From an uncultured Arenicella sp. (GTDB lineage Bacteria > Pseudomonadota > Gammaproteobacteria > Arenicellales > Arenicellaceae): a stretch of 64,000 nucleotides of DNA. Shown here in pieces: positions 1-64,000 of the stretch (positions within the stretch are counted from its first letter, which is position 1; each line of letters opens with the position of its first letter). The DNA lies in NCBI GenBank assembly GCA_937974565.1, contig CALJWL010000017.1:1-64000 (forward strand). Direction: 5' to 3'. The translations under genes and the position numbers were made by a program. The notes beneath the pieces were generated by a model that was not told the DNA's origin, ran no database searches, and worked only from the letters and a program-made list of their open reading frames with translations.

Positions 1-324
1 AAGAGGTTCGAAGCGAGCAATTATCTCTGTTGGGTATGCGAAATTGAAGGTGAGATGGTTGGATATATTGCAATGATAGACAAGGAAAAAATAGATCATA
101 TGTTTGTATTAGCTGAACATCGAAAAAAGGGCGTTTGTAAAGGGTTATGGTCTAGAGCTAAAAAACATTGTGTAGAATCGGGTGCTGGTAATTATTTTTG
201 GGTCCGCTCATCATCGTATGCAGAACCGGTTTATGAATCTTTTGGTTTTTGCCCTAAGGGCGAAAGGGAATCTTCAAATGGTATTTCCTTTCAATTTATG
301 CAGTACGGCAAAAATGAGAGTTAA
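1..324 (+). CDS. GNAT-family N-acetyltransferase, 5' end outside window
   Basis: The reading frame is open from base 1, so the first part of the gene lies outside the window; 107 codons remain. The segment MFVLAEHRKKGVCKGLW matches the GNAT acetyl-CoA pyrophosphate-binding motif (usual form R/Q-x-x-G-x-G/A), and the later PVYESFGF matches the C-terminal motif in which a Tyr and a Phe precede the final strand. The family moves an acetyl group from acetyl-CoA to an amine; the substrate cannot be told. The stop codon at 322-324 lies in the left box of an attC-like site, which suggests a cassette gene. An internal Met at base 55 is not the likely start because homology continues upstream of it. 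Confidence 0.8.
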   Translation, partial: KRFEASNYLCWVCEIEGEMVGYIAMIDKEKIDHMFVLAEHRKKGVCKGLWSRAKKHCVESGAGNYFWVRSSSYAEPVYESFGFCPKGERESSNGISFQFMQYGKNES

Positions 325-373
325 CAAAGCAAAACACTTTTCACTCACTGCGCCCGTGTTCGCGGCATTAAGC
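319..373 (+). other. attC: attC-like recombination site 1
   Basis: The left box AGTTAAC (319-325) and right box ATTAAGC (367-373) resemble the attC R'' (RYYYAAC) and R' (GTTRRRY) boxes, with one mismatch each. Between them GCAAAACAC and GTGTTCGC form an inner imperfect inverted repeat. Length is about 55 bp, at the short end for attC. The boxes are degenerate, so the site may be weak or inactive. Confidence 0.5.
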
Positions 374-375
374 CA

Positions 376-870
376 ATGAAAGCACTTATCGAAGAAAATG
401 GAGATCTTCTGTTTGAAGATGAATACAAATCTGGTGCGTGGTTAGGTCTTATTTATCTCAGCGTCTTTTTTTCAGTGTTCGTTTATATCAACGAAATCCA
501 AAATGTTCCAACGTATGTTTATTTGATCTACCTGTTTTTCATTGGCATATGTGCTTTGTTGGTGCGCTTGAACCTAAGGAGCAAGTGCAGGTTTATTGTT
601 CTCGAAAAGAAATTTAAATTTGATATTGTTTCAATTGGTCTGATTACATCAGGAATTATATCTATTAAGGACATAGAAAAGATTGTAGAAGAAGAAACCA
701 GAGATGATGGAGAGAGCCAAAAGAGATATGCTGTCGAGTATCGGGCAAAAACAGTTCCTCTGTATTTACAGTGGAAATCAAAAAAAGAACAAGAGAAGTT
801 AGGTAGCCTTATAAATAGCTGGCTTATTGAGCATTCCATCTCCCATCTTGTAATACATGAAAACACCTAA
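376..870 (+). CDS. cassette-borne protein with two transmembrane segments, unknown function
   Basis: This 164-residue protein is not recognised. Two hydrophobic segments (about residues 23-38 and 48-63) are followed by a basic turn and a soluble domain of about 95 residues. That domain has alternating strand-like stretches and a C-terminal amphipathic helix, which recalls membrane-anchored PH-like domains, but this is only an impression. The ATG lies directly after the first attC-like site and the TAA is inside the second, so there is no room for its own promoter and expression would depend on upstream transcription. Its AT-rich codon choice differs somewhat from the housekeeping genes later in the window, as expected for cassette DNA. 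Confidence 0.7.
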   Translation: MKALIEENGDLLFEDEYKSGAWLGLIYLSVFFSVFVYINEIQNVPTYVYLIYLFFIGICALLVRLNLRSKCRFIVLEKKFKFDIVSIGLITSGIISIKDIEKIVEEETRDDGESQKRYAVEYRAKTVPLYLQWKSKKEQEKLGSLINSWLIEHSISHLVIHENT

Positions 871-969
871 CAAGGCCATGCAGCCCAACCGTTGCTCGTT
901 TTGTGTATGGCTTTATCATTTCACACAAAGCAATCAACAACTAGTCTGCCGCTGATGGCGGCGTTGTAT
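865..969 (+). other. attC: attC-like recombination site 2
   Basis: The left box ACCTAAC (865-871) fits RYYYAAC exactly, and the right box GTTGTAT (963-969) fits GTTRRRY with one mismatch. The interior is a long imperfect palindrome: CCATGCAGC near the left pairs with GCTGATGG near the right, and TTTGTGT pairs with ACACAAA in the centre. About 105 bp, similar to the larger attC sites of vibrios and other marine gammaproteobacteria. Confidence 0.65.
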
Positions 970-977
970 CAGTGCAT

Positions 978-2237
978 TTACTTATCGTTAAAGACGATTT
1001 TGATTAATTGATGATTCCAATCGTCAGTAACCAATAGTTCCGACGTTGATAGAGGCGCTAAGCCCAGTGGCCGCCCCAGTGTTTGGTTTTTTTGGGTTTC
1101 GTATTGCCAGTTTATTTTAACCACTGAATTACCTATTGGCAGGCCATTGTTATCTAATTGAAACGCCACTGTCTTGCCGCCAGATTCATTATTGCCATGA
1201 AGGTTTATCAGCAGTTCATTGCCGAAATACATCATGCCAAGCGGTGCGCTGTGCGCTGGTAGCTTTATGGCAGGGGAATGGTACGCATCGCAAGATTCTA
1301 TAAAGCGTTGATAAGGAGGGGTGATCGATTTTTGATTAAAGCAATAAGGCCAACCATAATGCGGAATTTGATCTGAGGTGTTTAGGTCGATCACATTAAT
1401 TTCGTCATGCGGAGTGTTTTTATAATCTAATGCGCTGTCACTTAGGTCTATCTGATCCCAGCCATTGTCGGCGACAATCAATTGGTTACTGCGAGGAGTG
1501 ATTTGAGTTGCCAGTGCATCGCGCAGGCCCTTGGCCAATACCGTATATTCGTTACTTACGTCATCGTTGGTGAAGCTGTAACTTCGAATAGTGGCTGTCT
1601 CTAACGCATCTTCACCGCATGGGTATTCAACTAATCTAGGCAGACCATCGACCTCACAGTGATCGGTGAGCGAGGGCATGGTTAAATACAAACTGGATTG
1701 AGTGACAGTGATTGCCATTAACTTATGCCAACCAAACGTGGGAAGATCGGCTATTACAACCTTTGGCCTTACGTTTTTCTGATCGCTAATTTTGAAACGC
1801 TGAACTGAGTTTCGAGTAGTAAAGTACGCCCAATACTCGCCAGACTCATGGCGCCTTAATGATAGATCATTAGGGTCATCTAAATTAGTTAATACTTGAG
1901 TTCGCGTATAGCCATGATCGCTGGCCTGATAACGATAAATTGCACCTGAATTATTGCCATTGCTAAACAAGTTGCTGCCTTTATCTACCAACCAAATATC
2001 ACCTTTGTGAGAAGTTATATTACGAGGAAATACAAGGTCGTCGTCTATCAGTATTGCGCATTTGATGTTGGGGTTGCGTCGCTCGATCTCAAGCAATCTG
2101 TTAGATTGAGGCGGGCACTTGGTGATTGAGGCCCTTTGTTCTAACGTGCTGATTGACGCCGCCTTACTGACCTCAATGGAAACCAACATTGAGAGCATTA
2201 ACAGGCAAGTCAGTGAAAAAATGGCTAAAATTTTCAT
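978..2237 (-). CDS. exported PQQ-type sugar/sorbosone dehydrogenase-like beta-propeller protein
   Basis: The 419-residue protein begins with a typical signal peptide (hydrophobic residues about 4-20, cleavage probably near SKAAS) and so should act in the periplasm. PHDEINVID, HYGWPYCF and APLGMMYFG match conserved blocks of the PQQ-dependent glucose/sorbosone dehydrogenase propeller family, whose members oxidise sugars or related alcohols. Several cysteines (for example in ITKCPP, NIKCAI, DHCEVDG and YPCGED) may form disulphides. The substrate is unknown, and PQQ binding is inferred from family membership only. The stop codon lies eight bases from the second attC-like site, so this gene marks the chromosomal border of the cassette array. 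Confidence 0.7.
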   Translation of the reverse strand: MKILAIFSLTCLLMLSMLVSIEVSKAASISTLEQRASITKCPPQSNRLLEIERRNPNIKCAILIDDDLVFPRNITSHKGDIWLVDKGSNLFSNGNNSGAIYRYQASDHGYTRTQVLTNLDDPNDLSLRRHESGEYWAYFTTRNSVQRFKISDQKNVRPKVVIADLPTFGWHKLMAITVTQSSLYLTMPSLTDHCEVDGLPRLVEYPCGEDALETATIRSYSFTNDDVSNEYTVLAKGLRDALATQITPRSNQLIVADNGWDQIDLSDSALDYKNTPHDEINVIDLNTSDQIPHYGWPYCFNQKSITPPYQRFIESCDAYHSPAIKLPAHSAPLGMMYFGNELLINLHGNNESGGKTVAFQLDNNGLPIGNSVVKINWQYETQKNQTLGRPLGLAPLSTSELLVTDDWNHQLIKIVFNDK

Positions 2238-2318
2238 CTTAATACTATAACCGACTCAAAAGGCCATCGAAACAATTTACTTGTATGGCTATGGGGAGTT
2301 CTTTTTAAAATAGCAACT

Positions 2319-2747
2319 ATGAGCAATCGTGATCAAACTTCAAGTAGTGCGAAATTCAGTTTTGCTAAACAGCTCTGTTTGTGCAGCAGTGGCAAATTAC
2401 GTGAACACTGTTGTCAGCCTTTGTTAGACGGCAACAGTTACGCTAAAACACCAGTGCAATTGATGCGCTCACGATACACCGCTTATGCGTTGGGTGGCTA
2501 TGGTGACTACCTTTTAAGTACGTGGGTTCCACTAAAGAGAGTGGGTTTACAGGCTGACGAACTTTCAGTTCGAACCACACGCTGGTCTCGTTTGGAAATA
2601 GTGTCAAAAACTCAGCGTGGCGATGATGGGCTTGTCGAATTTAACGCATTTTATGTGGATGATGATCTGAACGAATATTGCCATCATGAACACTCGGTAT
2701 TTCGGAGAGTCCGAGGCCATTGGTTTTATGTGGGAATTGCAAATTAA
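2319..2747 (+). CDS. ychJ: YchJ family protein (UPF0225) with SEC-C-like zinc motif
   Basis: A 142-residue cytosolic protein. The N-terminal CLCSSGKLREHCCQPLL fits the SEC-C metal-binding pattern (C-x-C...C-C), and the next part, including MRSRYTAYALGGYGDYLLSTW, is the characteristic YchJ core of an NTF2-like fold. The C-terminal second SEC-C motif of the longer E. coli protein is absent. The biochemical role of the family is not established. It lies 81 bp from the start of the divergent sugar dehydrogenase gene and stands alone. Confidence 0.85.
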   Translation: MSNRDQTSSSAKFSFAKQLCLCSSGKLREHCCQPLLDGNSYAKTPVQLMRSRYTAYALGGYGDYLLSTWVPLKRVGLQADELSVRTTRWSRLEIVSKTQRGDDGLVEFNAFYVDDDLNEYCHHEHSVFRRVRGHWFYVGIAN

Positions 2748-2879
2748 GCGATGGCCTGATTCAGGAAAAGAAATTTATTTGTGTACCCCCAAGCTTGCTA
2801 ATCACACATTTACTACTGAGCTGTGCTTTTATCAATGTAAGAAACATTCTGCATACGAGTTCTTTATTAGGGTAACTTA

Positions 2880-3166
2880 TTAAATCAATTGTTCGGCAAT
2901 TCGTTGATTAAACTGAGCTTGTCGAAATAAGGCTAAGGCCTTGAACAGTAAGTCGGTGCGGCGTTTTGGTGAGCCGCCAGTGTAAAAGTCTTGGATGACA
3001 GTAAAGTGCGCGTGGTTGGGTACTTTACTGATGAGATGCCGAGACAATTTGCCCGCGAGTTAATGGCAAACTTGCTGTTGGCTTGACCGACGCCTTCTTT
3101 TGATTCATTAAATAAATTATTGAATTCAATGGTCAAAGTAGTGCCCATTCCTGCATCAGTACCTTC
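2880..3166 (-). pseudogene. decayed reading frame, unidentified
   Basis: On the minus strand a coherent-looking stretch (GMGTTLTIEFNNLFNESKEG, then QANSKFAIN) runs from 3166 to about 3060. It continues in a different frame as LAGKLSRHLISKVPNHAHF and ALALFRQAQFNQRIAEQLI, ending at a TAA at 2880-2882. Upstream, the first frame is cut by a TGA at 3167-3169 where the flanking residues still read sensibly. This pattern of one frameshift plus a nonsense codon suggests a remnant of a larger gene. The tail vaguely recalls serine-hydrolase C-termini, but I cannot name the family. Confidence 0.45.
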
Positions 3167-3475
3167 TCATTTTACATTCACCATGCTTGATGTTTGGTTG
3201 AATCAGTGGTTTGTGAAACACCCAAGGTAGGCTGCGTGTATCCTATTATCGATGTTGTTTGTGTGAATCTTCGCCGTATGGGTATACTCACGGGTTTTCA
3301 ATTAATTTTGTGCTGTTTATGTGGGTTAAAATTGATTGTGAGATTGGAACGAAGTTTTGCTGCGATTGCCCTTTTTTATTGGGTAATGGCACGATAGTTA
3401 AAGCTGTTAGGTAAAGTTTTGGCAGCCTGTCTTTTTGTTAACGAATACACTTTTTAGAGTAAATTCTAATTTAAA
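3167..3475. other. intergenic stretch with no supported gene
   Basis: This lies between the decayed frame and the carboxylesterase gene. A 67-codon open frame at 3194-3397 has no recognisable features and no convincing ribosome site. The end presumably contains the esterase promoter. Some of it may be remains of the decayed gene. Confidence 0.4.
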
Positions 3476-5377
3476 ATGATAAAAAAAATTCTGTTGAGTG
3501 TCATTGCTTTGTTTGTGTTGCTCGTGCTGAGTGGCATTGCTTTGTTTCAATATAATAAGTCACCGCAAATATTCGAACCAAGCATTGGTGGACTTTACCA
3601 CGAGGCTGCAAGGCCAGCTGATCCAAAATCTCAACGAAATACGTCGTCAGGTCAAGTTGTCGGTTTTAGTGATAATTATAATACTTATGCTTGGTTGGGC
3701 ATCCCTTATGCTGAGCCACCTACAGGTGAACTAAGGTGGAAAGCACCGCGCTCATATAAAACTTGGAGTGGGGTAAGAAGCGCCACCGAATATGGCGGCA
3801 CGTGTTTGCAGTTTTGGGGAGCGTTAGCCGGTACTGATGGTGAACCTGGTGATATTGTCGGGCAAGAGGATTGTTTGTCTCTTAATGTATGGGCTCCTAA
3901 AGAAGCAGCGAATAAAAAGTACCCCACCATGGTGTGGATTCATGGCGGTGGTAATGACTCAGGTACGGCCAGCATGTATCAGGGGCACCACCTCGCTGGT
4001 TCTCAGAAAGTAGTCGTTGTTACGATGAACTATCGAGTAGGGTTGCTTGGGTGGTTGAGTCACAGAGCCATAAGAGAAACGGCCAGTAATCGTGAGGATG
4101 CATCAGGTAATTTTGGCACCTTAGATTTAATTCAAGCGTTGAAATGGGTGCAAAGTAATATCTCTGAATTTGGCGGAGACCCTAATAACATCACTATTTT
4201 TGGTGAATCAGCCGGTGGTCGTAATGTTTATTCACTGATTGCCTCGCCGTTGGCAAAAGGTTTGTTTGATAAAGCAATTGTTCAGAGTGGCACGGTGGAT
4301 ACCACATTAAGAACCTTAGCTGAAGACTTCCCTGATCAGCCAAATACGAGCGCTATCTCCGGGCTTAAGAACAGCTCAAATGCGTTAATTGAATTGGCAT
4401 TGAAACGCCAGAAACCTAATGCTTCTTCACAGGAACTGCGTAAGCAAATCAATGATATGAGTTCGCAAAACATCATGTTCATGATGAAAGGCATGGACGC
4501 TAAAGAACTGATGCAACTTGCTTCAGATAACAGTGACTCTGAAAATGGGTATATGCGCGTGGCTCGGGTGATTCGTGATGGTTACGTTATACCTGATGAG
4601 TCCTTACTTACCTTGTTTACAGACCCAAATCGCTACAACAGTGTGCCACTTATCACCGGCACCACACGTGATGAGCAAAAGGTTTTTATGGCGCGTAACA
4701 CTGAATACGTTGACCTAAAGCTAGGAGTGTTACCGTCGATAAAGGACCCTGAGTTATATCAAGCTGTATCCGATTACGTGTCACAAAACTGGAAAGCAGG
4801 TGCCGTAGACGAACCCGCCAAAATAATTTCAGCTAACTTAGGTGAACCGGTATTCGCTTACCGGTTTGATTGGGATGACATGATGTCTAATGCGTTACTT
4901 GATTTGCCTAAGATTCTGGGTGCCGCACACGGTATGGAAATCAATTATGTCTTTGGCGATTTTATCGGCGGTTTACAATTCGATATTACTTACAATCGCG
5001 GCAACGCGGCAGGCCGAGAGGCATTAGCGCAGACGATCATGAGTTACTGGGCTAACTTTGCTTACACCAGCGACCCAGCAAACGGGAGAGACGGTAAACT
5101 GCCTCAATGGAGCGCATGGAATGCCAGTGGTAATAATGTGTTGTTGCTTGATGCCGAGAATGACGGTGGCGTGCGGATGGCGGAAGTCAGAACCAATGTG
5201 GCCGATATTAAACGTAAGTTAACAGGAGATACTGTTTTTAAAAATCAGAAAGAGCGATGCAAGGCTTTTGCTGCGCTGTTTTTACACGGCTATCAAACCA
5301 GTGATTTTTGGAACTCGCAAGAGTACCTAGCATTAGGCTGCGCAGAGTACCCCGTTGGAATATTTCGTGAAAGCTAG
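3476..5377 (+). CDS. type B carboxylesterase, membrane-anchored or secreted
   Basis: A 633-residue alpha/beta-hydrolase of the carboxylesterase type B (cholinesterase-like) family. An N-terminal hydrophobic segment (about residues 4-24) directs it to the membrane or periplasm. Visible motifs are AWLGIPYAEPP, EDCLSLNVWAP (family signature 2), the oxyanion-hole HGGG, and FGESAGG with nucleophile Ser245. The acid and histidine are expected in the C-terminal half, where AAHGMEINYVFG fits the catalytic His region. It would hydrolyse carboxylic esters; the substrate is unknown. It appears monocistronic. Confidence 0.88.
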   Translation: MIKKILLSVIALFVLLVLSGIALFQYNKSPQIFEPSIGGLYHEAARPADPKSQRNTSSGQVVGFSDNYNTYAWLGIPYAEPPTGELRWKAPRSYKTWSGVRSATEYGGTCLQFWGALAGTDGEPGDIVGQEDCLSLNVWAPKEAANKKYPTMVWIHGGGNDSGTASMYQGHHLAGSQKVVVVTMNYRVGLLGWLSHRAIRETASNREDASGNFGTLDLIQALKWVQSNISEFGGDPNNITIFGESAGGRNVYSLIASPLAKGLFDKAIVQSGTVDTTLRTLAEDFPDQPNTSAISGLKNSSNALIELALKRQKPNASSQELRKQINDMSSQNIMFMMKGMDAKELMQLASDNSDSENGYMRVARVIRDGYVIPDESLLTLFTDPNRYNSVPLITGTTRDEQKVFMARNTEYVDLKLGVLPSIKDPELYQAVSDYVSQNWKAGAVDEPAKIISANLGEPVFAYRFDWDDMMSNALLDLPKILGAAHGMEINYVFGDFIGGLQFDITYNRGNAAGREALAQTIMSYWANFAYTSDPANGRDGKLPQWSAWNASGNNVLLLDAENDGGVRMAEVRTNVADIKRKLTGDTVFKNQKERCKAFAALFLHGYQTSDFWNSQEYLALGCAEYPVGIFRES

Positions 5378-5533
5378 CTCTGATGTAATTTCTTTGTTTA
5401 CGGCGCGCTCGGTGTTTTGATGAAGTTTATCAAGAGGGGCCTTGTTTGGAAACGATCAACAGTGCCAGATCTTTAGGCAACTAAAATAGGGCGATGATAA
5501 TGACAAGTGGCTCAAACTGATCAATTGAAATGC

Positions 5534-6091
5534 TTATCGTAAAGGGTATTTATTGAAACTGTCGGCTAACCACTGAAACTCTTTGTAGAACGTGGCTCTG
5601 TCTTCATTTAATCTAAATTGGTCAATGAATGGTTTTAACTTAGTCCAATCTTGTACCGTTAATGTATGTCGGTTTCTGTGAAAAATTTTATAGTCAAATG
5701 CACTTTCCCTTATGCCGGTTGCTACAAATTCGTACCAATTAAGTACTTTAAGGATATGATTTATTTTTGATTTTTCATCTTCAGTTGGATCGTTAATTCC
5801 ATCGTAGGCTGGGGATTTGCACTTAATGGCCAGCTCTTGAAGTTTCGTATCATCAAGTTTTGCGATTACCGTATGGCTTTTGATTAGAACTTCATCTTTA
5901 TTACGAGCTAATATCAGGTCGATGGTAGCCCTTCGCCGGCTCATTTTATCGTTATGCAATATGGCCGCTGAGGCAATTGTGGCGGTTAACACAAAGCCGT
6001 ATAGCTTATTTAAATACAGGTATGCCAATATGTTTGCAATAAACAATAAACCGTGCGCACCCCAAAAGTATAACCTGTCGTGCCTTAGCAT
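5534..6091 (-). CDS. DUF4760-like membrane-anchored protein
   Basis: A 185-residue protein with one or two N-terminal membrane segments (about residues 8-45), followed by SRRRATIDLILARNKDE and a helical cytosolic domain. The RRATID block followed by a helix-rich tail ending in a W-rich helix resembles DUF4760 proteins, whose function is unknown. It is isolated on the minus strand, convergent with the esterase gene and downstream of a tiny ORF and its terminator (6130-6246). Family assignment by eye is moderate. Confidence 0.6.
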   Translation of the reverse strand: MLRHDRLYFWGAHGLLFIANILAYLYLNKLYGFVLTATIASAAILHNDKMSRRRATIDLILARNKDEVLIKSHTVIAKLDDTKLQELAIKCKSPAYDGINDPTEDEKSKINHILKVLNWYEFVATGIRESAFDYKIFHRNRHTLTVQDWTKLKPFIDQFRLNEDRATFYKEFQWLADSFNKYPLR

Positions 6092-6129
6092 CCCCAGCTC
6101 CCCTGTATTATATTTCCTAGATAAAACAA

Positions 6130-6151
6130 AGGCCCTGTATAAACAGGGCCT
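6130..6151 (-). terminator. intrinsic terminator, minus strand
   Basis: A perfect 9-bp stem (AGGCCCTGT / ACAGGGCCT) with a 4-base loop. On the minus strand it is followed by TTGTTTTAT, a usable U-rich tract. It sits 29 bases after the stop of the minus-strand small ORF at 6181-6246, so it probably ends that transcript. Confidence 0.7.
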
Positions 6152-6180
6152 AGTAAAAATAATGCTAAAAGGTTCTCACG

Positions 6181-6246
6181 TCACCTTAGTTCCCAGCCTT
6201 CGAGTTTCAACGTGACTTTAATGATCTTGAGTGCAAGATTTTTCAT
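6181..6246 (-). CDS. candidate 21-residue amphipathic cationic peptide
   Basis: On the minus strand an ATG at 6246-6244 opens 21 codons ending in TGA at 6183-6181. The peptide begins MKNLALKIIK and ends KLEGWELR. It alternates hydrophobic residues with lysines, has one Trp, and carries a net charge of about +3. A GAGG element lies about ten bases upstream of the ATG, and a perfect intrinsic terminator follows 29 bases after the stop. Start, stop, ribosome site and terminator together suggest a real short transcript: a small protein, leader peptide or membrane-active peptide. I do not recognise a family. Confidence 0.4.
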   Translation of the reverse strand: MKNLALKIIKVTLKLEGWELR

Positions 6247-6970
6247 AATGGTTAACCTCATAGTAGTGATGCCGACTTTAAAGCCTGTCAGCGTTCAAAA
6301 TTTTCTCAGTAATAGATATAGTGTCTATATTGCAAATTTCTACGATCAACCTTGTATTTTCACAATGTTTTAATCTTGAGTAAAACTGTGTGAGATGCGT
6401 CATGCAAAACCTGCTTATTTCTGTAATAAACAAACGTTACCACAAGGCAAATGGTATTTTCCAATATTTCTAATCAAAAACTTAAATATTTAATGATCAC
6501 TTGTAAGAAAACCGCAAAAGTTTCATTGTCTATTATTAAAGAACGTAGGAATGCAGGTTTTGTTACATAAATGCGTTGTTTCTTGATATGAGCATGATGC
6601 CTGAGAGTGATAGAAAGTGTCATGAAAATTCAGGCCACACCACTTAAGTTAATTACGGTTGGGTAATTCACACTCATTATTGCAAGTTTTCAACCCCCAA
6701 CGCGATCAATTTACAGGGGTGTAGTGAAATTGATTTATTAATCCTGAAAAATACGTAATTTCACGTAATTGGGCTATTTCATGCTTACAAACAGGATGCC
6801 TGAATTTTTTTTGTCCAATGTCTGTAAATTTTAGCTGCACGCTTACTGTCACAGTCAAATTTATGTTAGGTTCGCTATGGGCCTGATTTTGTTGGGTGAC
6901 CGCTACAAACAATATATTAAGAGAGCAAATGCATAAGCAATATTTGCCAATAAACGAAGGAGATATATGC
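6247..6970. promoter_or_regulatory. long divergent intergenic region upstream of the GH3 gene
   Basis: About 720 bp of AT-rich sequence separates the minus-strand small ORF from the GH3 lipoprotein gene. It contains a 17-bp palindrome with arms ATAGA/TCTAT at 6312-6328. I see no tRNA, repeat array or coding-like frame. The size suggests regulated promoters, probably for the glycosidase gene, but no operator can be assigned to a known regulator. Confidence 0.35.
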
Positions 6971-9532
6971 ATGGCATATACAACTAAATCTTTAACACTT
7001 ATGTGTGCCACCGCAATGGTTATTAGCGGTTGTGGTGAGTCGCATAACCCGCGTTCAAGTACACTTGATAACGCGGCAACTAAGCAAATTAAGACAAAGC
7101 CTCTGGTTGAACGAGTTACACCGGAATCTTGGCCTGCATTGGCGGCACTGCCATTAAATCCAGAAATTGAAGCGAAAATTGATGAGTTGATGCCAAAGCT
7201 GACTCTGAAACAAAAAGTAGGGCAAGTTATTCAGGGAGACAGTGGTTCTTTAACACCGCAAGATGTAAAGGAATATCGACTGGGTTCAGTATTAAGCGGG
7301 GGCAACTCTGCACCGGGCCCATTGCCATACAGCGATGCTGAAGGTTGGTTAGAAATGGCTGACAAGTATTATCAAGCATCGCTCGACCCAACAGGCGTTG
7401 AAGTGGCTATCCCCGCTATCTGGGGTATTGATGCTGTTCATGGACACAGTAATTTAGTGGGTGCCATTATCTTCCCACATAACATTGGGCTGGGGGCAAC
7501 GCGCAACCCTAAATTAATGGAAGAAATCGCACGAGTGACGGCGCACGAGCTTACGGTTTCAGGTCATGATTGGACCTTCGCACCTACCTTGGCCGTACCA
7601 CAGAACACCACATGGGGGCGCACTTATGAAGGTTATTCGGAAGACCCTTCTATTGTTGCTTCGTATGCGGATAGCGTCGTTTATGGTCTTCAAGGTCGGC
7701 CAAATGATGCACAGTTTATGGGCGAAGGCCGAGTTATTTCCAGTGCCAAACACTTTGTTGGCGATGGGGGAACTGAAAATGGAGTTGATCAAGGCGATGC
7801 GGACATCAGTGAGGCCGAACTAAGAGACACTCATGCCGCTGGTTACTACACGGCTATTCCGGCTGGGGTACAGACAGTGATGGCATCGTATTCAAGCTGG
7901 CGCGGGAGTAAATTGCATGGCGATAAAGAGTTATTAACCGACGTTTTGAAAGGCCGATTGAATTTCAATGGTTTTGTTGTTGGCGACTGGAATGGCCACG
8001 GTCAATTACCTGGTTGCACAAATACCGATTGCCCGCAATCTCTCAACGCTGGTTTGGACATGTATATGGCGCCAGACAGTTGGAAAGGGCTATATGAAAG
8101 CACACTAAGGCATGTCAAAAGTGGCACCATTCCGATGTCTAGACTGGACGATGCGGTTCGACGTATTTTGCGAGTTAAGTTAGCGTCAGGCATTTTTGAG
8201 AAAGGTCTGCCTAGCGAGCGAGCTAATGCGGGTAACAAGGCGATGCTTGGGCTACCCAAACACCGTGCTATTGCGCGGCAATCGGTTCGCGAGTCATTAG
8301 TGCTATTGAAAAATGATTCAGGGCTACTTCCTTTAGATGCCTCGAAAACCATTATGGTGGTTGGTGACGGTGCGGACAACATAGCCAAAGCGGCCGGTGG
8401 CTGGACGTTATCATGGCAAGGCGGCGTTGAAGATAATACCAAGTTTCCAAATGCCCAAACCATATTGTCAGGGTTGCAAGAAGCGGTTGCAAACGCCGGT
8501 GGCAAGATTATTTTTTCACCTAAAGGTGATTCCAAAGAGAAGGCCGACGTCGTTATTGCGATTTATGGTGAGGACCCATACGCTGAATTTCAAGGAGATC
8601 GTAATAACCTGGACTTCGTATCAAAAGGCTTTGACACAAATCAGCTTACTGCACTTGGAGCCGATGGTACGCCTGTGGTTTCGGTATTTCTCTCTGGACG
8701 CCCCATGTGGACGAACCCAGAGATAAACGCGTCTGATGCTTTTATTGCTGCGTGGCTCCCTGGCAGTGAAGGCGGTGGCATTGCTGATCTATTATTTCAA
8801 AGCAAACCCAGTTACGATTTCACTGGAAGGTTGCCGTTTTCATGGCCAAACAGCGCGGTTGCACCCGTCAAGGGCCAACCAAAACCGGCTAACCTGTTTG
8901 AATTGGGTTACGGCTTGAGTTATCAAAGCAACGTAACCTCAGGTGCGAAATTATCTGAAGATTCTGGGTTGGAAAATGCCACCGACGTGTCAATTGATCA
9001 ATTTCTCAATAAAGGCGTGCTTTATGAACCTTGGATGTTGTTGCTGAGAAATCAATCCGGTGATTTAAGTAAAACAGCCGCGAGTTTTCCTACTTCAATC
9101 AGTAATTTGTTGGTCAGTAAAACCGATTTTGAAGCTCAAGAGGATATGTTACGTTTAAAATGGAGCGCAGCACCCGGTGGTGAAGCATTACGCATACAGT
9201 CTGATACACCGGTCAGCATGCTCCGTGAAACTACGACCGCCATGGAGCTGGTTTTTGTGGCCAAGTCATTTAACGGAGAAGCCAAACTCAATGTGGGTAT
9301 GGGGTGTGGAACCAAGGAAAATTGTGACCGTACGTTACCCGTGACTGTGGACGCTAAAGGTTGGTCAGAGTATCGATTAACGTTGAGTTGTTTTGCTGAT
9401 TTAGGCGTTGATATGGAGGCAATTACATCGGCGTTTATTGTTTCAGCGGCCAGTGGCACTGACGTTGCGGTTGGTAATATCCGGTTGGCAAACAACGAGA
9501 GTGCTAAAGTTAATTGTAATGGCACTCAATAG
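6971..9532 (+). CDS. glycoside hydrolase family 3 lipoprotein (beta-glucosidase/glucan glucohydrolase type)
   Basis: I chose the ATG at 6971 because GGAG lies eight bases upstream and the resulting 853-residue protein starts with a lipoprotein signal, VISGC with acylated Cys21. Longer open frame upstream (from 6896) would spoil this signal. Catalytic-domain motifs are WGIDAVHGHSN, SAKHFVGDGGTENGVDQGD and GFVVGDWNGH, with nucleophile Asp339. The second domain follows (RESLVLLKNDSGLLPL to LPFSWP), and about 190 extra C-terminal residues resemble the ExoP-type accessory domain of marine GH3 enzymes. It probably releases glucose from beta-1,3/1,4-glucans in the periplasm or at the outer membrane. 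No other polysaccharide genes are adjacent. Confidence 0.9.
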   Translation: MAYTTKSLTLMCATAMVISGCGESHNPRSSTLDNAATKQIKTKPLVERVTPESWPALAALPLNPEIEAKIDELMPKLTLKQKVGQVIQGDSGSLTPQDVKEYRLGSVLSGGNSAPGPLPYSDAEGWLEMADKYYQASLDPTGVEVAIPAIWGIDAVHGHSNLVGAIIFPHNIGLGATRNPKLMEEIARVTAHELTVSGHDWTFAPTLAVPQNTTWGRTYEGYSEDPSIVASYADSVVYGLQGRPNDAQFMGEGRVISSAKHFVGDGGTENGVDQGDADISEAELRDTHAAGYYTAIPAGVQTVMASYSSWRGSKLHGDKELLTDVLKGRLNFNGFVVGDWNGHGQLPGCTNTDCPQSLNAGLDMYMAPDSWKGLYESTLRHVKSGTIPMSRLDDAVRRILRVKLASGIFEKGLPSERANAGNKAMLGLPKHRAIARQSVRESLVLLKNDSGLLPLDASKTIMVVGDGADNIAKAAGGWTLSWQGGVEDNTKFPNAQTILSGLQEAVANAGGKIIFSPKGDSKEKADVVIAIYGEDPYAEFQGDRNNLDFVSKGFDTNQLTALGADGTPVVSVFLSGRPMWTNPEINASDAFIAAWLPGSEGGGIADLLFQSKPSYDFTGRLPFSWPNSAVAPVKGQPKPANLFELGYGLSYQSNVTSGAKLSEDSGLENATDVSIDQFLNKGVLYEPWMLLLRNQSGDLSKTAASFPTSISNLLVSKTDFEAQEDMLRLKWSAAPGGEALRIQSDTPVSMLRETTTAMELVFVAKSFNGEAKLNVGMGCGTKENCDRTLPVTVDAKGWSEYRLTLSCFADLGVDMEAITSAFIVSAASGTDVAVGNIRLANNESAKVNCNGTQ

Positions 9533-9560
9533 GATTTCCTGATTAGTTGGTGAAGTAACA

Positions 9561-9588
9561 GTTCAAGCCGCTCAATAGCGGCTTGAAC
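9561..9588 (+). terminator. stem-loop after the GH3 gene
   Basis: A perfect 12-bp stem (GTTCAAGCCGCT / AGCGGCTTGAAC) with a CAAT loop begins 28 bases after the GH3 stop. Only a weak T-rich stretch follows. It probably ends the GH3 transcript. Confidence 0.65.
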
Positions 9589-9779
9589 TTCAGTCACTTT
9601 GGCTTAAAGAAGGTGCGCATTTTAATGCGCCATTCAGCTTTTACTTAACAAATCAACCGTGTTTATCGAAGAGGTTTCTTTCTAACGTTATCATTCTTGT
9701 TTTACCAAACGTCGACTCTGCTATAAGCTATGAGTAAGCGTCCGTACGAGGCGCAACAAACTCATTATAGGAGAATGCT

Positions 9780-11132
9780 TTGACTCTACGAAAAAAATCC
9801 CCCCTCATTATGGCTGTTGCTTTGGCTTTTTTAACGCCCACTTTCTCTCAAGACCATTCGGCTCATCATTTGGCTAAGCAAATAGAGGCCGATTATCAAT
9901 CGCACCTTGGCCCACTTTTCAAACACTTTCATCAGAACCCTGAACTCAGCACCGTTGAGAATAAGACCGCTGCACGTATGGCCAAAGAGTTACGTAATTT
10001 GGGTTTCGATGTTACTGAGGGCGTGGGTGGCACCGGTGTTGTGGCCATGCTTAAAAACGGCGATGGCCCCTTAGTCAGTATGCGTGCTGACATGGACGGC
10101 TTGCCAGTTGAAGAAAAATCAGGGTTGGATTACGCCTCTACGGCCAAGCAAATTGACCCCATAACGGGTAATGAAGTGTTTGTGATGCACGCGTGCGGCC
10201 ATGATGTTCATATCACCAGTCTCGTGGGCACCGCACGCCGTATGCAGGCGATGAAAGACAAATGGTCTGGCACGCTCATGCTTATCGTGCAGCCAGCGGA
10301 AGAACGTGTTATAGGCGCTAAAGCGATGATGGAAGATGATCTTTACAAACGCTTTGGAACGCCTGATTACGGCTTGGCTTTTCACGTGTCCTCTGGGCTG
10401 GAAGCGGGTAAAATTTCGGTCACTGACGGCAGCCCTTACGCGGGTGCCGACACGGTGGATATTATTATTCATGGGGTCGGCGCTCACGGCGCAAGCCCGC
10501 ATGCCGGAAAAGACCCTATTGTATTAGGGGCACAAATCGTTTTAGCGTTACAAACTCTGGTGGCTAGAGAGCTGCCGCCACGTGACCCAGGAGTTGTCAC
10601 GGTAGGGTCATTTCACTCAGGTACCAAACATAACATTATATCTGATCGAGCCGTATTGCAGCTTACGGTGCGAAATACCAGTCAAGAGACACGAAAAACT
10701 TTGCTTGATGGCATCAAGCGCATCGCAGAAAACATGGGCCGAGTGGCTGGCTTGCCCGATGATAAATTACCTGAAGTGATTGTTTCAAATGAAAGCGTTC
10801 CCCCCACCATCAATAATGCGGCTTTGGCGCAACGATTGAGAAAGGTGTGGATCACAAAGATGGGAGAGGAAATGATCAGCAATAAACCGAATAAAGGAAT
10901 GGGCGCGGAGGATTACCCGTTCTTCACCACTGAGCCGTATATTCCCAGTGTTTACTTTGCTATTGGCGGCACCCCTGAAGCTGACTTTGAAGCAGCCAAA
11001 AAAGGCAGAGCCCCAGTCCCAAGTCATCACAGCCCTTTGTTTAAAGTGACTCCAGAGCCCGCCGTGAAAAGCGGTGTGGAAGCGACTGTGCATGCATTAT
11101 TAGAGTTGATGCCAGCCTCTGCCGATGGCTAG
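9780..11132 (+). CDS. exported M20-family amidohydrolase (hippurate hydrolase/N-acyl-amino-acid type)
   Basis: A 450-residue metallopeptidase of the M20D/amidohydrolase group, with an N-terminal signal sequence (hydrophobic residues about 10-23). Starting at TTG (9780), it has AGGAG a few bases upstream. Visible are MRADMDGLPVEE, HACGHDVHITSLVG (metal-binding His and Asp) and AEERVIGAKAMMEDD. Next come the dimerisation-domain block GVGAHGASPHAGKDPI and the C-terminal metal-ligand region GMGAEDYPFF. It should hydrolyse N-acyl amino acids or related amides in the periplasm. It is preceded by a stem-loop and followed 105 bases later by an acyl-CoA ligase, with which it may or may not be co-transcribed. 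Confidence 0.85.
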   Translation: MTLRKKSPLIMAVALAFLTPTFSQDHSAHHLAKQIEADYQSHLGPLFKHFHQNPELSTVENKTAARMAKELRNLGFDVTEGVGGTGVVAMLKNGDGPLVSMRADMDGLPVEEKSGLDYASTAKQIDPITGNEVFVMHACGHDVHITSLVGTARRMQAMKDKWSGTLMLIVQPAEERVIGAKAMMEDDLYKRFGTPDYGLAFHVSSGLEAGKISVTDGSPYAGADTVDIIIHGVGAHGASPHAGKDPIVLGAQIVLALQTLVARELPPRDPGVVTVGSFHSGTKHNIISDRAVLQLTVRNTSQETRKTLLDGIKRIAENMGRVAGLPDDKLPEVIVSNESVPPTINNAALAQRLRKVWITKMGEEMISNKPNKGMGAEDYPFFTTEPYIPSVYFAIGGTPEADFEAAKKGRAPVPSHHSPLFKVTPEPAVKSGVEATVHALLELMPASADG

Positions 11133-11237
11133 GCTGGTGCTATAAAAAAGCCTCATTCTTCTGTGATGACTTGGGCCAGCATACATTAGCATTTATAACG
11201 ATACCGAAAAAAGATAAATTAAAGAGGAGAAATATTA

Positions 11238-12773
11238 ATGGCTTCAGTTCGACCTGAATACAATTTGGCGCACACTTTATTACGCCGTGCCGAGCTTAAC
11301 CCCGAGCGAGATGCACTGGAGTTTGAAAACCAAGTATGGACCTATGCCGAATTTTCAACGCGAGTGCGAAAAGCGGCGACAGTTTTAAAGCAAAAAGGGG
11401 TTTGTCGAGGAGATCGAGTTGCCTTTTTAGGGTTAAATCAGCCGGCTTTTTTAGAAACCATATTTGCTGCAAGCACCATTGGGGCCATTTTTGTGCCGTT
11501 AAATTTTCGGCTTACCGCCGAGGAACTTGGTTTTATCATCAACGACGCAGGCGTACATACATTGGTTGTGGATGAAATGTTACAACCAGTGGTTGACGGT
11601 GCGAAAGCCGCATTGTGCTGCCATAATTTCCTTACGGTTGCTCAAGACGCTGAGGGTTGGGGTAACTTCGACAGCGAGATTAAGACCGCTGACCCAATTG
11701 CCGAGATGGTCTCGGTTGCTCAAGATGACGTTTGTCTTATTATGTATACCTCAGGTACAACGGGGTTGCCTAAGGGCGCAATGTTAAGCCACGGCAATAT
11801 CATGTGGAACAACATTAATTCACAGCTTTCATTTGGTGGTTCACGCGATGATGTGTTTTTAACTGTAGCGCCGCTGTTTCATATTGGTGGCCTGAATGTA
11901 TTAACGTTGCATAATTTCTCGATTGGTTCAAAACTGTTGCTGTTGCGAACGTTTGACGCCGAGGTTGTGTTAGACACCATTGACACTAAAAAAGTGTCTT
12001 ATATGTTTGGCGCACCAGCGATGTTTCAATTTATGATGCAGCACCCGAAATTTGAAACCACCTCATTTGATAGCGTTGTGTCGTTTGTGTGTGGTGCTGC
12101 GCCACCACCGGAGTCGTTGTTAACCACTTACGCCGATCGAGGGGTGTCGTTTTGCCAAGGGTATGGGCTTACTGAGACATCGCCATTTGGCACCTTTTTA
12201 ACTCCAGAATGGAACATCCCTAAGTTAGGCTCAGCCGGTCAGGCGGCCATGCATTGTTACGTGCGTGTGGTTGATAACGATAATAAGCCAGTTGCGGCGA
12301 ATGAACGCGGCGAAATCTGCATTATGGGCCCTAATGTGATGCTGGGTTACTGGAATCGCCCAGAAGCAACGGCCGCAGCGATTGACGCCGAAGGTTGGTT
12401 TCACTCAGGAGACGTTGGTTACTTAGATGAAGACGGCTTTTTGTACATCTGTGACCGTTTAAAAGATATGGTGATCTCGGGTGGGGAAAATGTTTACCCA
12501 GCGGAAGTTGAGAGCGTGTTGTTTAAACATGAAGCCATTGCCGAAGTTGCCGTTATCGGTTTGCCTGATGACAAATGGGGTGAGGCGGTAACCGCCGTTG
12601 CGGCATTGCACGAAGGTCAGTCGCTTACTCTACAAGAATTACGAGCCTTTGCGGAAACTCAGTTGGCCAAATATAAGTTGCCATTAGGGTTGCACATCGT
12701 GTCAGCATTACCGAGGAATCCTGCCGGAAAAGTACTGAAGTTTAAATTGAAGGAAAAGTTTAGTGAAAGGTGA
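11238..12773 (+). CDS. class I acyl-CoA synthetase (AMP-forming)
   Basis: A 511-residue ANL-superfamily enzyme that activates a carboxylic acid to its acyl-CoA through an acyl-adenylate. Motifs: the P-loop-like MYTSGTTGLPKGAMLSH, GYGLTETSP, GWFHSGDVGYLDEDGFLYICDR and ISGGENVYPAEVE. The C-terminal AGKVLKF holds the usual catalytic lysine. It has a strong AGAGGAGA ribosome site. The chain length of the substrate is uncertain; the family includes long- and medium-chain fatty acid and aromatic or steroid-acid CoA ligases. Confidence 0.85.
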   Translation: MASVRPEYNLAHTLLRRAELNPERDALEFENQVWTYAEFSTRVRKAATVLKQKGVCRGDRVAFLGLNQPAFLETIFAASTIGAIFVPLNFRLTAEELGFIINDAGVHTLVVDEMLQPVVDGAKAALCCHNFLTVAQDAEGWGNFDSEIKTADPIAEMVSVAQDDVCLIMYTSGTTGLPKGAMLSHGNIMWNNINSQLSFGGSRDDVFLTVAPLFHIGGLNVLTLHNFSIGSKLLLLRTFDAEVVLDTIDTKKVSYMFGAPAMFQFMMQHPKFETTSFDSVVSFVCGAAPPPESLLTTYADRGVSFCQGYGLTETSPFGTFLTPEWNIPKLGSAGQAAMHCYVRVVDNDNKPVAANERGEICIMGPNVMLGYWNRPEATAAAIDAEGWFHSGDVGYLDEDGFLYICDRLKDMVISGGENVYPAEVESVLFKHEAIAEVAVIGLPDDKWGEAVTAVAALHEGQSLTLQELRAFAETQLAKYKLPLGLHIVSALPRNPAGKVLKFKLKEKFSER

Positions 12774-12835
12774 GAAAGTAAGGTAGGGGAACGTGTGAAA
12801 AAATACAGGTTGCTCTTATGAGTTATCAGTGCATT

Positions 12836-12869
12836 AGGCTGGCATAGAAAGCGTTTTATATGCCAGCCT
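12836..12869. terminator. bidirectional-type stem-loop between convergent genes
   Basis: A perfect 11-bp inverted repeat (AGGCTGGCATA / TATGCCAGCCT) with a 12-base spacer lies between the acyl-CoA ligase (+) and queG (-) stops. There is no clear U-tract on either strand, so termination efficiency is uncertain. Confidence 0.5.
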
Positions 12870-12890
12870 TGCAATCAGGTATTCAATTTA

Positions 12891-14012
12891 CTAGCGCCTA
12901 TTCGGGGTGTGGCGTTCCAAGGCCCATTCTATGTGTTCACGTGCCATGGCGCTTACCTCACCGTCGTTTAATTTTTGCTCTAAAAGGCGTTTGATTTTAG
13001 TTGATGCTGGTGCATTGCCTAAGCCTATTGCAATATTGCGTAACCAAGCTTGATACCCAATTCGCCGGATGGGGCTGCCTTCGGTATTTTTTAAGAACTT
13101 GTCTTCACTCCAGCTAAACAATTCTTCCAGCTTCTGATCGGTAATTTGTGTTCTTGGGGTGAAGTCATCTTCTTTTGTCGTCTGAGCAAATTTATTCCAC
13201 GGGCAAACAATTTGACAATCATCGCAGCCGTAAACACGGTTTCCTATCAATGGTCGAAACTCTTCAGGAATCGCACCTTTAAGCTCAATTGTTAAATAGG
13301 AAATACAGCGGCGAGCATCAACTTGATAGGGGCCAACAATCGCGTTGGTTGGGCACAAGTCAATGCAATTTTGACAGCTACCGCAATGGTTGCTTGCCGG
13401 AGTGTCAATGGGCAAAGCCAAGTCCACGTAGAGTTCGCCAAGAAAAAACCATGAGCCGGTTTTTGAATGCAACAGATTGCTGTGTTTGCCAATCCATCCA
13501 AGCCCCGATTTTTCCGCCAGCGCTTTCTCCATAACCGGCGCGCTATCGGTGAACACACGATAGCCGAATTCGCCAATATGATCGTTGATTTTTAGTGCGA
13601 GCTTTTTTAGTTTAGCGCGCAATACCTTATGATAATCACGCCCTAGAGCGTAGCGAGAAACATAGCCAATCTCAGATTGCTTGAGTACGGTTTCTGCACG
13701 ATGGATGTCGTCGGGCGCATAGTCCATACGCACTGAAATGACGCGCTCTGTGCCTTTCACTAGCTCAGCCGGACGCGTGCGTTTCGTGCCGTGTTTATAC
13801 ATATAGTCCATTTCGCCATGCATCCCCTGACTAACCCATGCATTCAAATGAGCCTCGTGTTCGCTCAGTTCGGTATCAGTGATGCCAACATCATCAAACC
13901 CAAGCTCTAACGCCCATCGCTTTATATTATTAGCAAGATGCGCTAACTCTTCTACAGACAGTTTGTGTTTAACGTTTATTTTAAATTTGGGTTCAGAGGA
14001 GCTTGCTGTCAT
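12891..14012 (-). CDS. queG: epoxyqueuosine reductase
   Basis: QueG reduces epoxyqueuosine to queuosine at position 34 of certain tRNAs, the last step of queuosine synthesis, using cobalamin and two [4Fe-4S] clusters. The 373-residue length is near that of the E. coli enzyme. The N-terminal substrate/cobalamin domain contains RMDYAPDD and SAPVMEKALAEKSGLGWIGKH. The two cluster motifs are CGSCQNCIDLCPTNAI and YGCDDCQIVCPWN. It is divergent from tsaE, an arrangement common in gammaproteobacteria. Confidence 0.95.
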   Translation of the reverse strand: MTASSSEPKFKINVKHKLSVEELAHLANNIKRWALELGFDDVGITDTELSEHEAHLNAWVSQGMHGEMDYMYKHGTKRTRPAELVKGTERVISVRMDYAPDDIHRAETVLKQSEIGYVSRYALGRDYHKVLRAKLKKLALKINDHIGEFGYRVFTDSAPVMEKALAEKSGLGWIGKHSNLLHSKTGSWFFLGELYVDLALPIDTPASNHCGSCQNCIDLCPTNAIVGPYQVDARRCISYLTIELKGAIPEEFRPLIGNRVYGCDDCQIVCPWNKFAQTTKEDDFTPRTQITDQKLEELFSWSEDKFLKNTEGSPIRRIGYQAWLRNIAIGLGNAPASTKIKRLLEQKLNDGEVSAMAREHIEWALERHTPNRR

Positions 14013-14086
14013 AATTGGAACTGTAAATTAACCGATGCGGTTTTTAACCTGAAACCTAAGGTCGTGATCGTAATAATGGTGATGTC

Positions 14087-14515
14087 GTGACTCTTGAATT
14101 TATTGTTGAAACCTTAGAAGAGACCCAAACAGCGGGTGTTGAGATAGCACGTGCGTTAAGCATTCCCTCCTGTGTTTATTTACACGGCGCTATGGGAACA
14201 GGCAAAACCACGTTAACAAAAGCGATTCTGAGAAGTTTGGGCTACGATAAGGCCGTCACTAGCCCAACATATAATTTGATTCAAGAATACCGAGTGCCAA
14301 CAGCAACAGTATATCATATGGATCTATATCGCCTGGCTGACCCAGAAGAGATAGAGTATCTTGCCTTGCCAGATTTATGGGCCAGCAATTCGCTATTTCT
14401 TATTGAATGGCCACAAAAAGGAGAAGGCTTTTTGCCACAGGCCGATGTGTCATTATCACTCAATACATTTAACGATTCAGGCATTGAGAAACGAAAAATT
14501 GTTTTGGCTAAATAA
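14087..14515 (+). CDS. tsaE: tRNA threonylcarbamoyladenosine biosynthesis ATPase TsaE
   Basis: TsaE is the small P-loop ATPase of the complex that makes t6A at position 37 of ANN-decoding tRNAs. The 142-residue protein shows Walker A GAMGTGKTTLTKAIL, the switch-like TSPTYNLIQEY and the Walker B region VYHMDLYRL, followed by FLIEWPQKG, all typical. The start is GTG at 14087; no in-frame ATG fits better. The usual downstream genes amiB and mutL are absent: an integrase relic and tmRNA follow instead. Confidence 0.93.
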   Translation: MTLEFIVETLEETQTAGVEIARALSIPSCVYLHGAMGTGKTTLTKAILRSLGYDKAVTSPTYNLIQEYRVPTATVYHMDLYRLADPEEIEYLALPDLWASNSLFLIEWPQKGEGFLPQADVSLSLNTFNDSGIEKRKIVLAK

Positions 14516-14597
14516 CGCGCTCTTTAAGATAATTTTGCTCTATAGCGTGAAAGTTTAGTTTTTTATTACGGAAGTAAATTAGAAGCAGAATGGTTGC

Positions 14598-14686
14598 ATT
14601 TCAGATCGAAATACCGTTATGATTTGATGATGCAAGTATCGATATACCTCAAACAACCTCTATATCCCCCTAGAACGATCTGAAAT
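14598..14686. repeat. 11-bp inverted repeat pair near the integrase relic
   Basis: ATTTCAGATCG at 14598-14608 recurs as its exact reverse complement at 14676-14686, 67 bases apart. The second arm lies at the point where the integrase relic loses similarity. It could be the ends of a very small inserted element, or a coincidental hairpin. Confidence 0.35.
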
Positions 14687-14687
14687 T

Positions 14688-14816
14688 CTACAATGCGGTA
14701 TTTATAACGCCACATTTTTGACCCGTTCTCATTACTTCAATATAAAGACCACCATCATCGGCAAGTTTATATGGCTTGTTTTTGGTCTTGAGTGCTTTGA
14801 CTTTAATACCTGTCAA
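14688..14816 (-). pseudogene. tyrosine integrase relic, N-terminal arm-binding (DUF4102-like) domain
   Basis: From the ATG at 14816 the minus strand encodes LTGIKVKALKTKNKPYKLAD and DGGLYIEVMRTGQK. This is the standard start of prophage/island integrases of the DUF4102 type. The next conserved block, WRYKYRI, is present at 14712-14692 but one frame over, so a single-base frameshift has broken the gene, and nothing recognisable follows. It begins about 180 bases past the 3' end of the tmRNA gene and runs in the same direction, the usual place for an integrase of an ssrA-inserted island. The island body is missing. Confidence 0.7.
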
Positions 14817-14926
14817 CATTTGGGGGCATGGCGTGTAATTCGATAACGTATGCCCCATAACATGCCCCCAATTGTTGCTGGATGTCAACGAACAATATCG
14901 GACTTTATTGTACTCTAGGCACAAAA

Positions 14927-14946
14927 AAGCCACCCTAAGGCGGCTT
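14927..14946 (-). terminator. intrinsic terminator of the tmRNA gene
   Basis: On the minus strand AAGCCGCC-TTAG-GGTGGCTT forms an 8-bp stem with one G-U pair, followed by a T run. It lies about 48 bases beyond the mature tmRNA 3' end. Confidence 0.8.
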
Positions 14947-14993
14947 ATTTGCTAGCTTTAACGGATTTTATTGCATCTTATAAAACTAAGGTT

Positions 14994-15352
14994 TGGTGGA
15001 GGCGGCGGGGATCGAACCCGCGTCCACAAGCCCTCCGCTCTACGGTTCTACATGTTTAGTTTGTCTTTAATTTAACCCCTTCCAACTGGACAAACGCACT
15101 TGGTGCGGGGCGGGTCGAATTGCGTTTTAACCGTTGTTTAATCGACACAAACAACTGGCGATTTCATGTGAGATGAGATCTCATAATCCTAAGCCATGAA
15201 CAACTCGGGCGAGACCCTAGCAGGCTTAAGCTGCTAGTGCGTAGTTATCGTCGTTTGCAACTATAACTTTTGCAGCTAGTTTTAAGAGTTAATCTGCAAT
15301 GCTCTACATGCACCGAAGGTTTCGCGACCCATGTCGAAGCCATGTCGCCCCC
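14994..15352 (-). ncRNA. ssrA: transfer-messenger RNA
   Basis: On the minus strand the RNA begins GGGGGCGACATGGCTTCGAC and ends in a T-arm (GGTTCGATCCC), with CGCCTCC pairing to the 5' end through one G-U pair, then ACCA. The length of 359 nt is standard. The mRNA-like part at 15258-15226 encodes the proteolysis tag ANDDNYALAA followed by TAA, one residue from the E. coli tag. It rescues ribosomes stalled on broken mRNAs together with SmpB (not in this window). The 3' end is a classic island attachment site, and an integrase relic lies just downstream. Confidence 0.98.
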
Positions 15353-15524
15353 AAAAACATTACAAATAATCAGTTAAGTGATCAGTCTTAGTAATTTGGT
15401 GTTCTATCGGGTGCCACTTTACGCGGCTTATGAAGTATATGGGGGTATTTTTTCGTAATCAAACAAATTTATGCCTTCTTAGGCATAATAATGAACCTAA
15501 CTTGATTTTTGCTATTTCTTATTT

Positions 15525-16553
15525 ATGTCTGAAGCGGCTCCTAATTCTAATTTCACCAACGAGCAAGAAACTAAGAAGTTTGTCACTGCGTTTGCCTTCG
15601 GTGTACACGACTCTCTTCTTGGTATGCGTTTGGCTAGCCCAAGGCGGCGTTTAGCATCGATACTTGTGGATGTGCTGTGCGTGGCCTTATTAACCAGATT
15701 AAGTGGACTCTGGTTTAGTGCTTTGGTGGTATTAGTGGGGTTTTGGGTGTTTTATCGCCTAAAGGGTGTAGAGGGGAAAATGTGGACAAAACTCGCTCTT
15801 CGGATTGCACTGACTTTGTCTCTTACGGTGATGACAATACAGGTTGCGGTGCATTTTTTCATTACTGATGAACAAATTGAGGCGATTTTCAATAAATTCA
15901 CTGGTGTGAAAGTCGAGGTGGGTGGGCCAGAACAGTTATTGGAATTTCAAAAAAAGGATCTGAGTAATGACTACTTTTTAACGGTATCCGAATTAAAGGC
16001 AGCCAATGGAGGGGCGGTTTGCTCTATTGGTTTAAAGTGTGATAACCGTTTTTTCGATGCTTTGATTGACGATATTGCAGGTAAAGGCCATGTTTATGAT
16101 GAGGCCAAGCTTATTTATCAAGAGGTAAGAGAGTTTCTAGACGAAAATGACCGGTTGGATGTTTCTATGGAAAGTTCAACCTTGAGCAAACAATTGTATC
16201 AAAACCGTTTTGAAGAGTCGCATTCGCTTGGTGCAGCCAAGCAAAGTAATAGTTTGATTTTTTGGTTTAGTGGCTTTTTAGGTGACCTTGGTTTGAGCTT
16301 TGGTTGGGCTGCACTCTATTTTAGCGTGCTTACCTCTAGTTGGAGTGGTCAAACCGTTGGTAAACGCTTGTTTGCTATTAAGGTGGTTCGCATTGATGGT
16401 AAGACAATTGATTTATGGGAGAGTTTGGGTCGTTATGGTGGTTATAGTGCTGGTTTTGCGACTGGTCTATTGGGGTTTATGCAGATATATTGGGATGCAA
16501 ACCGGCAGGCAATTCAAGATAAAATATCTGAAACCTTGGTAGTGAAACTTTAA
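15525..16553 (+). CDS. RDD-family membrane protein
   Basis: A 342-residue inner-membrane protein. After a soluble N-terminus, ASPRRRLASILVDVLCVALL is an RDD-like first helix, with further hydrophobic segments around residues 60-85 and 90-115. A large soluble insert of about 125 residues follows, then GQTVGKRLFAIKVVRIDGKT and IYWDANRQAIQDKISETLVV. The last two blocks are diagnostic of the RDD family, whose role is mostly unknown and sometimes linked to transport or ion homeostasis. The long insert between the RDD halves is unusual. It is divergent from ssrA. Confidence 0.75.
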   Translation: MSEAAPNSNFTNEQETKKFVTAFAFGVHDSLLGMRLASPRRRLASILVDVLCVALLTRLSGLWFSALVVLVGFWVFYRLKGVEGKMWTKLALRIALTLSLTVMTIQVAVHFFITDEQIEAIFNKFTGVKVEVGGPEQLLEFQKKDLSNDYFLTVSELKAANGGAVCSIGLKCDNRFFDALIDDIAGKGHVYDEAKLIYQEVREFLDENDRLDVSMESSTLSKQLYQNRFEESHSLGAAKQSNSLIFWFSGFLGDLGLSFGWAALYFSVLTSSWSGQTVGKRLFAIKVVRIDGKTIDLWESLGRYGGYSAGFATGLLGFMQIYWDANRQAIQDKISETLVVKL

Positions 16554-16629
16554 GTGATGGTGTTGAAGTTTACGTAGGTAGAAAATTCCTTAAATTATTA
16601 TGATGCGGGCTGTAGGGTAGGATGAAGTG

Positions 16630-16791
16630 ATGAAAATAGATAACGGCATACGGGCGTTGACGAACCCTGAAATAGCTTTAATGCACCGTGTGTCACCATC
16701 ATTGACTGCACTAATGACGAATTGGGCTTTTCCTTCAGATTTTGCAGATGGAGCGGCGGTGGCGTTAAAAAGCAGCTGGTGCCACTGTTAA
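16630..16791 (+). CDS. possible 53-residue protein, unrecognised
   Basis: An ATG at 16630 with AGGATGAAG upstream opens 53 codons (MKIDNGIRALTNPEIALMHR...). It has no signal, membrane segment or family resemblance that I can see. It lies in the 340-bp gap between the RDD gene and the next gene and may be chance or a fragment. Nothing else is visible in that gap. Confidence 0.2.
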   Translation: MKIDNGIRALTNPEIALMHRVSPSLTALMTNWAFPSDFADGAAVALKSSWCHC

Positions 16792-16894
16792 TAGAATAAT
16801 GATAAGCTGAGCATTAGAAACCATACTTTGACTTGCCTTGTTTGGTAGAGAGGGTAAGTTAAGTCATTTAAGCTTATAAACTGACTTTCTTAAA

Positions 16895-17392
16895 ATGAAC
16901 TTCTTTAAAAATAAATACGTTATTGCAATCATTGTCATTGCACTGGTCTTGGCTTTATTGACTTACTTGTTAATGGACTCTTCAGTAAAAGAGAGGCCGC
17001 AGGCGGCCATTGATAACCAATCATACCCATTGGTTGCCAAACCTAATTGTCGTTACAGCAGCGGAGAGTGTGAGCTTCATAATTTATCGTTTGATGCAAA
17101 ATTGACCGTTAATTTGGAAGAAAAACGCATTTACCTAACGGCATCTGCCCCTTTGAAAAATGCAATGATGGGGTTTGTGGATCAAAATGGCACGGAAGTA
17201 GCTCCAACTCAGATGTTACCCAAAGGCGATGATAATAAACAGTGGTTTATGGAAATGTCAGTGGAAGCCGGTGAGAACTCGATCGTGAGAGTGGTTTTGC
17301 AAGCTAATAATGCCCTTTACTTTGCTGACACCTCGCTGCAGTTTGCCTCCTACCAGGCTGCTGTTGATGAAAGTTCCAGAAAGAATCAATAA
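16895..17392 (+). CDS. single-pass membrane protein with periplasmic domain, unknown function
   Basis: A 165-residue protein not assigned to a family. Residues about 7-28 form one transmembrane anchor. The rest is a periplasmic beta-rich domain with [20 protein letters not shown], whose two cysteines could pair, then strands ending in [10 protein letters not shown]. The overall look (FixH/CopC-like immunoglobulin strand pattern) suggests a small sandwich domain, without motif support. It stops 70 bp before the acs start, so the two could share a transcript. Confidence 0.6.
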
Positions 17393-17462
17393 AGCGAATT
17401 TAAAAACAAGGCACGAAAATATATTCCTGAAAATAACTAAAAACCTCAAAGATAAAACGTTT

Positions 17463-19394
17463 ATGACCGATACATCCATTTACCCTGTTTTTGATTCCGT
17501 TAAGAAGACCACGCATCTCAACAAAGCACAGTATCAAGAGATGTATCAGCGGTCTTTGGACGACCCTGATGGTTTTTGGGGGGAACAAGCAGAGTCAAAC
17601 CTGCAATGGTATGAAAAATGGCACAAGGTGAGCGAATATGATTTTAACTCCGCTTATATTAAATGGTTTCAGGGGGGTAAGTTAAATGTGTCGGTCAATT
17701 GCATTGATCGTCATTTAACCAACAGGGCTGACCAAACGGCTATTATATGGGAGGGCGATGACCCCACACAGAGTGATAATATCAGCTATCAAAAGTTGCA
17801 CGACGAAGTGTGTAAGCTCTCGAATGCAATGCGATCAAAAGGCGTGAAGAAGGGCGATCGTGTCTGTCTTTATATGCCGATGATTCCTGAGGCAATTTAT
17901 GCCATGTTAGCTTGCACGCGAATTGGCGCGATTCATTCTGTGGTTTTTGGTGGCTTTTCTCCGGACGCTCTTAGGGGGCGAATCAACGATTCGGAGTGCA
18001 AGATGGTCATTACCGCTGATGAAGGGGTGCGCGGTGCTAAGTCGATTCCACTCAAAGCCAATGTAGATGAAGCGTGTAAAGAGACTCCATCTATTGAAAG
18101 CGTCTTAGTGTGTAAAGTAACAGGTAATAATATTGGCTGGCAAGATGGGCGAGATCACTGGTATGACAAGGTCGTGGCTGATCAAGCGACAACGTGTGAG
18201 CCAGAGGTGATGGATGCCGAAGACCCAATGTTTATATTATACACTTCTGGTTCAACTGGCGCGCCAAAAGGCGTAATGCATACCACCGGTGGCTATTTAC
18301 TTTACGCCATGATGACCTTTAAATATGTCTTTGATTATCAAAATGGTGAAATATACTGGTGTACTGCCGATGTTGGTTGGATCACGGGCCACTCATATCT
18401 AACGTATGGGCCATTAGCTAATGGCGCAACAACGCTTATTTTTGAAGGAATACCGACTTACCCAGACGCAAGTCGTTTTTGGCAAGTAATAGATAAACAT
18501 CAAGTTAATATTTTCTACACCGCCCCTACTGCGCTGCGAGCCTTAATGGGGGCTGGTGACGAATACCTAAACACCACCAACAGAAACAGTCTTAGGATTC
18601 TTGGCACCGTAGGTGAACCAATCAATCCGGAGGCTTGGCAGTGGTACTTTCACAAAGTGGGCCATGAAAAGTGCCCGATTGTAGACACGTGGTGGCAAAC
18701 TGAAACTGGCGGCATTATGATTGTGCCATTACCGGGTGCAATAGATGCCAAACCTGGCTCGGCAACGCTGCCATTTTTTGGTGTAGAGCCTGTGCTACTT
18801 GACGACGAAGGTTGTGTGTTAGAAGGCGCAACGTCTGGCAATCTAGCTTTGTCACGCTCATGGCCAGGTCAAATGCGCGGGGTTTATAATAACCCTAAGC
18901 GTTTTCATGAAGCGTACTTTGCGATGTACCCAGGTTATTACTTTACTGGCGATGGCTGCCGTCGAGATGCCGATGGATATTACTGGATTACAGGTCGTGT
19001 TGATGACGTAATAAATGTCTCTGGCCACCGTATGGGTACGGCTGAAGTTGAGAGTGCGTTAGTGTTGCATGAGGCCGTTTCTGAAGCGGCCGTGGTTGGT
19101 TACCCGCATGAAATAAAAGGCCAAGGTATATACGCCTATGTGACTTTGATGGCAGGACAAAACTACACCAATCAATTAAAAGACGAATTAGTAAAACACG
19201 TGCGCAAGGAAATTGGGCCCGTTGCCACACCTGACGTTATACATTGGGCCCCGGGTTTACCGAAGACTCGCTCTGGTAAAATTATGCGTCGTATTTTGCG
19301 TAAAATTGCAGAAACGGATTACAGCAACATGGGCGACACGAGTACGCTGGCCGACCCATCTGTGGTTGAAGATCTGATCGGCAGTCGGTCTTAA
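17463..19394 (+). CDS. acs: acetyl-CoA synthetase
   Basis: This AMP-forming enzyme turns acetate, ATP and CoA into acetyl-CoA. Starting at the ATG at 17463 gives 643 residues, close to E. coli Acs (652); an open frame upstream overlaps the preceding gene and lacks homology. Motifs are [66 protein letters not shown], and the C-terminal TRSGKIMRR with the lysine that is usually acetylated for control. No sigma-54 or CRP site could be identified. Confidence 0.95.
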
Positions 19395-19845
19395 TGTTAT
19401 TGCCGTTGCTTAACGCTGAAACCAACGGATAGATAAGCCAATGATATTGTGCATTGAAGGTGGCTACAGAAAGGGTATGAAGCTTTTTCATTGAGTCTAT
19501 TTAAACCCCATCGGTTATGATGGGCGGTGTGGTCATTTAGGTAATGATTACGTAAAAGTCGATATAATGTCTTGTGTTAACGATCGTACTCTGTGTTGTG
19601 ATCATTTTGCCTCTGTAATGCATAATTCTTTAAATTATAGGGCCACCTTAGGTGGCCGCAGTGGGCATCACAAGCCAAAGCCATTCGCCTTTTTGACTCA
19701 AGATGAACCGTGAACAAACATGATAGCTATGTGGGGGGGGGAATGCTGAAACTTAGCCCTATGCAGTGTAACGCAGTTAACATGGAACTAAGGAAATTCT
19801 GAAAACGGCAACGCAAATTTTAAAAAATCTGGAGAATAATGAACT
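19395..19845. other. intergenic region with inverted repeat and G-tract
   Basis: These 451 bp carry no supported gene. There is a perfect 7-bp inverted repeat with a TTA loop at 19641-19657 (GGCCACC/GGTGGCC), possibly a weak terminator for acs. A run of nine G at 19733-19741 is long for this moderate-GC sequence. The next gene has GGAG a few bases before its ATG at 19846. Confidence 0.45.
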
Positions 19846-20367
19846 ATGACAATATCACTTTATGATGTGAGTGTTGGATCATTCTTGCAAACCGTATCAG
19901 GTGTGGAATGTGTATTAAAAAAAGGCGCCGAATTCGCTGAAGCCAATGGCATTAACCCAGATACCTATGTGGGACTCAAAGTGCATGAAAGTATGCTGCC
20001 GATGCTCTTTCAAATTGTCTGTATTCCCTTGCATTCAATTCAAGCCATAAGAGGGGTTGAAGAAGGCGTGTTTTCGCCGCCCAAAGAGCTACAACAAACC
20101 GATTATGCCGGGTTGCAAAAAATAGTGTCTGGTACGAAGGAGGCACTAAAAGATATAACGTCAAAACACGTCAATTCACTGGCTGGAAAGCCTGTAATAT
20201 TCAAAATGGGAGACTTAGAAATACCCTTCACGGCGGAAAATTTCATTATGTCTTTTTCGCTGCCCAACTTGAACTTTCATGCAGCTACGGCTTACGACTT
20301 ACTTCGAAGCGAAGGAGTGCCGTTAGAGAAGGTCGACTTTTTGGGGAAAATGCGGGTGGGTTTTTAA
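19846..20367 (+). CDS. DUF1993 family protein
   Basis: A 173-residue cytosolic helical protein. The N-terminus (MTISLYDVSVGSFLQTVSGV), the central MLPMLFQI and LHSIQAIRGVE, and the C-terminal FIMSFSLPNLNFHAATAYDLLR are typical of DUF1993, a DinB-like four-helix group of unknown function. The conserved His near the end (NFHAATAYD) fits a possible metal site. The following SDR gene starts 52 bp downstream in the same direction and may be co-transcribed. Confidence 0.85.
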   Translation: MTISLYDVSVGSFLQTVSGVECVLKKGAEFAEANGINPDTYVGLKVHESMLPMLFQIVCIPLHSIQAIRGVEEGVFSPPKELQQTDYAGLQKIVSGTKEALKDITSKHVNSLAGKPVIFKMGDLEIPFTAENFIMSFSLPNLNFHAATAYDLLRSEGVPLEKVDFLGKMRVGF

Positions 20368-20419
20368 TGGTTTTAGATGTAAAAGTTTTCAGTTGTAAAT
20401 AATAAATTAGGACAAAAAT

Positions 20420-21184
20420 ATGACCACAACGTTGTTTAATTTAACTGGTAAGATCGCATTAGTCACGGGAGCCAGCCGAGGGATAGGAGAATCCATCGCC
20501 AAATTGTTGGCAGAGCAGGGTGCGCATGTGATTGTATCAAGTCGGCGTGCGGAATCTTGCGATGATGTGGTGAATGCCATCACAGCGGCAGGCGGCTCCG
20601 CTGAAACTATGGCGTGTCATATTGGTGAAATGGACGACATAACGCGCACCTTTGCCAACATTAAAGATCAGTATGGTCGGTTGGATGTTTTGGTGAATAA
20701 CGCAGCAGCCAATCCGTATTTTGGACATATCTTAGACACCGACTTAGGGGCTTATAACAAGACCGTTGATGTGAATGTTCGTGGTTATTTCTTTATGTCT
20801 ATCGAAGGCGCTAAGTTAATGAGAGAAAACGGCGGAGGCAGTATTATTAATACCGCCTCAATCAACGGTTTACAGCCCGGGGTTAGCCAAGGAATTTACT
20901 CAATCACTAAAGGGGCTGTGATCAATATGACCAAATCATTCGCCAAAGAGTGTGCGCAATTTAATATTCGAGTTAACGCGTTGTTACCCGGCCTAACCAA
21001 AACTAAGTTTGCCAGTGCGTTATTTGAAAATGAAAAGATGCATAAAATGGCGATGTCAACCATTCCGATGGCCAGACACGCTGAGCCTGATGAAATGGCC
21101 GGCACAGTACTGTATTTGGCGTCTGATGCCAGCAGTTATACAACCGGTGAGGCTATCGTCGTTGATGGTGGGTTCACAATTTAG
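20420..21184 (+). CDS. short-chain dehydrogenase/reductase (classical SDR)
   Basis: A 254-residue Rossmann-fold NAD(P) oxidoreductase. It shows the cofactor motif TGASRGIG, NNAAANP (equivalent of NNAG) and the catalytic Ser in INTASINGLQPG. The catalytic motif is Y-S-I-T-K in GIYSITKGAV, followed by RVNALLPGLTKTKF and a C-terminal TTGEAIVVDGGFTI. Arg after the first glycine motif and the SSRRAES segment suggest NADP preference. The substrate is unknown; the protein resembles 3-oxoacyl-ACP reductase-like and plant SDR2-type enzymes in general form. Confidence 0.88.
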   Translation: MTTTLFNLTGKIALVTGASRGIGESIAKLLAEQGAHVIVSSRRAESCDDVVNAITAAGGSAETMACHIGEMDDITRTFANIKDQYGRLDVLVNNAAANPYFGHILDTDLGAYNKTVDVNVRGYFFMSIEGAKLMRENGGGSIINTASINGLQPGVSQGIYSITKGAVINMTKSFAKECAQFNIRVNALLPGLTKTKFASALFENEKMHKMAMSTIPMARHAEPDEMAGTVLYLASDASSYTTGEAIVVDGGFTI

Positions 21185-21328
21185 TTGAACCGGTGGGGCC
21201 CTCATTTGTTGCTCTGCTGCCAAACATGGCAAAAGCAGTGAACGTATAAAGGCCCTGCAGGTAAAACTGATTAAACCCAGACCTCAGTGTCAAATAGTCT
21301 CTAGATTAAGCTCTCTTGGAGATTCAGT

Positions 21329-22420
21329 GTGTTAAAAGCACTTAGATTATTAGGTTTTATACTCGTGACTGGAGTGGCCTACCTATTGATGTGGCCCGTG
21401 CCCATCGAGCCCAAAGTATGGGAGCCAAGCACAGATCCTGGCTATACCGGAGATTTCGAAAAAAATAGCCGTTTGGAGTCCTTTAAGCCATTAACGATGG
21501 GCGATAAGACGGGGCCGGAGGCGGCTGTTCTGAGCCCTGATGGGGACGTCATTGCCACCTCTCATGAAGGCTGGTTGGTCCGTTTTAAAAATGGAACTGA
21601 AAACGCGACCCCGTGGGTAGAAGTGGGTGGGCGCCCTCTGGGGTTAGATCAAGACTCATTTGGCAATATTTGGGTGGCAAACGCTTACAGTGGTCTACAA
21701 AAAGTGACGCCTGACGGAGTGGTTACGGTGGAACTTGCTGAGGTCGCTGGTACTAAAATTGGTTATGCCGACGACGTGGCTGTCGCTAACAATAATAAAA
21801 TTTATTTTAGTGATGCAACCACCCGGTTTCATGCTCAAGACTGGGGTGGTACCTTGCCCGCGAGTATTTTAGACATCGTTGAACACGGTGAAACGGGGCG
21901 CATTATTGAGTATAACCCCGTCACCGGAGACGCGAGCGTGGTGTTAAGTGGTCTGAATTTTGCTAATGGTGTCGCCGCTGACCCTGATGGCGAATTCATA
22001 TTAGTCAACGAAACAGGTAAGTATCAAGTTTGGAAATATTGGCTAAAAGGACCTAGAAAAGGGCAGAGTGACGTTGTCTTGAGTGGTTTGCCGGGTTTTC
22101 CAGATAATGTGAGTGCAGGAAAGGATGGGGTATTTTGGGTGGGGGTAATGAGCCCAAGGTCGGCGGATATAGATAAGCTCGCGACTAAGCCATTTTGGCG
22201 TAAAGTTATTCTTCGTTTACCAGAACCAATGAAACCTCAGCCTCAAGATTATGGAATGGTGTTAGGAATCAGTGGTGACGGTGAAGTGGTGCATAATTTA
22301 CAGGCACCCAACGGCGCGCTTTACGCCACTACGGGCGTGTTGGAAACCACGGGTGATATTTATGTCACCAGTTTAACCGCGCCTTTTTTGGCAAAAATAA
22401 GCAAAGAAGCTCTTAAGTAA
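21329..22420 (+). CDS. SMP-30/strictosidine-synthase-like beta-propeller protein
   Basis: A 363-residue protein with an N-terminal hydrophobic segment (about residues 5-21) that anchors or exports it. Its propeller motifs include PLGLDQDSFGNIWVANAYSG, YADDVAVANNNKIYFSDAT, LNFANGVAADPDGEFILVNE and GFPDNVSAGKDGVFWVG, characteristic of the strictosidine synthase-like/APMAP branch of the gluconolactonase superfamily. Bacterial members probably act as lactonases or esterases. The start is GTG at 21329, with TTGGAG 11 bases upstream. Confidence 0.8.
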   Translation: MLKALRLLGFILVTGVAYLLMWPVPIEPKVWEPSTDPGYTGDFEKNSRLESFKPLTMGDKTGPEAAVLSPDGDVIATSHEGWLVRFKNGTENATPWVEVGGRPLGLDQDSFGNIWVANAYSGLQKVTPDGVVTVELAEVAGTKIGYADDVAVANNNKIYFSDATTRFHAQDWGGTLPASILDIVEHGETGRIIEYNPVTGDASVVLSGLNFANGVAADPDGEFILVNETGKYQVWKYWLKGPRKGQSDVVLSGLPGFPDNVSAGKDGVFWVGVMSPRSADIDKLATKPFWRKVILRLPEPMKPQPQDYGMVLGISGDGEVVHNLQAPNGALYATTGVLETTGDIYVTSLTAPFLAKISKEALK

Positions 22421-22452
22421 TTGAGTGAAAGTGATTTCCTTAATCGGCCAAT

Positions 22453-23211
22453 TTAGCTGATATCAATGGGGGGGCGACTTGCTGAATGAGTGCCGCTAAT
22501 GGCCGTGGTGTTCTCGTTGTGATAGGTAAATACGGCGGAATATTTAGGGTGTTCAGTGACATTCTTGCCCGCGGCATGAAAACAATGAGCGCTGAACAAT
22601 AAAACATCCCCAGTTGCGAGTTCGACCAGGCGTTGAGTATCAAGTCGTGACTTATTATCAATGTGATCGGGAATCAAAAATTGGGCTGAGTCCAGTGCTT
22701 CTTTGCGTACATCCCAGCGGTGTGACCCAGGCAGCACCTTCATGCAACCATTTTCTTCCGCTTCATCCCCAAGGGCGGCCCATGCATTAATCAAGTACTT
22801 GTTGTCAAAATTCCAATACCGAGTGTCACGGTGCCAATGTGTTATTGAACTGAATTGCGGTAGTTTTGTCATGACGCAGTTGTGATGGTTAGGGCTCAAA
22901 TAAAGCGCATCGCCCCCCAGAATTTGTTTAATGGCCTCGGTTATGACTGGTGTTGTAGCTACATTGGCCAGATGGCTGGAGCGCTGAAAAGCCATTTTCA
23001 GACGTCGGATAGTTTGTCCCCCTCTTGAGCTTTCATTAAGTGGGGCTCCTGGATATTGAACATCGGCTTCAAGCTCAAAAGGCGCTATTCGGTGTTGCAA
23101 ATGATCATTTATAAGCCGGTGCAACCGATCGATGGTTTCTGAGGCGAATACACGAGGTAAGATCAGATAACCGTCTATCTTAAATTGCTGTATCTGGGCG
23201 TGTGTTAGCAT
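22453..23211 (-). CDS. phytanoyl-CoA dioxygenase (PhyH) family protein
   Basis: A 252-residue Fe(II)/2-oxoglutarate oxygenase. The iron ligands are seen in THWHRDTRYW (H-x-D) and in HCFHAAGKN (distal His). The 2-oxoglutarate-binding Arg would be further on, but the C-terminal ATG-DVLLFSAH stretch is followed by only about 40 residues. KVLPGSHRWD is a hallmark of PhyH proteins. Substrates in this family range from phytanoyl-CoA to ectoine and small natural products; here it is unknown. It is convergent with the SMP-30-like gene. Confidence 0.85.
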   Translation of the reverse strand: MLTHAQIQQFKIDGYLILPRVFASETIDRLHRLINDHLQHRIAPFELEADVQYPGAPLNESSRGGQTIRRLKMAFQRSSHLANVATTPVITEAIKQILGGDALYLSPNHHNCVMTKLPQFSSITHWHRDTRYWNFDNKYLINAWAALGDEAEENGCMKVLPGSHRWDVRKEALDSAQFLIPDHIDNKSRLDTQRLVELATGDVLLFSAHCFHAAGKNVTEHPKYSAVFTYHNENTTAISGTHSASRPPIDIS

Positions 23212-23675
23212 GCTGGTTTTCTCGAAGCTGGTTAGCTGGAATTTGTGCGGTTAAAAACCGCATTTATGACAAACAATCATGAAACAATGGTTTTAACCGG
23301 ATCGATTTTAACTTACTCTTAAGGATTGGCCTAAACATTAAAGTAAACGTGACTTTTGGCTCTCGCGAGACAACAACAGAACCATCTAAACGCTGACAAA
23401 ACGACAGAGTTCATTAGGGTTAACACGCGCCGCTGAATCGCCAAAGCAAATCGAGTTAAATAAAGGGTAAGGTGATTACCCCTATGTCATTTTAACTACG
23501 ACCCTTGTAGGTTTGAGCTAGCTTAAGCGTGTCATTCAATATTGACTGAGTTGGGCCTCGTTTACTAAACTTTCATGAATTAACGTGCGATTTAGCAACT
23601 GAATCTAATAACTCTATTTATTAACGTAAAGCATGTCGAATAAGTACGATAAAACTCGGTCAGCGAAGGACCATA
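23212..23675. promoter_or_regulatory. divergent intergenic region before smc
   Basis: These 464 bp separate the divergent PhyH and smc genes and must hold both promoters. GAAGGA lies about eight bases before the smc ATG. No tRNA, small ORF with a convincing start or repeat was seen. Confidence 0.4.
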
Positions 23676-26600
23676 ATGCGCTTAAAACACATTAAACTTT
23701 CAGGCTTTAAATCGTTTGTAGACACGACTAAAGTGTCTGTGCCCAATAACCTAATTGGTATTGTCGGGCCGAATGGTTGTGGTAAGTCAAATGTCATCGA
23801 TGCCATTCGCTGGGTGATGGGGGAGTCGTCTGCGAAGAATTTGCGTGGCGACAGTATGGAAGACGTTATTTTTAACGGTTCAGCGGCTCGTAAACCGGTG
23901 AATCGAGCCTACGTAGAATTGGTGTTTAATAACTCAGACGGCAGTGCGCCCGGTTCATGGGCGAAGTTTGCGGAAATCGCTATTCGACGTGAACTGACCA
24001 GAGAAGGCGGTTCCAAATACTTTATTAATAAAGGTCGTTGCCGCCGCAAAGACATTCAAGACATCTTCCTTGGGACAGGCCTGGGGCCACGATCGTATTC
24101 AATCATCGAGCAAGGCATGGTGGGACGAATTGTCGAGTCGAAGCCTGAAGACTTGCGTGTATTGATCGAAGAAGCGGCTGGCATTTCAAAGTACAAAGAA
24201 CGACGTCGTGAAACGGAGAACCGCATTCGTCATACGCGTGATAATCTCAGTCGGGTCGAAGATATTGTTGGTGAGCTTGAATCACAATTGCGACGACTAA
24301 AACGCCAAGCCAATGAAGCTGAACGTTATAAAAAGCTCAAAGAAGAGCAGCGAGAGTTGGATGCCACACTTAAAACATTGCGTTGGTCTAGCCTGCACGA
24401 GCAAGTAAAAGCCAAAGACGTCGAACTGGAACGCTTGCAAACCGAATTTGAAGGTCAAGTGGCAGAGCAACGAGATGTTGAGTCACAAATAGAAGCCATG
24501 CGCCAAGAGCAGGCTGAACTGACGGAAGCACTCAACGCAGTGCAAGCCGAGTATTATGGAGTTGGTGGTGAGATTGCAGCTTTGGAGCAATCCATTGAGC
24601 ATACTCGTGTTACTCGTCAACAGCAGCAAGAGGAGTTTAATCGTCTTGCTGAGACCGAACGAGAAGCTCAGCAACATCTGGAAATGGACCAAGCTCGTCT
24701 AGAAGAAGCGGAGACAGTGCAACTCGAACTTGAGCCAATGGTGGAAGAGTTGGCCGAGGCCTATGAGGTTGCTCTGGCTAAATTTCAGCAAGCAGATGAA
24801 GAATTTCAGGCCTGGCAAGAAGAATGGCAACAACTTAATCGTGATGCGGCTGACCCAGAGCGTGAGCGCGAGGTTCAATCCACGCGAATTGAAGAGCAGC
24901 AACGGCAGATACACCACTTTACGCAGCGCAGTGAACAAGTGGCTACTACGTTGGCTGATATCGAAGAAAAGTTAAATTTTGAAGAGATTCAACGGTTAAA
25001 GGAGTCTGTTGAGACGATCGATGAAGAGTGTTCAGAACTCGAAACTTCGTTGCAAGAGCAAGATCAACAAGTGGTGTCTATGCGCTCTGAACTTGATGAG
25101 AGCCGTGAGCGTTATAACCTTGTGCGTCATAAACTACAAGATGATTCAGCGCAGCTAAATTCACTTAAGGCATTGCAAGCGGCTGCGTTGGGTGAAGACA
25201 ATAAAGAAATTAATAATTGGATGCAGCGTCGTGGCATCAAAGACAATCAACGATTGGCTTCGCAATTAGACGTAAAAGGCGGTTGGGAACTAGCGGTAGA
25301 TACGGTATTAAGTCGTCAATTAAACGCTGTTTCTGTACAAAAACTAGAAGAATTGGCCAACGACTTCGATGATTTTAAAGACGGCCGTGTGTGGCTGGTG
25401 GATCAGAGTTCAGCGCCCATCGAGTCCAGTGGTAGCAAGTTGCCGGCCTTGGCTGATAAAGTGAGCGGAAAGAGCGTTCAAGTTGAAGGTTGGTTTTACG
25501 GTGTTTACGCGGCAGATAACGTGTCGGAAGCACTGGAGAAAAGACATCACTTAAGCGCTCACGAATCCATCGTAACGCGAGAAGGTTGCTGGCTTGGAAC
25601 CAACTGGGCCTCATTTGGTGTAGACAAAGCAGAAGGTGGGTTACTGCAGCGTGAGGCACAAATTGAAAAGCTAACGGATGCGGTCGATATTGCCAGTCAT
25701 GACCTGCAAAATATTCAGTCGCACGTAGAAACAGCACAAGCGAAAATCAAAGAGCTGGAAACAGCTCGCGAACAAAGCCGTAATGACTTTCGCAGTAAAT
25801 CGCATCAACGCAGTGAGTTGCGCAATAAACTCAGTGGTATTGAAGCGCGCAGCGCCGAGCTTCTGACTCAACGCGATAATTTAGTACTGGAACAGCAAGG
25901 TTTGGCTGACCAGTTAGCGGCCGCAAAAGACACCGTAAGCACGGCACAAAAATTGATGGAAGACGCTAAAGAATTGGCGATGAATTTTGAGGTCAGGCGC
26001 GAAGAGTTGACCAATCAGCGAGCTAATTTAGCATCAGAACTGGAAATCTCTCGAGGGCAAGAACGCAGTGCCCGTGATCAACGTCAATCGAAGCAAATTG
26101 AACTTGAGCGGGCACAATCCTCGAAAGCAAGTTTGGCGGAAAGCATTGCTCGTTTAACTCAACAGTTGCAAGGGCAGTCTGCTCGTCGAATTGAGTTAGC
26201 CTCATTGATTGAGAACGATGAAGACCCTACCGCGGAGCTGCGAGCGCAGCTTCAAGAGCTTCTGGAACGACGTTTGGGGGTGGAAGGTGAACTAACTAAA
26301 GCCCGCAACGAAATGACCGAGTTTGAAAACCAGATGAAAAGCGCAGATCAAGCGCGCTTGGGGTTTGATCGTAAGTCACAAAATGTACGTGATAGCTTAG
26401 AAAAAATACGCATGTCGCGACAGGAACTGTTAGTGCGCCGCGATACAATTTCCGAAGGTATGCAGAAGAATGAAGAGGAAATGCTGCTGTTGCAACAAAA
26501 TTTGCCAGAAGATTTTGACCTTATGCAAATTGAACAAAATTTGCAGAACGTGATTCGCAAAGTCGAGCGAATTGGTGCGGTTAATTTAGTGGCGATTGAT

Positions 26601-27185
26601 GAATATGAAGAGTGCTTAGAGCGCAAAGTTTATCTGGATAAACAACATGCAGATTTGACTGAGGCCATGGCCACATTAGAAGCGGCGATTAACAAAATTG
26701 ATAAAGAGACACGTTCTCGTTTTAAAGAAACTTTCGATTTGTTAAACGAGGGGTTTAAAGAGTTTTTCCCAAAACTGTTTGGCGGCGGCAGTGCCTATTT
26801 AGAGCTGACTGGCAATGACTTGCTTAATACGGGCGTTGGTGTAATGGCGCGCCCGCCAGGCAAACGCAACAGCACCATTCACCTTCTTTCAGGCGGGGAG
26901 AAGGCATTGACCGCTGTTTCACTGCTGTTTGCTTTTTTTGAATTAAATCCTGCACCATTTTGTGTATTAGATGAAGTGGACGCGCCGATGGACGATGCCA
27001 ATGTTGAGCGTTACGCTGGTGTGTTAAAACAACTGGGTGAGAAGACGCAACTGCTCTTTATTACGCACAATAAAATCACCATGGAAGTTGCTGATATTTT
27101 AGTTGGTGTGACCATGGCTGAGCCTGGAGTATCACGATTGGTGGCCGTTGATGTGGCTGAAGCCGCGGCTATGGTTGCGCAATAG
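23676..27185 (+). CDS. smc: chromosome segregation/condensin ATPase SMC
   Basis: SMC forms a V-shaped dimer that condenses and helps segregate the chromosome. The 1169 residues are full length. Walker A GPNGCGKSN lies at residues 31-39, a long coiled coil runs to about 500, the hinge covers about 510-660, and a second coil follows. The C-terminal head carries the signature LSGGEKAL near 1070 and Walker B FCVLDEVDAP near 1095. As in Pseudomonas it is followed by zipA and ligA. Many gammaproteobacteria use MukBEF instead, so its presence argues against the enterobacterial/vibrio branch. Confidence 0.97.
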   Translation: MRLKHIKLSGFKSFVDTTKVSVPNNLIGIVGPNGCGKSNVIDAIRWVMGESSAKNLRGDSMEDVIFNGSAARKPVNRAYVELVFNNSDGSAPGSWAKFAEIAIRRELTREGGSKYFINKGRCRRKDIQDIFLGTGLGPRSYSIIEQGMVGRIVESKPEDLRVLIEEAAGISKYKERRRETENRIRHTRDNLSRVEDIVGELESQLRRLKRQANEAERYKKLKEEQRELDATLKTLRWSSLHEQVKAKDVELERLQTEFEGQVAEQRDVESQIEAMRQEQAELTEALNAVQAEYYGVGGEIAALEQSIEHTRVTRQQQQEEFNRLAETEREAQQHLEMDQARLEEAETVQLELEPMVEELAEAYEVALAKFQQADEEFQAWQEEWQQLNRDAADPEREREVQSTRIEEQQRQIHHFTQRSEQVATTLADIEEKLNFEEIQRLKESVETIDEECSELETSLQEQDQQVVSMRSELDESRERYNLVRHKLQDDSAQLNSLKALQAAALGEDNKEINNWMQRRGIKDNQRLASQLDVKGGWELAVDTVLSRQLNAVSVQKLEELANDFDDFKDGRVWLVDQSSAPIESSGSKLPALADKVSGKSVQVEGWFYGVYAADNVSEALEKRHHLSAHESIVTREGCWLGTNWASFGVDKAEGGLLQREAQIEKLTDAVDIASHDLQNIQSHVETAQAKIKELETAREQSRNDFRSKSHQRSELRNKLSGIEARSAELLTQRDNLVLEQQGLADQLAAAKDTVSTAQKLMEDAKELAMNFEVRREELTNQRANLASELEISRGQERSARDQRQSKQIELERAQSSKASLAESIARLTQQLQGQSARRIELASLIENDEDPTAELRAQLQELLERRLGVEGELTKARNEMTEFENQMKSADQARLGFDRKSQNVRDSLEKIRMSRQELLVRRDTISEGMQKNEEEMLLLQQNLPEDFDLMQIEQNLQNVIRKVERIGAVNLVAIDEYEECLERKVYLDKQHADLTEAMATLEAAINKIDKETRSRFKETFDLLNEGFKEFFPKLFGGGSAYLELTGNDLLNTGVGVMARPPGKRNSTIHLLSGGEKALTAVSLLFAFFELNPAPFCVLDEVDAPMDDANVERYAGVLKQLGEKTQLLFITHNKITMEVADILVGVTMAEPGVSRLVAVDVAEAAAMVAQ

Positions 27186-27244
27186 GGTAGGGGATGATTT
27201 GCGTATATTCATGTTATTTATTAATCATTTATTGACCCCAAGCA

Positions 27245-28687
27245 ATGGCTGATCTTTACCTACTGTTTTTTATCGTTGGCGTTATTTTATTTGCGGCCGT
27301 GGTCGCGTACTCGCTCTATCAGCAGAAAAAACGCAACGCCCGTGCGAGTGAGTATGAAACCAATACGGTGTCAGCTGACTTAGGGGCTGAGCCACGGGTG
27401 GAACCCAGCCTGAGTGCGACCGATGATCACAACGTGTCGGCTGACAGCGCGGAAATGTCGGCGGATTATGTGAGTACGGTGCCTAAGGTTACTGAGAAAT
27501 CATCAGACCGTGCTGCTTTGCAGTCTTCAATGCCTAAATTAAACTCGGTTACCGATGCTGAATCCGCGAATTTAGCTTCCAATCAAGACACTTTGGCTAG
27601 CGACACCATGAACAACCGGCCTTACAGTTTGGCGATGGATAAAGCCAAGTCCGCAGTTGCAAGAATTAAACAGAGCGCCGCGCCTAAAGTTGGGAGTAGA
27701 CCTAAAGCAGTAGAGGCCACACAAAAAACACCCATTGACGATGGGAAAATAGCCCCGTCTCTGGCTGATGATGAATCCGTTGAAAGTGAGTTAAGTGCAA
27801 TAACGTCCTCGGCCGAGCAAAAAACAACAACGGTATTCAGCGATGGTGGTTCGGTGATAACAGATTTAGTGGCTCGGGTGCTGAATCCTAAACCGATAGA
27901 GCAAAGCGAGTTACTGAGTTTGTTTCGTGAGCATGACTATAAGTTTAATAGAAAAGTGCATGTTTACGGTTTAAATGAGCTTACTGATATGTGGCGCGAT
28001 ATTGAGTTTGAGTTGCCTTCAGCGCGATTTCTTGAACTAGGTATATCCATTCAGTTGTGTGACCGCGAAGGCGCAATGAGTGCTAAAGAGAGCCATGATT
28101 ACCAACAAATGGTGTTGCAGTTCTGCGAAAAATTTGACGCGCCTTTTGAATTTTCTCTGGAGCTGGACGCCGCTCTTAAACAAGCTCAAGCGCTTGACCA
28201 AGTTGGCCGACGCTATGATTCCATGGCGGTATTAAATGTGGTTCCAAGGTCCAAGTCTGGCTTTCGGGTGGCTGATATTCAAAGTTGCGCACGAGACTTA
28301 TTGATGTCGACTGATAGAAACGGCATTTTTATGAAAACCGAAGGCCAAAAAAATAACATCACTGTTCTGTATCGACTTGCTTGCACCGATGGTGAAGGTC
28401 ATTTTGGTGTGCGCTCAGTTGGCCAAGCGGCGGCCACATCGGTTTATGATTTGGTTGTTTACATGAATGTGCCTGCCACGAGGGACCCTGAAATAGTATT
28501 TCAGCAAATGGTTAAGGACGCTAATGACCTTGCCACGTGGCTGGATGGTAAGGTGGTTGACCGTTCAGGGAAAGCGATGACTCAACGTACGTACTCAACG
28601 TTGATGCAACAAATCTCTGATATCGCCTACAGTATGCAGCAAGACGGGTTAGTGCCCGGTGACTCAGTTGCTAAAAAACTGTTTTAG
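27245..28687 (+). CDS. zipA: cell division protein ZipA
   Basis: ZipA tethers FtsZ to the inner membrane at the division site. The 480-residue protein has the expected N-terminal membrane anchor with few periplasmic residues (about 3-24), then a basic patch QQKKRNARAS. A long low-complexity linker (about 40-220) is followed by a C-terminal ZipA domain, recognisable from RKVHVYGLNELTDMW to the end (RTYSTLMQQISDIAYSMQQ). It is longer than E. coli ZipA (328) because of the linker. The gene lies between smc and ligA, the standard order. Confidence 0.92.
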   Translation: MADLYLLFFIVGVILFAAVVAYSLYQQKKRNARASEYETNTVSADLGAEPRVEPSLSATDDHNVSADSAEMSADYVSTVPKVTEKSSDRAALQSSMPKLNSVTDAESANLASNQDTLASDTMNNRPYSLAMDKAKSAVARIKQSAAPKVGSRPKAVEATQKTPIDDGKIAPSLADDESVESELSAITSSAEQKTTTVFSDGGSVITDLVARVLNPKPIEQSELLSLFREHDYKFNRKVHVYGLNELTDMWRDIEFELPSARFLELGISIQLCDREGAMSAKESHDYQQMVLQFCEKFDAPFEFSLELDAALKQAQALDQVGRRYDSMAVLNVVPRSKSGFRVADIQSCARDLLMSTDRNGIFMKTEGQKNNITVLYRLACTDGEGHFGVRSVGQAAATSVYDLVVYMNVPATRDPEIVFQQMVKDANDLATWLDGKVVDRSGKAMTQRTYSTLMQQISDIAYSMQQDGLVPGDSVAKKLF

Positions 28688-30802
<2,115 letters not shown>

Positions 30803-30861
30803 TTCTAAGCTCGGCATTTTTCTTCACGGCTCCAGCTTTTAATTTCAAACGCCGAACGGAG

Positions 30862-31347
30862 TTAGAGTTGTCTGTTTTTTCTGATGGTGTTAAATGTCGA
30901 AATTGAGAGAATTTGCGTTTTAGGGGCAGTTTTTAAACGCGTGTTTGTAGGCGCAGAATAGCGAACGTCGATTCTGGGCATTTCAATCAAATATGGGTAA
31001 CGAGTGCCTATGTGCCAAGCAATTTCTTCAAGTAATTCGATGTCAAAGAGGTCATCTGAGCCGTTTTGCCTTAACTCCCATGCTGAGCGACCAAGTTCGT
31101 CTAAAAGGTTCGTTAAATCAATGGCTTGATCTAAGTGATCGTGCTGTTTTTTAAGGCTGCCTAAAACCAAGTTTTTAAGATGCTCAGGATGCACAGAGGT
31201 TTTTGGAAATAGCTCGTCAGCGCATCGAGCTGATGAATTTATTTCTAAGCGATGATCGCCGATTTCGTCAGAAATTACGCTCCAAAAGTCTAAAAAACGT
31301 AAGTCTGTACGTGAAAAGTCACTATTTTGCCTTGAATACTTATTCAT
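30862..31347 (-). CDS. hypothetical protein, unrecognised
   Basis: A 161-residue soluble protein, mostly helical in its first 120 residues (FLDFWSVISDEIGDHRL, HLDQAIDLTNLLDELGRSAW) with a positively charged tail. No signal or membrane segment. I do not recognise a family. It is convergent with ligA and divergent from asd. Codon use looks like that of its neighbours and the frame is well separated, so it is likely real. Confidence 0.55.
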   Translation of the reverse strand: MNKYSRQNSDFSRTDLRFLDFWSVISDEIGDHRLEINSSARCADELFPKTSVHPEHLKNLVLGSLKKQHDHLDQAIDLTNLLDELGRSAWELRQNGSDDLFDIELLEEIAWHIGTRYPYLIEMPRIDVRYSAPTNTRLKTAPKTQILSISTFNTIRKNRQL

Positions 31348-31533
31348 TTAACCGTCTTTACGTATTGATCAACTACCTTGCTTGAGTGGCGCGTGATAAA
31401 ATTCCGCGGCTTTGCGTTACTGGAAATGTATTTATGCATTGACGTTATCGCGGGCTAGGCATGCTGTCAATAAGAACATAATGGTAGTTTGTCCATATTT
31501 GATTTAACTAATTTTGAAATTAAAGAGAGAAAA

Positions 31534-32571
31534 ATGAGCGAAAAATCCGGTTCACGCCTGTTTAATATTGCAATAGTTGGAGCTACAGGCGCTGTTGGCG
31601 AAACCTTGTTGGAAGTACTTGAAGAACGAGACTTTCCGGTGGATAAACTGTTTTTATTAGCCAGTGAGCGCTCTGCTGGCACCACCAAGACCTTCAAGGG
31701 CAAGGCCATTCGGGTAACGAATTTAGCCGAGTTTGACTTTTCTCAAGTTCAAATTGGTCTGTTCTCAGCGGGTGGCTCTATATCGGCTGAATACGCACCT
31801 AAAGCCGCTGCCGCGGGTTGTGTGGTGGTGGATAATACATCCCATTTTCGTTATGACGATGATAAGCCATTGGTTGTGCCAGAAGTCAACGAGTCGGCCA
31901 TTGGACAGTACAAAGACACGAACATTATTGCTAACCCTAATTGCTCAACAATTCAGATGTTGGTTGCGCTTAAGCCCATTCACGATGCGGTTGGAATTGA
32001 GCGCATAAATGTCTGCACCTATCAGGCCGTTTCTGGTACTGGTAAAAATGCAATGGAAGAGTTGGCGGGTCAAACGGCCAGCTTATTGAATGCAAAAGGC
32101 ATTGAGACTGAAGTCTACCCAAAACAAATTGCGTTTAATGCTTTACCACAAATTGACGTGTTTATGGACAATGGCTACACCAAAGAAGAGATGAAGATGG
32201 TGTGGGAGACTAAAAAAATTATGGGCGATGATAGCATTGAGGTAAATCCAACCGCCGTGCGCATTCCCGTATTTTATGGGCATTCAGAGGCCTGTCACAT
32301 TGAGACTCGAGATAAAATATCGGCTGAGCAAGTGACTGAGTTGTTGAAAAGCGCGCCGGGTATTGTGGTATTGGATGACCGTGAAGATGGCGGTTACCCA
32401 ACGGCGGTTACCGAAGCGGCGGGCAATGACCCAGTTTATGTGGGGCGAATTCGCGATGATATTTCTCATGAACGTGGTATAAATTTGTGGGTGGTGGCCG
32501 ATAACGTGAGAAAAGGCGCGGCAACAAACAGTGTGCAAATAGCTGAGTGTTTGGTTAAAGACTACCTTTAA
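31534..32571 (+). CDS. asd: aspartate-semialdehyde dehydrogenase
   Basis: Asd reduces aspartyl phosphate to aspartate semialdehyde for lysine, methionine and threonine. I use the ATG at 31534, preceded by AAAGAGAG at good distance, giving 345 residues; a TTG-led extension is unlikely. NADP-binding GATGAVGETLLEVL, catalytic Cys in NPNCSTIQMLVAL, active-site PVFYGHSEACHIET and KGAATNSVQIAE are all present. It is the homologue type found beside fimV in Pseudomonas. Confidence 0.95.
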   Translation: MSEKSGSRLFNIAIVGATGAVGETLLEVLEERDFPVDKLFLLASERSAGTTKTFKGKAIRVTNLAEFDFSQVQIGLFSAGGSISAEYAPKAAAAGCVVVDNTSHFRYDDDKPLVVPEVNESAIGQYKDTNIIANPNCSTIQMLVALKPIHDAVGIERINVCTYQAVSGTGKNAMEELAGQTASLLNAKGIETEVYPKQIAFNALPQIDVFMDNGYTKEEMKMVWETKKIMGDDSIEVNPTAVRIPVFYGHSEACHIETRDKISAEQVTELLKSAPGIVVLDDREDGGYPTAVTEAAGNDPVYVGRIRDDISHERGINLWVVADNVRKGAATNSVQIAECLVKDYL

Positions 32572-32862
32572 TTAATAGCTTGAATCTAAGGTTGTATCGA
32601 ATGTGGTTTGCCGTCTTCGATTCAAGTTTATACGCTCAGTTGCACGAAGAAGCTGTACAAGTTGCTAAAAAGTGATGTAAATTGTTACAATAGGTCGCTA
32701 ACTACCTAAAACATAATATAAAAATCGAACTCCTGCTGTTGATTTTGATGAATTGGTCGTCTAATTTTCAATCTGAATTGTTATTTAAGATTGCGTTCAG
32801 TCGACTATTTACCCAACTGATTCAATGGCTTGCAACAGGTTAAACAGGAGCTTGGAGTCCTT

Positions 32863-35800
32863 ATGGCAAAACGCAATCGCAACCCCAACCACATCAAAGA
32901 CCTTAAAAGAAGCGCTATTGGCAATTCAAGGTCGGAAGGCAATATGGCTCAAATTGAAGAACACCCTCAAATTTCCAAAACTGCGGAGTCGGTTTTGGGC
33001 ATGTTAAAAAACCATCTGCTTGGCTCATACAAAGTAGTTGGCGTTGCAAGCTCTCTGTTGTTTGCATCAAGCAATGCTTTTAGCCTCGGCTTAGGTGTGT
33101 TGAATGTCGAATCTAACTTAGACCAACCACTCAACGGTTTGATAACCGTTAACGTGGCTCCTGGCGATGATGTTTCAACGTTGCAGGCCGCGGTCGCGAG
33201 TAGGGAAGAATTTGAAAAGCTCGGAATAGATTACCCTGAGTATTTAAAAGACGTTCAGTTGGATGTGGAGCGCAGTGGTCAAGGTGCCGTGTTGCGCGTT
33301 AGCAGTAATGGCGTTGTCATCAAAGAGCCATTCATTCACTTCCTAGTTAAGATTACATGGTCGGGCGGTAATTTTTTGCGAGAATACACGGCGCTTATTG
33401 ACCCGCCTGTTTATGCCGCGGAAACACCGAAATCAGTTTCAAGGCCGCGCACCGTCGGTACCGACCAAGCGTTTGATACTGATTTAGTAGAAGGCAACAC
33501 TGTTGAAACCGAAGAACCCGTTTATGAAGCGCCTGTTTTACTCGACGCTGAGGTTATTGATGAAGCCATAGTTGAGGACGTTTCCAGTGACGTTGCGGAT
33601 GCGTATTCAGGTGGGTCTTCTGAGGCCCGTTATGGCCCTGTTGCTTCTGGCGAGTCACTCAGTGTCATTGCGCAAGAATTGCAACGCCAAGTCCCTGATC
33701 TAAGTGTTTATGCCATCATGAAGGTGTTATTCGAAGAGAATCAGAGCGCTTTTATTGATGGCAATATAAACGGGCTGTTGCAAGGATCTATTTTAGATGT
33801 CGGTGATTTAGATAAAATTAGAGCCACTGATTTGGATGAAGCCCGTGCGTTTTTTCAGCAACAGGTGGCTGAATGGGATCCCAGTGCTTTGGCCAGCAAC
33901 GATGTTGGCGGCATTGGTGTTGGTCAAGACACTTACACGTCTGATTCAGATTTGTTTGGCGGTAGCACAAATTCCAATTTTGGAAGTGCCGAGGAAAACG
34001 ACAATTTTCAAATTGGAGCGTCAACAGACACTGAAACGTTTGTTTCAGCCGGTCAAGGCACCAGTAATGAAGGTGAAGTTTTAGCACTGCGACAGCAAAT
34101 TTCACAGCTTCAAACCTCATTAGCGTCAAGTGAACTTGAAAATCAAGAGTTTAGTGAACGCATTTCAATACTTGAGGGCCAACTCGAGGACATGAATAAG
34201 ATCATTAGCTTGGATGTTGAAAATGCGGACTTAGCTGCTGTTGAGTCGACATTGGCCAGTCAAAATAACGCATTGAACGACACGTCAAATGATTTTGGTC
34301 TGACAGACAACTCGATATTAACTGATTCTCAAGTCGATACTGTTGATGACAGCGGTGAACTGAATGATTTTTTGAGTGATGATGGTTCAACAGCAAACGT
34401 TGGAAGTTCTACCGACGACTTACTCAACGAGTTTTTGAACGAAAGTGGCGACGATACAGGCATTGATAATCTAAGCAATGATGAATTGGTTAGTGAAAAT
34501 TTGGACGCAACGCCGGATACGCAAAGTGTTATTGAAGAAGTAATTGAGAGCGAGGTGCCCGTGACGCAACCGGTGGTTACTGCCCCGGCTCCGGCTCAAT
34601 CAAGCTCTTTGTTGGATAAAGTTGGCGGTTTGATGCCGGTATTAGGCGGCTTAGGTGCTCTGCTGATTGCCGGTTTAGGGCTTTTTGTTTGGCGCCGTAG
34701 ACGCGCCGATGAAGAGTTTGAAATCAGCATGTTGTCGATAGAAAGTAATTCACAAAGTATTGATGTCGACACTGAAAGCGGTATGTCCGCTTCTATATCA
34801 GCATCAGTAACCGCTTCCGTTGTGGACGGAGCTGAAGGCGCAGACGGTGATACTGCTGACAAAGAAACGTCATTTTTGACTGTTTACAGTGACAGTGACG
34901 CGGTAGTTCAGGCCGATGAAGTGGATCCGATTGCTGAAGCCGATGTGTACATCGCTTATGGTCGAGACGAACAAGCCGAAGAGGTGCTTTTGGATGGTGT
35001 TGCGGCTCACCCAGACCGAGTTGATGTTAAGCATAAGTTAATTGGTTTGTACTTCAAAAATAAGAACGCCGAAGGTTTTGAACGCATTGCCGAAGAGTTA
35101 TACGCGCAGCGTGATTCAATGGCTGGTGAAACGTGGCAAGAAATCAGTGACATGGGTAAAGAACTGGTTCCAGAAAATCCGCTTTTTTCGCTTTCTGGTG
35201 TTGAGTTTGATGCGGTTGAGCAAGCCTCAGAGGCCACGGGCGGTGCCAACGAAACTGATGACTCTCAAGCCCAGTCAGACGATGAAGACTTGGTGTTTGA
35301 GAGTGCCGATGAAACGAATGAATCAGGCGCAGCAACGACAGCCGATGTTGGTAATGCCGATGTCTCTGAAATGATTGTCGATTCATTAAATGAAGACGCC
35401 TCAATTCAACTTATCAACTTTGATGATGGGCGCTCTGAAATCAGTGAACTCGATGAAGTTGAAATCAACGCCTTAGCGGTGGAAGAAGGCGATGATGGTG
35501 TGCTTGAATTTAACCCGCCAGCATCAGAAATTGACACAGACAATGATTTAGTTGAAGTTGATTTGAGCGAAGAGGTGGTTGACCTATCGGATGATCTGGC
35601 GAGTGACGATCTCGTATTTGATTTTGGCGCGGATAGTGGCATTGATGATTTGGTGGCCGAAGTGAAAGACGACGACCTAGAAGAATTTGGCGAGGAGCGA
35701 AAATTCAGCGAGGTTCCCGAAGTAAGCGACTTAGTTATAGACCCAGAATACGATGAGTCACAAACTCAATACGAGCTGGCCAAAGTCTTCGTTGATCTTG

Positions 35801-35910
35801 GTGACGACGACGGTGCCCGTAAAATCTTAGAAGATCTTATTGCGAATAAAGACAATAGTGATGAACTCATTGCGAACGCAAAAGAGTTATTAGACTCTAT
35901 GAACTCTTAG
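32863..35910 (+). CDS. fimV: FimV/HubP-type polar landmark and pilus assembly protein
   Basis: FimV-like proteins organise the cell pole and type IV pilus or type II secretion machinery. With ATG 32863 (GGAG five bases upstream) there are 1015 residues. Order: a long N-terminus with a hydrophobic stretch, FimV N-terminal domain (FSLGLGVLNVESNLDQPLNG to LREYTALIDPPVYA), a LysM-like domain (YGPVASGESLSVIAQELQRQ), short coiled coil, one transmembrane helix with WRRRR near 605-625. A very acidic cytoplasmic region with TPR-like repeats follows, then the C-terminal FimV motif (TQYELAKVFVDLGDDDGARK). An unusually long cytosolic-looking lead precedes the export segment, so the true start could be later (for example 32944). 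Confidence 0.9.
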   Translation: MAKRNRNPNHIKDLKRSAIGNSRSEGNMAQIEEHPQISKTAESVLGMLKNHLLGSYKVVGVASSLLFASSNAFSLGLGVLNVESNLDQPLNGLITVNVAPGDDVSTLQAAVASREEFEKLGIDYPEYLKDVQLDVERSGQGAVLRVSSNGVVIKEPFIHFLVKITWSGGNFLREYTALIDPPVYAAETPKSVSRPRTVGTDQAFDTDLVEGNTVETEEPVYEAPVLLDAEVIDEAIVEDVSSDVADAYSGGSSEARYGPVASGESLSVIAQELQRQVPDLSVYAIMKVLFEENQSAFIDGNINGLLQGSILDVGDLDKIRATDLDEARAFFQQQVAEWDPSALASNDVGGIGVGQDTYTSDSDLFGGSTNSNFGSAEENDNFQIGASTDTETFVSAGQGTSNEGEVLALRQQISQLQTSLASSELENQEFSERISILEGQLEDMNKIISLDVENADLAAVESTLASQNNALNDTSNDFGLTDNSILTDSQVDTVDDSGELNDFLSDDGSTANVGSSTDDLLNEFLNESGDDTGIDNLSNDELVSENLDATPDTQSVIEEVIESEVPVTQPVVTAPAPAQSSSLLDKVGGLMPVLGGLGALLIAGLGLFVWRRRRADEEFEISMLSIESNSQSIDVDTESGMSASISASVTASVVDGAEGADGDTADKETSFLTVYSDSDAVVQADEVDPIAEADVYIAYGRDEQAEEVLLDGVAAHPDRVDVKHKLIGLYFKNKNAEGFERIAEELYAQRDSMAGETWQEISDMGKELVPENPLFSLSGVEFDAVEQASEATGGANETDDSQAQSDDEDLVFESADETNESGAATTADVGNADVSEMIVDSLNEDASIQLINFDDGRSEISELDEVEINALAVEEGDDGVLEFNPPASEIDTDNDLVEVDLSEEVVDLSDDLASDDLVFDFGADSGIDDLVAEVKDDDLEEFGEERKFSEVPEVSDLVIDPEYDESQTQYELAKVFVDLGDDDGARKILEDLIANKDNSDELIANAKELLDSMNS

Positions 35911-35958
35911 CCCAAGGGCTTGGTCTGACCAACAAAGGGTCAGGCTGTGGGTACTTTA

Positions 35959-35995
35959 ATGAGCCCATATCCACTATGGATATGGGCTCATTTTT
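35959..35995 (+). terminator. strong intrinsic terminator after fimV
   Basis: A perfect 15-bp stem (ATGAGCCCATATCCA and its complement) with a CTA loop is followed by TTTTT. It lies 49 bases after the fimV stop and separates fimV from truA. Confidence 0.9.
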
Positions 35996-36159
35996 ATGAA
36001 TGTTAGTTTGAATTGGTTATCGTCGAGCTGTTTTTAGCTGTGGCTTTCTTGCTGTTTATGACACACCTAAGTGTGTTGAGTACGATCTAAAAAACGTTGG
36101 CACGAACTTGATAAAGGCAGATCAGTGAAAACAAAAAATAACAACCGTTTGGGTGCGAG

Positions 36160-36945
36160 ATGAGATTGGCGGCGTGCGTTGAATACGACGGGGCTAATTT
36201 TAGTGGTTGGCAGACTCAAAAGCATGACGTTAGAACGGTACAGGAACAGGTTGAAGCTGCATTAAGTAAGGTTGCTAACGAACCCATATCAATAATTACG
36301 GCTGGTCGTACGGATACAGGAGTTCATGCGGCGCACCAGATTATTCATTTTGACTCCAGTGCGAATCGAAGTTTATTTTCTTGGTGCAGAGGAGCTAACC
36401 GTTTTATGGCCGCGGATGTAAGGTTGCTTTGGGTAGTGGATATTGAGGATGATTTTCATGCGCGCTTCGCTGCGTTGAGCCGCTCATATCGCTTTATCAT
36501 TTATAATGCTCCGATACAAAGCGCGCTCTATCGTTCTCTGGCCACTCACGAATTTCGCCCCCTAGATGCAAAACGCATGGCGGACGCCGGCAAGTCCCTG
36601 CTTGGCGAACATGACTTCACTTCATTTAGGGCGGCGGGTTGCCAAGCTCACTCTCCGGTGCGCACCATGTTGGAATTTAAGTTAGGTGTACAGGGAAATT
36701 GGATTTGGTTTGACGTAAGAGCAAACGCATTCTTACAGCATATGGTGCGTAATATCGCTGGAAATTTGATTGATATTGGTTCGGGTAAGCGAAATAATCA
36801 CTGGATTAAAGAACTTTTAGAACTTAAAGATCGCGCCCAAGGGGGTGTTACTGCGCCGCCGCACGGTTTGTATTTAACGGGCGTTGAATACCCAGAAGAA
36901 TATGGCTTGCCGTCGAACTACAGAACGGTTGCGTATTGGGCTTAA
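36160..36945 (+). CDS. truA: tRNA pseudouridine synthase A
   Basis: TruA makes pseudouridine at positions 38-40 of tRNA anticodon arms. 261 residues, with the catalytic Asp52 in AGRTDTGVHA, the starting EYDGANFSGWQTQ and the C-terminal HMVRNIAGNLIDIG typical of the family. It starts a tight gene string truA-trpF-folC-dedD-cvpA-purF. Confidence 0.96.
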   Translation: MRLAACVEYDGANFSGWQTQKHDVRTVQEQVEAALSKVANEPISIITAGRTDTGVHAAHQIIHFDSSANRSLFSWCRGANRFMAADVRLLWVVDIEDDFHARFAALSRSYRFIIYNAPIQSALYRSLATHEFRPLDAKRMADAGKSLLGEHDFTSFRAAGCQAHSPVRTMLEFKLGVQGNWIWFDVRANAFLQHMVRNIAGNLIDIGSGKRNNHWIKELLELKDRAQGGVTAPPHGLYLTGVEYPEEYGLPSNYRTVAYWA

Positions 36946-36988
36946 TTGCGAGAGCATTAGGCCATCTATTTCAACATCATTAACCGAT

Positions 36989-37654
36989 ATGCAACGTCGA
37001 ACTCGCGTAAAAGTGTGTGGTATGACTCGGCCTGAGGACGTCACGGCCGCAGTGGCTCTAGGCGTTGATGCCATAGGCATGATTTTTCATCCCAACAGCC
37101 CCAGATTAATTTCTTTAGAACAGGCAAAAAAAGTGAGGCAGGCTGTGCCTGCACTCATATCGGTGGTGGGGGTGTTTGGTGATGCTCCTTTGGCGATGGT
37201 TGAGCAATACGCTGAGGAACTGGCGTTGGATTTTGCTCAACTTCATGGTGCAGAAACCCCTGATTATGCTGCGCAGCTTTGCATACCTCACATAAAAGCA
37301 TTGCGAGTTAAAAGCGCAGAGCAGGTAAGCAGAGACATCGCCGGCTACGATAAAAGTTCGGCTTTTTTATTAGACCCTTATGTGAAAGGCCAACATGGTG
37401 GCACAGGCCAACTGCTTAGTGACGAGCATTGGCCAGCGCTTGAAATGGAACAGCCTTTGTTGTTAGCTGGCGGGCTCAGCGCTGAAAATGTATACCAACG
37501 TGTGACCACATTACGGCCGTTTGCTATTGATATCAACAGTGGAGTGGAAGATGCGCCAGGTAAAAAGAACGCAGAGCTTCTGCTAAAAACCATGTCGGAA
37601 TTGGCCAGAGCCGATCATGATCTAACTCAATTATCTGCATTGCCACAGTTTTGA
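36989..37654 (+). CDS. trpF: phosphoribosylanthranilate isomerase
   Basis: TrpF carries out the Amadori rearrangement in tryptophan synthesis. I use the ATG at 36989, 43 bases after truA; an open frame reaching back into truA codes for unrelated residues. The 221-residue TIM-barrel shows the catalytic Cys in VKVCGMTRPEDV, the opening IGMIFHPNSPR and the C-terminal DINSGVEDAPGKKN, with the catalytic Asp in LLDPYVKGQHGGTGQ. No other trp genes are adjacent; this place in the truA string is common in pseudomonads. Confidence 0.95.
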   Translation: MQRRTRVKVCGMTRPEDVTAAVALGVDAIGMIFHPNSPRLISLEQAKKVRQAVPALISVVGVFGDAPLAMVEQYAEELALDFAQLHGAETPDYAAQLCIPHIKALRVKSAEQVSRDIAGYDKSSAFLLDPYVKGQHGGTGQLLSDEHWPALEMEQPLLLAGGLSAENVYQRVTTLRPFAIDINSGVEDAPGKKNAELLLKTMSELARADHDLTQLSALPQF

Positions 37655-37669
37655 TGGTGGGTTTTCACA

Positions 37670-38980
37670 ATGGGGTTTGATAACGAGTCGGTTGAAGAGT
37701 GGGTTGATTATATTCAGACGCTGCATGCGCGAGAAATTGAACTGTCTCTAGAGCGTGTTCGACGTGTCTATCAAGTGCTTTGCCCTGAAGGCGCCCCTTT
37801 CAAAGTGGTCAGTGTTGCAGGAACTAATGGTAAAGGCTCTACAACGGAAATTCTTTCAAGTATTTGCAAAGCATCGGGCATCAAATCAGGCAAATTTACG
37901 TCTCCGCATTTAGTGAATTTTAATGAACGTTTTAATATTGATGGCGTTGATGTTGGCGATGATGAACTTATAACCGCGTTTCGCCGAGTTGAAAGAGCCA
38001 GGGGGGATACGCCTATAACGTATTTTGAATATGGTCTGTTACTCGCCATAGCGCTTTTTTCGTCAGCGCAGGTTGCTGTTGCAATCATGGAAGTGGGTTT
38101 AGGCGGCAGGTTGGATGCGGTTAATGTTCTGGATGCCGATGTTGCCATTATCACGAGTATCGCATTCGATCACACGGATTGGTTAGGCGATACATTAGAA
38201 GAAATTGCTTATGAAAAAGCCGGCATAGCTAGAGCGAATACTGAGTGTTTGATTGGCGTACGTGAACCTCAGGCATCAATGCGTAGACACCTTCAAGAGA
38301 TAAACGCCATACCTAAAGTGGTTGGGCGAGACTTTGATTATTCCCTGGGCTCTGATTCGCAATTGTGGTCTTATGAATCTCAAACATGGTCATTAGATAA
38401 TTTACCTTTGCCATTTGGGCAAACTGGAGTACAACTGACGAACGCGAGCCTCGCGATTAGAGCCATAGAGTCATTAAAAAGCGCATTTTCATTTAACGAT
38501 ACTCAGGTTAGAGCCGGCATTGGAGTAGCCCACTTGATGGGACGATGCCAAGTGATGGCTCGTTCTCCTTTAATTGTATTGGACGTGGCTCATAATGAAG
38601 CCTCCGTGGCAAGGCTGGCTGAATTTCTTGACGTGTCCCACTCGACGTCAAAAGAGGGCGGACGATTGGTCGCTGTTTGTGGCATGTTGAAAGATAAGGA
38701 AATCATCGCAAGTTTAATGTGCTTAGTGACACAAGTGGATGATTGGCATCTTGCAACGATCAATGCAGAACGAGGAACCAAGGCCAAGGAATTAAGTGAT
38801 AACTTATCGATAGCGGCACAAGGGTTCAGGCTGGGTTCAGTTAGTTTATACGATAATATTGAAAGTGCGTATAATACGGCTAAAGAGACATTAACAGAGA
38901 ATGACTGCCTGGTTGTATTTGGCTCATTCTATGTGGCTGGTGATATAGTGAAGCTAACGAAGCATCTAAATCCATGCTGA
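37670..38980 (+). CDS. folC: bifunctional folylpolyglutamate/dihydrofolate synthase
   Basis: FolC adds glutamate to dihydropteroate and to folates. 436 residues, with P-loop VAGTNGKGSTTEIL, the folate loop FTSPHLVNFNERF and GLGGRLDAVNVLDADVAIIT, and SIAFDHTDWLGDTLEEIAYEK. It begins 15 bases after trpF. In related gammaproteobacteria accD sits between trpF and folC; here it is absent. Confidence 0.95.
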   Translation: MGFDNESVEEWVDYIQTLHAREIELSLERVRRVYQVLCPEGAPFKVVSVAGTNGKGSTTEILSSICKASGIKSGKFTSPHLVNFNERFNIDGVDVGDDELITAFRRVERARGDTPITYFEYGLLLAIALFSSAQVAVAIMEVGLGGRLDAVNVLDADVAIITSIAFDHTDWLGDTLEEIAYEKAGIARANTECLIGVREPQASMRRHLQEINAIPKVVGRDFDYSLGSDSQLWSYESQTWSLDNLPLPFGQTGVQLTNASLAIRAIESLKSAFSFNDTQVRAGIGVAHLMGRCQVMARSPLIVLDVAHNEASVARLAEFLDVSHSTSKEGGRLVAVCGMLKDKEIIASLMCLVTQVDDWHLATINAERGTKAKELSDNLSIAAQGFRLGSVSLYDNIESAYNTAKETLTENDCLVVFGSFYVAGDIVKLTKHLNPC

Positions 38981-39002
38981 ACCTATTTTAACGTAAGAAG
39001 TA

Positions 39003-39806
39003 ATGACAAAAATATCAGAATCTTCGGACCAAAGTGTCGATTCGTTTAACTTAAAGCATCGTATTACCGGTGCCGGAGTGCTTATTTTTTTTGGTGCTCT
39101 GGTGTTGCCTTGGCTGTTAGGCCCACCCAGTGATGCTATAAAGAAAGTAAATTCAGACGTTGCTACAGCAGCACAAGACCCCCTGCACTCGACCTTTGAA
39201 GATAGAGTGCTTCAGGAAATTCAGGGGGTGGATAGCGACTTTGAAGAACCTGAAGAAAGCGTGTATGTTTCGAAAATTACGCCGGTTGACGCAGGTAAAA
39301 CCAAAGTCAGTACTCCGGTTCTAGTCAGCGGGGCAGAGCGTAAATTGCCCGTCAATACAGTGGAAAGCCGTGGTGCTGATAACGGTACTCAGTTGTCAAG
39401 TAAAGAAGCACAAGCCGCGCCGTCAAAGACACCAACAACGGTCGCCACTAAAGCCGCTAACTCAAAACCTATTAAAGCAGAAGAAACCTTAACACAGCCC
39501 CGAAAGCCTGATTCGAGCAACACGGACACCCGTGCGTCTAAAACCGTGGTCACGCCTAAGCTGGATGTTGGTTGGGTTGTGCAGGTTGAGTTGCTTACTG
39601 ATAAGAAGGGTGCCAAGCGTTTGGTTGATGAGCTGGCGGATAAAGGTTTTACCCCGAAAACCACGATTGTGGACACCAATCGCGGCAAAAAAACTGGCAC
39701 TCGAATTTGGTTGGGCCCCTATGCACAACGTGCGCAAGCTGGCACGGAGAATGATAAACTAGAAGCTAAAATGGGTAAGCGAGGTTTTATCCGAGTCTAC
39801 CCGTAG
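39003..39806 (+). CDS. dedD: SPOR-domain protein DedD
   Basis: A 267-residue inner-membrane protein with one transmembrane segment (about 20-40: GVLIFFGALVLPWLLGPP), a long low-complexity periplasmic linker and a C-terminal SPOR domain (about 188-267, WVVQVELLTDKKGAKRL to GKRGFIRVYP). The SPOR domain binds denuded peptidoglycan at the division septum. Position between folC and cvpA is the conserved dedD place. Confidence 0.88.
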   Translation: MTKISESSDQSVDSFNLKHRITGAGVLIFFGALVLPWLLGPPSDAIKKVNSDVATAAQDPLHSTFEDRVLQEIQGVDSDFEEPEESVYVSKITPVDAGKTKVSTPVLVSGAERKLPVNTVESRGADNGTQLSSKEAQAAPSKTPTTVATKAANSKPIKAEETLTQPRKPDSSNTDTRASKTVVTPKLDVGWVVQVELLTDKKGAKRLVDELADKGFTPKTTIVDTNRGKKTGTRIWLGPYAQRAQAGTENDKLEAKMGKRGFIRVYP

Positions 39807-39868
39807 ATTAATCACCATAAATACCGACAAACCATTCTTTAGGCGCCTGAATAGATAGGATTTTCCAT

Positions 39869-40432
39869 ATGACCGTTTTTGATTTAGTTCTTCTGGCCAT
39901 TTTTATTATTTCCACTGTGGTTGGAGTAATGCGTGGCTTTATCAAAGAAGCACTGTCCATAATTTCGTGGATACTAGCCTTTTGGTTAGGTTATACCTAC
40001 TGTGTTGAAGCGGGAGAATGGTTAGCTCAGTTTGCCAGTCTCGGTGAGGGTAAGTTACGTAACTCTGCTGGTTTTGGGTTGATTTTCATAGGCACCTTAT
40101 TTGTATTTGCGATCATTTCTTATGCGATCACCAAACTTATTGTACGCGGTCCAATAAAAGGTATTGATCGCGTGTTGGGTATTGCCACGGGGTTTGTTAG
40201 AGCCATCGCAGTATCGGCGGTTCTATTGGTATTAATGCAGGCTCTGGGGATGAACTCCAGCGCTTTTTGGAAGGAGTCAAAGTTTGTGCCGCACCTTATT
40301 CCGGCGGTTGATTTTACGAAACAAGTGTTGCCTAAATTATGGCAAAGTGATCAACCTCTGGAAGATGGTGAGCTAAAAGACAAGTTAATCGAGCAGGGCG
40401 TCGAGCAAATTACGTCAGGGTCGACCACGTAA
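39869..40432 (+). CDS. cvpA: CvpA family membrane protein
   Basis: A 187-residue protein with four predicted membrane helices (about 5-20, 28-48, 68-88, 100-125) and the family features FDLVLLAIFIISTVVGVMRG and KGIDRVLGIATGFVRAIAV. CvpA is linked to envelope homeostasis and colicin V production in E. coli, and is always beside purF in gammaproteobacteria. It lies 172 bp before purF. Confidence 0.92.
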   Translation: MTVFDLVLLAIFIISTVVGVMRGFIKEALSIISWILAFWLGYTYCVEAGEWLAQFASLGEGKLRNSAGFGLIFIGTLFVFAIISYAITKLIVRGPIKGIDRVLGIATGFVRAIAVSAVLLVLMQALGMNSSAFWKESKFVPHLIPAVDFTKQVLPKLWQSDQPLEDGELKDKLIEQGVEQITSGSTT

Positions 40433-40604
40433 CTTAATTTTAGATCATCATCACTTAATCGTTATAAAGCTGTAACAAATGGGGTAGAATTCGCGCCGTC
40501 AGGTGTTGATATGTTCGAGGCTATTTTCAACGTAGCGCGAACAGTTTGCATAAACGTAAACTGGCTCCTAAACCAGTTCGAAAAAGCCTTCGAGAGAAAA
40601 CAGT

Positions 40605-42137
40605 ATGTGTGGTGTATTAGGTATTGTCGGTAAAGCACCAGTGGTGCAAAGATTGTATGATGGTTTAACCGTGTTGCAGCACCGGGGGCAAGACGCCGCC
40701 GGTATTCTTACGTGTGACGAAAACGGATTCGTTAATATGCGCAAAGATAACGGCTTGGTTAAAGACGTTTTCTTCAAACGTCACATGCAGCGATTAAACG
40801 GTAATATTGGTTTGGCTCATTGTCGTTACCCTACTGCTGGGTCTAACTCACCGGCCGAGGCTCAACCTTTTTATGTGAACTCACCGTTTGGTATTGCGCT
40901 TGGTCACAATGGTAATTTAACCAACGCCAATCAACTTCGCCGGCGGATATTTAAAGACGACCTTCGGCATGTTAACACCAGTTCAGATTCTGAAATTTTA
41001 TTGAATGTGCTGGCGCATGAAATTTATCGTAATCTGGGTAAAGACGATTATAAGTTAGAACACCAACACATCTTCAAAGCGGTTGAAGGCGTATTTAAAC
41101 GCTGTCATGGCGGTTACGCCGTTGTTGCCTTTGTGATGGGAATTGGGCTTGTCGCTTTCAGAGATAAGTTCGGTATCCGTCCATTAATTTATGGTTATCG
41201 AGACACCGATGCAGGCAGAGAGTATATGGTGGCCTCAGAAAGTGTTGCGCTGGACAGTCAAGGCTTTAAGGTGTTGGCGGACGTTAAACCAGGTGAGTGC
41301 ATTATTTTGCCAATGGAGGGTGATGTTGAACACCACCAATGTGTGGAAGATTCGGCCTATGCGCCGTGTATATTCGAGCAAGTTTATTTGGCTAGGCCCG
41401 ACTCAATGATTGATGGTATCTCAGTTTACCGTACCAGAATGCGCATGGGCGAAAAATTGGCAAGGAAAATCGATCGTGAATGGCCAGACCATGATATCGA
41501 TGTAATTATCCCAATTCCGGACACCAGCCGCACAGCGGCATTAGAAATGTCCCAGTTGTTGGGTGTGCGCTACAGAGAAGGGTTTATTAAGAACCGTTAC
41601 ATAGGCCGAACTTTTATTATGCCTGGCCAAGAAGAGCGTAAAAAATCTGTTCGTCAGAAATTAAATGCCATTGGCATCGAGTTTGAAGGTAAGAACGTGA
41701 TGTTGGTCGATGACTCAATTGTGCGTGGTACTACGTCAAAGCAAATTGTGCAGATGGCTCGTGATTCCGGCGCTAAAAAAGTTTATTTTGCGTCAGCAGC
41801 TCCGCCCGTGCGTTACCCTAATGTATATGGCATTGATATGCCAGCTGCCGATGAGTTGATGGCTAGTAATCGCACCGTAGAGCAAGTGGAGCAACGCATT
41901 GGCGCTGATCGGTTGTTTTACCAAGACTTGAGTGACTTAATAGAAGCGGCTTCTGAAGGTAACCCGCAAATCACACGATTTGATACTTCGTGCTTTAGTA
42001 AAGAGTACGTGACTGGTGATGTGGATGCTGATTATTTTGCTGCTCTGGAGTTAATTAGAAGCGATGATGCTAAGCAAGCGAGTGAGGCTGAGCCTTCAAA
42101 ATTGCGTGATATGAGCCAAATGGATGAGTCCGCATAG
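40605..42137 (+). CDS. purF: amidophosphoribosyltransferase
   Basis: PurF makes 5-phosphoribosylamine from PRPP and glutamine, the first committed step of purine synthesis. 510 residues. The N-terminal nucleophile Cys2 in MCGVLGIVG is intact after Met removal. [19 protein letters not shown] and the PRPP loop [16 protein letters not shown] are typical. It is followed 74 bases later by metZ as in Pseudomonas. Confidence 0.97.
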
Positions 42138-42211
42138 CGCTAGAATTGCACTAAACTATGGATTTCAAGCACTCAGTGATATTCGTGAGTGTGAAACACG
42201 ATTGAGAATGC

Positions 42212-43387
42212 ATGACAAAAAAACAATACCGACCCGCAACGTTGGCCATTCGTTCGGGGCATGAGAGATCGCAATTTGGCGAACACAGTGAAGCGATTTT
42301 CACAACATCCAGTTTTGTGTTTGCAACAGCTGAACAGGCAAAAGCCCGTTTTTCTTACGAAGAAGAGGGCAACGTTTATTCTCGTTTTACTAACCCTACG
42401 GTTAACGTTTTTCAGCAACGTTTAGCGGCAATGGAGGGCGGTGATGCTTGTATTGGTACCGCCAGTGGAATGTCGGCCATGCTTGCGGTTTGTATGTCTG
42501 GATTGAAGGCCGGTGACCACCTTGTCTCATCACGTTCAATATTTGGTGCTAGTAAAGTATTGCTTTCAAGTTTGTTAAGTAATTTTGGCGTTGAGGTTAC
42601 CTTTGTTGAACTCACGAAATTGGATGAGTGGCGTGATGCTTTGCAAAGCAATACGAAAATGGTCTTTTTTGAAACACCGACTAACCCGTTAATGGAAGTG
42701 GGGGACATTGCCGCCATCTCGGATGTCGCGCATTCGCACAACCCTGACATCAAAGTTGTGGTTGATAATTGCTTTTGTACCCCTATTTTACAGCAGCCCC
42801 TGTCTTTAGGGGCGGACGTTGTGTTGCATTCGGCTACCAAATTTATTGATGGGCAAGGGCGTTGTGTTGGTGGTGCTGTTGTTGGTGACGCTGAGTTTGT
42901 CGGTGAAAAAGTGCTTGGCTTTATGCGCACAGCTGGGCCATCAATGAGCCCATTTAATGCATGGGTGTTCACAAAAGGCTTAGAGACATTAGCGTTGCGA
43001 GTAAACCAAGCCTGCGATAATGCGCGAATTGTGGCAGAGTACTTATCCGAACACTCAAAGGTTGAGCGAGTATTTTATCCTGGATTAGAGTCTCACCCTC
43101 AATACGCACTTGTAAATAGTCAACAAAGTCGACCTGGCGCAGTTCTAACCTTTGAAGTCAATGGTGGTCTTGAAGCGGCCTACGCACTAATAAACCAGAC
43201 AGAACTGATGTCGATCACGGCTAATTTGGGCGATACTAAAACCACCATTACTCATCCATTTACTACAACGCACGCAAGGTGGTCAAACGAAGAAAAAGCC
43301 AAAGTTGGAATCACTGAAGGCTTGATACGCATTGCTGTCGGTCTTGAAGACCCTCTTGATCTTATTGAAGACATTGTATTTCAATAG
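42212..43387 (+). CDS. metZ: O-succinylhomoserine sulfhydrylase
   Basis: MetZ converts O-succinylhomoserine and sulfide to homocysteine. 391 residues, a PLP enzyme of the Cys/Met metabolism family. The PLP lysine is Lys210 in LHSATKFIDGQG, and SAMLAVCMSGLKAGDH and LETPTNPLMEV-like blocks (here FFETPTNPLME) are present. The neighbouring purF and the GERHSQFGEHSEAIF-like N-terminus (GHERSQFGEHSEAIFTTSSF) favour MetZ over MetB or MetY. Confidence 0.9.
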   Translation: MTKKQYRPATLAIRSGHERSQFGEHSEAIFTTSSFVFATAEQAKARFSYEEEGNVYSRFTNPTVNVFQQRLAAMEGGDACIGTASGMSAMLAVCMSGLKAGDHLVSSRSIFGASKVLLSSLLSNFGVEVTFVELTKLDEWRDALQSNTKMVFFETPTNPLMEVGDIAAISDVAHSHNPDIKVVVDNCFCTPILQQPLSLGADVVLHSATKFIDGQGRCVGGAVVGDAEFVGEKVLGFMRTAGPSMSPFNAWVFTKGLETLALRVNQACDNARIVAEYLSEHSKVERVFYPGLESHPQYALVNSQQSRPGAVLTFEVNGGLEAAYALINQTELMSITANLGDTKTTITHPFTTTHARWSNEEKAKVGITEGLIRIAVGLEDPLDLIEDIVFQ

Positions 43388-43411
43388 TTGACGTAAAAAT
43401 AAAGCAATAAA

Positions 43412-43449
43412 AAAGCCCCGTTAACCTAACGTTAGCGGGGCTTTCTTTT
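43412..43449 (+). terminator. intrinsic terminator after metZ
   Basis: A 14-bp stem with one G-T pair (AAAGCCCCGTTAAC / GTTAGCGGGGCTTT) and loop CTAAC, followed by a T-rich tract with a single C. It ends the truA-to-metZ string and could also act for the converging outer-membrane protein gene. Confidence 0.9.
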
Positions 43450-43527
43450 TTAAATCGTTTTTGGCTTTACGGATATTCGCCAACTGTGCAGGGCTATATC
43501 AAAGCCGTTACACTAAGACTAAAAAAG

Positions 43528-44106
43528 TTAGAATGAAAACAGGCCATTAAGACCCAAGATTCCGAGATCCGAATCTCCTGAGTCTTGGGTGTACTCTATT
43601 TCAACTAAGCCTCGATCGTTAATTCTATAACCTAAGCCGATGCCTGCCGCTAAGGAAACATCTTCAAATGAGTCATCAAGAAATACGCCGGTATCCACAT
43701 CAATATCCACATAAGATACGCCGCCCTTAATTTTGAAATACAGATCACCAGCGGTACGATAGGCAAAGAACGCATTGAGTACGCTGACCTCATAAGTGGC
43801 TGGGGCGTTAATATTGATCTCTTCTTCATCGCCAGAAATGTACTCAAGTTCGAACGAAGATTTGCCACCCGCAATGTCCTTATCAAATTCATAGCCAGCC
43901 ACAATGCCCACGCCACTGGCGTCACTTACTGTGTCTATGTTGGGATCAATATTGACAACCTTGGGGCCGATAAGCCACTTACCTGCGGCTTCTTTGCCAA
44001 AAAAGGCACCGTCAGCCATGGCTGTACCACAAAGCACACTGCCAGTAAAAACCAGCGTCGAAAATTTAATGGCTTTATTCAACCGTTTTAAGCCGTATGA
44101 CAACAT
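43528..44106 (-). CDS. outer-membrane beta-barrel protein
   Basis: A 192-residue protein with a signal peptide (about residues 14-31, ending CGTAMADG). Alternating strands follow, ending in LNGLFSF with a terminal Phe, the BAM recognition signature. It resembles small eight-stranded OmpW/OmpX-like or outer-membrane protein beta-barrel domains; specific function is unknown. It is isolated, convergent with metZ and divergent from ftsB. Confidence 0.75.
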   Translation of the reverse strand: MLSYGLKRLNKAIKFSTLVFTGSVLCGTAMADGAFFGKEAAGKWLIGPKVVNIDPNIDTVSDASGVGIVAGYEFDKDIAGGKSSFELEYISGDEEEININAPATYEVSVLNAFFAYRTAGDLYFKIKGGVSYVDIDVDTGVFLDDSFEDVSLAAGIGLGYRINDRGLVEIEYTQDSGDSDLGILGLNGLFSF

Positions 44107-44312
44107 GGCTGCTCCTTCTAATTGTATCTGAGTTTATGTAACTAAAGAGTTTAATGTTAGCGCAGAGAATATTAAAAATCAATGAGTTGAAGTGGTGTCT
44201 TGAGGTTTTTTCGATAAAAGAAAGTTTGGTTGTGAGTAACGTTTCCTTGAATCTTTGTATATCTGTGTGAACTGGGCTAGAGCGGTCACTCGGGTGGATG
44301 TACAATGCAGCA

Positions 44313-44597
44313 ATGAAAGTCCTCGCTACATCATTGTTTTTATTGCTTCTGTTACTTCAGGCCCAGTTGTGGTTTGGCTCACACGGCGTATTTCAACTTT
44401 GGTCGTTGCAGCGGACCACAGATGATCTGCGAATTAACAATAATAAGCTGACTCACCGTAATGAGCAATTGCATGCTGAAGTTCAAGAATTACGCCAAGG
44501 TAAGGAAGCGTTGGAGGAGCGTGCCCGCAGCCATTTAGGGTTTATTAAAGATGGCGAAACATTCTATCGGATTGTGCCAGAAAAACCTCAGAATTGA
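44313..44597 (+). CDS. ftsB: cell division protein FtsB
   Basis: FtsB joins FtsL and FtsQ at the divisome. From the ATG at 44313 it has 94 residues; an upstream in-frame ATG at 44298 adds five, and neither start has a strong ribosome site. There is a membrane helix (about 4-21), LWFGSHGVF, a coiled coil (about 30-65) and the family C-terminus GKEALEERARSHLGFIKDGE plus TFYRIV. Its usual neighbour eno is missing, and lpxH faces it. Confidence 0.9.
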   Translation: MKVLATSLFLLLLLLQAQLWFGSHGVFQLWSLQRTTDDLRINNNKLTHRNEQLHAEVQELRQGKEALEERARSHLGFIKDGETFYRIVPEKPQN

Positions 44598-44616
44598 AGC
44601 GCTAATCAAACACGCC

Positions 44617-45330
44617 CTATATCTTCTCATTTTTGATTACGATACCGTTTGCGTTCGCGGTTATAACGCTGCTGGTTTTATCCCAATCACCTAAGACATA
44701 GCGTGTTTTTCCGTTATGGTCGTGTGTGGCTTGGCGGTGTGTGTGGCCGTGAATCATTTGGCTAACATGATGGTCGTTGAAAGCTTGATCCACCGCCTCT
44801 AATGTCACGTCCATAATATCCATACTAATGCCGGCTTTGTGTTCACCGCTTTGCATTCGTGCTTGTTTGGCTGTCTCAATTCTTTCAGGGATGGGGAGCG
44901 ATAAAAAATGATCGCAAAATTGATTGTTAGTCATCATCTGTGTACGAAATTGCTGATGTTTTTGATCATCTGTGCAAAGACTGTCGCCGTGTAGCAGCAG
45001 GGTTGGTGTTCCATAAAGGTCGACCACCGTTTCGTCTGGTAAAATTTTAAACCCAGTCATGTTGGAAAAATCATCACGAACCAAGAAGTCGCGGTTGCCA
45101 GCAATAAAGTAGCAGTCGGTGTGTGTGCTGGCAGCCCGCATCATCGATAATAAGGGTTCTGCTCCAATTAAACTTGCGGCATCATCGCCAATCCAATACT
45201 CGAAAAGGTCACCCAAGATATAGAGTTTTTCAGCGCTATGAGCTTTTAGAGTCATGAAGTCGGTGAATGCTTTAATCGCGTTTGGGCGTTCAGGTGTAAG
45301 GTGCAAATCTGAAATAAAGTAGGTGTGCAT
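44617..45330 (-). CDS. lpxH: UDP-2,3-diacylglucosamine diphosphatase
   Basis: LpxH cleaves the pyrophosphate of UDP-2,3-diacylglucosamine to give lipid X in lipid A synthesis. 237 residues. Metallophosphatase motifs are SDLHLTPERP, LGDLFEYWIGDD, GNRDFLV, LLHGDSLCTDD and IHGHTHRQATH. The Asp and His ligands for two Mn ions are all visible. Confidence 0.95.
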   Translation of the reverse strand: MHTYFISDLHLTPERPNAIKAFTDFMTLKAHSAEKLYILGDLFEYWIGDDAASLIGAEPLLSMMRAASTHTDCYFIAGNRDFLVRDDFSNMTGFKILPDETVVDLYGTPTLLLHGDSLCTDDQKHQQFRTQMMTNNQFCDHFLSLPIPERIETAKQARMQSGEHKAGISMDIMDVTLEAVDQAFNDHHVSQMIHGHTHRQATHDHNGKTRYVLGDWDKTSSVITANANGIVIKNEKI

Positions 45331-45549
45331 GTTGGTTTCTAATCCTAGGTATTGTGGCGCAGAAGAAATTCAAAGATAAAAAAATGGTATTTCGCTTAGA
45401 CTTTATTAGCTTAGGCTGATGTTGCTGTCTATAGCTGCTATGAATGTTTCGTATTAAGAAAATTACTAACAAGCTCGAAAGTCGTTATTTTATCAGGCTT
45501 TAGAGTGATTTTGTTGTTTTGAATAAATGTGTGAAATACGAGGAATTTG

Positions 45550-45578
45550 TTGGGTTTTAAGTCATCACTGTTTATAAT
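45550..45578 (+). promoter_or_regulatory. possible sigma-70 promoter for ilvIH
   Basis: TTGGGT at 45550-45555, 17 bases, then a perfect TATAAT at 45573-45578. The -35 matches only three of six positions. Transcription would begin near 45585 and give a leader of about 150 nt before ilvI. Confidence 0.4.
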
Positions 45579-45590
45579 CGCTAATTCGTA

Positions 45591-45683
45591 ATGTGTTCCT
45601 CAGTGAGCATTTTATCGACTGTTTTTTTACCCATTTACTTATTCAGTGAAAACGTGAATGTTGTGGTGCGACAGAGCCATTAG
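45591..45683 (+). CDS. possible 30-residue leader peptide upstream of ilvI
   Basis: ATG at 45591 opens 30 codons to TAG at 45681-45683, encoding MCSSVSILSTVFLPIYLFSE and then NVNVVVRQSH. Eleven of thirty residues are Ile, Leu or Val, which would suit ilv attenuation. They are not strongly clustered, no clear downstream terminator hairpin is visible, and the ATG is almost at the predicted transcription start. Low certainty. Confidence 0.2.
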   Translation: MCSSVSILSTVFLPIYLFSENVNVVVRQSH

Positions 45684-45737
45684 TTATGGTTGCTGTAGGG
45701 CTATGGCATTTGCATTTTTAACCTTGACGGAGATAAC

Positions 45738-47453
45738 GTGCAGTTAACTGGCGCAGACATAGTAGTTAAGAGCCTCAAAGAAGAGGGCGTTGAATATGTG
45801 TTTGGCTACCCTGGTGGTGCAGCCTTACATATATACGATGCATTTCATCGTCAAGATGATGTACAACACATTTTAGTTCGTCATGAGCAAGGCGCAACAC
45901 ACGCGGCTGACGGTTATGCTCGTTCAACGGGTGAGTGTGGGGTTGTGCTAGTCACCTCGGGGCCTGGAATAACTAACGCAATTACCGGTATTGCCACCGC
46001 CTACATGGACTCAATACCAATGGTGGTGTTATCTGGGCAAGTAATGAAGCCGCTCATTGGCTATGACGCCTTTCAGGAGATTGATGCGGTTGGTATTAGC
46101 CGACCCTGCGTAAAACACAATTTTTTGATTCAAGATGTCAATGATATCGCCAGCACGATCAAGAAAGCTTTTCATATCGCGAAAACAGGTCGACCTGGTC
46201 CGGTGCTTGTCGATATACCTAAAGACATCACCGCTGACGTTGCTGAGTTTCTATATCCTCAAGATTTGACAATGCGCTCATACCCGGCTCCCAGAAAAGC
46301 GCTGCCTAACGAAATAGTCATCGCCGTGGAGGCCATGCTCAGCGCCAAAAAGCCGATTATCTACGCAGGTGGTGGCATTGTTGCTGCCAGTGCACAAGAA
46401 CCGTTGCGTGATATGGTGAGCAAACTGGGTTTTCCTTGCACTAATACTTTAATGGGGCTTGGGGCTGTAGCGCATTCTGATCCAAATTTTATCGGCATGC
46501 TGGGCATGCATGGTACTTACGAAGCCAATATGGCGATGCACGATGCTGATCTCATTATTGCGCTAGGTGCACGATTTGATGATCGTATTACCGGCACTCT
46601 GCACAACTTTGCACCGGATGCTAAGATTTTACATGTGGACATTGACCCATCTGTGATTGATAAAAACATTAAAGCAGACATTCCTATTGTGGCCGATGTT
46701 AAAGAGGTGTTAATTGCCTTTAACAACGAACTTACGCGACGGGAAAAAGACATTAACCCAGAGTTACTTAAAGAGTGGTGGCGGCAAATTAAGCAGTGGC
46801 AGTCGCTCGACAGTCTGTGGTACGAAGTGGATGACAAAGTCATTAAGCCACAATTTGTGGTGCAAAAGTTGCACGAAGTGACCGGCGGTCAAGCTTACGT
46901 GACATCGGATGTGGGCCAACATCAAATGTTTGCGGCTCAGTTTTATGGTTTTTCAGACACTCATCGATGGATTAATTCAGGCGGTTTAGGGACCATGGGC
47001 TTCGGTTTGCCAGCGGCGATGGGGGTTAAGTTTGCTCATCGAGACGCCGATGTGGTGTGCGTGACAGGCGAAGGAAGCATTCAAATGTGCATTCAAGAGT
47101 TGGCAACGTGTAAACAGTACGATCTGCCAGTCAAAGTTATTAATTTGAATAATCGTTACTTAGGCATGGTGCGCCAGTGGCAAGAGTTTTCCTACGAAAA
47201 ACGTTACTCAAATTCATATATGGACTCTTTACCTGATTTTATTGCGTTGTCTGAAGCTTATGGCCACGTCGGCATGCAAATCACCAAACCGTCTGACGTT
47301 GAAGGTGCCTTAAAAGAAGCCTTTGCTATGAAAGACCGTTTGGTGTTTATGGATTTCATTACGGATCAACAGGAAAATGTATACCCAATGATTGAAGCTG
47401 GCAAAGGGCATCATGAAATGCGTATGCGACCTGGTTCAAAGACCTTGGCATAG
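45738..47453 (+). CDS. ilvI: acetolactate synthase large subunit
   Basis: This subunit joins two pyruvates (or pyruvate and 2-oxobutyrate) with thiamine diphosphate, the first common step for Ile, Val and Leu. 571 residues starting at GTG with GGAG six bases ahead. YVFGYPGGAALHIYD with the catalytic Glu in VRHEQGATHAADGYARSTG, GARFDDRITG and the ThDP motif GEGSIQMCIQELATCKQYDLPVK-type region (VTGEGSIQMCIQEL to NNRYLGMVRQWQEF) are clear. ilvH follows nine bases later. Confidence 0.95.
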   Translation: MQLTGADIVVKSLKEEGVEYVFGYPGGAALHIYDAFHRQDDVQHILVRHEQGATHAADGYARSTGECGVVLVTSGPGITNAITGIATAYMDSIPMVVLSGQVMKPLIGYDAFQEIDAVGISRPCVKHNFLIQDVNDIASTIKKAFHIAKTGRPGPVLVDIPKDITADVAEFLYPQDLTMRSYPAPRKALPNEIVIAVEAMLSAKKPIIYAGGGIVAASAQEPLRDMVSKLGFPCTNTLMGLGAVAHSDPNFIGMLGMHGTYEANMAMHDADLIIALGARFDDRITGTLHNFAPDAKILHVDIDPSVIDKNIKADIPIVADVKEVLIAFNNELTRREKDINPELLKEWWRQIKQWQSLDSLWYEVDDKVIKPQFVVQKLHEVTGGQAYVTSDVGQHQMFAAQFYGFSDTHRWINSGGLGTMGFGLPAAMGVKFAHRDADVVCVTGEGSIQMCIQELATCKQYDLPVKVINLNNRYLGMVRQWQEFSYEKRYSNSYMDSLPDFIALSEAYGHVGMQITKPSDVEGALKEAFAMKDRLVFMDFITDQQENVYPMIEAGKGHHEMRMRPGSKTLA

Positions 47454-47462
47454 GAGAGTCGC

Positions 47463-47969
47463 ATGAGACATATAATTTCTGTATTGCTGGAAAATGAATC
47501 CGGCGCTTTATCACGAGTTTCCGGTCTATTTTCATCTCGTGGTTATAACATTGAGTCGTTAACCGTGGCGCCAACAAACGATTCAACGCTCTCGAGAATG
47601 ACGATTGTGACCACGGGTGACGATAGAAAAATTGATCAAATCGAGAAGCAACTTAATAAGTTGGTTGACGTGGCGGCGTTGCAAGACATCACCATCGCAG
47701 GGCACCTTGAAAGAGAGGTTGTGTTAGTTAAGATTAGTGTGTTGGATGAACAAATTGATACGTTAAAGCGCATAGTCAAAAGTTTTAATGCATCCATTAG
47801 CGATGTCTCACCCAATAAATTTATTGTTGAAATGAGTGGGAGTTGTGAAAAGGTAGATGAATTGTTATCCAGCTTGCAAAATGGCGACATTATTGAGATG
47901 GTGCGTTCTGGTGCTATTGGCTTGGCTTCCGGTGAAGAGACTTTGTCTATTCCGTGCCAGATTGATTGA
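47463..47969 (+). CDS. ilvH: acetolactate synthase small (regulatory) subunit
   Basis: IlvH activates IlvI and confers feedback inhibition by valine. 168 residues with the N-terminal ACT domain (HIISVLLENESGALSRVSGL, FSSRGYNIESLTVAPT) and the small-subunit C-terminal domain (LVKISVLDEQIDTLKRIV). It has its own AGGAG ribosome site. The usual next gene ilvC is absent; psd follows. Confidence 0.95.
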   Translation: MRHIISVLLENESGALSRVSGLFSSRGYNIESLTVAPTNDSTLSRMTIVTTGDDRKIDQIEKQLNKLVDVAALQDITIAGHLEREVVLVKISVLDEQIDTLKRIVKSFNASISDVSPNKFIVEMSGSCEKVDELLSSLQNGDIIEMVRSGAIGLASGEETLSIPCQID

Positions 47970-48093
47970 GTTCAGGGTAGAGCTAAGTTAGACATCAACC
48001 CTAAATTGCCAAAAATAACACACATATTGCCGTCATCGGCATTGGGACTTAAATAGTCAATATTGTTACCTCCCAATTTACCTGAGTACATCT

Positions 48094-48738
48094 ATGAAAA
48101 TGATCGATTCACACCCTAAGCTTGCGCGTGAAGGTTGGTTCTACGTAGCGCTAACCTTGGTCGCTGCAGTGGTTACCACGCTTGTTTTCCCAGTTTATAT
48201 TTCGGTTTTATTTTGGGTGATCGCGGCCTTTGTTTTGCAATTTTTTCGTGATCCACATCGCGCTATTCCTCAAGAAGAGGGCGTGGTTATTTCGCCGGCT
48301 GATGGGAAAGTTATTTTTACCGGCGTGGTTGATGACCCTTATTTAGATAGAAAAGCCTTTAAAATCAGTGTTTTTATGAATGTTTTTTCGGTGCATTCTA
48401 ATCGAGCGCCGATTGCTGGAACGGTAAAAAAGATTTGGTATAACCGTGGCTTGTTTGTAAACGCAGCGTTGGATAAAGCTTCAGCTGAAAATGAGCGTAA
48501 TGCCGTTTGGTATCAAGCCGCTGACGGCGCGGACGTTGTCTCAGTGCAAGTGGCTGGGTTGGTCGCTCGACGAATTTTGTGCTATGTCGAAGAAGGTGAT
48601 GAGCTTGAGCGCGGCCAACGTTATGGTTTTATCCGTTTTGGCTCGCGAGTTGACCTGTTTTTGCCAGAAAGCTTTTCTCCCAGTGTTGCTTTGGGTGAGA
48701 ATGTTTCGTCAGCCACGTCTGTTTTGGGTAAATTCTAA
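48094..48738 (+). CDS. psd: short-form phosphatidylserine decarboxylase (PSD-B/archaetidylserine decarboxylase type)
   Basis: A 214-residue proenzyme that removes the carboxylate of phosphatidylserine to make phosphatidylethanolamine. Two N-terminal membrane helices (about 16-50) precede PADGKVIFTG and MNVFSVHSNRAPIAG, and the self-cleavage site Gly-Ser lies in FIRFGSRVDLFLPE. The length and FGSR site fit the short Psd form rather than the approximately 290-residue form with LGST found in most gammaproteobacteria. pssA, its functional partner, follows. Confidence 0.85.
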   Translation: MKMIDSHPKLAREGWFYVALTLVAAVVTTLVFPVYISVLFWVIAAFVLQFFRDPHRAIPQEEGVVISPADGKVIFTGVVDDPYLDRKAFKISVFMNVFSVHSNRAPIAGTVKKIWYNRGLFVNAALDKASAENERNAVWYQAADGADVVSVQVAGLVARRILCYVEEGDELERGQRYGFIRFGSRVDLFLPESFSPSVALGENVSSATSVLGKF

Positions 48739-48925
48739 AGAGCTTCTGGGTCTTAATTAAGATAGTGGTCATCAGGTATGGTATGAGGGGTAACACTGAC
48801 TGAGTTGTCAGCACCGGTAGTTGGAGCGGCATTTGATCAACGCCAACCAACACTCCCCATTCAATCACGGATTATTGTTAAGCAAATATCGCTGAGTGAC
48901 TGTATAATGTGCTACTAAATTAATA

Positions 48926-49693
48926 ATGCCCAGACCTAACCGTATGGAAACAAAAAAGCCAGCAAAAGGTTTCTATATATTGCCGAACCTGTTTACCTCG
49001 GCGGGCCTTTTTGCGGGTTTTTACGCAATAATGCAAGCACGATTAGGTAACAATTTCGAAGCCGCTTGCTTAGCTATTTACGTTGCCATGGTAATGGATA
49101 TCATTGATGGGCGACTCGCCAGGCTGACCAATACGCAAAGTGAATTTGGTTCAGAATACGACAGTTTGGCTGATATGGTGTCTTTCGGGGTAGCGCCAGC
49201 GATGGTAATGTACGAATTTGCCCTAATGGACCTCAAGCGATTTGGTTTCTTAGCGGCTTTTTTGTATGTGGCGTGTGCAGCCTTAAGGTTGGCGAGATTT
49301 AATGTCGCTAAGGTGAGCGACAAAAAATTTTTCACGGGTGTTCCGAGCCCTGGGGCAGCGGCAATGGTGGCTTCGGTGGTTTGGGTTTGCAGTGATTATA
49401 GCGAATATATAAACGTTAAAAATATCAATATTTTATTCGCGATATTGATGGTCTTATTAGCGTTGGCTATGGTCAGTAATATTAAATATCGTTCGTTTAA
49501 AGATTTCGAATTTAAAGATAAAATGCCCTTTGTTGGGCTTATCGTTGTGGTGTTAATTATGTCCATTATTTACTTGGACCCACCGCTGTCATTTTTATTG
49601 ATCGGCACAATTTATTTTATTGGCGGAGCCGTCACGTATTTGATTCGCATTTTGCGTCGCAGATCAGCCCTTAAGGCTACGCTTGAAGAGTGA
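48926..49693 (+). CDS. pssA: CDP-diacylglycerol-serine O-phosphatidyltransferase
   Basis: PssA makes phosphatidylserine, the substrate for Psd. 255 residues, an integral membrane enzyme of the CDP-alcohol phosphotransferase family with the motif D-G-R-x-A-R...G...D...D: DIIDGRLARLTNTQSEFGSEY then DSLADMVSFG. At least six hydrophobic segments follow. The start may be 48926 or the Met at 48944. Separated from psd by 187 bp. Confidence 0.92.
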   Translation: MPRPNRMETKKPAKGFYILPNLFTSAGLFAGFYAIMQARLGNNFEAACLAIYVAMVMDIIDGRLARLTNTQSEFGSEYDSLADMVSFGVAPAMVMYEFALMDLKRFGFLAAFLYVACAALRLARFNVAKVSDKKFFTGVPSPGAAAMVASVVWVCSDYSEYINVKNINILFAILMVLLALAMVSNIKYRSFKDFEFKDKMPFVGLIVVVLIMSIIYLDPPLSFLLIGTIYFIGGAVTYLIRILRRRSALKATLEE

Positions 49694-49794
49694 CGGTCAC
49701 GATGTTGTTTTAGATTGAATCTGTTGGCTGTCTAATTCGTTTAACTCTTAACTGATCACTAATTTAGTTAGTACCCTAAACCAGACCTCTAATT

Positions 49795-50673
49795 ATGAAA
49801 CTAGATGGCAGTATTGTAGCTCTAATCACTCCTATGGATGACAGTGGAGCAATAGACTATAAGGTTTTGAAAACATTAATAAACCACCATGTGGATGTTG
49901 GTACCCATGGCATTGTTCCTGTTGGTACTACTGGTGAGTCCTCGACATTGACTCCAGAGGAACACCTGGCTGTGATTTCAGCAACGGTGAAAACCGTTGC
50001 CGGCCGTATTCCGGTCATTGCTGGGACTGGCGCTAACTCCACACATGAAGCGATGTATTTGACCAAACAAGCCGCCACTTTAGGAGCAGATGCCGCATTA
50101 TTAGTTGTGCCTTATTATAATAAGCCAACCCAAGAAGGCTTGTATCAGCACTACAAGGCAATAGCTGAAGCCGTTGATATTCCACAAGTTTTGTACAATG
50201 TTCCAGGCCGAACCGTTGCCGATATGAGCAATGAGACCATTGCCAGGCTCGCCGAAATCGATAATATTGTGGGATGTAAAGATGCTACTGGTAATATGGA
50301 GCGAGGTAAGCAATTGCTTGATATGGTGGGCGATAAAATCTCGATCTTATCGGGTGACGATGGTACAGCGTTAGATTACATGAAGCTCGGTGCCCAAGGT
50401 GATATTTCTGTTACCGCTAATATTGCTCCAAAGTTGATGTCTCAAATGTGTACGGCGGCTCTTGCTGGTGATTTCGTATTGGCCGATAAATTTGACGCCA
50501 AATTACAGGCACTGCACACCAATTTGTTTCTTGAGTCGAACCCAATTCCAGTAAAATACGCCGCACATAAGCTGGGCTTTGGTGCCAACGTTCTCAGACT
50601 GCCATTGACTCCGGTAACCGATTCGTTTCACGAGGCAATTGACGATGCAATGAAGCAAGCAGAGGTTGTCTAG
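49795..50673 (+). CDS. dapA: 4-hydroxy-tetrahydrodipicolinate synthase
   Basis: DapA condenses pyruvate with aspartate semialdehyde in lysine and diaminopimelate synthesis. 292 residues, identical in length to E. coli DapA. Schiff-base Lys162 lies in VGCKDATGN; GTTGESSTLTPEEH, VVPYYNKPTQEG and VLYNVPGRT are diagnostic. bamC follows, as in E. coli and Pseudomonas. Confidence 0.97.
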   Translation: MKLDGSIVALITPMDDSGAIDYKVLKTLINHHVDVGTHGIVPVGTTGESSTLTPEEHLAVISATVKTVAGRIPVIAGTGANSTHEAMYLTKQAATLGADAALLVVPYYNKPTQEGLYQHYKAIAEAVDIPQVLYNVPGRTVADMSNETIARLAEIDNIVGCKDATGNMERGKQLLDMVGDKISILSGDDGTALDYMKLGAQGDISVTANIAPKLMSQMCTAALAGDFVLADKFDAKLQALHTNLFLESNPIPVKYAAHKLGFGANVLRLPLTPVTDSFHEAIDDAMKQAEVV

Positions 50674-50755
50674 TTGATGGCAGATGCCATTAAGCAGTTA
50701 GCCGTAAAGCAGTATAAAACAATAAAACAAATGCGCAGGGTAAGGTAGTTAGAAT

Positions 50756-51526
50756 ATGAAAAAACTGAACGATGTGGTAACGGCTTCAGATGCCAATCGC
50801 AAAGCTGATTTTCGCGTGCTTACAATCGGGGTAATGGTGATTACCGCGATCGCGCTTTCGGCGTGCAATCGTGGCCGTGTTGTCAGCACTCAAGATGACA
50901 GTGCCGATTACAAGTCGGCGCAAGCTTTGCCTCCGCTTAAAAAGCCAGCACCCAAACCGATTGTGGTGGCCGGCTCTGCGGATACAAGTCAATCTATTGA
51001 CTTGGCTGAGCCTTTAACTGTTGCCTCGGTCGATGAACCTTTTGAGAGTGATTTGGATCAGCAAAAGCAGGTTGATGCGGAAGTATTAAATTCACTCGTT
51101 TCAGAAGAAGCTGAAACGGGTGCCAAAAACATTGATCTAACCACATCGGCACAAATAAACACCGAGGCTGTGATTGTGGTGGTTGGTGATGAAGCCAAAT
51201 TGAGTATTGAACGTGATGCTGATAATGCTTGGGCTTGGTTAATTGATGCTTTGGCTAACTCCGATTTGACCGTATTCAGTCGCAATAAAGCGGCTGGGCG
51301 AATTTCCATTGGCTGCGGTGAGATTGGTAATAGTACCGCCAATGCAGTAAAGCGTTCAGGCGGTTGGTCTATTTTTAACAGAAAACAACAACGTATCTCC
51401 GAGTACTGCGCATTAATTACTCAACAGAAGCGCGGGACAACATTGGTTAAAGTGCTTGATAGAGCGGGTAATGAGGTGTCTGCGGAGTACGGTCGTCGAA
51501 TTTTAGAGCGAGTGTTAAACAATTAA
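50756..51526 (+). CDS. bamC: BamC-like outer-membrane assembly lipoprotein
   Basis: A 256-residue lipoprotein with lipobox ALSAC (acylated Cys37). The next part, SADYKSAQALPPLKKP, matches the conserved unstructured N-terminal lid of BamC, which binds BamD. A single helix-grip-like domain follows (EAKLSIERDADNAWAWLIDALA). E. coli BamC is longer (344) and has two such domains, so one may be missing here. Position between dapA and purC supports the assignment. Confidence 0.82.
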   Translation: MKKLNDVVTASDANRKADFRVLTIGVMVITAIALSACNRGRVVSTQDDSADYKSAQALPPLKKPAPKPIVVAGSADTSQSIDLAEPLTVASVDEPFESDLDQQKQVDAEVLNSLVSEEAETGAKNIDLTTSAQINTEAVIVVVGDEAKLSIERDADNAWAWLIDALANSDLTVFSRNKAAGRISIGCGEIGNSTANAVKRSGGWSIFNRKQQRISEYCALITQQKRGTTLVKVLDRAGNEVSAEYGRRILERVLNN

Positions 51527-51567
51527 TCGCGCGCTGCGCATAATTACTCTAACGAGTGAGGTTTAAG

Positions 51568-52278
51568 ATGCAAAGGGGTAACGAGTTATACAGCGGTAAA
51601 GCCAAGTCGGTGTATGCCTGTGAGCGTGATGACGCTTTAATTCTCCATTTCCGCAACGATACGTCTGCCTTCGACGGTGAAAAAGTCGAGCAGTTAGATC
51701 GTAAGGGTATGATAAATAACAAGTTTAATGCTTTTATCATGGAGCATTTAGAGCGAGAAGGCATTGCCACCCATTTCTTAGGCTTAGTTTCAGATGATGA
51801 AACCTTGGTACGTAAGCTCGATATGTATCCCATTGAGTGTGTGGTGCGAAATGTAGCGTCGGGTTCGATTTGTCGTCGCTTAGGGGTTGAAGACGGTATT
51901 GATTTAAGCCCTCCCACTTTTGAGTTCTTTTTAAAAAACGACGCGTTGCATGACCCCATGATTAATGAATCTCACATTGAATCGTTTGGTTGGGCTCAAA
52001 CCGACGTTGTGTCGCAAATGAAGGAGCAAACGTTTAAGGTTAATGCCATTTTAAGCCGGCTGTTTGCCGATGCAGGAATGATACTGGTCGACTTTAAAAT
52101 TGAGTTTGGTAAGCAAGATGGCCAGCTCTATCTAGGCGATGAATTTTCACCCGACGGCTGCCGAATATGGGACGCTAAAACTCGAGAGAAATTAGATAAA
52201 GACCGCTTTCGCAAAGGCTTAGGCGGTGTTGTTGAAGCCTATGAGCAAGTTGCTCATAGGCTGGGCTTGAATATTTAA
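51568..52278 (+). CDS. purC: phosphoribosylaminoimidazole-succinocarboxamide synthase
   Basis: PurC joins CAIR and aspartate (SAICAR step of purine synthesis). I use the ATG at 51568, six bases after GAGG, giving 236 residues (E. coli 237). [39 protein letters not shown] and [20 protein letters not shown] are typical. Confidence 0.96.
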
Positions 52279-52304
52279 ACCCTCAATACACTTAATGATT
52301 TACG

Positions 52305-52336
52305 CGCCAGATTCGTCAAACGACAATCTGGCGTTT
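52305..52336 (+). terminator. stem-loop terminator after purC
   Basis: A perfect 9-bp stem CGCCAGATT/AATCTGGCG with an 11-base loop that can partly pair further, followed by TTTCGCATTTTC. It starts 27 bases after the purC stop and ends about 47 bases before purL. Confidence 0.7.
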
Positions 52337-52382
52337 CGCATTTTCGCCAATTACTATTTTTGCATTTTTCTTAGGTACACAC

Positions 52383-55300
52383 ATGTTGCGATTACGTGGT
52401 AGTCAGGCTTATTCTGACTTTCGAATTCAAAAACTATTAAGTACGGTTCAGGCCGATTTCCCCCAAGTTGGTCACATTGATAGTGAGTATCAACATTTGA
52501 TTAAACTCGTGCCAGAGCAAAATCAACTTAGCGCGCAAGAACTGCAAAACTTAGAACGTCTGTTAAGCTACGGGCCAAGCACACAAGACGTGGAGTATGG
52601 TGGGCAGCGGCTTTACGTTTTGCCTCGTTTTGGCACCGTTTCGCCTTGGTCAACTAAAGCCACTGATATCATTACACATTGTGGCATTGTTGGAGTGTCT
52701 AGGGTGGAGCGCGGCATCGCTTTTTACATTAATGCCAAGCCAAGCCTCACGGCCGAACAGTTAGACGCCGTGGCTGCTTATTTACACGACCCCATGACGG
52801 AATCAGTGGTTACTGAGCTTGAGCAAGCGGAGTCTCTTTTTCGTGATGAACTCCCTCAGGCTTTGTTTGAGGTGCCATTACTGGAGCAGGGTGCAGCTGC
52901 CTTGATGGCGGCTAATACAGAACTGGGGTTGGCTTTATCTGAAGACGAAGTAGAGTACTTGGTTGATCAGTATCAAAAATTAGGGAAAAACCCGACTGAT
53001 GTTGAGTTAATGATGTTTGCACAAGTTAACTCAGAACATTGCCGCCATAAAATCTTCAATGCGGACTGGGTTGTTGATGGCGAGACTAAAGAACATTCGT
53101 TGTTCCGTATGATTCGTGAGACTCATATTCAGAATGATAAAGGCACCTTGGTTGCCTACTCTGATAACTCTTCGGTGCTTGCCGGTTCAAAAGAGAAACG
53201 TTTTTTTCCTAATCCGGAAAATAAAGAATATCAGTCGGTAGAAGAAGAGATTCATATTCTTTGCAAAGTAGAAACGCATAATCACCCAACGGCCATATCC
53301 CCCTTTCCTGGTGCAGCAACTGGCTCTGGTGGGGAGATTCGTGATGAAGGTGCCACTGGGCGAGGCTCTAAGCCTAAAGCCGGCCTGTCTGGATACTCGG
53401 TTTCCAATCTGAGATTGCCGAATGCCCCAAGGCCGTGGGAAAAACAAGAAGCCAAGCCCGCCCGTATCGCTTCTGCTTTGCAGATTATGTTAGAAGGCCC
53501 AATTGGAGGGGCTTCGTTTAATAATGAATTTGGTCGACCCAACATTGCGGGTTATTTTAGGACCTATGAACAAGCCATCAGCAGTGATGAAGACATTCGA
53601 GGTTACCACAAGCCGATCATGCTGGCCGGTGGGTTAGGCAATATTCGTGACCAGCACGTGAGCAAAAACATTATTCCAGACGGTTCTTATATCGTCGTGC
53701 TTGGTGGCCCGGCGATGCTGATAGGTTTGGGTGGCGGAGCCGCTTCGAGTGTGGCATCGGGCCAAAGTTCTGAGCAGTTAGACTTTGCTTCAGTTCAACG
53801 TGGTAACCCTGAAATGCAGCGTCGTTGTCAAGAAGTGATCGACACTTGTTGGGCCTATGGTGATCAAAACCCCATTATTTCGATTCACGATATTGGTGCT
53901 GGTGGTTTGTGTAACGCACTGCCAGAGTTGGTTGGTGACGCTGGCCGAGGGGGGCGATTCAATCTGCGTGACGTATTGAACGATGAACTTGGTATGTCTC
54001 CCATGCAAATTTGGTGTAACGAAGCTCAGGAGCGTTATACCTTGGCGGTTTCTCCCGAGCGTATTGATGAGTTCCGTGAAATCTGTGAACGAGAGCGCTG
54101 TCTATATTGTGTTGTTGGTCAAGCCACTGAAGATGAAGTCTTAGTGTTAGAGGATGACTATTTTGCAGACGGGTCTGAACGCCAACAAAAGCCAATAGAT
54201 TTGCCTATGGAAACACTGTTTGGCAAACCGCCGAAAATGCTGCGTGATGTACGAAGCGTTGAGCGTCGTGTGCCCGAGTTGGATTTTTCAGGTGTGACGG
54301 TGAGCGATGCAATAAAGCGAGTGTTAACCTGCCCAGCCGTAGCAGACAAAACGTTTTTAATTACCATCGGTGATCGCAGTGTCACTGGCATGATCGTGCG
54401 CGACCAAATGGTGGGGCCGTGGCAAGTGCCGGTGGCGGATGTTGCGGTAACAACGTCGGCTTACACTGGTTTGGCTGGTGAAGCCATGTCAATGGGCGAA
54501 CGCACCCCCTTAGCCAGCGTTAATGCACCGGCCAGTGGTCGTATGGCCATCGGTGAAGCATTAACAAATTTAGCCGCCGCCAATGTCCGAGATATGGCAG
54601 AAATAAAATTGTCGGCGAATTGGATGGCGGCCGCTGGTCACGCTGGTGATGATGCGGCACTTTATGAGACGGTTAAAGCCGTTGGCATGGAACTGTGCCC
54701 AGATCTGGGTATTGCCATTCCAGTCGGCAAAGACTCTATGTCAATGAAGAGCGTGTGGCAAGATGATGCGGGTAAAACTCGCAGCGTTACGTCGCCAGTC
54801 TCTTGTATTATCAGTGCGTTTGCGCCAGTTACAGACATTAATAAAACGCTGACGCCACAACTCAGTGGCAACGAGTCTGAGTTGGTGTTTATTGATTTGG
54901 CCTCTGGTAAGCAGCGTTTGGGTGGTTCTATCTTGGCGCAGGTGTACCAACAAGTAGGTGCGCAAACGCCAGACGTAGACAATCCAAAGCGGCTTAAAAA
55001 CGGTTTCTTAGCAATTCAGCGATTAGTCGATGAATCATTGATTTCGGCTTATCATGATAGGTCCGATGGTGGTCTGTTAACGACCCTATTGGAAATGGCG
55101 TTCGCCAGCCGTTGTGGCTTAAACATTCAACTTGATGAAAGTGATGCTTTGGCTGGCTTGTTCAATGAAGAGCTTGGGGCCATGGTTGAGTTAAACAGCG
55201 AAAATCGAGACCGATTTTTGGCTGTTATGGCTGAGTTTGAGATGTCTGATCACGTCGCTTTTATCGGCAAAGCCAGCCCTGGTGAACAAATCATCGTGCA

Positions 55301-56270
55301 GGTAGGTGGCTCAGAGGTGCTAAGTGCGTCGCGTGTTGATTTGCATCGCTTGTGGTCAGAAACAACGTATCACATGCAGTCTTTACGAGATAATCCAAGC
55401 TGCGCACAACAAGAATACGACCGCTTACTGGACACCGATGACACTGGCTTGTATTCGAACCTCACGTTCGATGCCAAAGAAGACATAATCGCGCCGTTTA
55501 TTGGCGGCACCAAGCCCAAAGTTGCTGTATTACGAGAGCAGGGCGTTAATGGGCATATTGAAATGGCCGCGGCATTCAGCCAATCAGACTTTACTGCGGT
55601 TGACGTGACCATGACTGACTTGAAACAAGGCCGAGTGTCGTTAGAAGACTTTAACGGGTTGGTGGCATGCGGTGGCTTTTCATACGGAGACGTATTGGGT
55701 GCCGGTGAAGGTTGGGCTAAATCGATCTTGTTTAATGCACAGCTCAGAGACGCCTTTGAAGCTTATTTCGCTAGGCAAGATGCCTTTGCGTTGGGTATCT
55801 GTAATGGTTGTCAAATGATGTCCAACCTCAAAGAAATCATACCCGGTGCAGCAACTTGGCCGCGTTTTGTTCGAAACGCTTCGGAACAGTTCGAGGCTAG
55901 ATTGGTGCAATCTAAAGTAGCTGAAGAGACAAAGTCTTTATTCTTAGCGGGTATGCAAGGTTCGCATTTGCCTGTGGTGGTGGCGCATGGGGAAGGGCGA
56001 GCTGAGTATTTAAATGAGGTGGATGCATCTGGGCTGGCCTTAAGTTATGTGGATTATAATGGCCTTACAACTGAAGCCTATCCAGCGAACCCGAACGGGT
56101 CTCCAAACGGCATCGCAGGGCTTTGCAATGACGATGGGCGAGTCACAATTATGATGCCGCACCCAGAGCGAATTTTTCGTTCAGTGACAAACTCTTGGCG
56201 TGATGAACGTTGGGGGGAATACGGGCCGTGGATGCGCATGTTTAGAAATGCCCGGGCTTGGGTAGCGTAA
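52383..56270 (+). CDS. purL: phosphoribosylformylglycinamidine synthase
   Basis: The large single-chain FGAM synthase converts FGAR to FGAM with glutamine and ATP. 1295 residues, the same as E. coli. N-terminal PurS-like part, then synthase domains with [38 protein letters not shown] and [13 protein letters not shown]. The C-terminal glutaminase has [16 protein letters not shown], nucleophile Cys in [13 protein letters not shown] and [11 protein letters not shown]. It is separated from purC by a terminator. Confidence 0.97.
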
Positions 56271-56362
56271 AACACGCTACGATGGTGTTCATTTCCCGTG
56301 AAAAAACAGCGAAAGGTCTCAATTTTTTGTGTAGGCAATCGCTTGCATTAATCATCAGCGGG

Positions 56363-56394
56363 CAAAAAAAAGCCGCTAACAACGTTAGCGGCTT
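56363..56394 (-). terminator. intrinsic terminator oriented on the minus strand
   Basis: A perfect 11-bp stem AAGCCGCTAAC/GTTAGCGGCTT with loop AAC lies at 56370-56394. Read on the minus strand it is followed by TTTTTTT then GCCC, an ideal terminator. Read on the plus strand there is no U-tract, though an A-run precedes it, so it may stop purL transcription only partly. No minus-strand gene is seen to its right. Confidence 0.75.
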
Positions 56395-56417
56395 AATAAC
56401 AAAAAGAAGAGAGAGTT

Positions 56418-56594
56418 ATGAAAATAAATACTCATTTGCATTTTCATGGCTTAAGAATAGCCTCTCAAACTCCAACGGGCGTCACGGTTAACCAAGCATT
56501 AACTAAAACTTGCGTTTTTTGGGATGGATGTGTCTTTTTTGCAACAACTGTTGCGCTGTTGGCAGTGCTGTTGTTGTGTTTTTGGTCACATTGA
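56418..56594 (+). CDS. 58-residue small membrane protein, first gene of an operon
   Basis: ATG at 56418 follows AAGAAGAGAGAG and opens 58 codons. The start is MKINTHLHFHGLRI, the middle NQALTKTCVFWDGC, and the end is a hydrophobic helix (about residues 34-56) finishing in CFWSH. Its TGA stop at 56592-56594 overlaps the ATG of the glycosyltransferase (56594), a TGATG junction, which implies translational coupling. Three cysteines are visible at 32, 38 and 54. I do not recognise a family. It was too short for the usual length cut-off and lies just after a stem-loop, so it was easy to miss. Confidence 0.6.
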   Translation: MKINTHLHFHGLRIASQTPTGVTVNQALTKTCVFWDGCVFFATTVALLAVLLLCFWSH

Positions 56595-57442
56595 TGAAAA
56601 TTTCCGTTATTGTTCCAACATTCAATAGAGCAGATTTACTGCCCCGCGCTCTTGATTCAATACGTTCACAAGAGTTGAGCGAGTTCAACGTTGAGTTGGA
56701 AGTCATTGTGGTTGACGACGGTTCTACTGATACGACAGAACACCTGATCGAGCAATGTTACTCTGATGTGTGCTACGTTAAACAAGCTCAAAAAGGGGTG
56801 AGCGCGGCCAGAAATCTAGGCCTTGAGCAAGCCACTGGTGAATGGGTTGCCTTGTTGGATTCAGACGATGAATGGCTTCCTCATAAGCTGGCCGCCCAAC
56901 TGAGGCGGTTGGAAGATCAGCGTTTAAAAATATGTCACACGGAAGAAATTTGGGTACGCAATGGTGTGCGAGTTAATCAAATGAATAAACACCAAAAATC
57001 GGGTGGTGATGTGTTTGAGCGTTGCCTACCATTATGCGCTATGTCCCCATCATCTATACTGATCCACCAAGACGTGTTTGATCATGTTGGTGTGTTTGAT
57101 GAGGCTCTGCCAGCCTGTGAAGATTATGATCTGTGGCTAAGAATGGCGGCGCATTATTCGGTGGCGTTTATTGAACAACCCAGTATTATCAAGTACGGCG
57201 GACACCACGATCAATTATCGCGTGCATTTTGGGGGATGGATCGGTTTCGAGTTACCGCGTTAGAGAAATTGCTCACCCAGCGCACCGTCAGCTTGCAGTT
57301 AAGCTCTGAGCAATACAACCAAACACGTAACGTGCTAATTAAGAAGAATCGCATATTACTCAACGGCGCTAAAAAGCATCAAAACAATGAATTAATATCG
57401 GCATGTGAAGCCCGATTGGCCAGACTTAACTTACCCCACTAA
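56594..57442 (+). CDS. family 2 (GT-A) glycosyltransferase
   Basis: I start at the ATG at 56594, whose A is the last base of the preceding stop codon. The 282-residue enzyme opens with MKISVIVPTFNRADLLPRAL, then VVDDGSTDTTE (UDP-sugar binding) and VALLDSDDEWLPHKL (DxD). Later DVFDHVGVFDEALPACEDYD (acceptor region) and LWLRMAAHYSVAFIEQP are typical of GT2. It would transfer a sugar from a nucleotide donor to a lipid, protein or glycan acceptor; the acceptor is unknown. It is followed 36 bases later by the phosphorylase-like gene. Confidence 0.85.
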   Translation: MKISVIVPTFNRADLLPRALDSIRSQELSEFNVELEVIVVDDGSTDTTEHLIEQCYSDVCYVKQAQKGVSAARNLGLEQATGEWVALLDSDDEWLPHKLAAQLRRLEDQRLKICHTEEIWVRNGVRVNQMNKHQKSGGDVFERCLPLCAMSPSSILIHQDVFDHVGVFDEALPACEDYDLWLRMAAHYSVAFIEQPSIIKYGGHHDQLSRAFWGMDRFRVTALEKLLTQRTVSLQLSSEQYNQTRNVLIKKNRILLNGAKKHQNNELISACEARLARLNLPH

Positions 57443-57478
57443 TGAACATAAAACCACAATCAACGATGGCGATGTTAG

Positions 57479-58456
57479 ATGCTAAATAAGTCACATGCTA
57501 AAACAGAGACCGTTCAAGAGAGTGCTTCGCCGTTGCGCTTAAACTTGATTTGTGCGTTGAATTGCGAAGCAAAATCGTTGATCGACAAGTTACGGCTAAA
57601 AAAACAGAATCAGACTGTGTTTTCCACCTACGTTGGGCATTGGGGTGTGGCCGATCAATCAGTCTTGGTAACGGTGCTAATAACTGGCGTCGGCGCAATG
57701 AGCATGGCGGCGGGTGTGGCTTGGTTAGCGGCAGTGCAAAATGAAAAATACTTAAATTCAGTATGGTTGAATGTGGGCACAGCCGGCCATGGAGAATTCA
57801 AATTAGGCGCCCCGTTTATTGTTTCCATGTCACAAGGTGTGTTCTCATCGCGCCGTTTTTATCCGCCGCAAGTGGCCAGAAGGGCGGTGAGACTTAGTCC
57901 GTGCATGAGTTTAAATGCACCGTCCAGTGATTACCCAGAAACAGGTGGGATTGATATGGAAGCCTCTGCATTTTTCGACGTGGCTTGTCGATTTACTCAA
58001 GCTGAACTGGTGCAGTCGTTTAAAGTTGTGTCTGACACCCCAAGTCAAGGTATTGAGCATTTAACCGCGAATATTATTGCTGAAATCATGCAGCCTCATA
58101 CCGAAGCTGTCCTTGTGTTTTCTAAAGCATTACTATTGTTGGCTGAAAACGCCGTTCAAAAACCGAATAATGAGCTTGTGATGCCACAGATAAGGGCCAC
58201 CCACAGCCAGCGGCAACAGTTAAATGACAGAGCTAAGCGACTTGCGTTTAGCTTGCCGGCTGAGAAAATTGATCACTTGAGCAGTGAGTTGCTGCGGTTG
58301 AGTCAGTCGGTTTCTGATGAAAAAAAAGCAGCCAATCTATTGTTAAATTACCTCGATACCGCAATATTGAATTTACAGCCAACGTTGCATGACTCTTTAG
58401 CGAGCGCTACTCAAAAACACGCTCAGTCTCGAATAACGCAACATGGAGTGGGTTGA
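57479..58456 (+). CDS. nucleoside-phosphorylase-superfamily protein with extra C-terminal helices
   Basis: A 325-residue protein. Residues about 20-220 are a PNP/MTAN-like domain: LICALNCEAKSLIDKL, LITGVGAMSMAAGVAWL and WLNVGTAGHGEFKLG. GIDMEASAFFDVACRF holds the conserved Met-Glu that binds ribose, and FKVVSDTPSQG the Asp that protonates the base. About 105 further residues are helical and include heptad-like leucines. In several gammaproteobacteria I recall a phosphorylase-like gene beside a photoproduct-lyase-like one, but the substrate is unknown. It ends three bases before the radical-SAM gene. Confidence 0.7.
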   Translation: MLNKSHAKTETVQESASPLRLNLICALNCEAKSLIDKLRLKKQNQTVFSTYVGHWGVADQSVLVTVLITGVGAMSMAAGVAWLAAVQNEKYLNSVWLNVGTAGHGEFKLGAPFIVSMSQGVFSSRRFYPPQVARRAVRLSPCMSLNAPSSDYPETGGIDMEASAFFDVACRFTQAELVQSFKVVSDTPSQGIEHLTANIIAEIMQPHTEAVLVFSKALLLLAENAVQKPNNELVMPQIRATHSQRQQLNDRAKRLAFSLPAEKIDHLSSELLRLSQSVSDEKKAANLLLNYLDTAILNLQPTLHDSLASATQKHAQSRITQHGVG

Positions 58457-58459
58457 ATC

Positions 58460-59494
58460 ATGGTTGATACCATTTACGTTGAAAATGCCATCAACGATCA
58501 TACTAGAACCGCGTTGGTATTAGATAGATACCCAAAAGCTGAAGTGGTTGGTTTAGAGCATTACGGTGAAGTATTTAACTCATCGAAACAAAACTTTCGC
58601 TTACAAAAACACAACCCCTCATTGATCTTGGCCGCAAAGGGCGGTAAGCGCGTTATGCCAACCCCAGCTCAGTATGAAACTGGCGGTGGGGCGCACTATT
58701 ATTTTTCTCACATGCTTAATTGCGTTTACGATTGCCGGTATTGTTTTTTGCAAGGCATGTTGCGCAGCGCGAATTACTTGTTGTTTGTGAATTATGAAGA
58801 CTTTATGCAAGACATTCGTAGTGTTGCCGAGCAACATAAAGGCGATGACAAGCCTGTGTGGTTTTTCTCAGGCTACGATTGTGACAGTTTGGCGTATGAA
58901 CCCGTGACGGGGTTTGCAGAATACTTTATTCATCAGTTTCAACACATCGATAATGCCGTGCTTGAACTTAGGACAAAAAGCACTCAAATACGTTCACTGT
59001 TGAATACAGAACCGCAAGACAATGTTGTGGTCGCCTATAGCCTTAGTCCAGAATCAATAGTTTCGGCTGTCGAGAAAGGGGCGCCACCGTTGAGTAAGCG
59101 AATTGAAGCATTAAAACGATTGCAAGACCACGGCTGGCGCATCGGTTTGCGATTTGACCCGATTGTTTGGCATGCCGACTACTTACAAGATTACGAAGAA
59201 GCCATACCTCAAGTATTTGAGTCTCTGAAACCTGATGCAATAGACAGTGTCACGTTAGGTGGTTTTCGATTGCCCAAAGGCTTTTATAAGACCATGCACA
59301 ATTTGCACCCAGAACATTGGTTGTTTAACGCCGGGTTAACCGAAGAAGAAGGCATGGTTGTTTATCGTCAAGATATTGAAGAGCAGGCATTGAAATCAGT
59401 GGGGGAACTTTGTGAGCGTTATGTGGATGAACGTCGTGTTTTTGCCTACAGTTCATTTAACGCCAAAGAAGCGGAAGCGTCTGGAGGAATGTAA
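58460..59494 (+). CDS. spore photoproduct lyase family radical-SAM protein
   Basis: A 344-residue protein with the radical-SAM motif NCVYDCRYCFLQGM (Cys88, Cys92, Cys95). A further Cys141 is in FFSGYDCDSLAYEP, at the place of the hydrogen-donating Cys141 of Bacillus spore photoproduct lyase. VVAYSLSPESIVSAVEKGAP and GLRFDPIVWH follow the family core. The enzyme would reverse a radical-type DNA lesion or carry out a related radical reaction. The host is not a spore former on this evidence, so the role differs from the classic one. It starts three bases after the preceding gene and ends immediately before the SDR gene. Confidence 0.85.
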   Translation: MVDTIYVENAINDHTRTALVLDRYPKAEVVGLEHYGEVFNSSKQNFRLQKHNPSLILAAKGGKRVMPTPAQYETGGGAHYYFSHMLNCVYDCRYCFLQGMLRSANYLLFVNYEDFMQDIRSVAEQHKGDDKPVWFFSGYDCDSLAYEPVTGFAEYFIHQFQHIDNAVLELRTKSTQIRSLLNTEPQDNVVVAYSLSPESIVSAVEKGAPPLSKRIEALKRLQDHGWRIGLRFDPIVWHADYLQDYEEAIPQVFESLKPDAIDSVTLGGFRLPKGFYKTMHNLHPEHWLFNAGLTEEEGMVVYRQDIEEQALKSVGELCERYVDERRVFAYSSFNAKEAEASGGM

Positions 59495-60211
59495 ATGAAG
59501 AACCTCACCTTAGCTTCGGCGCTGATTACCGGAGCCAGTAGCGGCATTGGCTTAGCGTGCGCCAGAGGGCTGCTTGCTAACGGTGTCTGTGTGACAGGCG
59601 TATCAAGAAGTCCAGCTAATATCGAAGCTGAGTCTAGATTCACTCATTTGGCGTGTGATTTAAGTAACCTTGAATTGCTTAGCAAGGCACTTTCCGGTTT
59701 TCCTAGCTCTATCGGCACCTTAATTTTGAACGCCGGTCTAGGTCAGTTTGGTGGTTTAGAGCAGTTTTCTCACCCGCAAATTCAACAGTTAATCAACACC
59801 AACCTCACCAGTAACTTGTTTCTTATAAAACATTATCTGCCGCTGATGAAACGACAAGGCGGCGGTGATATGGTGATTATTGGTAGCGAGTCGGCATTGG
59901 CGGGAGGCAAGACAGGCAGTGTTTATTGTGCAACTAAGTTTGCAATGCGGGGGGTAGCGCAGTCGCTGCGTGCGGACACATCTAACTCAAATATTCGAGT
60001 TCACTTGATTAATCCAGGGCCAGTTGACACGGCCTTTTTTGAGCAACTTAACTTTGCTCCCATGGAAGGGCAAGAGTTCGTTCTTAATTCAGATGACGTG
60101 GCTAAGGCGGTCATCCACGTTTTACAACAGCCGCGTCACGTGGTTAGTGAAGAAGTAAACCTACAACCAATGAAGCGCAGTTTCAAAAAAAATAGCGTCG
60201 CTAAGCCATGA
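59495..60211 (+). CDS. short-chain dehydrogenase/reductase
   Basis: A 238-residue Rossmann-fold oxidoreductase with TGASSGIGLACARGL, the NAG motif in LILNAGLGQFGG, catalytic Ser in VIIGSESALAGG and Y-C-A-T-K in GSVYCATKFAMRG. The stop of the lyase gene and this ATG touch (TAA ATG), so the genes are co-translated. The basic C-terminus (MKRSFKKNSVAKP) is characteristic of small cytosolic SDRs. The substrate is unknown; it probably acts with the upstream genes. Confidence 0.85.
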   Translation: MKNLTLASALITGASSGIGLACARGLLANGVCVTGVSRSPANIEAESRFTHLACDLSNLELLSKALSGFPSSIGTLILNAGLGQFGGLEQFSHPQIQQLINTNLTSNLFLIKHYLPLMKRQGGGDMVIIGSESALAGGKTGSVYCATKFAMRGVAQSLRADTSNSNIRVHLINPGPVDTAFFEQLNFAPMEGQEFVLNSDDVAKAVIHVLQQPRHVVSEEVNLQPMKRSFKKNSVAKP

Positions 60212-60366
60212 ACAGTATGGCTGTATCGCTTGTTTGACGCTTGCGTTTCCCTGGGTGTTAATATGCAATTATTGCTTTTGATTAAGGTTATTCTATAAAT
60301 TCCTATGCTAAGCTATTGATTTTATATACTATTGATTGTATTTCGATGGTTGGCTGTTGGCTGACA

Positions 60367-60396
60367 ATAAAATTGGATAATGTTTGCCAATTTTAT
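60367..60396. promoter_or_regulatory. 30-bp palindrome upstream of the HprK-like kinase gene
   Basis: Perfect 10-bp arms ATAAAATTGG and CCAATTTTAT are separated by ten bases (ATAATGTTTG). The element ends 32 bases before the ATG at 60429. Its 20-bp centre-to-centre spacing (two helical turns) suits a dimer-binding operator; it could also be a weak hairpin. No matching regulator gene is in the window. Confidence 0.45.
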
Positions 60397-60428
60397 CTAA
60401 TTAAAACGTTTTCAAATCAAGCATAGCA

Positions 60429-61370
60429 ATGATAATAGTCAGTACACTAAGTTCTTACGACTGGTCGCAAGCGCAGATTTACAACCTGGCTGGTAAGCAG
60501 GTGTTATTCCAGACGGCATGCCCTGTTCTCAAAAGTTTTCATATTGACCAAGCCCCAGTGGAAGCCGTGGTTGAGGCCTCTATGGTGGCGCAGGAGTGTT
60601 TGGACCTGACCATAGACTCGAACGATATGCCTGAAATTTACAGCGGGCCAGCGCCGTTTGGCGATCGAATGCGAGAAGTGTCATTTCGACGCTTAGATGA
60701 CTTTGCTAGGTTTGAATTAGACGGCGAGTTAGTGTGTGAAATCGACTTCTCTAACAACCATATTCACTTGATTCGTGACGGCGGTTTTGCGAATGCGGTT
60801 AACGTTCAGTTAGTAACTGGACCTGCCATGATTGTTTTATTAGCCTCGCTTAAAACGTATTGTTTGCACGCAAGTGCCGTGGCTACTAAACAAGGGGTGA
60901 TCGCGATTACCGCCGAATCTGGTGTGGGCAAATCAACTTTAGCGTGGCAAGCTGGGGATGGGTGGCAGCAATTGGCTGATGATATTTTGCCGATTTTATA
61001 CGAAAAAAACGTGAGTGGGATTCGCTTATCTAAAGACTTTCCTCAACTTAAGCTCGAGAATGCGTGTGCGCAAGGCTTGAGCAATGATGACCCTGCCATT
61101 GACCTTATTTTACGACTGAACCCGAAACCAGCCGATGCGATTAACTTTCGTATAATGTCGAAAAGTGAAGCTATGCTGCAGTTTGTTCGTCATACGGTGG
61201 CGGTTAAATTATTTGACGAAAAAATTATGCGCCGACACACTAAATTTGCTAATTACGTTGCCAGTAAGGTGCCTATGGTAGAGTTGTCTTACCCCAGAGA
61301 TTTAATGCAACTTACTGAATTACGAGAACAAATAGCGGATTATCTGCCTCAATTAAAGCGTGAAAATTAA
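60429..61370 (+). CDS. HprK-related kinase (HprK-rel-A type)
   Basis: A 313-residue protein. The conserved His in YCLHASAV, the Walker A motif TAESGVGKST (residues 161-170) and the acidic LADDILPIL block resemble the HPr serine kinase fold. Instead of the HPr-binding phosphatase region there is a diverged N-terminal domain. Such HPr-kinase-like proteins occur beside PqqD-like and nucleotidyltransferase-like genes (HPr-rel-A systems) and in lasso-peptide loci where they phosphorylate the peptide. The ATG has no good ribosome site, so the start may be off. It is convergent with the nucleotidyltransferase gene, 29 bases apart. Confidence 0.75.
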   Translation: MIIVSTLSSYDWSQAQIYNLAGKQVLFQTACPVLKSFHIDQAPVEAVVEASMVAQECLDLTIDSNDMPEIYSGPAPFGDRMREVSFRRLDDFARFELDGELVCEIDFSNNHIHLIRDGGFANAVNVQLVTGPAMIVLLASLKTYCLHASAVATKQGVIAITAESGVGKSTLAWQAGDGWQQLADDILPILYEKNVSGIRLSKDFPQLKLENACAQGLSNDDPAIDLILRLNPKPADAINFRIMSKSEAMLQFVRHTVAVKLFDEKIMRRHTKFANYVASKVPMVELSYPRDLMQLTELREQIADYLPQLKREN

Positions 61371-61399
61371 ATAGTCAACCTTTTAACGGTCGTCATTCA

Positions 61400-62527
61400 T
61401 TATTTTTTGGTTTTGTTTAACCCAATAATGCCTTGCCATGCACGAACCATATACGCTTTTAATAGCGAGTTTGTGTTCATCTTTTTAAGTATATAACTCG
61501 GTGGCGGAAACGCCATCTCAAACAAAAATTTAAGTTTGTTTTTGTAAGTGGAAATGGCTTTAAGGTCAATCAATAGAAGTTTCCACGCTGGAAGCCCCCG
61601 TTTTAATAACGCGCTGCTTGGTTCGTCTGTTAACGGCGACGCATTTAACTTGGCCACGGTATCATCAGGGATGTTTGTGTGAAAGTACTCTACCGAACAC
61701 GTTAAGCCATCCGCACAGAGTCGTGCTAGTTTTTTGTCTCGAGCTGAAGCAATAAAGGTGGCCCAGTCGGTATCTCCTAACCCACTTGCGAGAAGGTGAA
61801 TGTCATAAAGCCATGCCAGCCGCTCTTCATTATTATGATGCCCTAAGCGATGCAAGCAGCAAATAAGTAGGCTGTTTATTGTACTGGGAATAACGGCTGT
61901 GTGAGCAAATGAATCTAAGGTGGTCCCGCCCAATAACAATTCATCAATACTAAATGCGTGAGTTAAACATTGACGATTACTGATGCGCCAGTGTACGTCT
62001 AGATTAAGTGTGCTGTTAGGTGTTAAGTGTTTGCCAAATGTGGTTTGATAAGAAATGTACTCACCACTGGTAGCAAATAATTTTTGATACCCTTGGCGTT
62101 CAAATACTGAAGCAAATAAGTCTAATTCCTCTTTCGATATGAATATATCGGTATCACTTCTGGGACGCTGCCATGGCTTCTCATAGCAACTATAGGCCAA
62201 TGCAGTGCCTTTAAATATAACGTATTTGTCTAGCCCTGCTGTTTGGAACGCCTTAAAAAGGCTCAGCAGTTCCTTGTGCTTTAAAACTTCATTGGCGACC
62301 AACAAAGGCTTTCTCTTGCTTAGCTCGGTTTTAAGCGTCTTATCGAATAAGGCATTCTGGTTAATTAGCGCTGAAATTCCATGATAATCAAGCTTTTCCA
62401 GCGTTATGTTTGAGTGGTCGATTTCTTGGTTTTTGTCGACACCAGTGTTGTGCATCAAATTTGCTAAATCCGTCAGATCTTGAGGGGTTGGCCGCATATT
62501 GGTATTAAATCTTGTGGAAAATATCAA
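61400..62527 (-). CDS. nucleotidyltransferase family protein (PF14907-like)
   Basis: A 375-residue protein. The core YVIFKGTALAYSCYEKPWQR followed by PRSDTDIFISKEELD shows the GS/KGxAL and D-x-D metal-binding features of the uncharacterised nucleotidyltransferase family that accompanies PqqD-like proteins. LDVHWRISNRQ and LLICCLHRLGHHNNEERLAW are further conserved blocks. The C-terminal third is helical. The next gene upstream, PqqD-like, lies 54 bases away in the same direction, so they form an operon. Function is unknown; in peptide-modifying loci it may nucleotidylate or phosphorylate the peptide. Confidence 0.75.
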   Translation of the reverse strand: MIFSTRFNTNMRPTPQDLTDLANLMHNTGVDKNQEIDHSNITLEKLDYHGISALINQNALFDKTLKTELSKRKPLLVANEVLKHKELLSLFKAFQTAGLDKYVIFKGTALAYSCYEKPWQRPRSDTDIFISKEELDLFASVFERQGYQKLFATSGEYISYQTTFGKHLTPNSTLNLDVHWRISNRQCLTHAFSIDELLLGGTTLDSFAHTAVIPSTINSLLICCLHRLGHHNNEERLAWLYDIHLLASGLGDTDWATFIASARDKKLARLCADGLTCSVEYFHTNIPDDTVAKLNASPLTDEPSSALLKRGLPAWKLLLIDLKAISTYKNKLKFLFEMAFPPPSYILKKMNTNSLLKAYMVRAWQGIIGLNKTKK

Positions 62528-62581
62528 ATGAACGTCTGGTTTCGTTAATGTTGCTGTTGGCGGAGCCTTTACGCTGTCCTA

Positions 62582-62863
62582 TCAAGGCGTTTGTGGATCA
62601 GATTTATTTAACAGGTTTCGCTGAAGCATTTCATTGATAAGGGCGTTGATGTCATCCACAATTTGCGGCTCTGATACGTTGTAATGAGCAGCAAGCTTGC
62701 GCTGTGCCGCTTCTTGGTTTAAGCCTTGCTGCAATAAGTTTACCAACATCAGGCCAACGTGGTTTAACCCGAAATAAGCCCCTGACTCACAGTCCAACAA
62801 GACCGCATCATTATCCACTTCGGTCAATGATACGTGTTCGGAGATTTGATAATGAGGCGACAT
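62582..62863 (-). CDS. PqqD-like peptide chaperone (RiPP recognition element fold)
   Basis: A 93-residue protein with the PqqD features VDNDAVLLDCESGAYFGLN, a beta pair followed by HVGLMLVNLLQQGLNQEAAQ and YNVSEPQIVDDINALINEML. The PqqD fold binds leader peptides for modification enzymes. It is the first gene of the minus-strand pair with the nucleotidyltransferase, and an HprK-related kinase lies beyond. No precursor peptide gene is obvious nearby. Confidence 0.82.
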   Translation of the reverse strand: MSPHYQISEHVSLTEVDNDAVLLDCESGAYFGLNHVGLMLVNLLQQGLNQEAAQRKLAAHYNVSEPQIVDDINALINEMLQRNLLNKSDPQTP

Positions 62864-63170
62864 ATAAGTAATTAAGAGTGGGGTTATAATGGCCCTATTT
62901 TACTGTCTTTTAGCCGTGTTTTCTTTGCAAGTTTTAGGTCATTCGGCTAGAATCCCGCTTCGCCGTTGAATATGGTTGGCTTTACAATCAATTTAACCGC
63001 GAAAATTCGAGAGTAATCAGTGGTTTAGTTGGACGTTGTTAGACGAACAAGTAGGGCTGCTGGTTATTCACACTCCTTGTCTCACCACTGTTTTTTTAAT
63101 TTAAGTTGTGAAAAACGCAACTTACTAATGATCAAGCGGGTGGGAGACTTTTAAACCGTGAGGAGCTCAA
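62864..63170. other. divergent region holding promoters and the S6 leader
   Basis: These 307 bp lie between the PqqD-like gene and rpsF. They include the rpsF promoter (62925-62953) and a leader of about 210 nt. A 26-codon open frame at 62889 lies across the promoter and is unlikely to be a gene. Confidence 0.5.
62925..62953 (+). promoter_or_regulatory. sigma-70 promoter of the rpsF-rpsR-rplI operon
   Basis: TTGCAA at 62925-62930, a 17-base spacer, then TAGAAT at 62948-62953, near consensus. A GC-rich CCCGC follows the -10, as expected of a stringently controlled ribosomal promoter. Transcription would start near 62960, leaving a leader of about 210 nt. Confidence 0.65.
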
Positions 63171-63650
63171 ATGAGACATTACGAAATCGTGTATCTGGTG
63201 CATCCAGATCAAAGCGAGCAGGTCACCGCAATGGCCGATCGCTATAAAGGCGTTATCGAGCAGGGCGGTGGTACCGTTCATCGCTACGAAGACTGGGGTC
63301 GCCGCCAGTTAGCATACCCAATCAATAAGATCCACAAAGCTCACTACATCATGATGAATGTTGAAGTAAGTCAAGAAACGTTGGATGAAATTGAAAATCT
63401 ATTCCGTTTTAATGACGCCATCATTCGTAACCTTGTGTTGAAGACCAAAGGTGCTGAAACTGAACCATCAATCATGATGAAAGAAGTGGAAGCCGAGCGT
63501 CAGCGTGATGAAGAGCGTGATGCGGCTCGTGCTGAAGCCGAAGCAAAGGCGGCTGAAGAAGCCGCGGCGGCTGAAAAGGCCGCTGCTGAAAAGGCTGTTG
63601 CTGCTGAAAAAGCCGCGGCGGCTGAAACTACCGAAGAGGAGGCTGAGTAA
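63171..63650 (+). CDS. rpsF: 30S ribosomal protein S6
   Basis: S6 binds S18 and 16S rRNA in the small subunit platform. The 159-residue protein starts [17 protein letters not shown] and has the usual [20 protein letters not shown] core. The C-terminus carries a long Ala-Glu-Lys-rich repeat (about residues 112-159, with several EKAAAA-type units), longer than the E. coli tail of 131-135 residues. A GAGGAG ribosome site precedes it. Its TAA shares the base A with the rpsR ATG. Confidence 0.97.
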
Positions 63651-63907
63651 TGAGACGCAATGCACCTAAGAAAAGACGTGGTGGCTTTCGCCAAATGCGT
63701 CGTCGCTTTTGTCGTTTTACCGCTGAAGGCGCCACTCATATTGATTACAAAGATTTGGCAACGCTAAAGTCATTCGTTTCTGAATCTGGAAAAATCATCC
63801 CTAGCCGCAACACAGGCACCGCTGCACGTTTTCAGCGTCAGTTGGCGTCAGCGATTAAAAATGCTCGCTACTTAGCCCTGTTGCCATACACCGACAGTCA
63901 TAAATAG
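63650..63907 (+). CDS. rpsR: 30S ribosomal protein S18
   Basis: S18 partners S6. The 85-residue protein has the family core [20 protein letters not shown] and [20 protein letters not shown], with a basic ten-residue N-terminal lead ([12 protein letters not shown]). The ATG overlaps the rpsF stop by one base. Confidence 0.96.
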
Positions 63908-63916
63908 GAGAACATC

Positions 63917-64000
63917 ATGCAAGTAATCCTATTAGAGAAAATTGTAAACTTAGGAAATTTAGGCGATTTGGTCAATGTGAAGCCAGGTTACGCTCGTAAT
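63917..64000 (+). CDS. rplI: 50S ribosomal protein L9, 3' end outside window
   Basis: The first 28 codons read [20 protein letters not shown] and then VKPGYARN, the conserved L9 N-terminal domain. AGGAG precedes the ATG. The gene continues beyond base 64000. Confidence 0.95.

Follow-up and report, generated by a model that had tools for sequence, protein, structure and literature searches.

The bsf phospho-lasso cluster of Bradymonas sediminis comprises BsfA, B1, B2, C and D, the kinase BsfK and the nucleotidyltransferase BsfN; in the accessible part of its description, phosphorylation runs faster with the RRE BsfB1, which also helps B2, and BsfK acts on Ser3 in the core ring (PMC10368454). 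The paeninodin and pseudomycoidin lasso systems, with the kinases PadeK and PsmK and with PsmN, are also clustered, and the available portions of the sources give a C-terminal Ser as the acceptor of their kinases (PMC9266682, PMC8498205). Citrulassin deiminase PAD, which tailors a lasso peptide, has its gene away from the cluster of the precursor and is, in the accessible text, the only unlinked component (PMC12971885). HPr-rel-A systems (TIGR04352/TIGR04353) likewise bring together a kinase, a PqqD protein and a nucleotidyltransferase. The open-access PMC literature yielded no paper combining a lasso peptide with Arenicella or Arenicellales, and the titles and abstracts listed contained no lasso pathway in which RRE, B2 and cyclase are all unlinked. 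One study with Arenicellales MAGs names RiPP clusters, lasso not being among those named in the part available (PMC10902248).

Three genes in the window (the whole 64-kb stretch of Arenicella DNA that was analysed) quite probably act as a module, inherited as core genes of the genus, that handles recognition and tailoring in a lasso-peptide pathway with dispersed genes. They encode a lasso-kinase-like protein of 313 aa with an HprK/PEPCK fold (60429..61370, plus strand), a PF14907 nucleotidyltransferase of 375 aa with a TTG start (61400..62527, minus strand) and a PqqD-fold RRE of 93 aa that is the candidate lasso B1 protein (62582..62863, minus strand). The kinase and nucleotidyltransferase genes are convergent across a 29-bp gap, and the nucleotidyltransferase and RRE genes follow in operon order on the minus strand with 54 bp between them, confirming the open reading frames and orientation of a sequence-only reading that had described a nucleotidyltransferase/PqqD-like operon facing a kinase gene. 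The RRE gene adjoins rpsF, and in the genus the locus lies by rpsF-rpsR-rplI. The trio is kept in 18/18 Arenicella genomes examined, a recurrence that indicates more than chance. In one of these (G009) the kinase homologue is only its end, cut by the contig end, and in another (G013) a rearrangement has split the locus, leaving the nucleotidyltransferase and RRE genes with rpsF on a separate contig from the kinase, both halves being retained.

Genes for GT2, nucleosidase-like, SPL-like radical SAM and SDR proteins (56510-60211) were considered as pathway parts and rejected; in the clustering used, none of the four groups had a member next to three lasso kinases (L041, L050 and L051). The SPL-like gene occupies the same place in 14 of 16 other genus stretches, the remaining two contigs stopping short of it. 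One GT2-group member occurs at a further lasso kinase locus, L043.

All sequence matches of the kinase fall below curated cut-offs, including those to TIGR04352 (16.9 bits) and TIGR04355 (16.7 bits), both with a cut-off of 200. His147 (codon 60867..60869), Lys168 within the P-loop (residues 163-170; 60915..60938) and Asp184-Asp185 (60978..60983) are invariant in 17/17 aligned genus kinases and provide the His-Lys-Asp-Asp motif of lasso-tailoring HprK-like kinases, as set out in the accessible part of the source (PMC9266682); this motif is shared with the paeninodin and pseudomycoidin kinases. The predicted model (pLDDT 92.6) matches PEP carboxykinase chains with Z up to 13.6 over 238 residues (rmsd 4.2) among the structure matches listed. 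The PEP carboxykinase fold is common to HprK, and on its predicted model the kinase has the HprK/PEPCK fold. HPr kinase chains are absent from the 50 structure matches listed, which rules nothing out. The sequence profile reaches the HPr kinase 3tqf with an E value of only 0.45, TIGR00679 (HPr(Ser) kinase HprK) does not figure among the five models matched with E no higher than 1, and the only HPr kinase-related one is NF003883 (E 0.13). In the kinase tree, the 17 genus kinases and 12 precursor-linked kinases from the order share one side of a branch with support of 97/94, together with an HPr-rel-A kinase on a long branch and two precursor-less kinases, and the window kinase groups with kinases adjoining GDVRD-type lasso precursors.

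The nucleotidyltransferase matches PF14907 over the Pfam cut-off (E 1e-30), and its model (pLDDT 88.6) has structure matches of nucleotidyltransferase fold. Asp125-x-Asp127 (62147..62155, minus strand), which we take to be active-site residues, are invariant in 17 aligned sequences (16 from the genus and one relative). The protein may transfer a sugar or nucleotide onto a phosphopeptide, and a nucleotidyltransferase is also present in pseudomycoidin as described in the part of the literature available. The RRE exceeds the Pfam cut-off for PF05402 (E 2.7e-12) and scores under the cut-offs of the lasso RRE model NF033530 (60 bits against 70) and of TIGR04353 (20.2 bits against 35). In the PDB it has just three matches with E no higher than 0.1, TbiB1 (2.1e-9), TfuB1 (3.3e-5) and 9x90_B (0.059), all of them lasso proteins. 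The PF05402 match, with TbiB1 and TfuB1 as top PDB matches, fits a B1-type RRE of a lasso pathway. TbiB1 (PDB 5v1u/5v1v) and TfuB1 (6jx3), its closest solved relatives by sequence, stem from clustered lasso systems.

The sequence-only reading had noted that such a set recurs in HPr-rel-A loci and in some lasso-peptide clusters with a peptide-phosphorylating kinase, and had named three family profiles, of which PF14907 is borne out whereas TIGR04352 and TIGR04353 are not; membership of the trio in HPr-rel-A is thus not supported. A system of HPr-rel-A type acting on a peptide or protein of its own, with no tie to the lasso precursor, would have the same kinds of gene and would agree with the weak TIGR04352 and TIGR04353 matches and with the long-branched HPr-rel-A kinase on the same tree side. 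It is nevertheless unlikely: the scores reach 16.9 of 200 and 20.2 of 35, the closest kinases outside the genus adjoin lasso precursors, and a second nucleotidyltransferase-PqqD-kinase trio in the same genome (contig C11) is a better candidate, its kinase reaching 90 bits, under the cut-off, to HprK_rel_A and its PqqD-kinase pair recurring by position in 13/18 genus genomes.

The view of the trio as a peptide-modification set is supported, and so is its lasso type, by the RRE matches and by precursor-cyclase pairs elsewhere in the genome. The substrate had been proposed to be either unlinked or a very short open reading frame nearby. A scan of 20-150 aa open reading frames with one lasso leader/core pattern, which would miss non-lasso peptides, gave no hit across the window and 19 trio-locus stretches, while the control recovered the precursor in 16/17 stretches (the miss, L131, being without a known precursor); a linked short lasso precursor was therefore rejected. 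The unlinked alternative gained support, as a profile built from five lasso-like precursors detected a GDVRD-type precursor in 16/18 genus genomes (E 1.5e-8 or better), including that of the window, where the candidate lies at G000:C40:22820-23029 with the core GPTAGIGESGNELARRNPP. Each of the 16 adjoins an asparagine-synthase-like gene away from the trio locus, and all 16 have the YxxPxL leader, Thr-2, Gly1, Asp/Glu at positions 7-9 and the core pattern G[PG][TS]xGxGES, with the leader Tyr taken as -17 and core starts set by counting from it. Two copies scanned against the leader model NF033521 scored 23.0 and 25.5 (cut-off 19). The cyclase of the same genome (G000:C40:20893-22788) reaches 104.6 bits to PF00733 (cut-off 21), and among NCBIfam models it matches the lasso cyclase NF033535 best (E 2e-71), but with 241 bits against a cut-off of 525. 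Two genomes, G012 (98% complete) and G001 (88%), kept the trio but yielded neither a GDVRD-type precursor nor a cyclase of the kind that adjoins it; their neighbours e3 and e5 likewise went undetected, which points to assembly gaps or real loss.

A B2 leader peptidase exceeds the PF13471 cut-off in 17/18 genus genomes, at a third place in 13 and elsewhere in four, and the one copy tested against NF033537 (from G004) scored 62.1 bits (cut-off 33). The 13 standalone copies have Glu at the Asp position, a site that presumably has a role. The usual B2 is broken in G006 and missing from that place in three genomes, among them that of the window, where two other B2 genes are present and one of these would have to serve. 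Another B2 is carried by 4/4 genomes without an intact usual-place copy and by 1/13 with one (Fisher p 0.0021, uncorrected for kinship), a count that takes PF13471 matches over the cut-off only (additional matches in G015 and G007 score below it) and leaves out G016, which has no B2 and no gspC match. Trio, precursor-cyclase pair and B2 thus occupy three or more loci instead of a single cluster; gene clustering is usual in lasso pathways rather than strictly defining.

The position by rpsF-rpsR-rplI, the usual B2 site mostly near genes read as ptsI, HPr, rapZ and ptsN, and vertical inheritance would also suit a housekeeping protein-modification set, for example for ribosomal protein bS6 or HPr, with the lasso genes unrelated. 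This is distinctly unlikely, as the kinase is parted from rpsF in G013, the kinases of relatives adjoin lasso precursors, and the HPr kinase models give no match to TIGR00679 and just the marginal one to NF003883. We also know of no role for a lasso-type RRE in housekeeping modification of bS6 or HPr.

For a lasso module, the assignment of the RRE is supported by elimination. The trio RRE is the sole PF05402 match in 5/18 genus genomes, and four genomes (G014, G002, G010 and G008, with completeness of 99%, 95%, 87% and 78%) combine precursor, cyclase and B2 with this single match. The genome of the window also has a lasso-type cluster on contig C33 and fragments of a further one on C53 and C69, which the trio might tailor instead of the C40 precursor. 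The C33 cluster, however, carries its own kinase, RRE and nucleotidyltransferase, its kinase falls on the opposite side of the tree from the window kinase, and G014, G008 and G010 have the trio but one B2 and one PqqD, so that no second complete system is detectable; tailoring of these other systems is very unlikely. Scattered genes and the loss or breakage of the usual B2 could in turn suggest that the trio is the decaying remainder of a former lasso cluster, which is extremely unlikely given the invariant motif residues in 17 genus kinases and 17 aligned nucleotidyltransferases, the 11 invariant columns among 15 aligned RREs and the retention of the trio in every genome.

Relatives in the order link this type of kinase to lasso precursors. 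Among 91 order genomes outside the genus, the kinase (E<=1e-20) occurs in 14, the precursor in 14 and both in 12 (Fisher 2.5e-11, uncorrected for kinship), the threshold having been picked after the list was viewed, with G039 just outside at 4.2e-20. At E<=1e-6, a kinase match occurs in 21 genomes, including all 14 with a precursor. All 12 pairs share a contig, 11 of them within 3 kb, and in two genomes with the kinase (G024 and G034) no precursor of GDVRD kind was detected. Evolutionary rates correlate between kinase and cyclase (0.72 partial), but about as strongly in pairs not expected to be linked, nucleosidase and cyclase (0.66) and nucleotidyltransferase and GspC (0.76; eight genomes each), and the genes compared share only 6-9 genomes.

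The acceptor most likely is either Ser9, the residue following the ring acid, or the ring residue Thr3, judging from core conservation. Ser9 and Thr/Ser3 are each invariant in 16/16 Arenicella cores, and none of these ends in the C-terminal Ser that the paeninodin and pseudomycoidin kinases modify. Ser follows the ring acid in 12/12 order cores adjoining related kinases vs 0/10 other order cores, a comparison of related genomes in groups defined after the cores were seen, most of the 12 having been found by a profile already containing Ser9. It is likewise absent from both C33-type cores and from the one core without an adjoining kinase. Ser/Thr3 occurs in 9/12 and 5/10 of the same two groups, and a C-terminal Ser in 1/12 of the former (G052). 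One long-branched kinase (G074), beside a precursor without this Ser, is placed by the tree on the Ser side. Since BsfK acts on Ser3, position 3 stays a candidate. Compared by description rather than sequence, and within the accessible text on bsf, the Arenicella set resembles bsf in having a discrete RRE, B2, cyclase, kinase and nucleotidyltransferase, a core without a C-terminal Ser, and potentially an RRE serving both kinase and B2 and an acceptor in the ring. It differs in its three or more unlinked loci against one contiguous cluster, in Thr rather than Ile at leader position -2, and in the additional invariant Ser9. In contrast to citrulassin as available, the RRE and leader peptidase are unlinked as well as the tailoring enzymes.

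In the proposed pathway, the RRE would bind the leader (Tyr-17, Pro-14, Leu-12) of the precursor encoded elsewhere and present it to the kinase, which would phosphorylate a core hydroxyl of Ser9 or Thr3; the nucleotidyltransferase might afterwards attach a sugar or nucleotide to this phosphate. The unlinked B2 protease would remove the leader with the help of the same RRE, and the unlinked cyclase would join Gly1 to Glu8. The sequences establish the genes with their domains, motifs and conservation, the unlinked positions of precursor, cyclase and B2, and the lack of any other detectable PqqD in some genomes; from them we infer that the parts act jointly, which residue is the acceptor, what the nucleotidyltransferase does and what the product is. 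More tentatively, production of a lasso peptide that is phosphorylated and possibly phosphoglycosylated could be a core function of Arenicella, passed on vertically, with genes fixed at three housekeeping sites (rpsF, mgtE/gspC and PPi-PFK), one RRE acting in trans for kinase and B2, and, as acceptor of this kinase clade, the Ser immediately following the ring-forming acid.

The scattered layout of lasso recognition and tailoring genes appears to span one bacterial genus. Cluster-based genome mining expects lasso genes side by side; to such mining, the precursor and cyclase would seem an incomplete set and the trio an orphan, so that a lasso peptide spanning the genus could be overlooked or misfiled, while a precursor-profile search combined with elimination of other RREs recovers the dispersed set. 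If the pathway is as proposed, it would offer a clean test of a single RRE serving enzymes from distant loci and, probably, a new site at which lasso kinases act, and a lasso peptide kept in the core genome would suggest a role beyond occasional antibiosis.

The kinase gene of the trio (60429-61370, forward strand) is accompanied by genes for a nucleotidyltransferase (61400-62527, reverse strand) and a PqqD-fold RRE, a candidate lasso B1 (62582-62863, reverse strand), followed by rpsF at 63171; flanking gene names, including rpsF, were assigned by eye. The sequence-only reading of this window (G000:C17:1-64000, source genome G000, part of a 3.37-Mb assembly) is supported by Pfam for the nucleotidyltransferase and PqqD-like genes (E values, 1e-30 and 2.7e-12). 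Its comparison of the trio to an HPr-rel-A system was not borne out, an identity that we reject on family-model scores. The window kinase gave only weak matches in profile searches by sequence, and its model (pLDDT 92.6) matched PEP carboxykinases (Foldseek E value, 2.4e-7; Z 13.6). H147, K168, D184, and D185 are invariant in 17/17 aligned genus kinases, and we read them as the H-K-D-D residues reported for lasso kinases in the available text of PMC9266682. The nucleotidyltransferase model (pLDDT 88.6) matched known nucleotidyltransferases, namely MenT1 (E value, 8.4e-5) and, more weakly, JHP933 and ANT(2''). Addition of one or two hexoses to the phosphate of pseudomycoidin requires PsmN, according to available portions of PMC9266682 and PMC8498205, and the window nucleotidyltransferase, likened to PsmN by description, may have a similar role.

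Kinase, nucleotidyltransferase, and RRE genes are each found in all 18 Arenicella genomes analyzed, G000 among them, with only the end of the kinase present in G009, at a contig end, and the G016 RRE cut by a contig end. The G013 locus is split between C10 (kinase) and C30 (nucleotidyltransferase-RRE-rpsF); both parts are retained, and each borders other genes on its broken side. Across most of the genus, the trio is accompanied by the block at 56510-60211 (GT2, nucleosidase-like, SPL-like radical SAM, and SDR genes), and of the 16 other stretches from the genus, 11 have one or two extra inverted genes separating SDR from kinase. The window also contains a tmRNA gene (14994-15352; tag ANDDNYALAA).

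The substrate had been suspected to be unlinked or a very short open reading frame. A profile aligned from five lasso-like precursors of related loci, run across the genus, detected an unlinked GDVRD-type precursor in 16/18 genomes (E value, 1.5e-8 or better), that of the source genome lying at G000:C40:22820-23029 beside its cyclase (G000:C40:20893-22788). An asparagine-synthase homologue of 534 to 664 amino acids adjoins the precursor in 16/16 genomes (in G002 it is truncated at a contig start), and a gene read as PPi-phosphofructokinase occupies the other flank in all 16. A TonB-receptor gene, an assignment checked by Pfam on the G000 copy only, lies beyond the cyclase in 8/16, and three other stretches end near the cyclase. 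Best profile matches in G012 and G001 were at chance level (E values, 0.26 and 1.6); because two neighbours of the locus were likewise not found there, a stretch may be missing, through an assembly gap or real loss. G015 carries a further GDVRD-type precursor with a cyclase (L139, G015:C1:40325-40492), with no kinase beside it and a core without Ser9.

The leader peptidase B2 (PF13471) scored above cutoff in 17/18 genomes. Intact B2 adjoins a gspC-like gene in 13, with mgtE on its other side in 12 of these, and the site usually continues with genes read as ptsI, HPr, rapZ, ptsN, and rpoN. B2 was not found at this site in G000, G011, or G002, and in G006 the usual copy is broken by a stop (L089, G006:C3 near 109467), another B2 being present elsewhere in that genome. 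Another B2 was present in 4/4 genomes without an intact usual copy versus 1/13 with it (G004) (Fisher P = 0.0021, kinship ignored; G016 left out). The site that we take to be the third triad residue is Glu (AEP/GEP/SEP) in 13/13 standalone B2s (L072-L087) and Asp in L047, L051, L297, L300, and L303.

A PF05402 search of the 18 genomes found a single PqqD, that of the trio, in G014, G002, G008, G010, and G012. The first four, 99%, 95%, 78%, and 87% complete, respectively, also carry precursor, cyclase, and B2. The remaining 13 have a second PqqD, located beside an HPr-rel-A-like kinase (a likeness checked by family in G000 only), and some carry more. In G014, trio, B2, and cyclase occupy three different contigs, with none of them closer than 25 kb to a contig end. 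G015 has B2 and cyclase on a single contig, separated by 556 kb, and its trio on a different one. G000 itself has a second nucleotidyltransferase-PqqD-kinase trio nearer HPr-rel-A (L045, G000:C11:1708-3980; TIGR04352, 90 bits, below cutoff). It also has a lasso-type cluster on C33 (L046/L090) with nucleotidyltransferase, B2, cyclase-like, kinase, sulfotransferase, and RRE genes, a precursor-like frame ending in Ser, and, as in G004 (L088), an internal phage tail-collar gene (PF07484). Nucleotidyltransferase, RRE, and B2 genes near a contig end on C53 (L047) and, where C69 (L048) begins, a cyclase-like gene and a kinase next to a transposase-like gene are perhaps one lasso cluster split by insertion.

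Among 109 Arenicellales genomes (18 of them Arenicella), the precursor profile matched 30 (E ≤ 1e-3) and the kinase profile 39 (E ≤ 1e-6). In the 91 nongenus genomes, kinase (E ≤ 1e-20) and precursor each occurred in 14 and together in 12 (P = 2.5e-11, kinship ignored). All 12 pairs share a contig, 11 within 3 kb and G041 at about 10 kb. A second lasso-type cluster in five of these 12 genomes brings another kinase, RRE, and B2; since RRE and B2 lie beside only one of the two lasso-type systems in G043 and G045-G048 (L297, L300-L304), one set may serve both. In a midpoint-rooted kinase tree of 52 rows, a supported branch (97/94) had on one side the 17 genus kinases and all 12 kinases whose precursors are of the [E/D]-Ser kind, as well as L043, L044, the HPr-rel-A kinase, and a single exception (G074). 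On the opposite side were both kinases of C33 type and 9 of the 10 whose precursors are of other kinds; given the rooting, these are sides rather than demonstrated clades.

With the leader Tyr set as -17, by the spacing in the available text of PMC10368454, Pro-14, Leu-12, Thr-2, Gly1, and Glu8 are present in 16/16 genus precursors. Paeninodin-type kinases act on a C-terminal Ser, and BsfK acts on Ser3, aided by its RRE (PMC10368454). No Arenicella core (0/16) ends in Ser. All 16 have Ser9, the residue that immediately follows the ring acid. A Ser in this place occurs in 12/12 cores of order relatives whose kinases belong to the same group, a count biased by the inclusion of Ser9 in the search profile, versus 0/10 other order cores, and in 0/1 precursor without an adjoining kinase. 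Thr/Ser3 occurs in 16/16, 9/12, and 5/10 cores of the Arenicella, same-group, and other-order sets, respectively. From these patterns we tentatively favor Ser9 as the acceptor, with slightly less than even confidence, and rank position 3 below it as a plausible but less probable site. Two Cys residues in the core tail of eight precursors (G003, G004, G005, G008, G010, G015, G016, and G017), absent from the other eight, could possibly form a disulfide.

We infer the function of the trio from genomes alone. No description of the dispersed layout was found in the open-access literature; the pathway components are already known, and the citrulassin deiminase, encoded by an unlinked gene according to the available text of PMC12971885, is a precedent for unlinked lasso tailoring.
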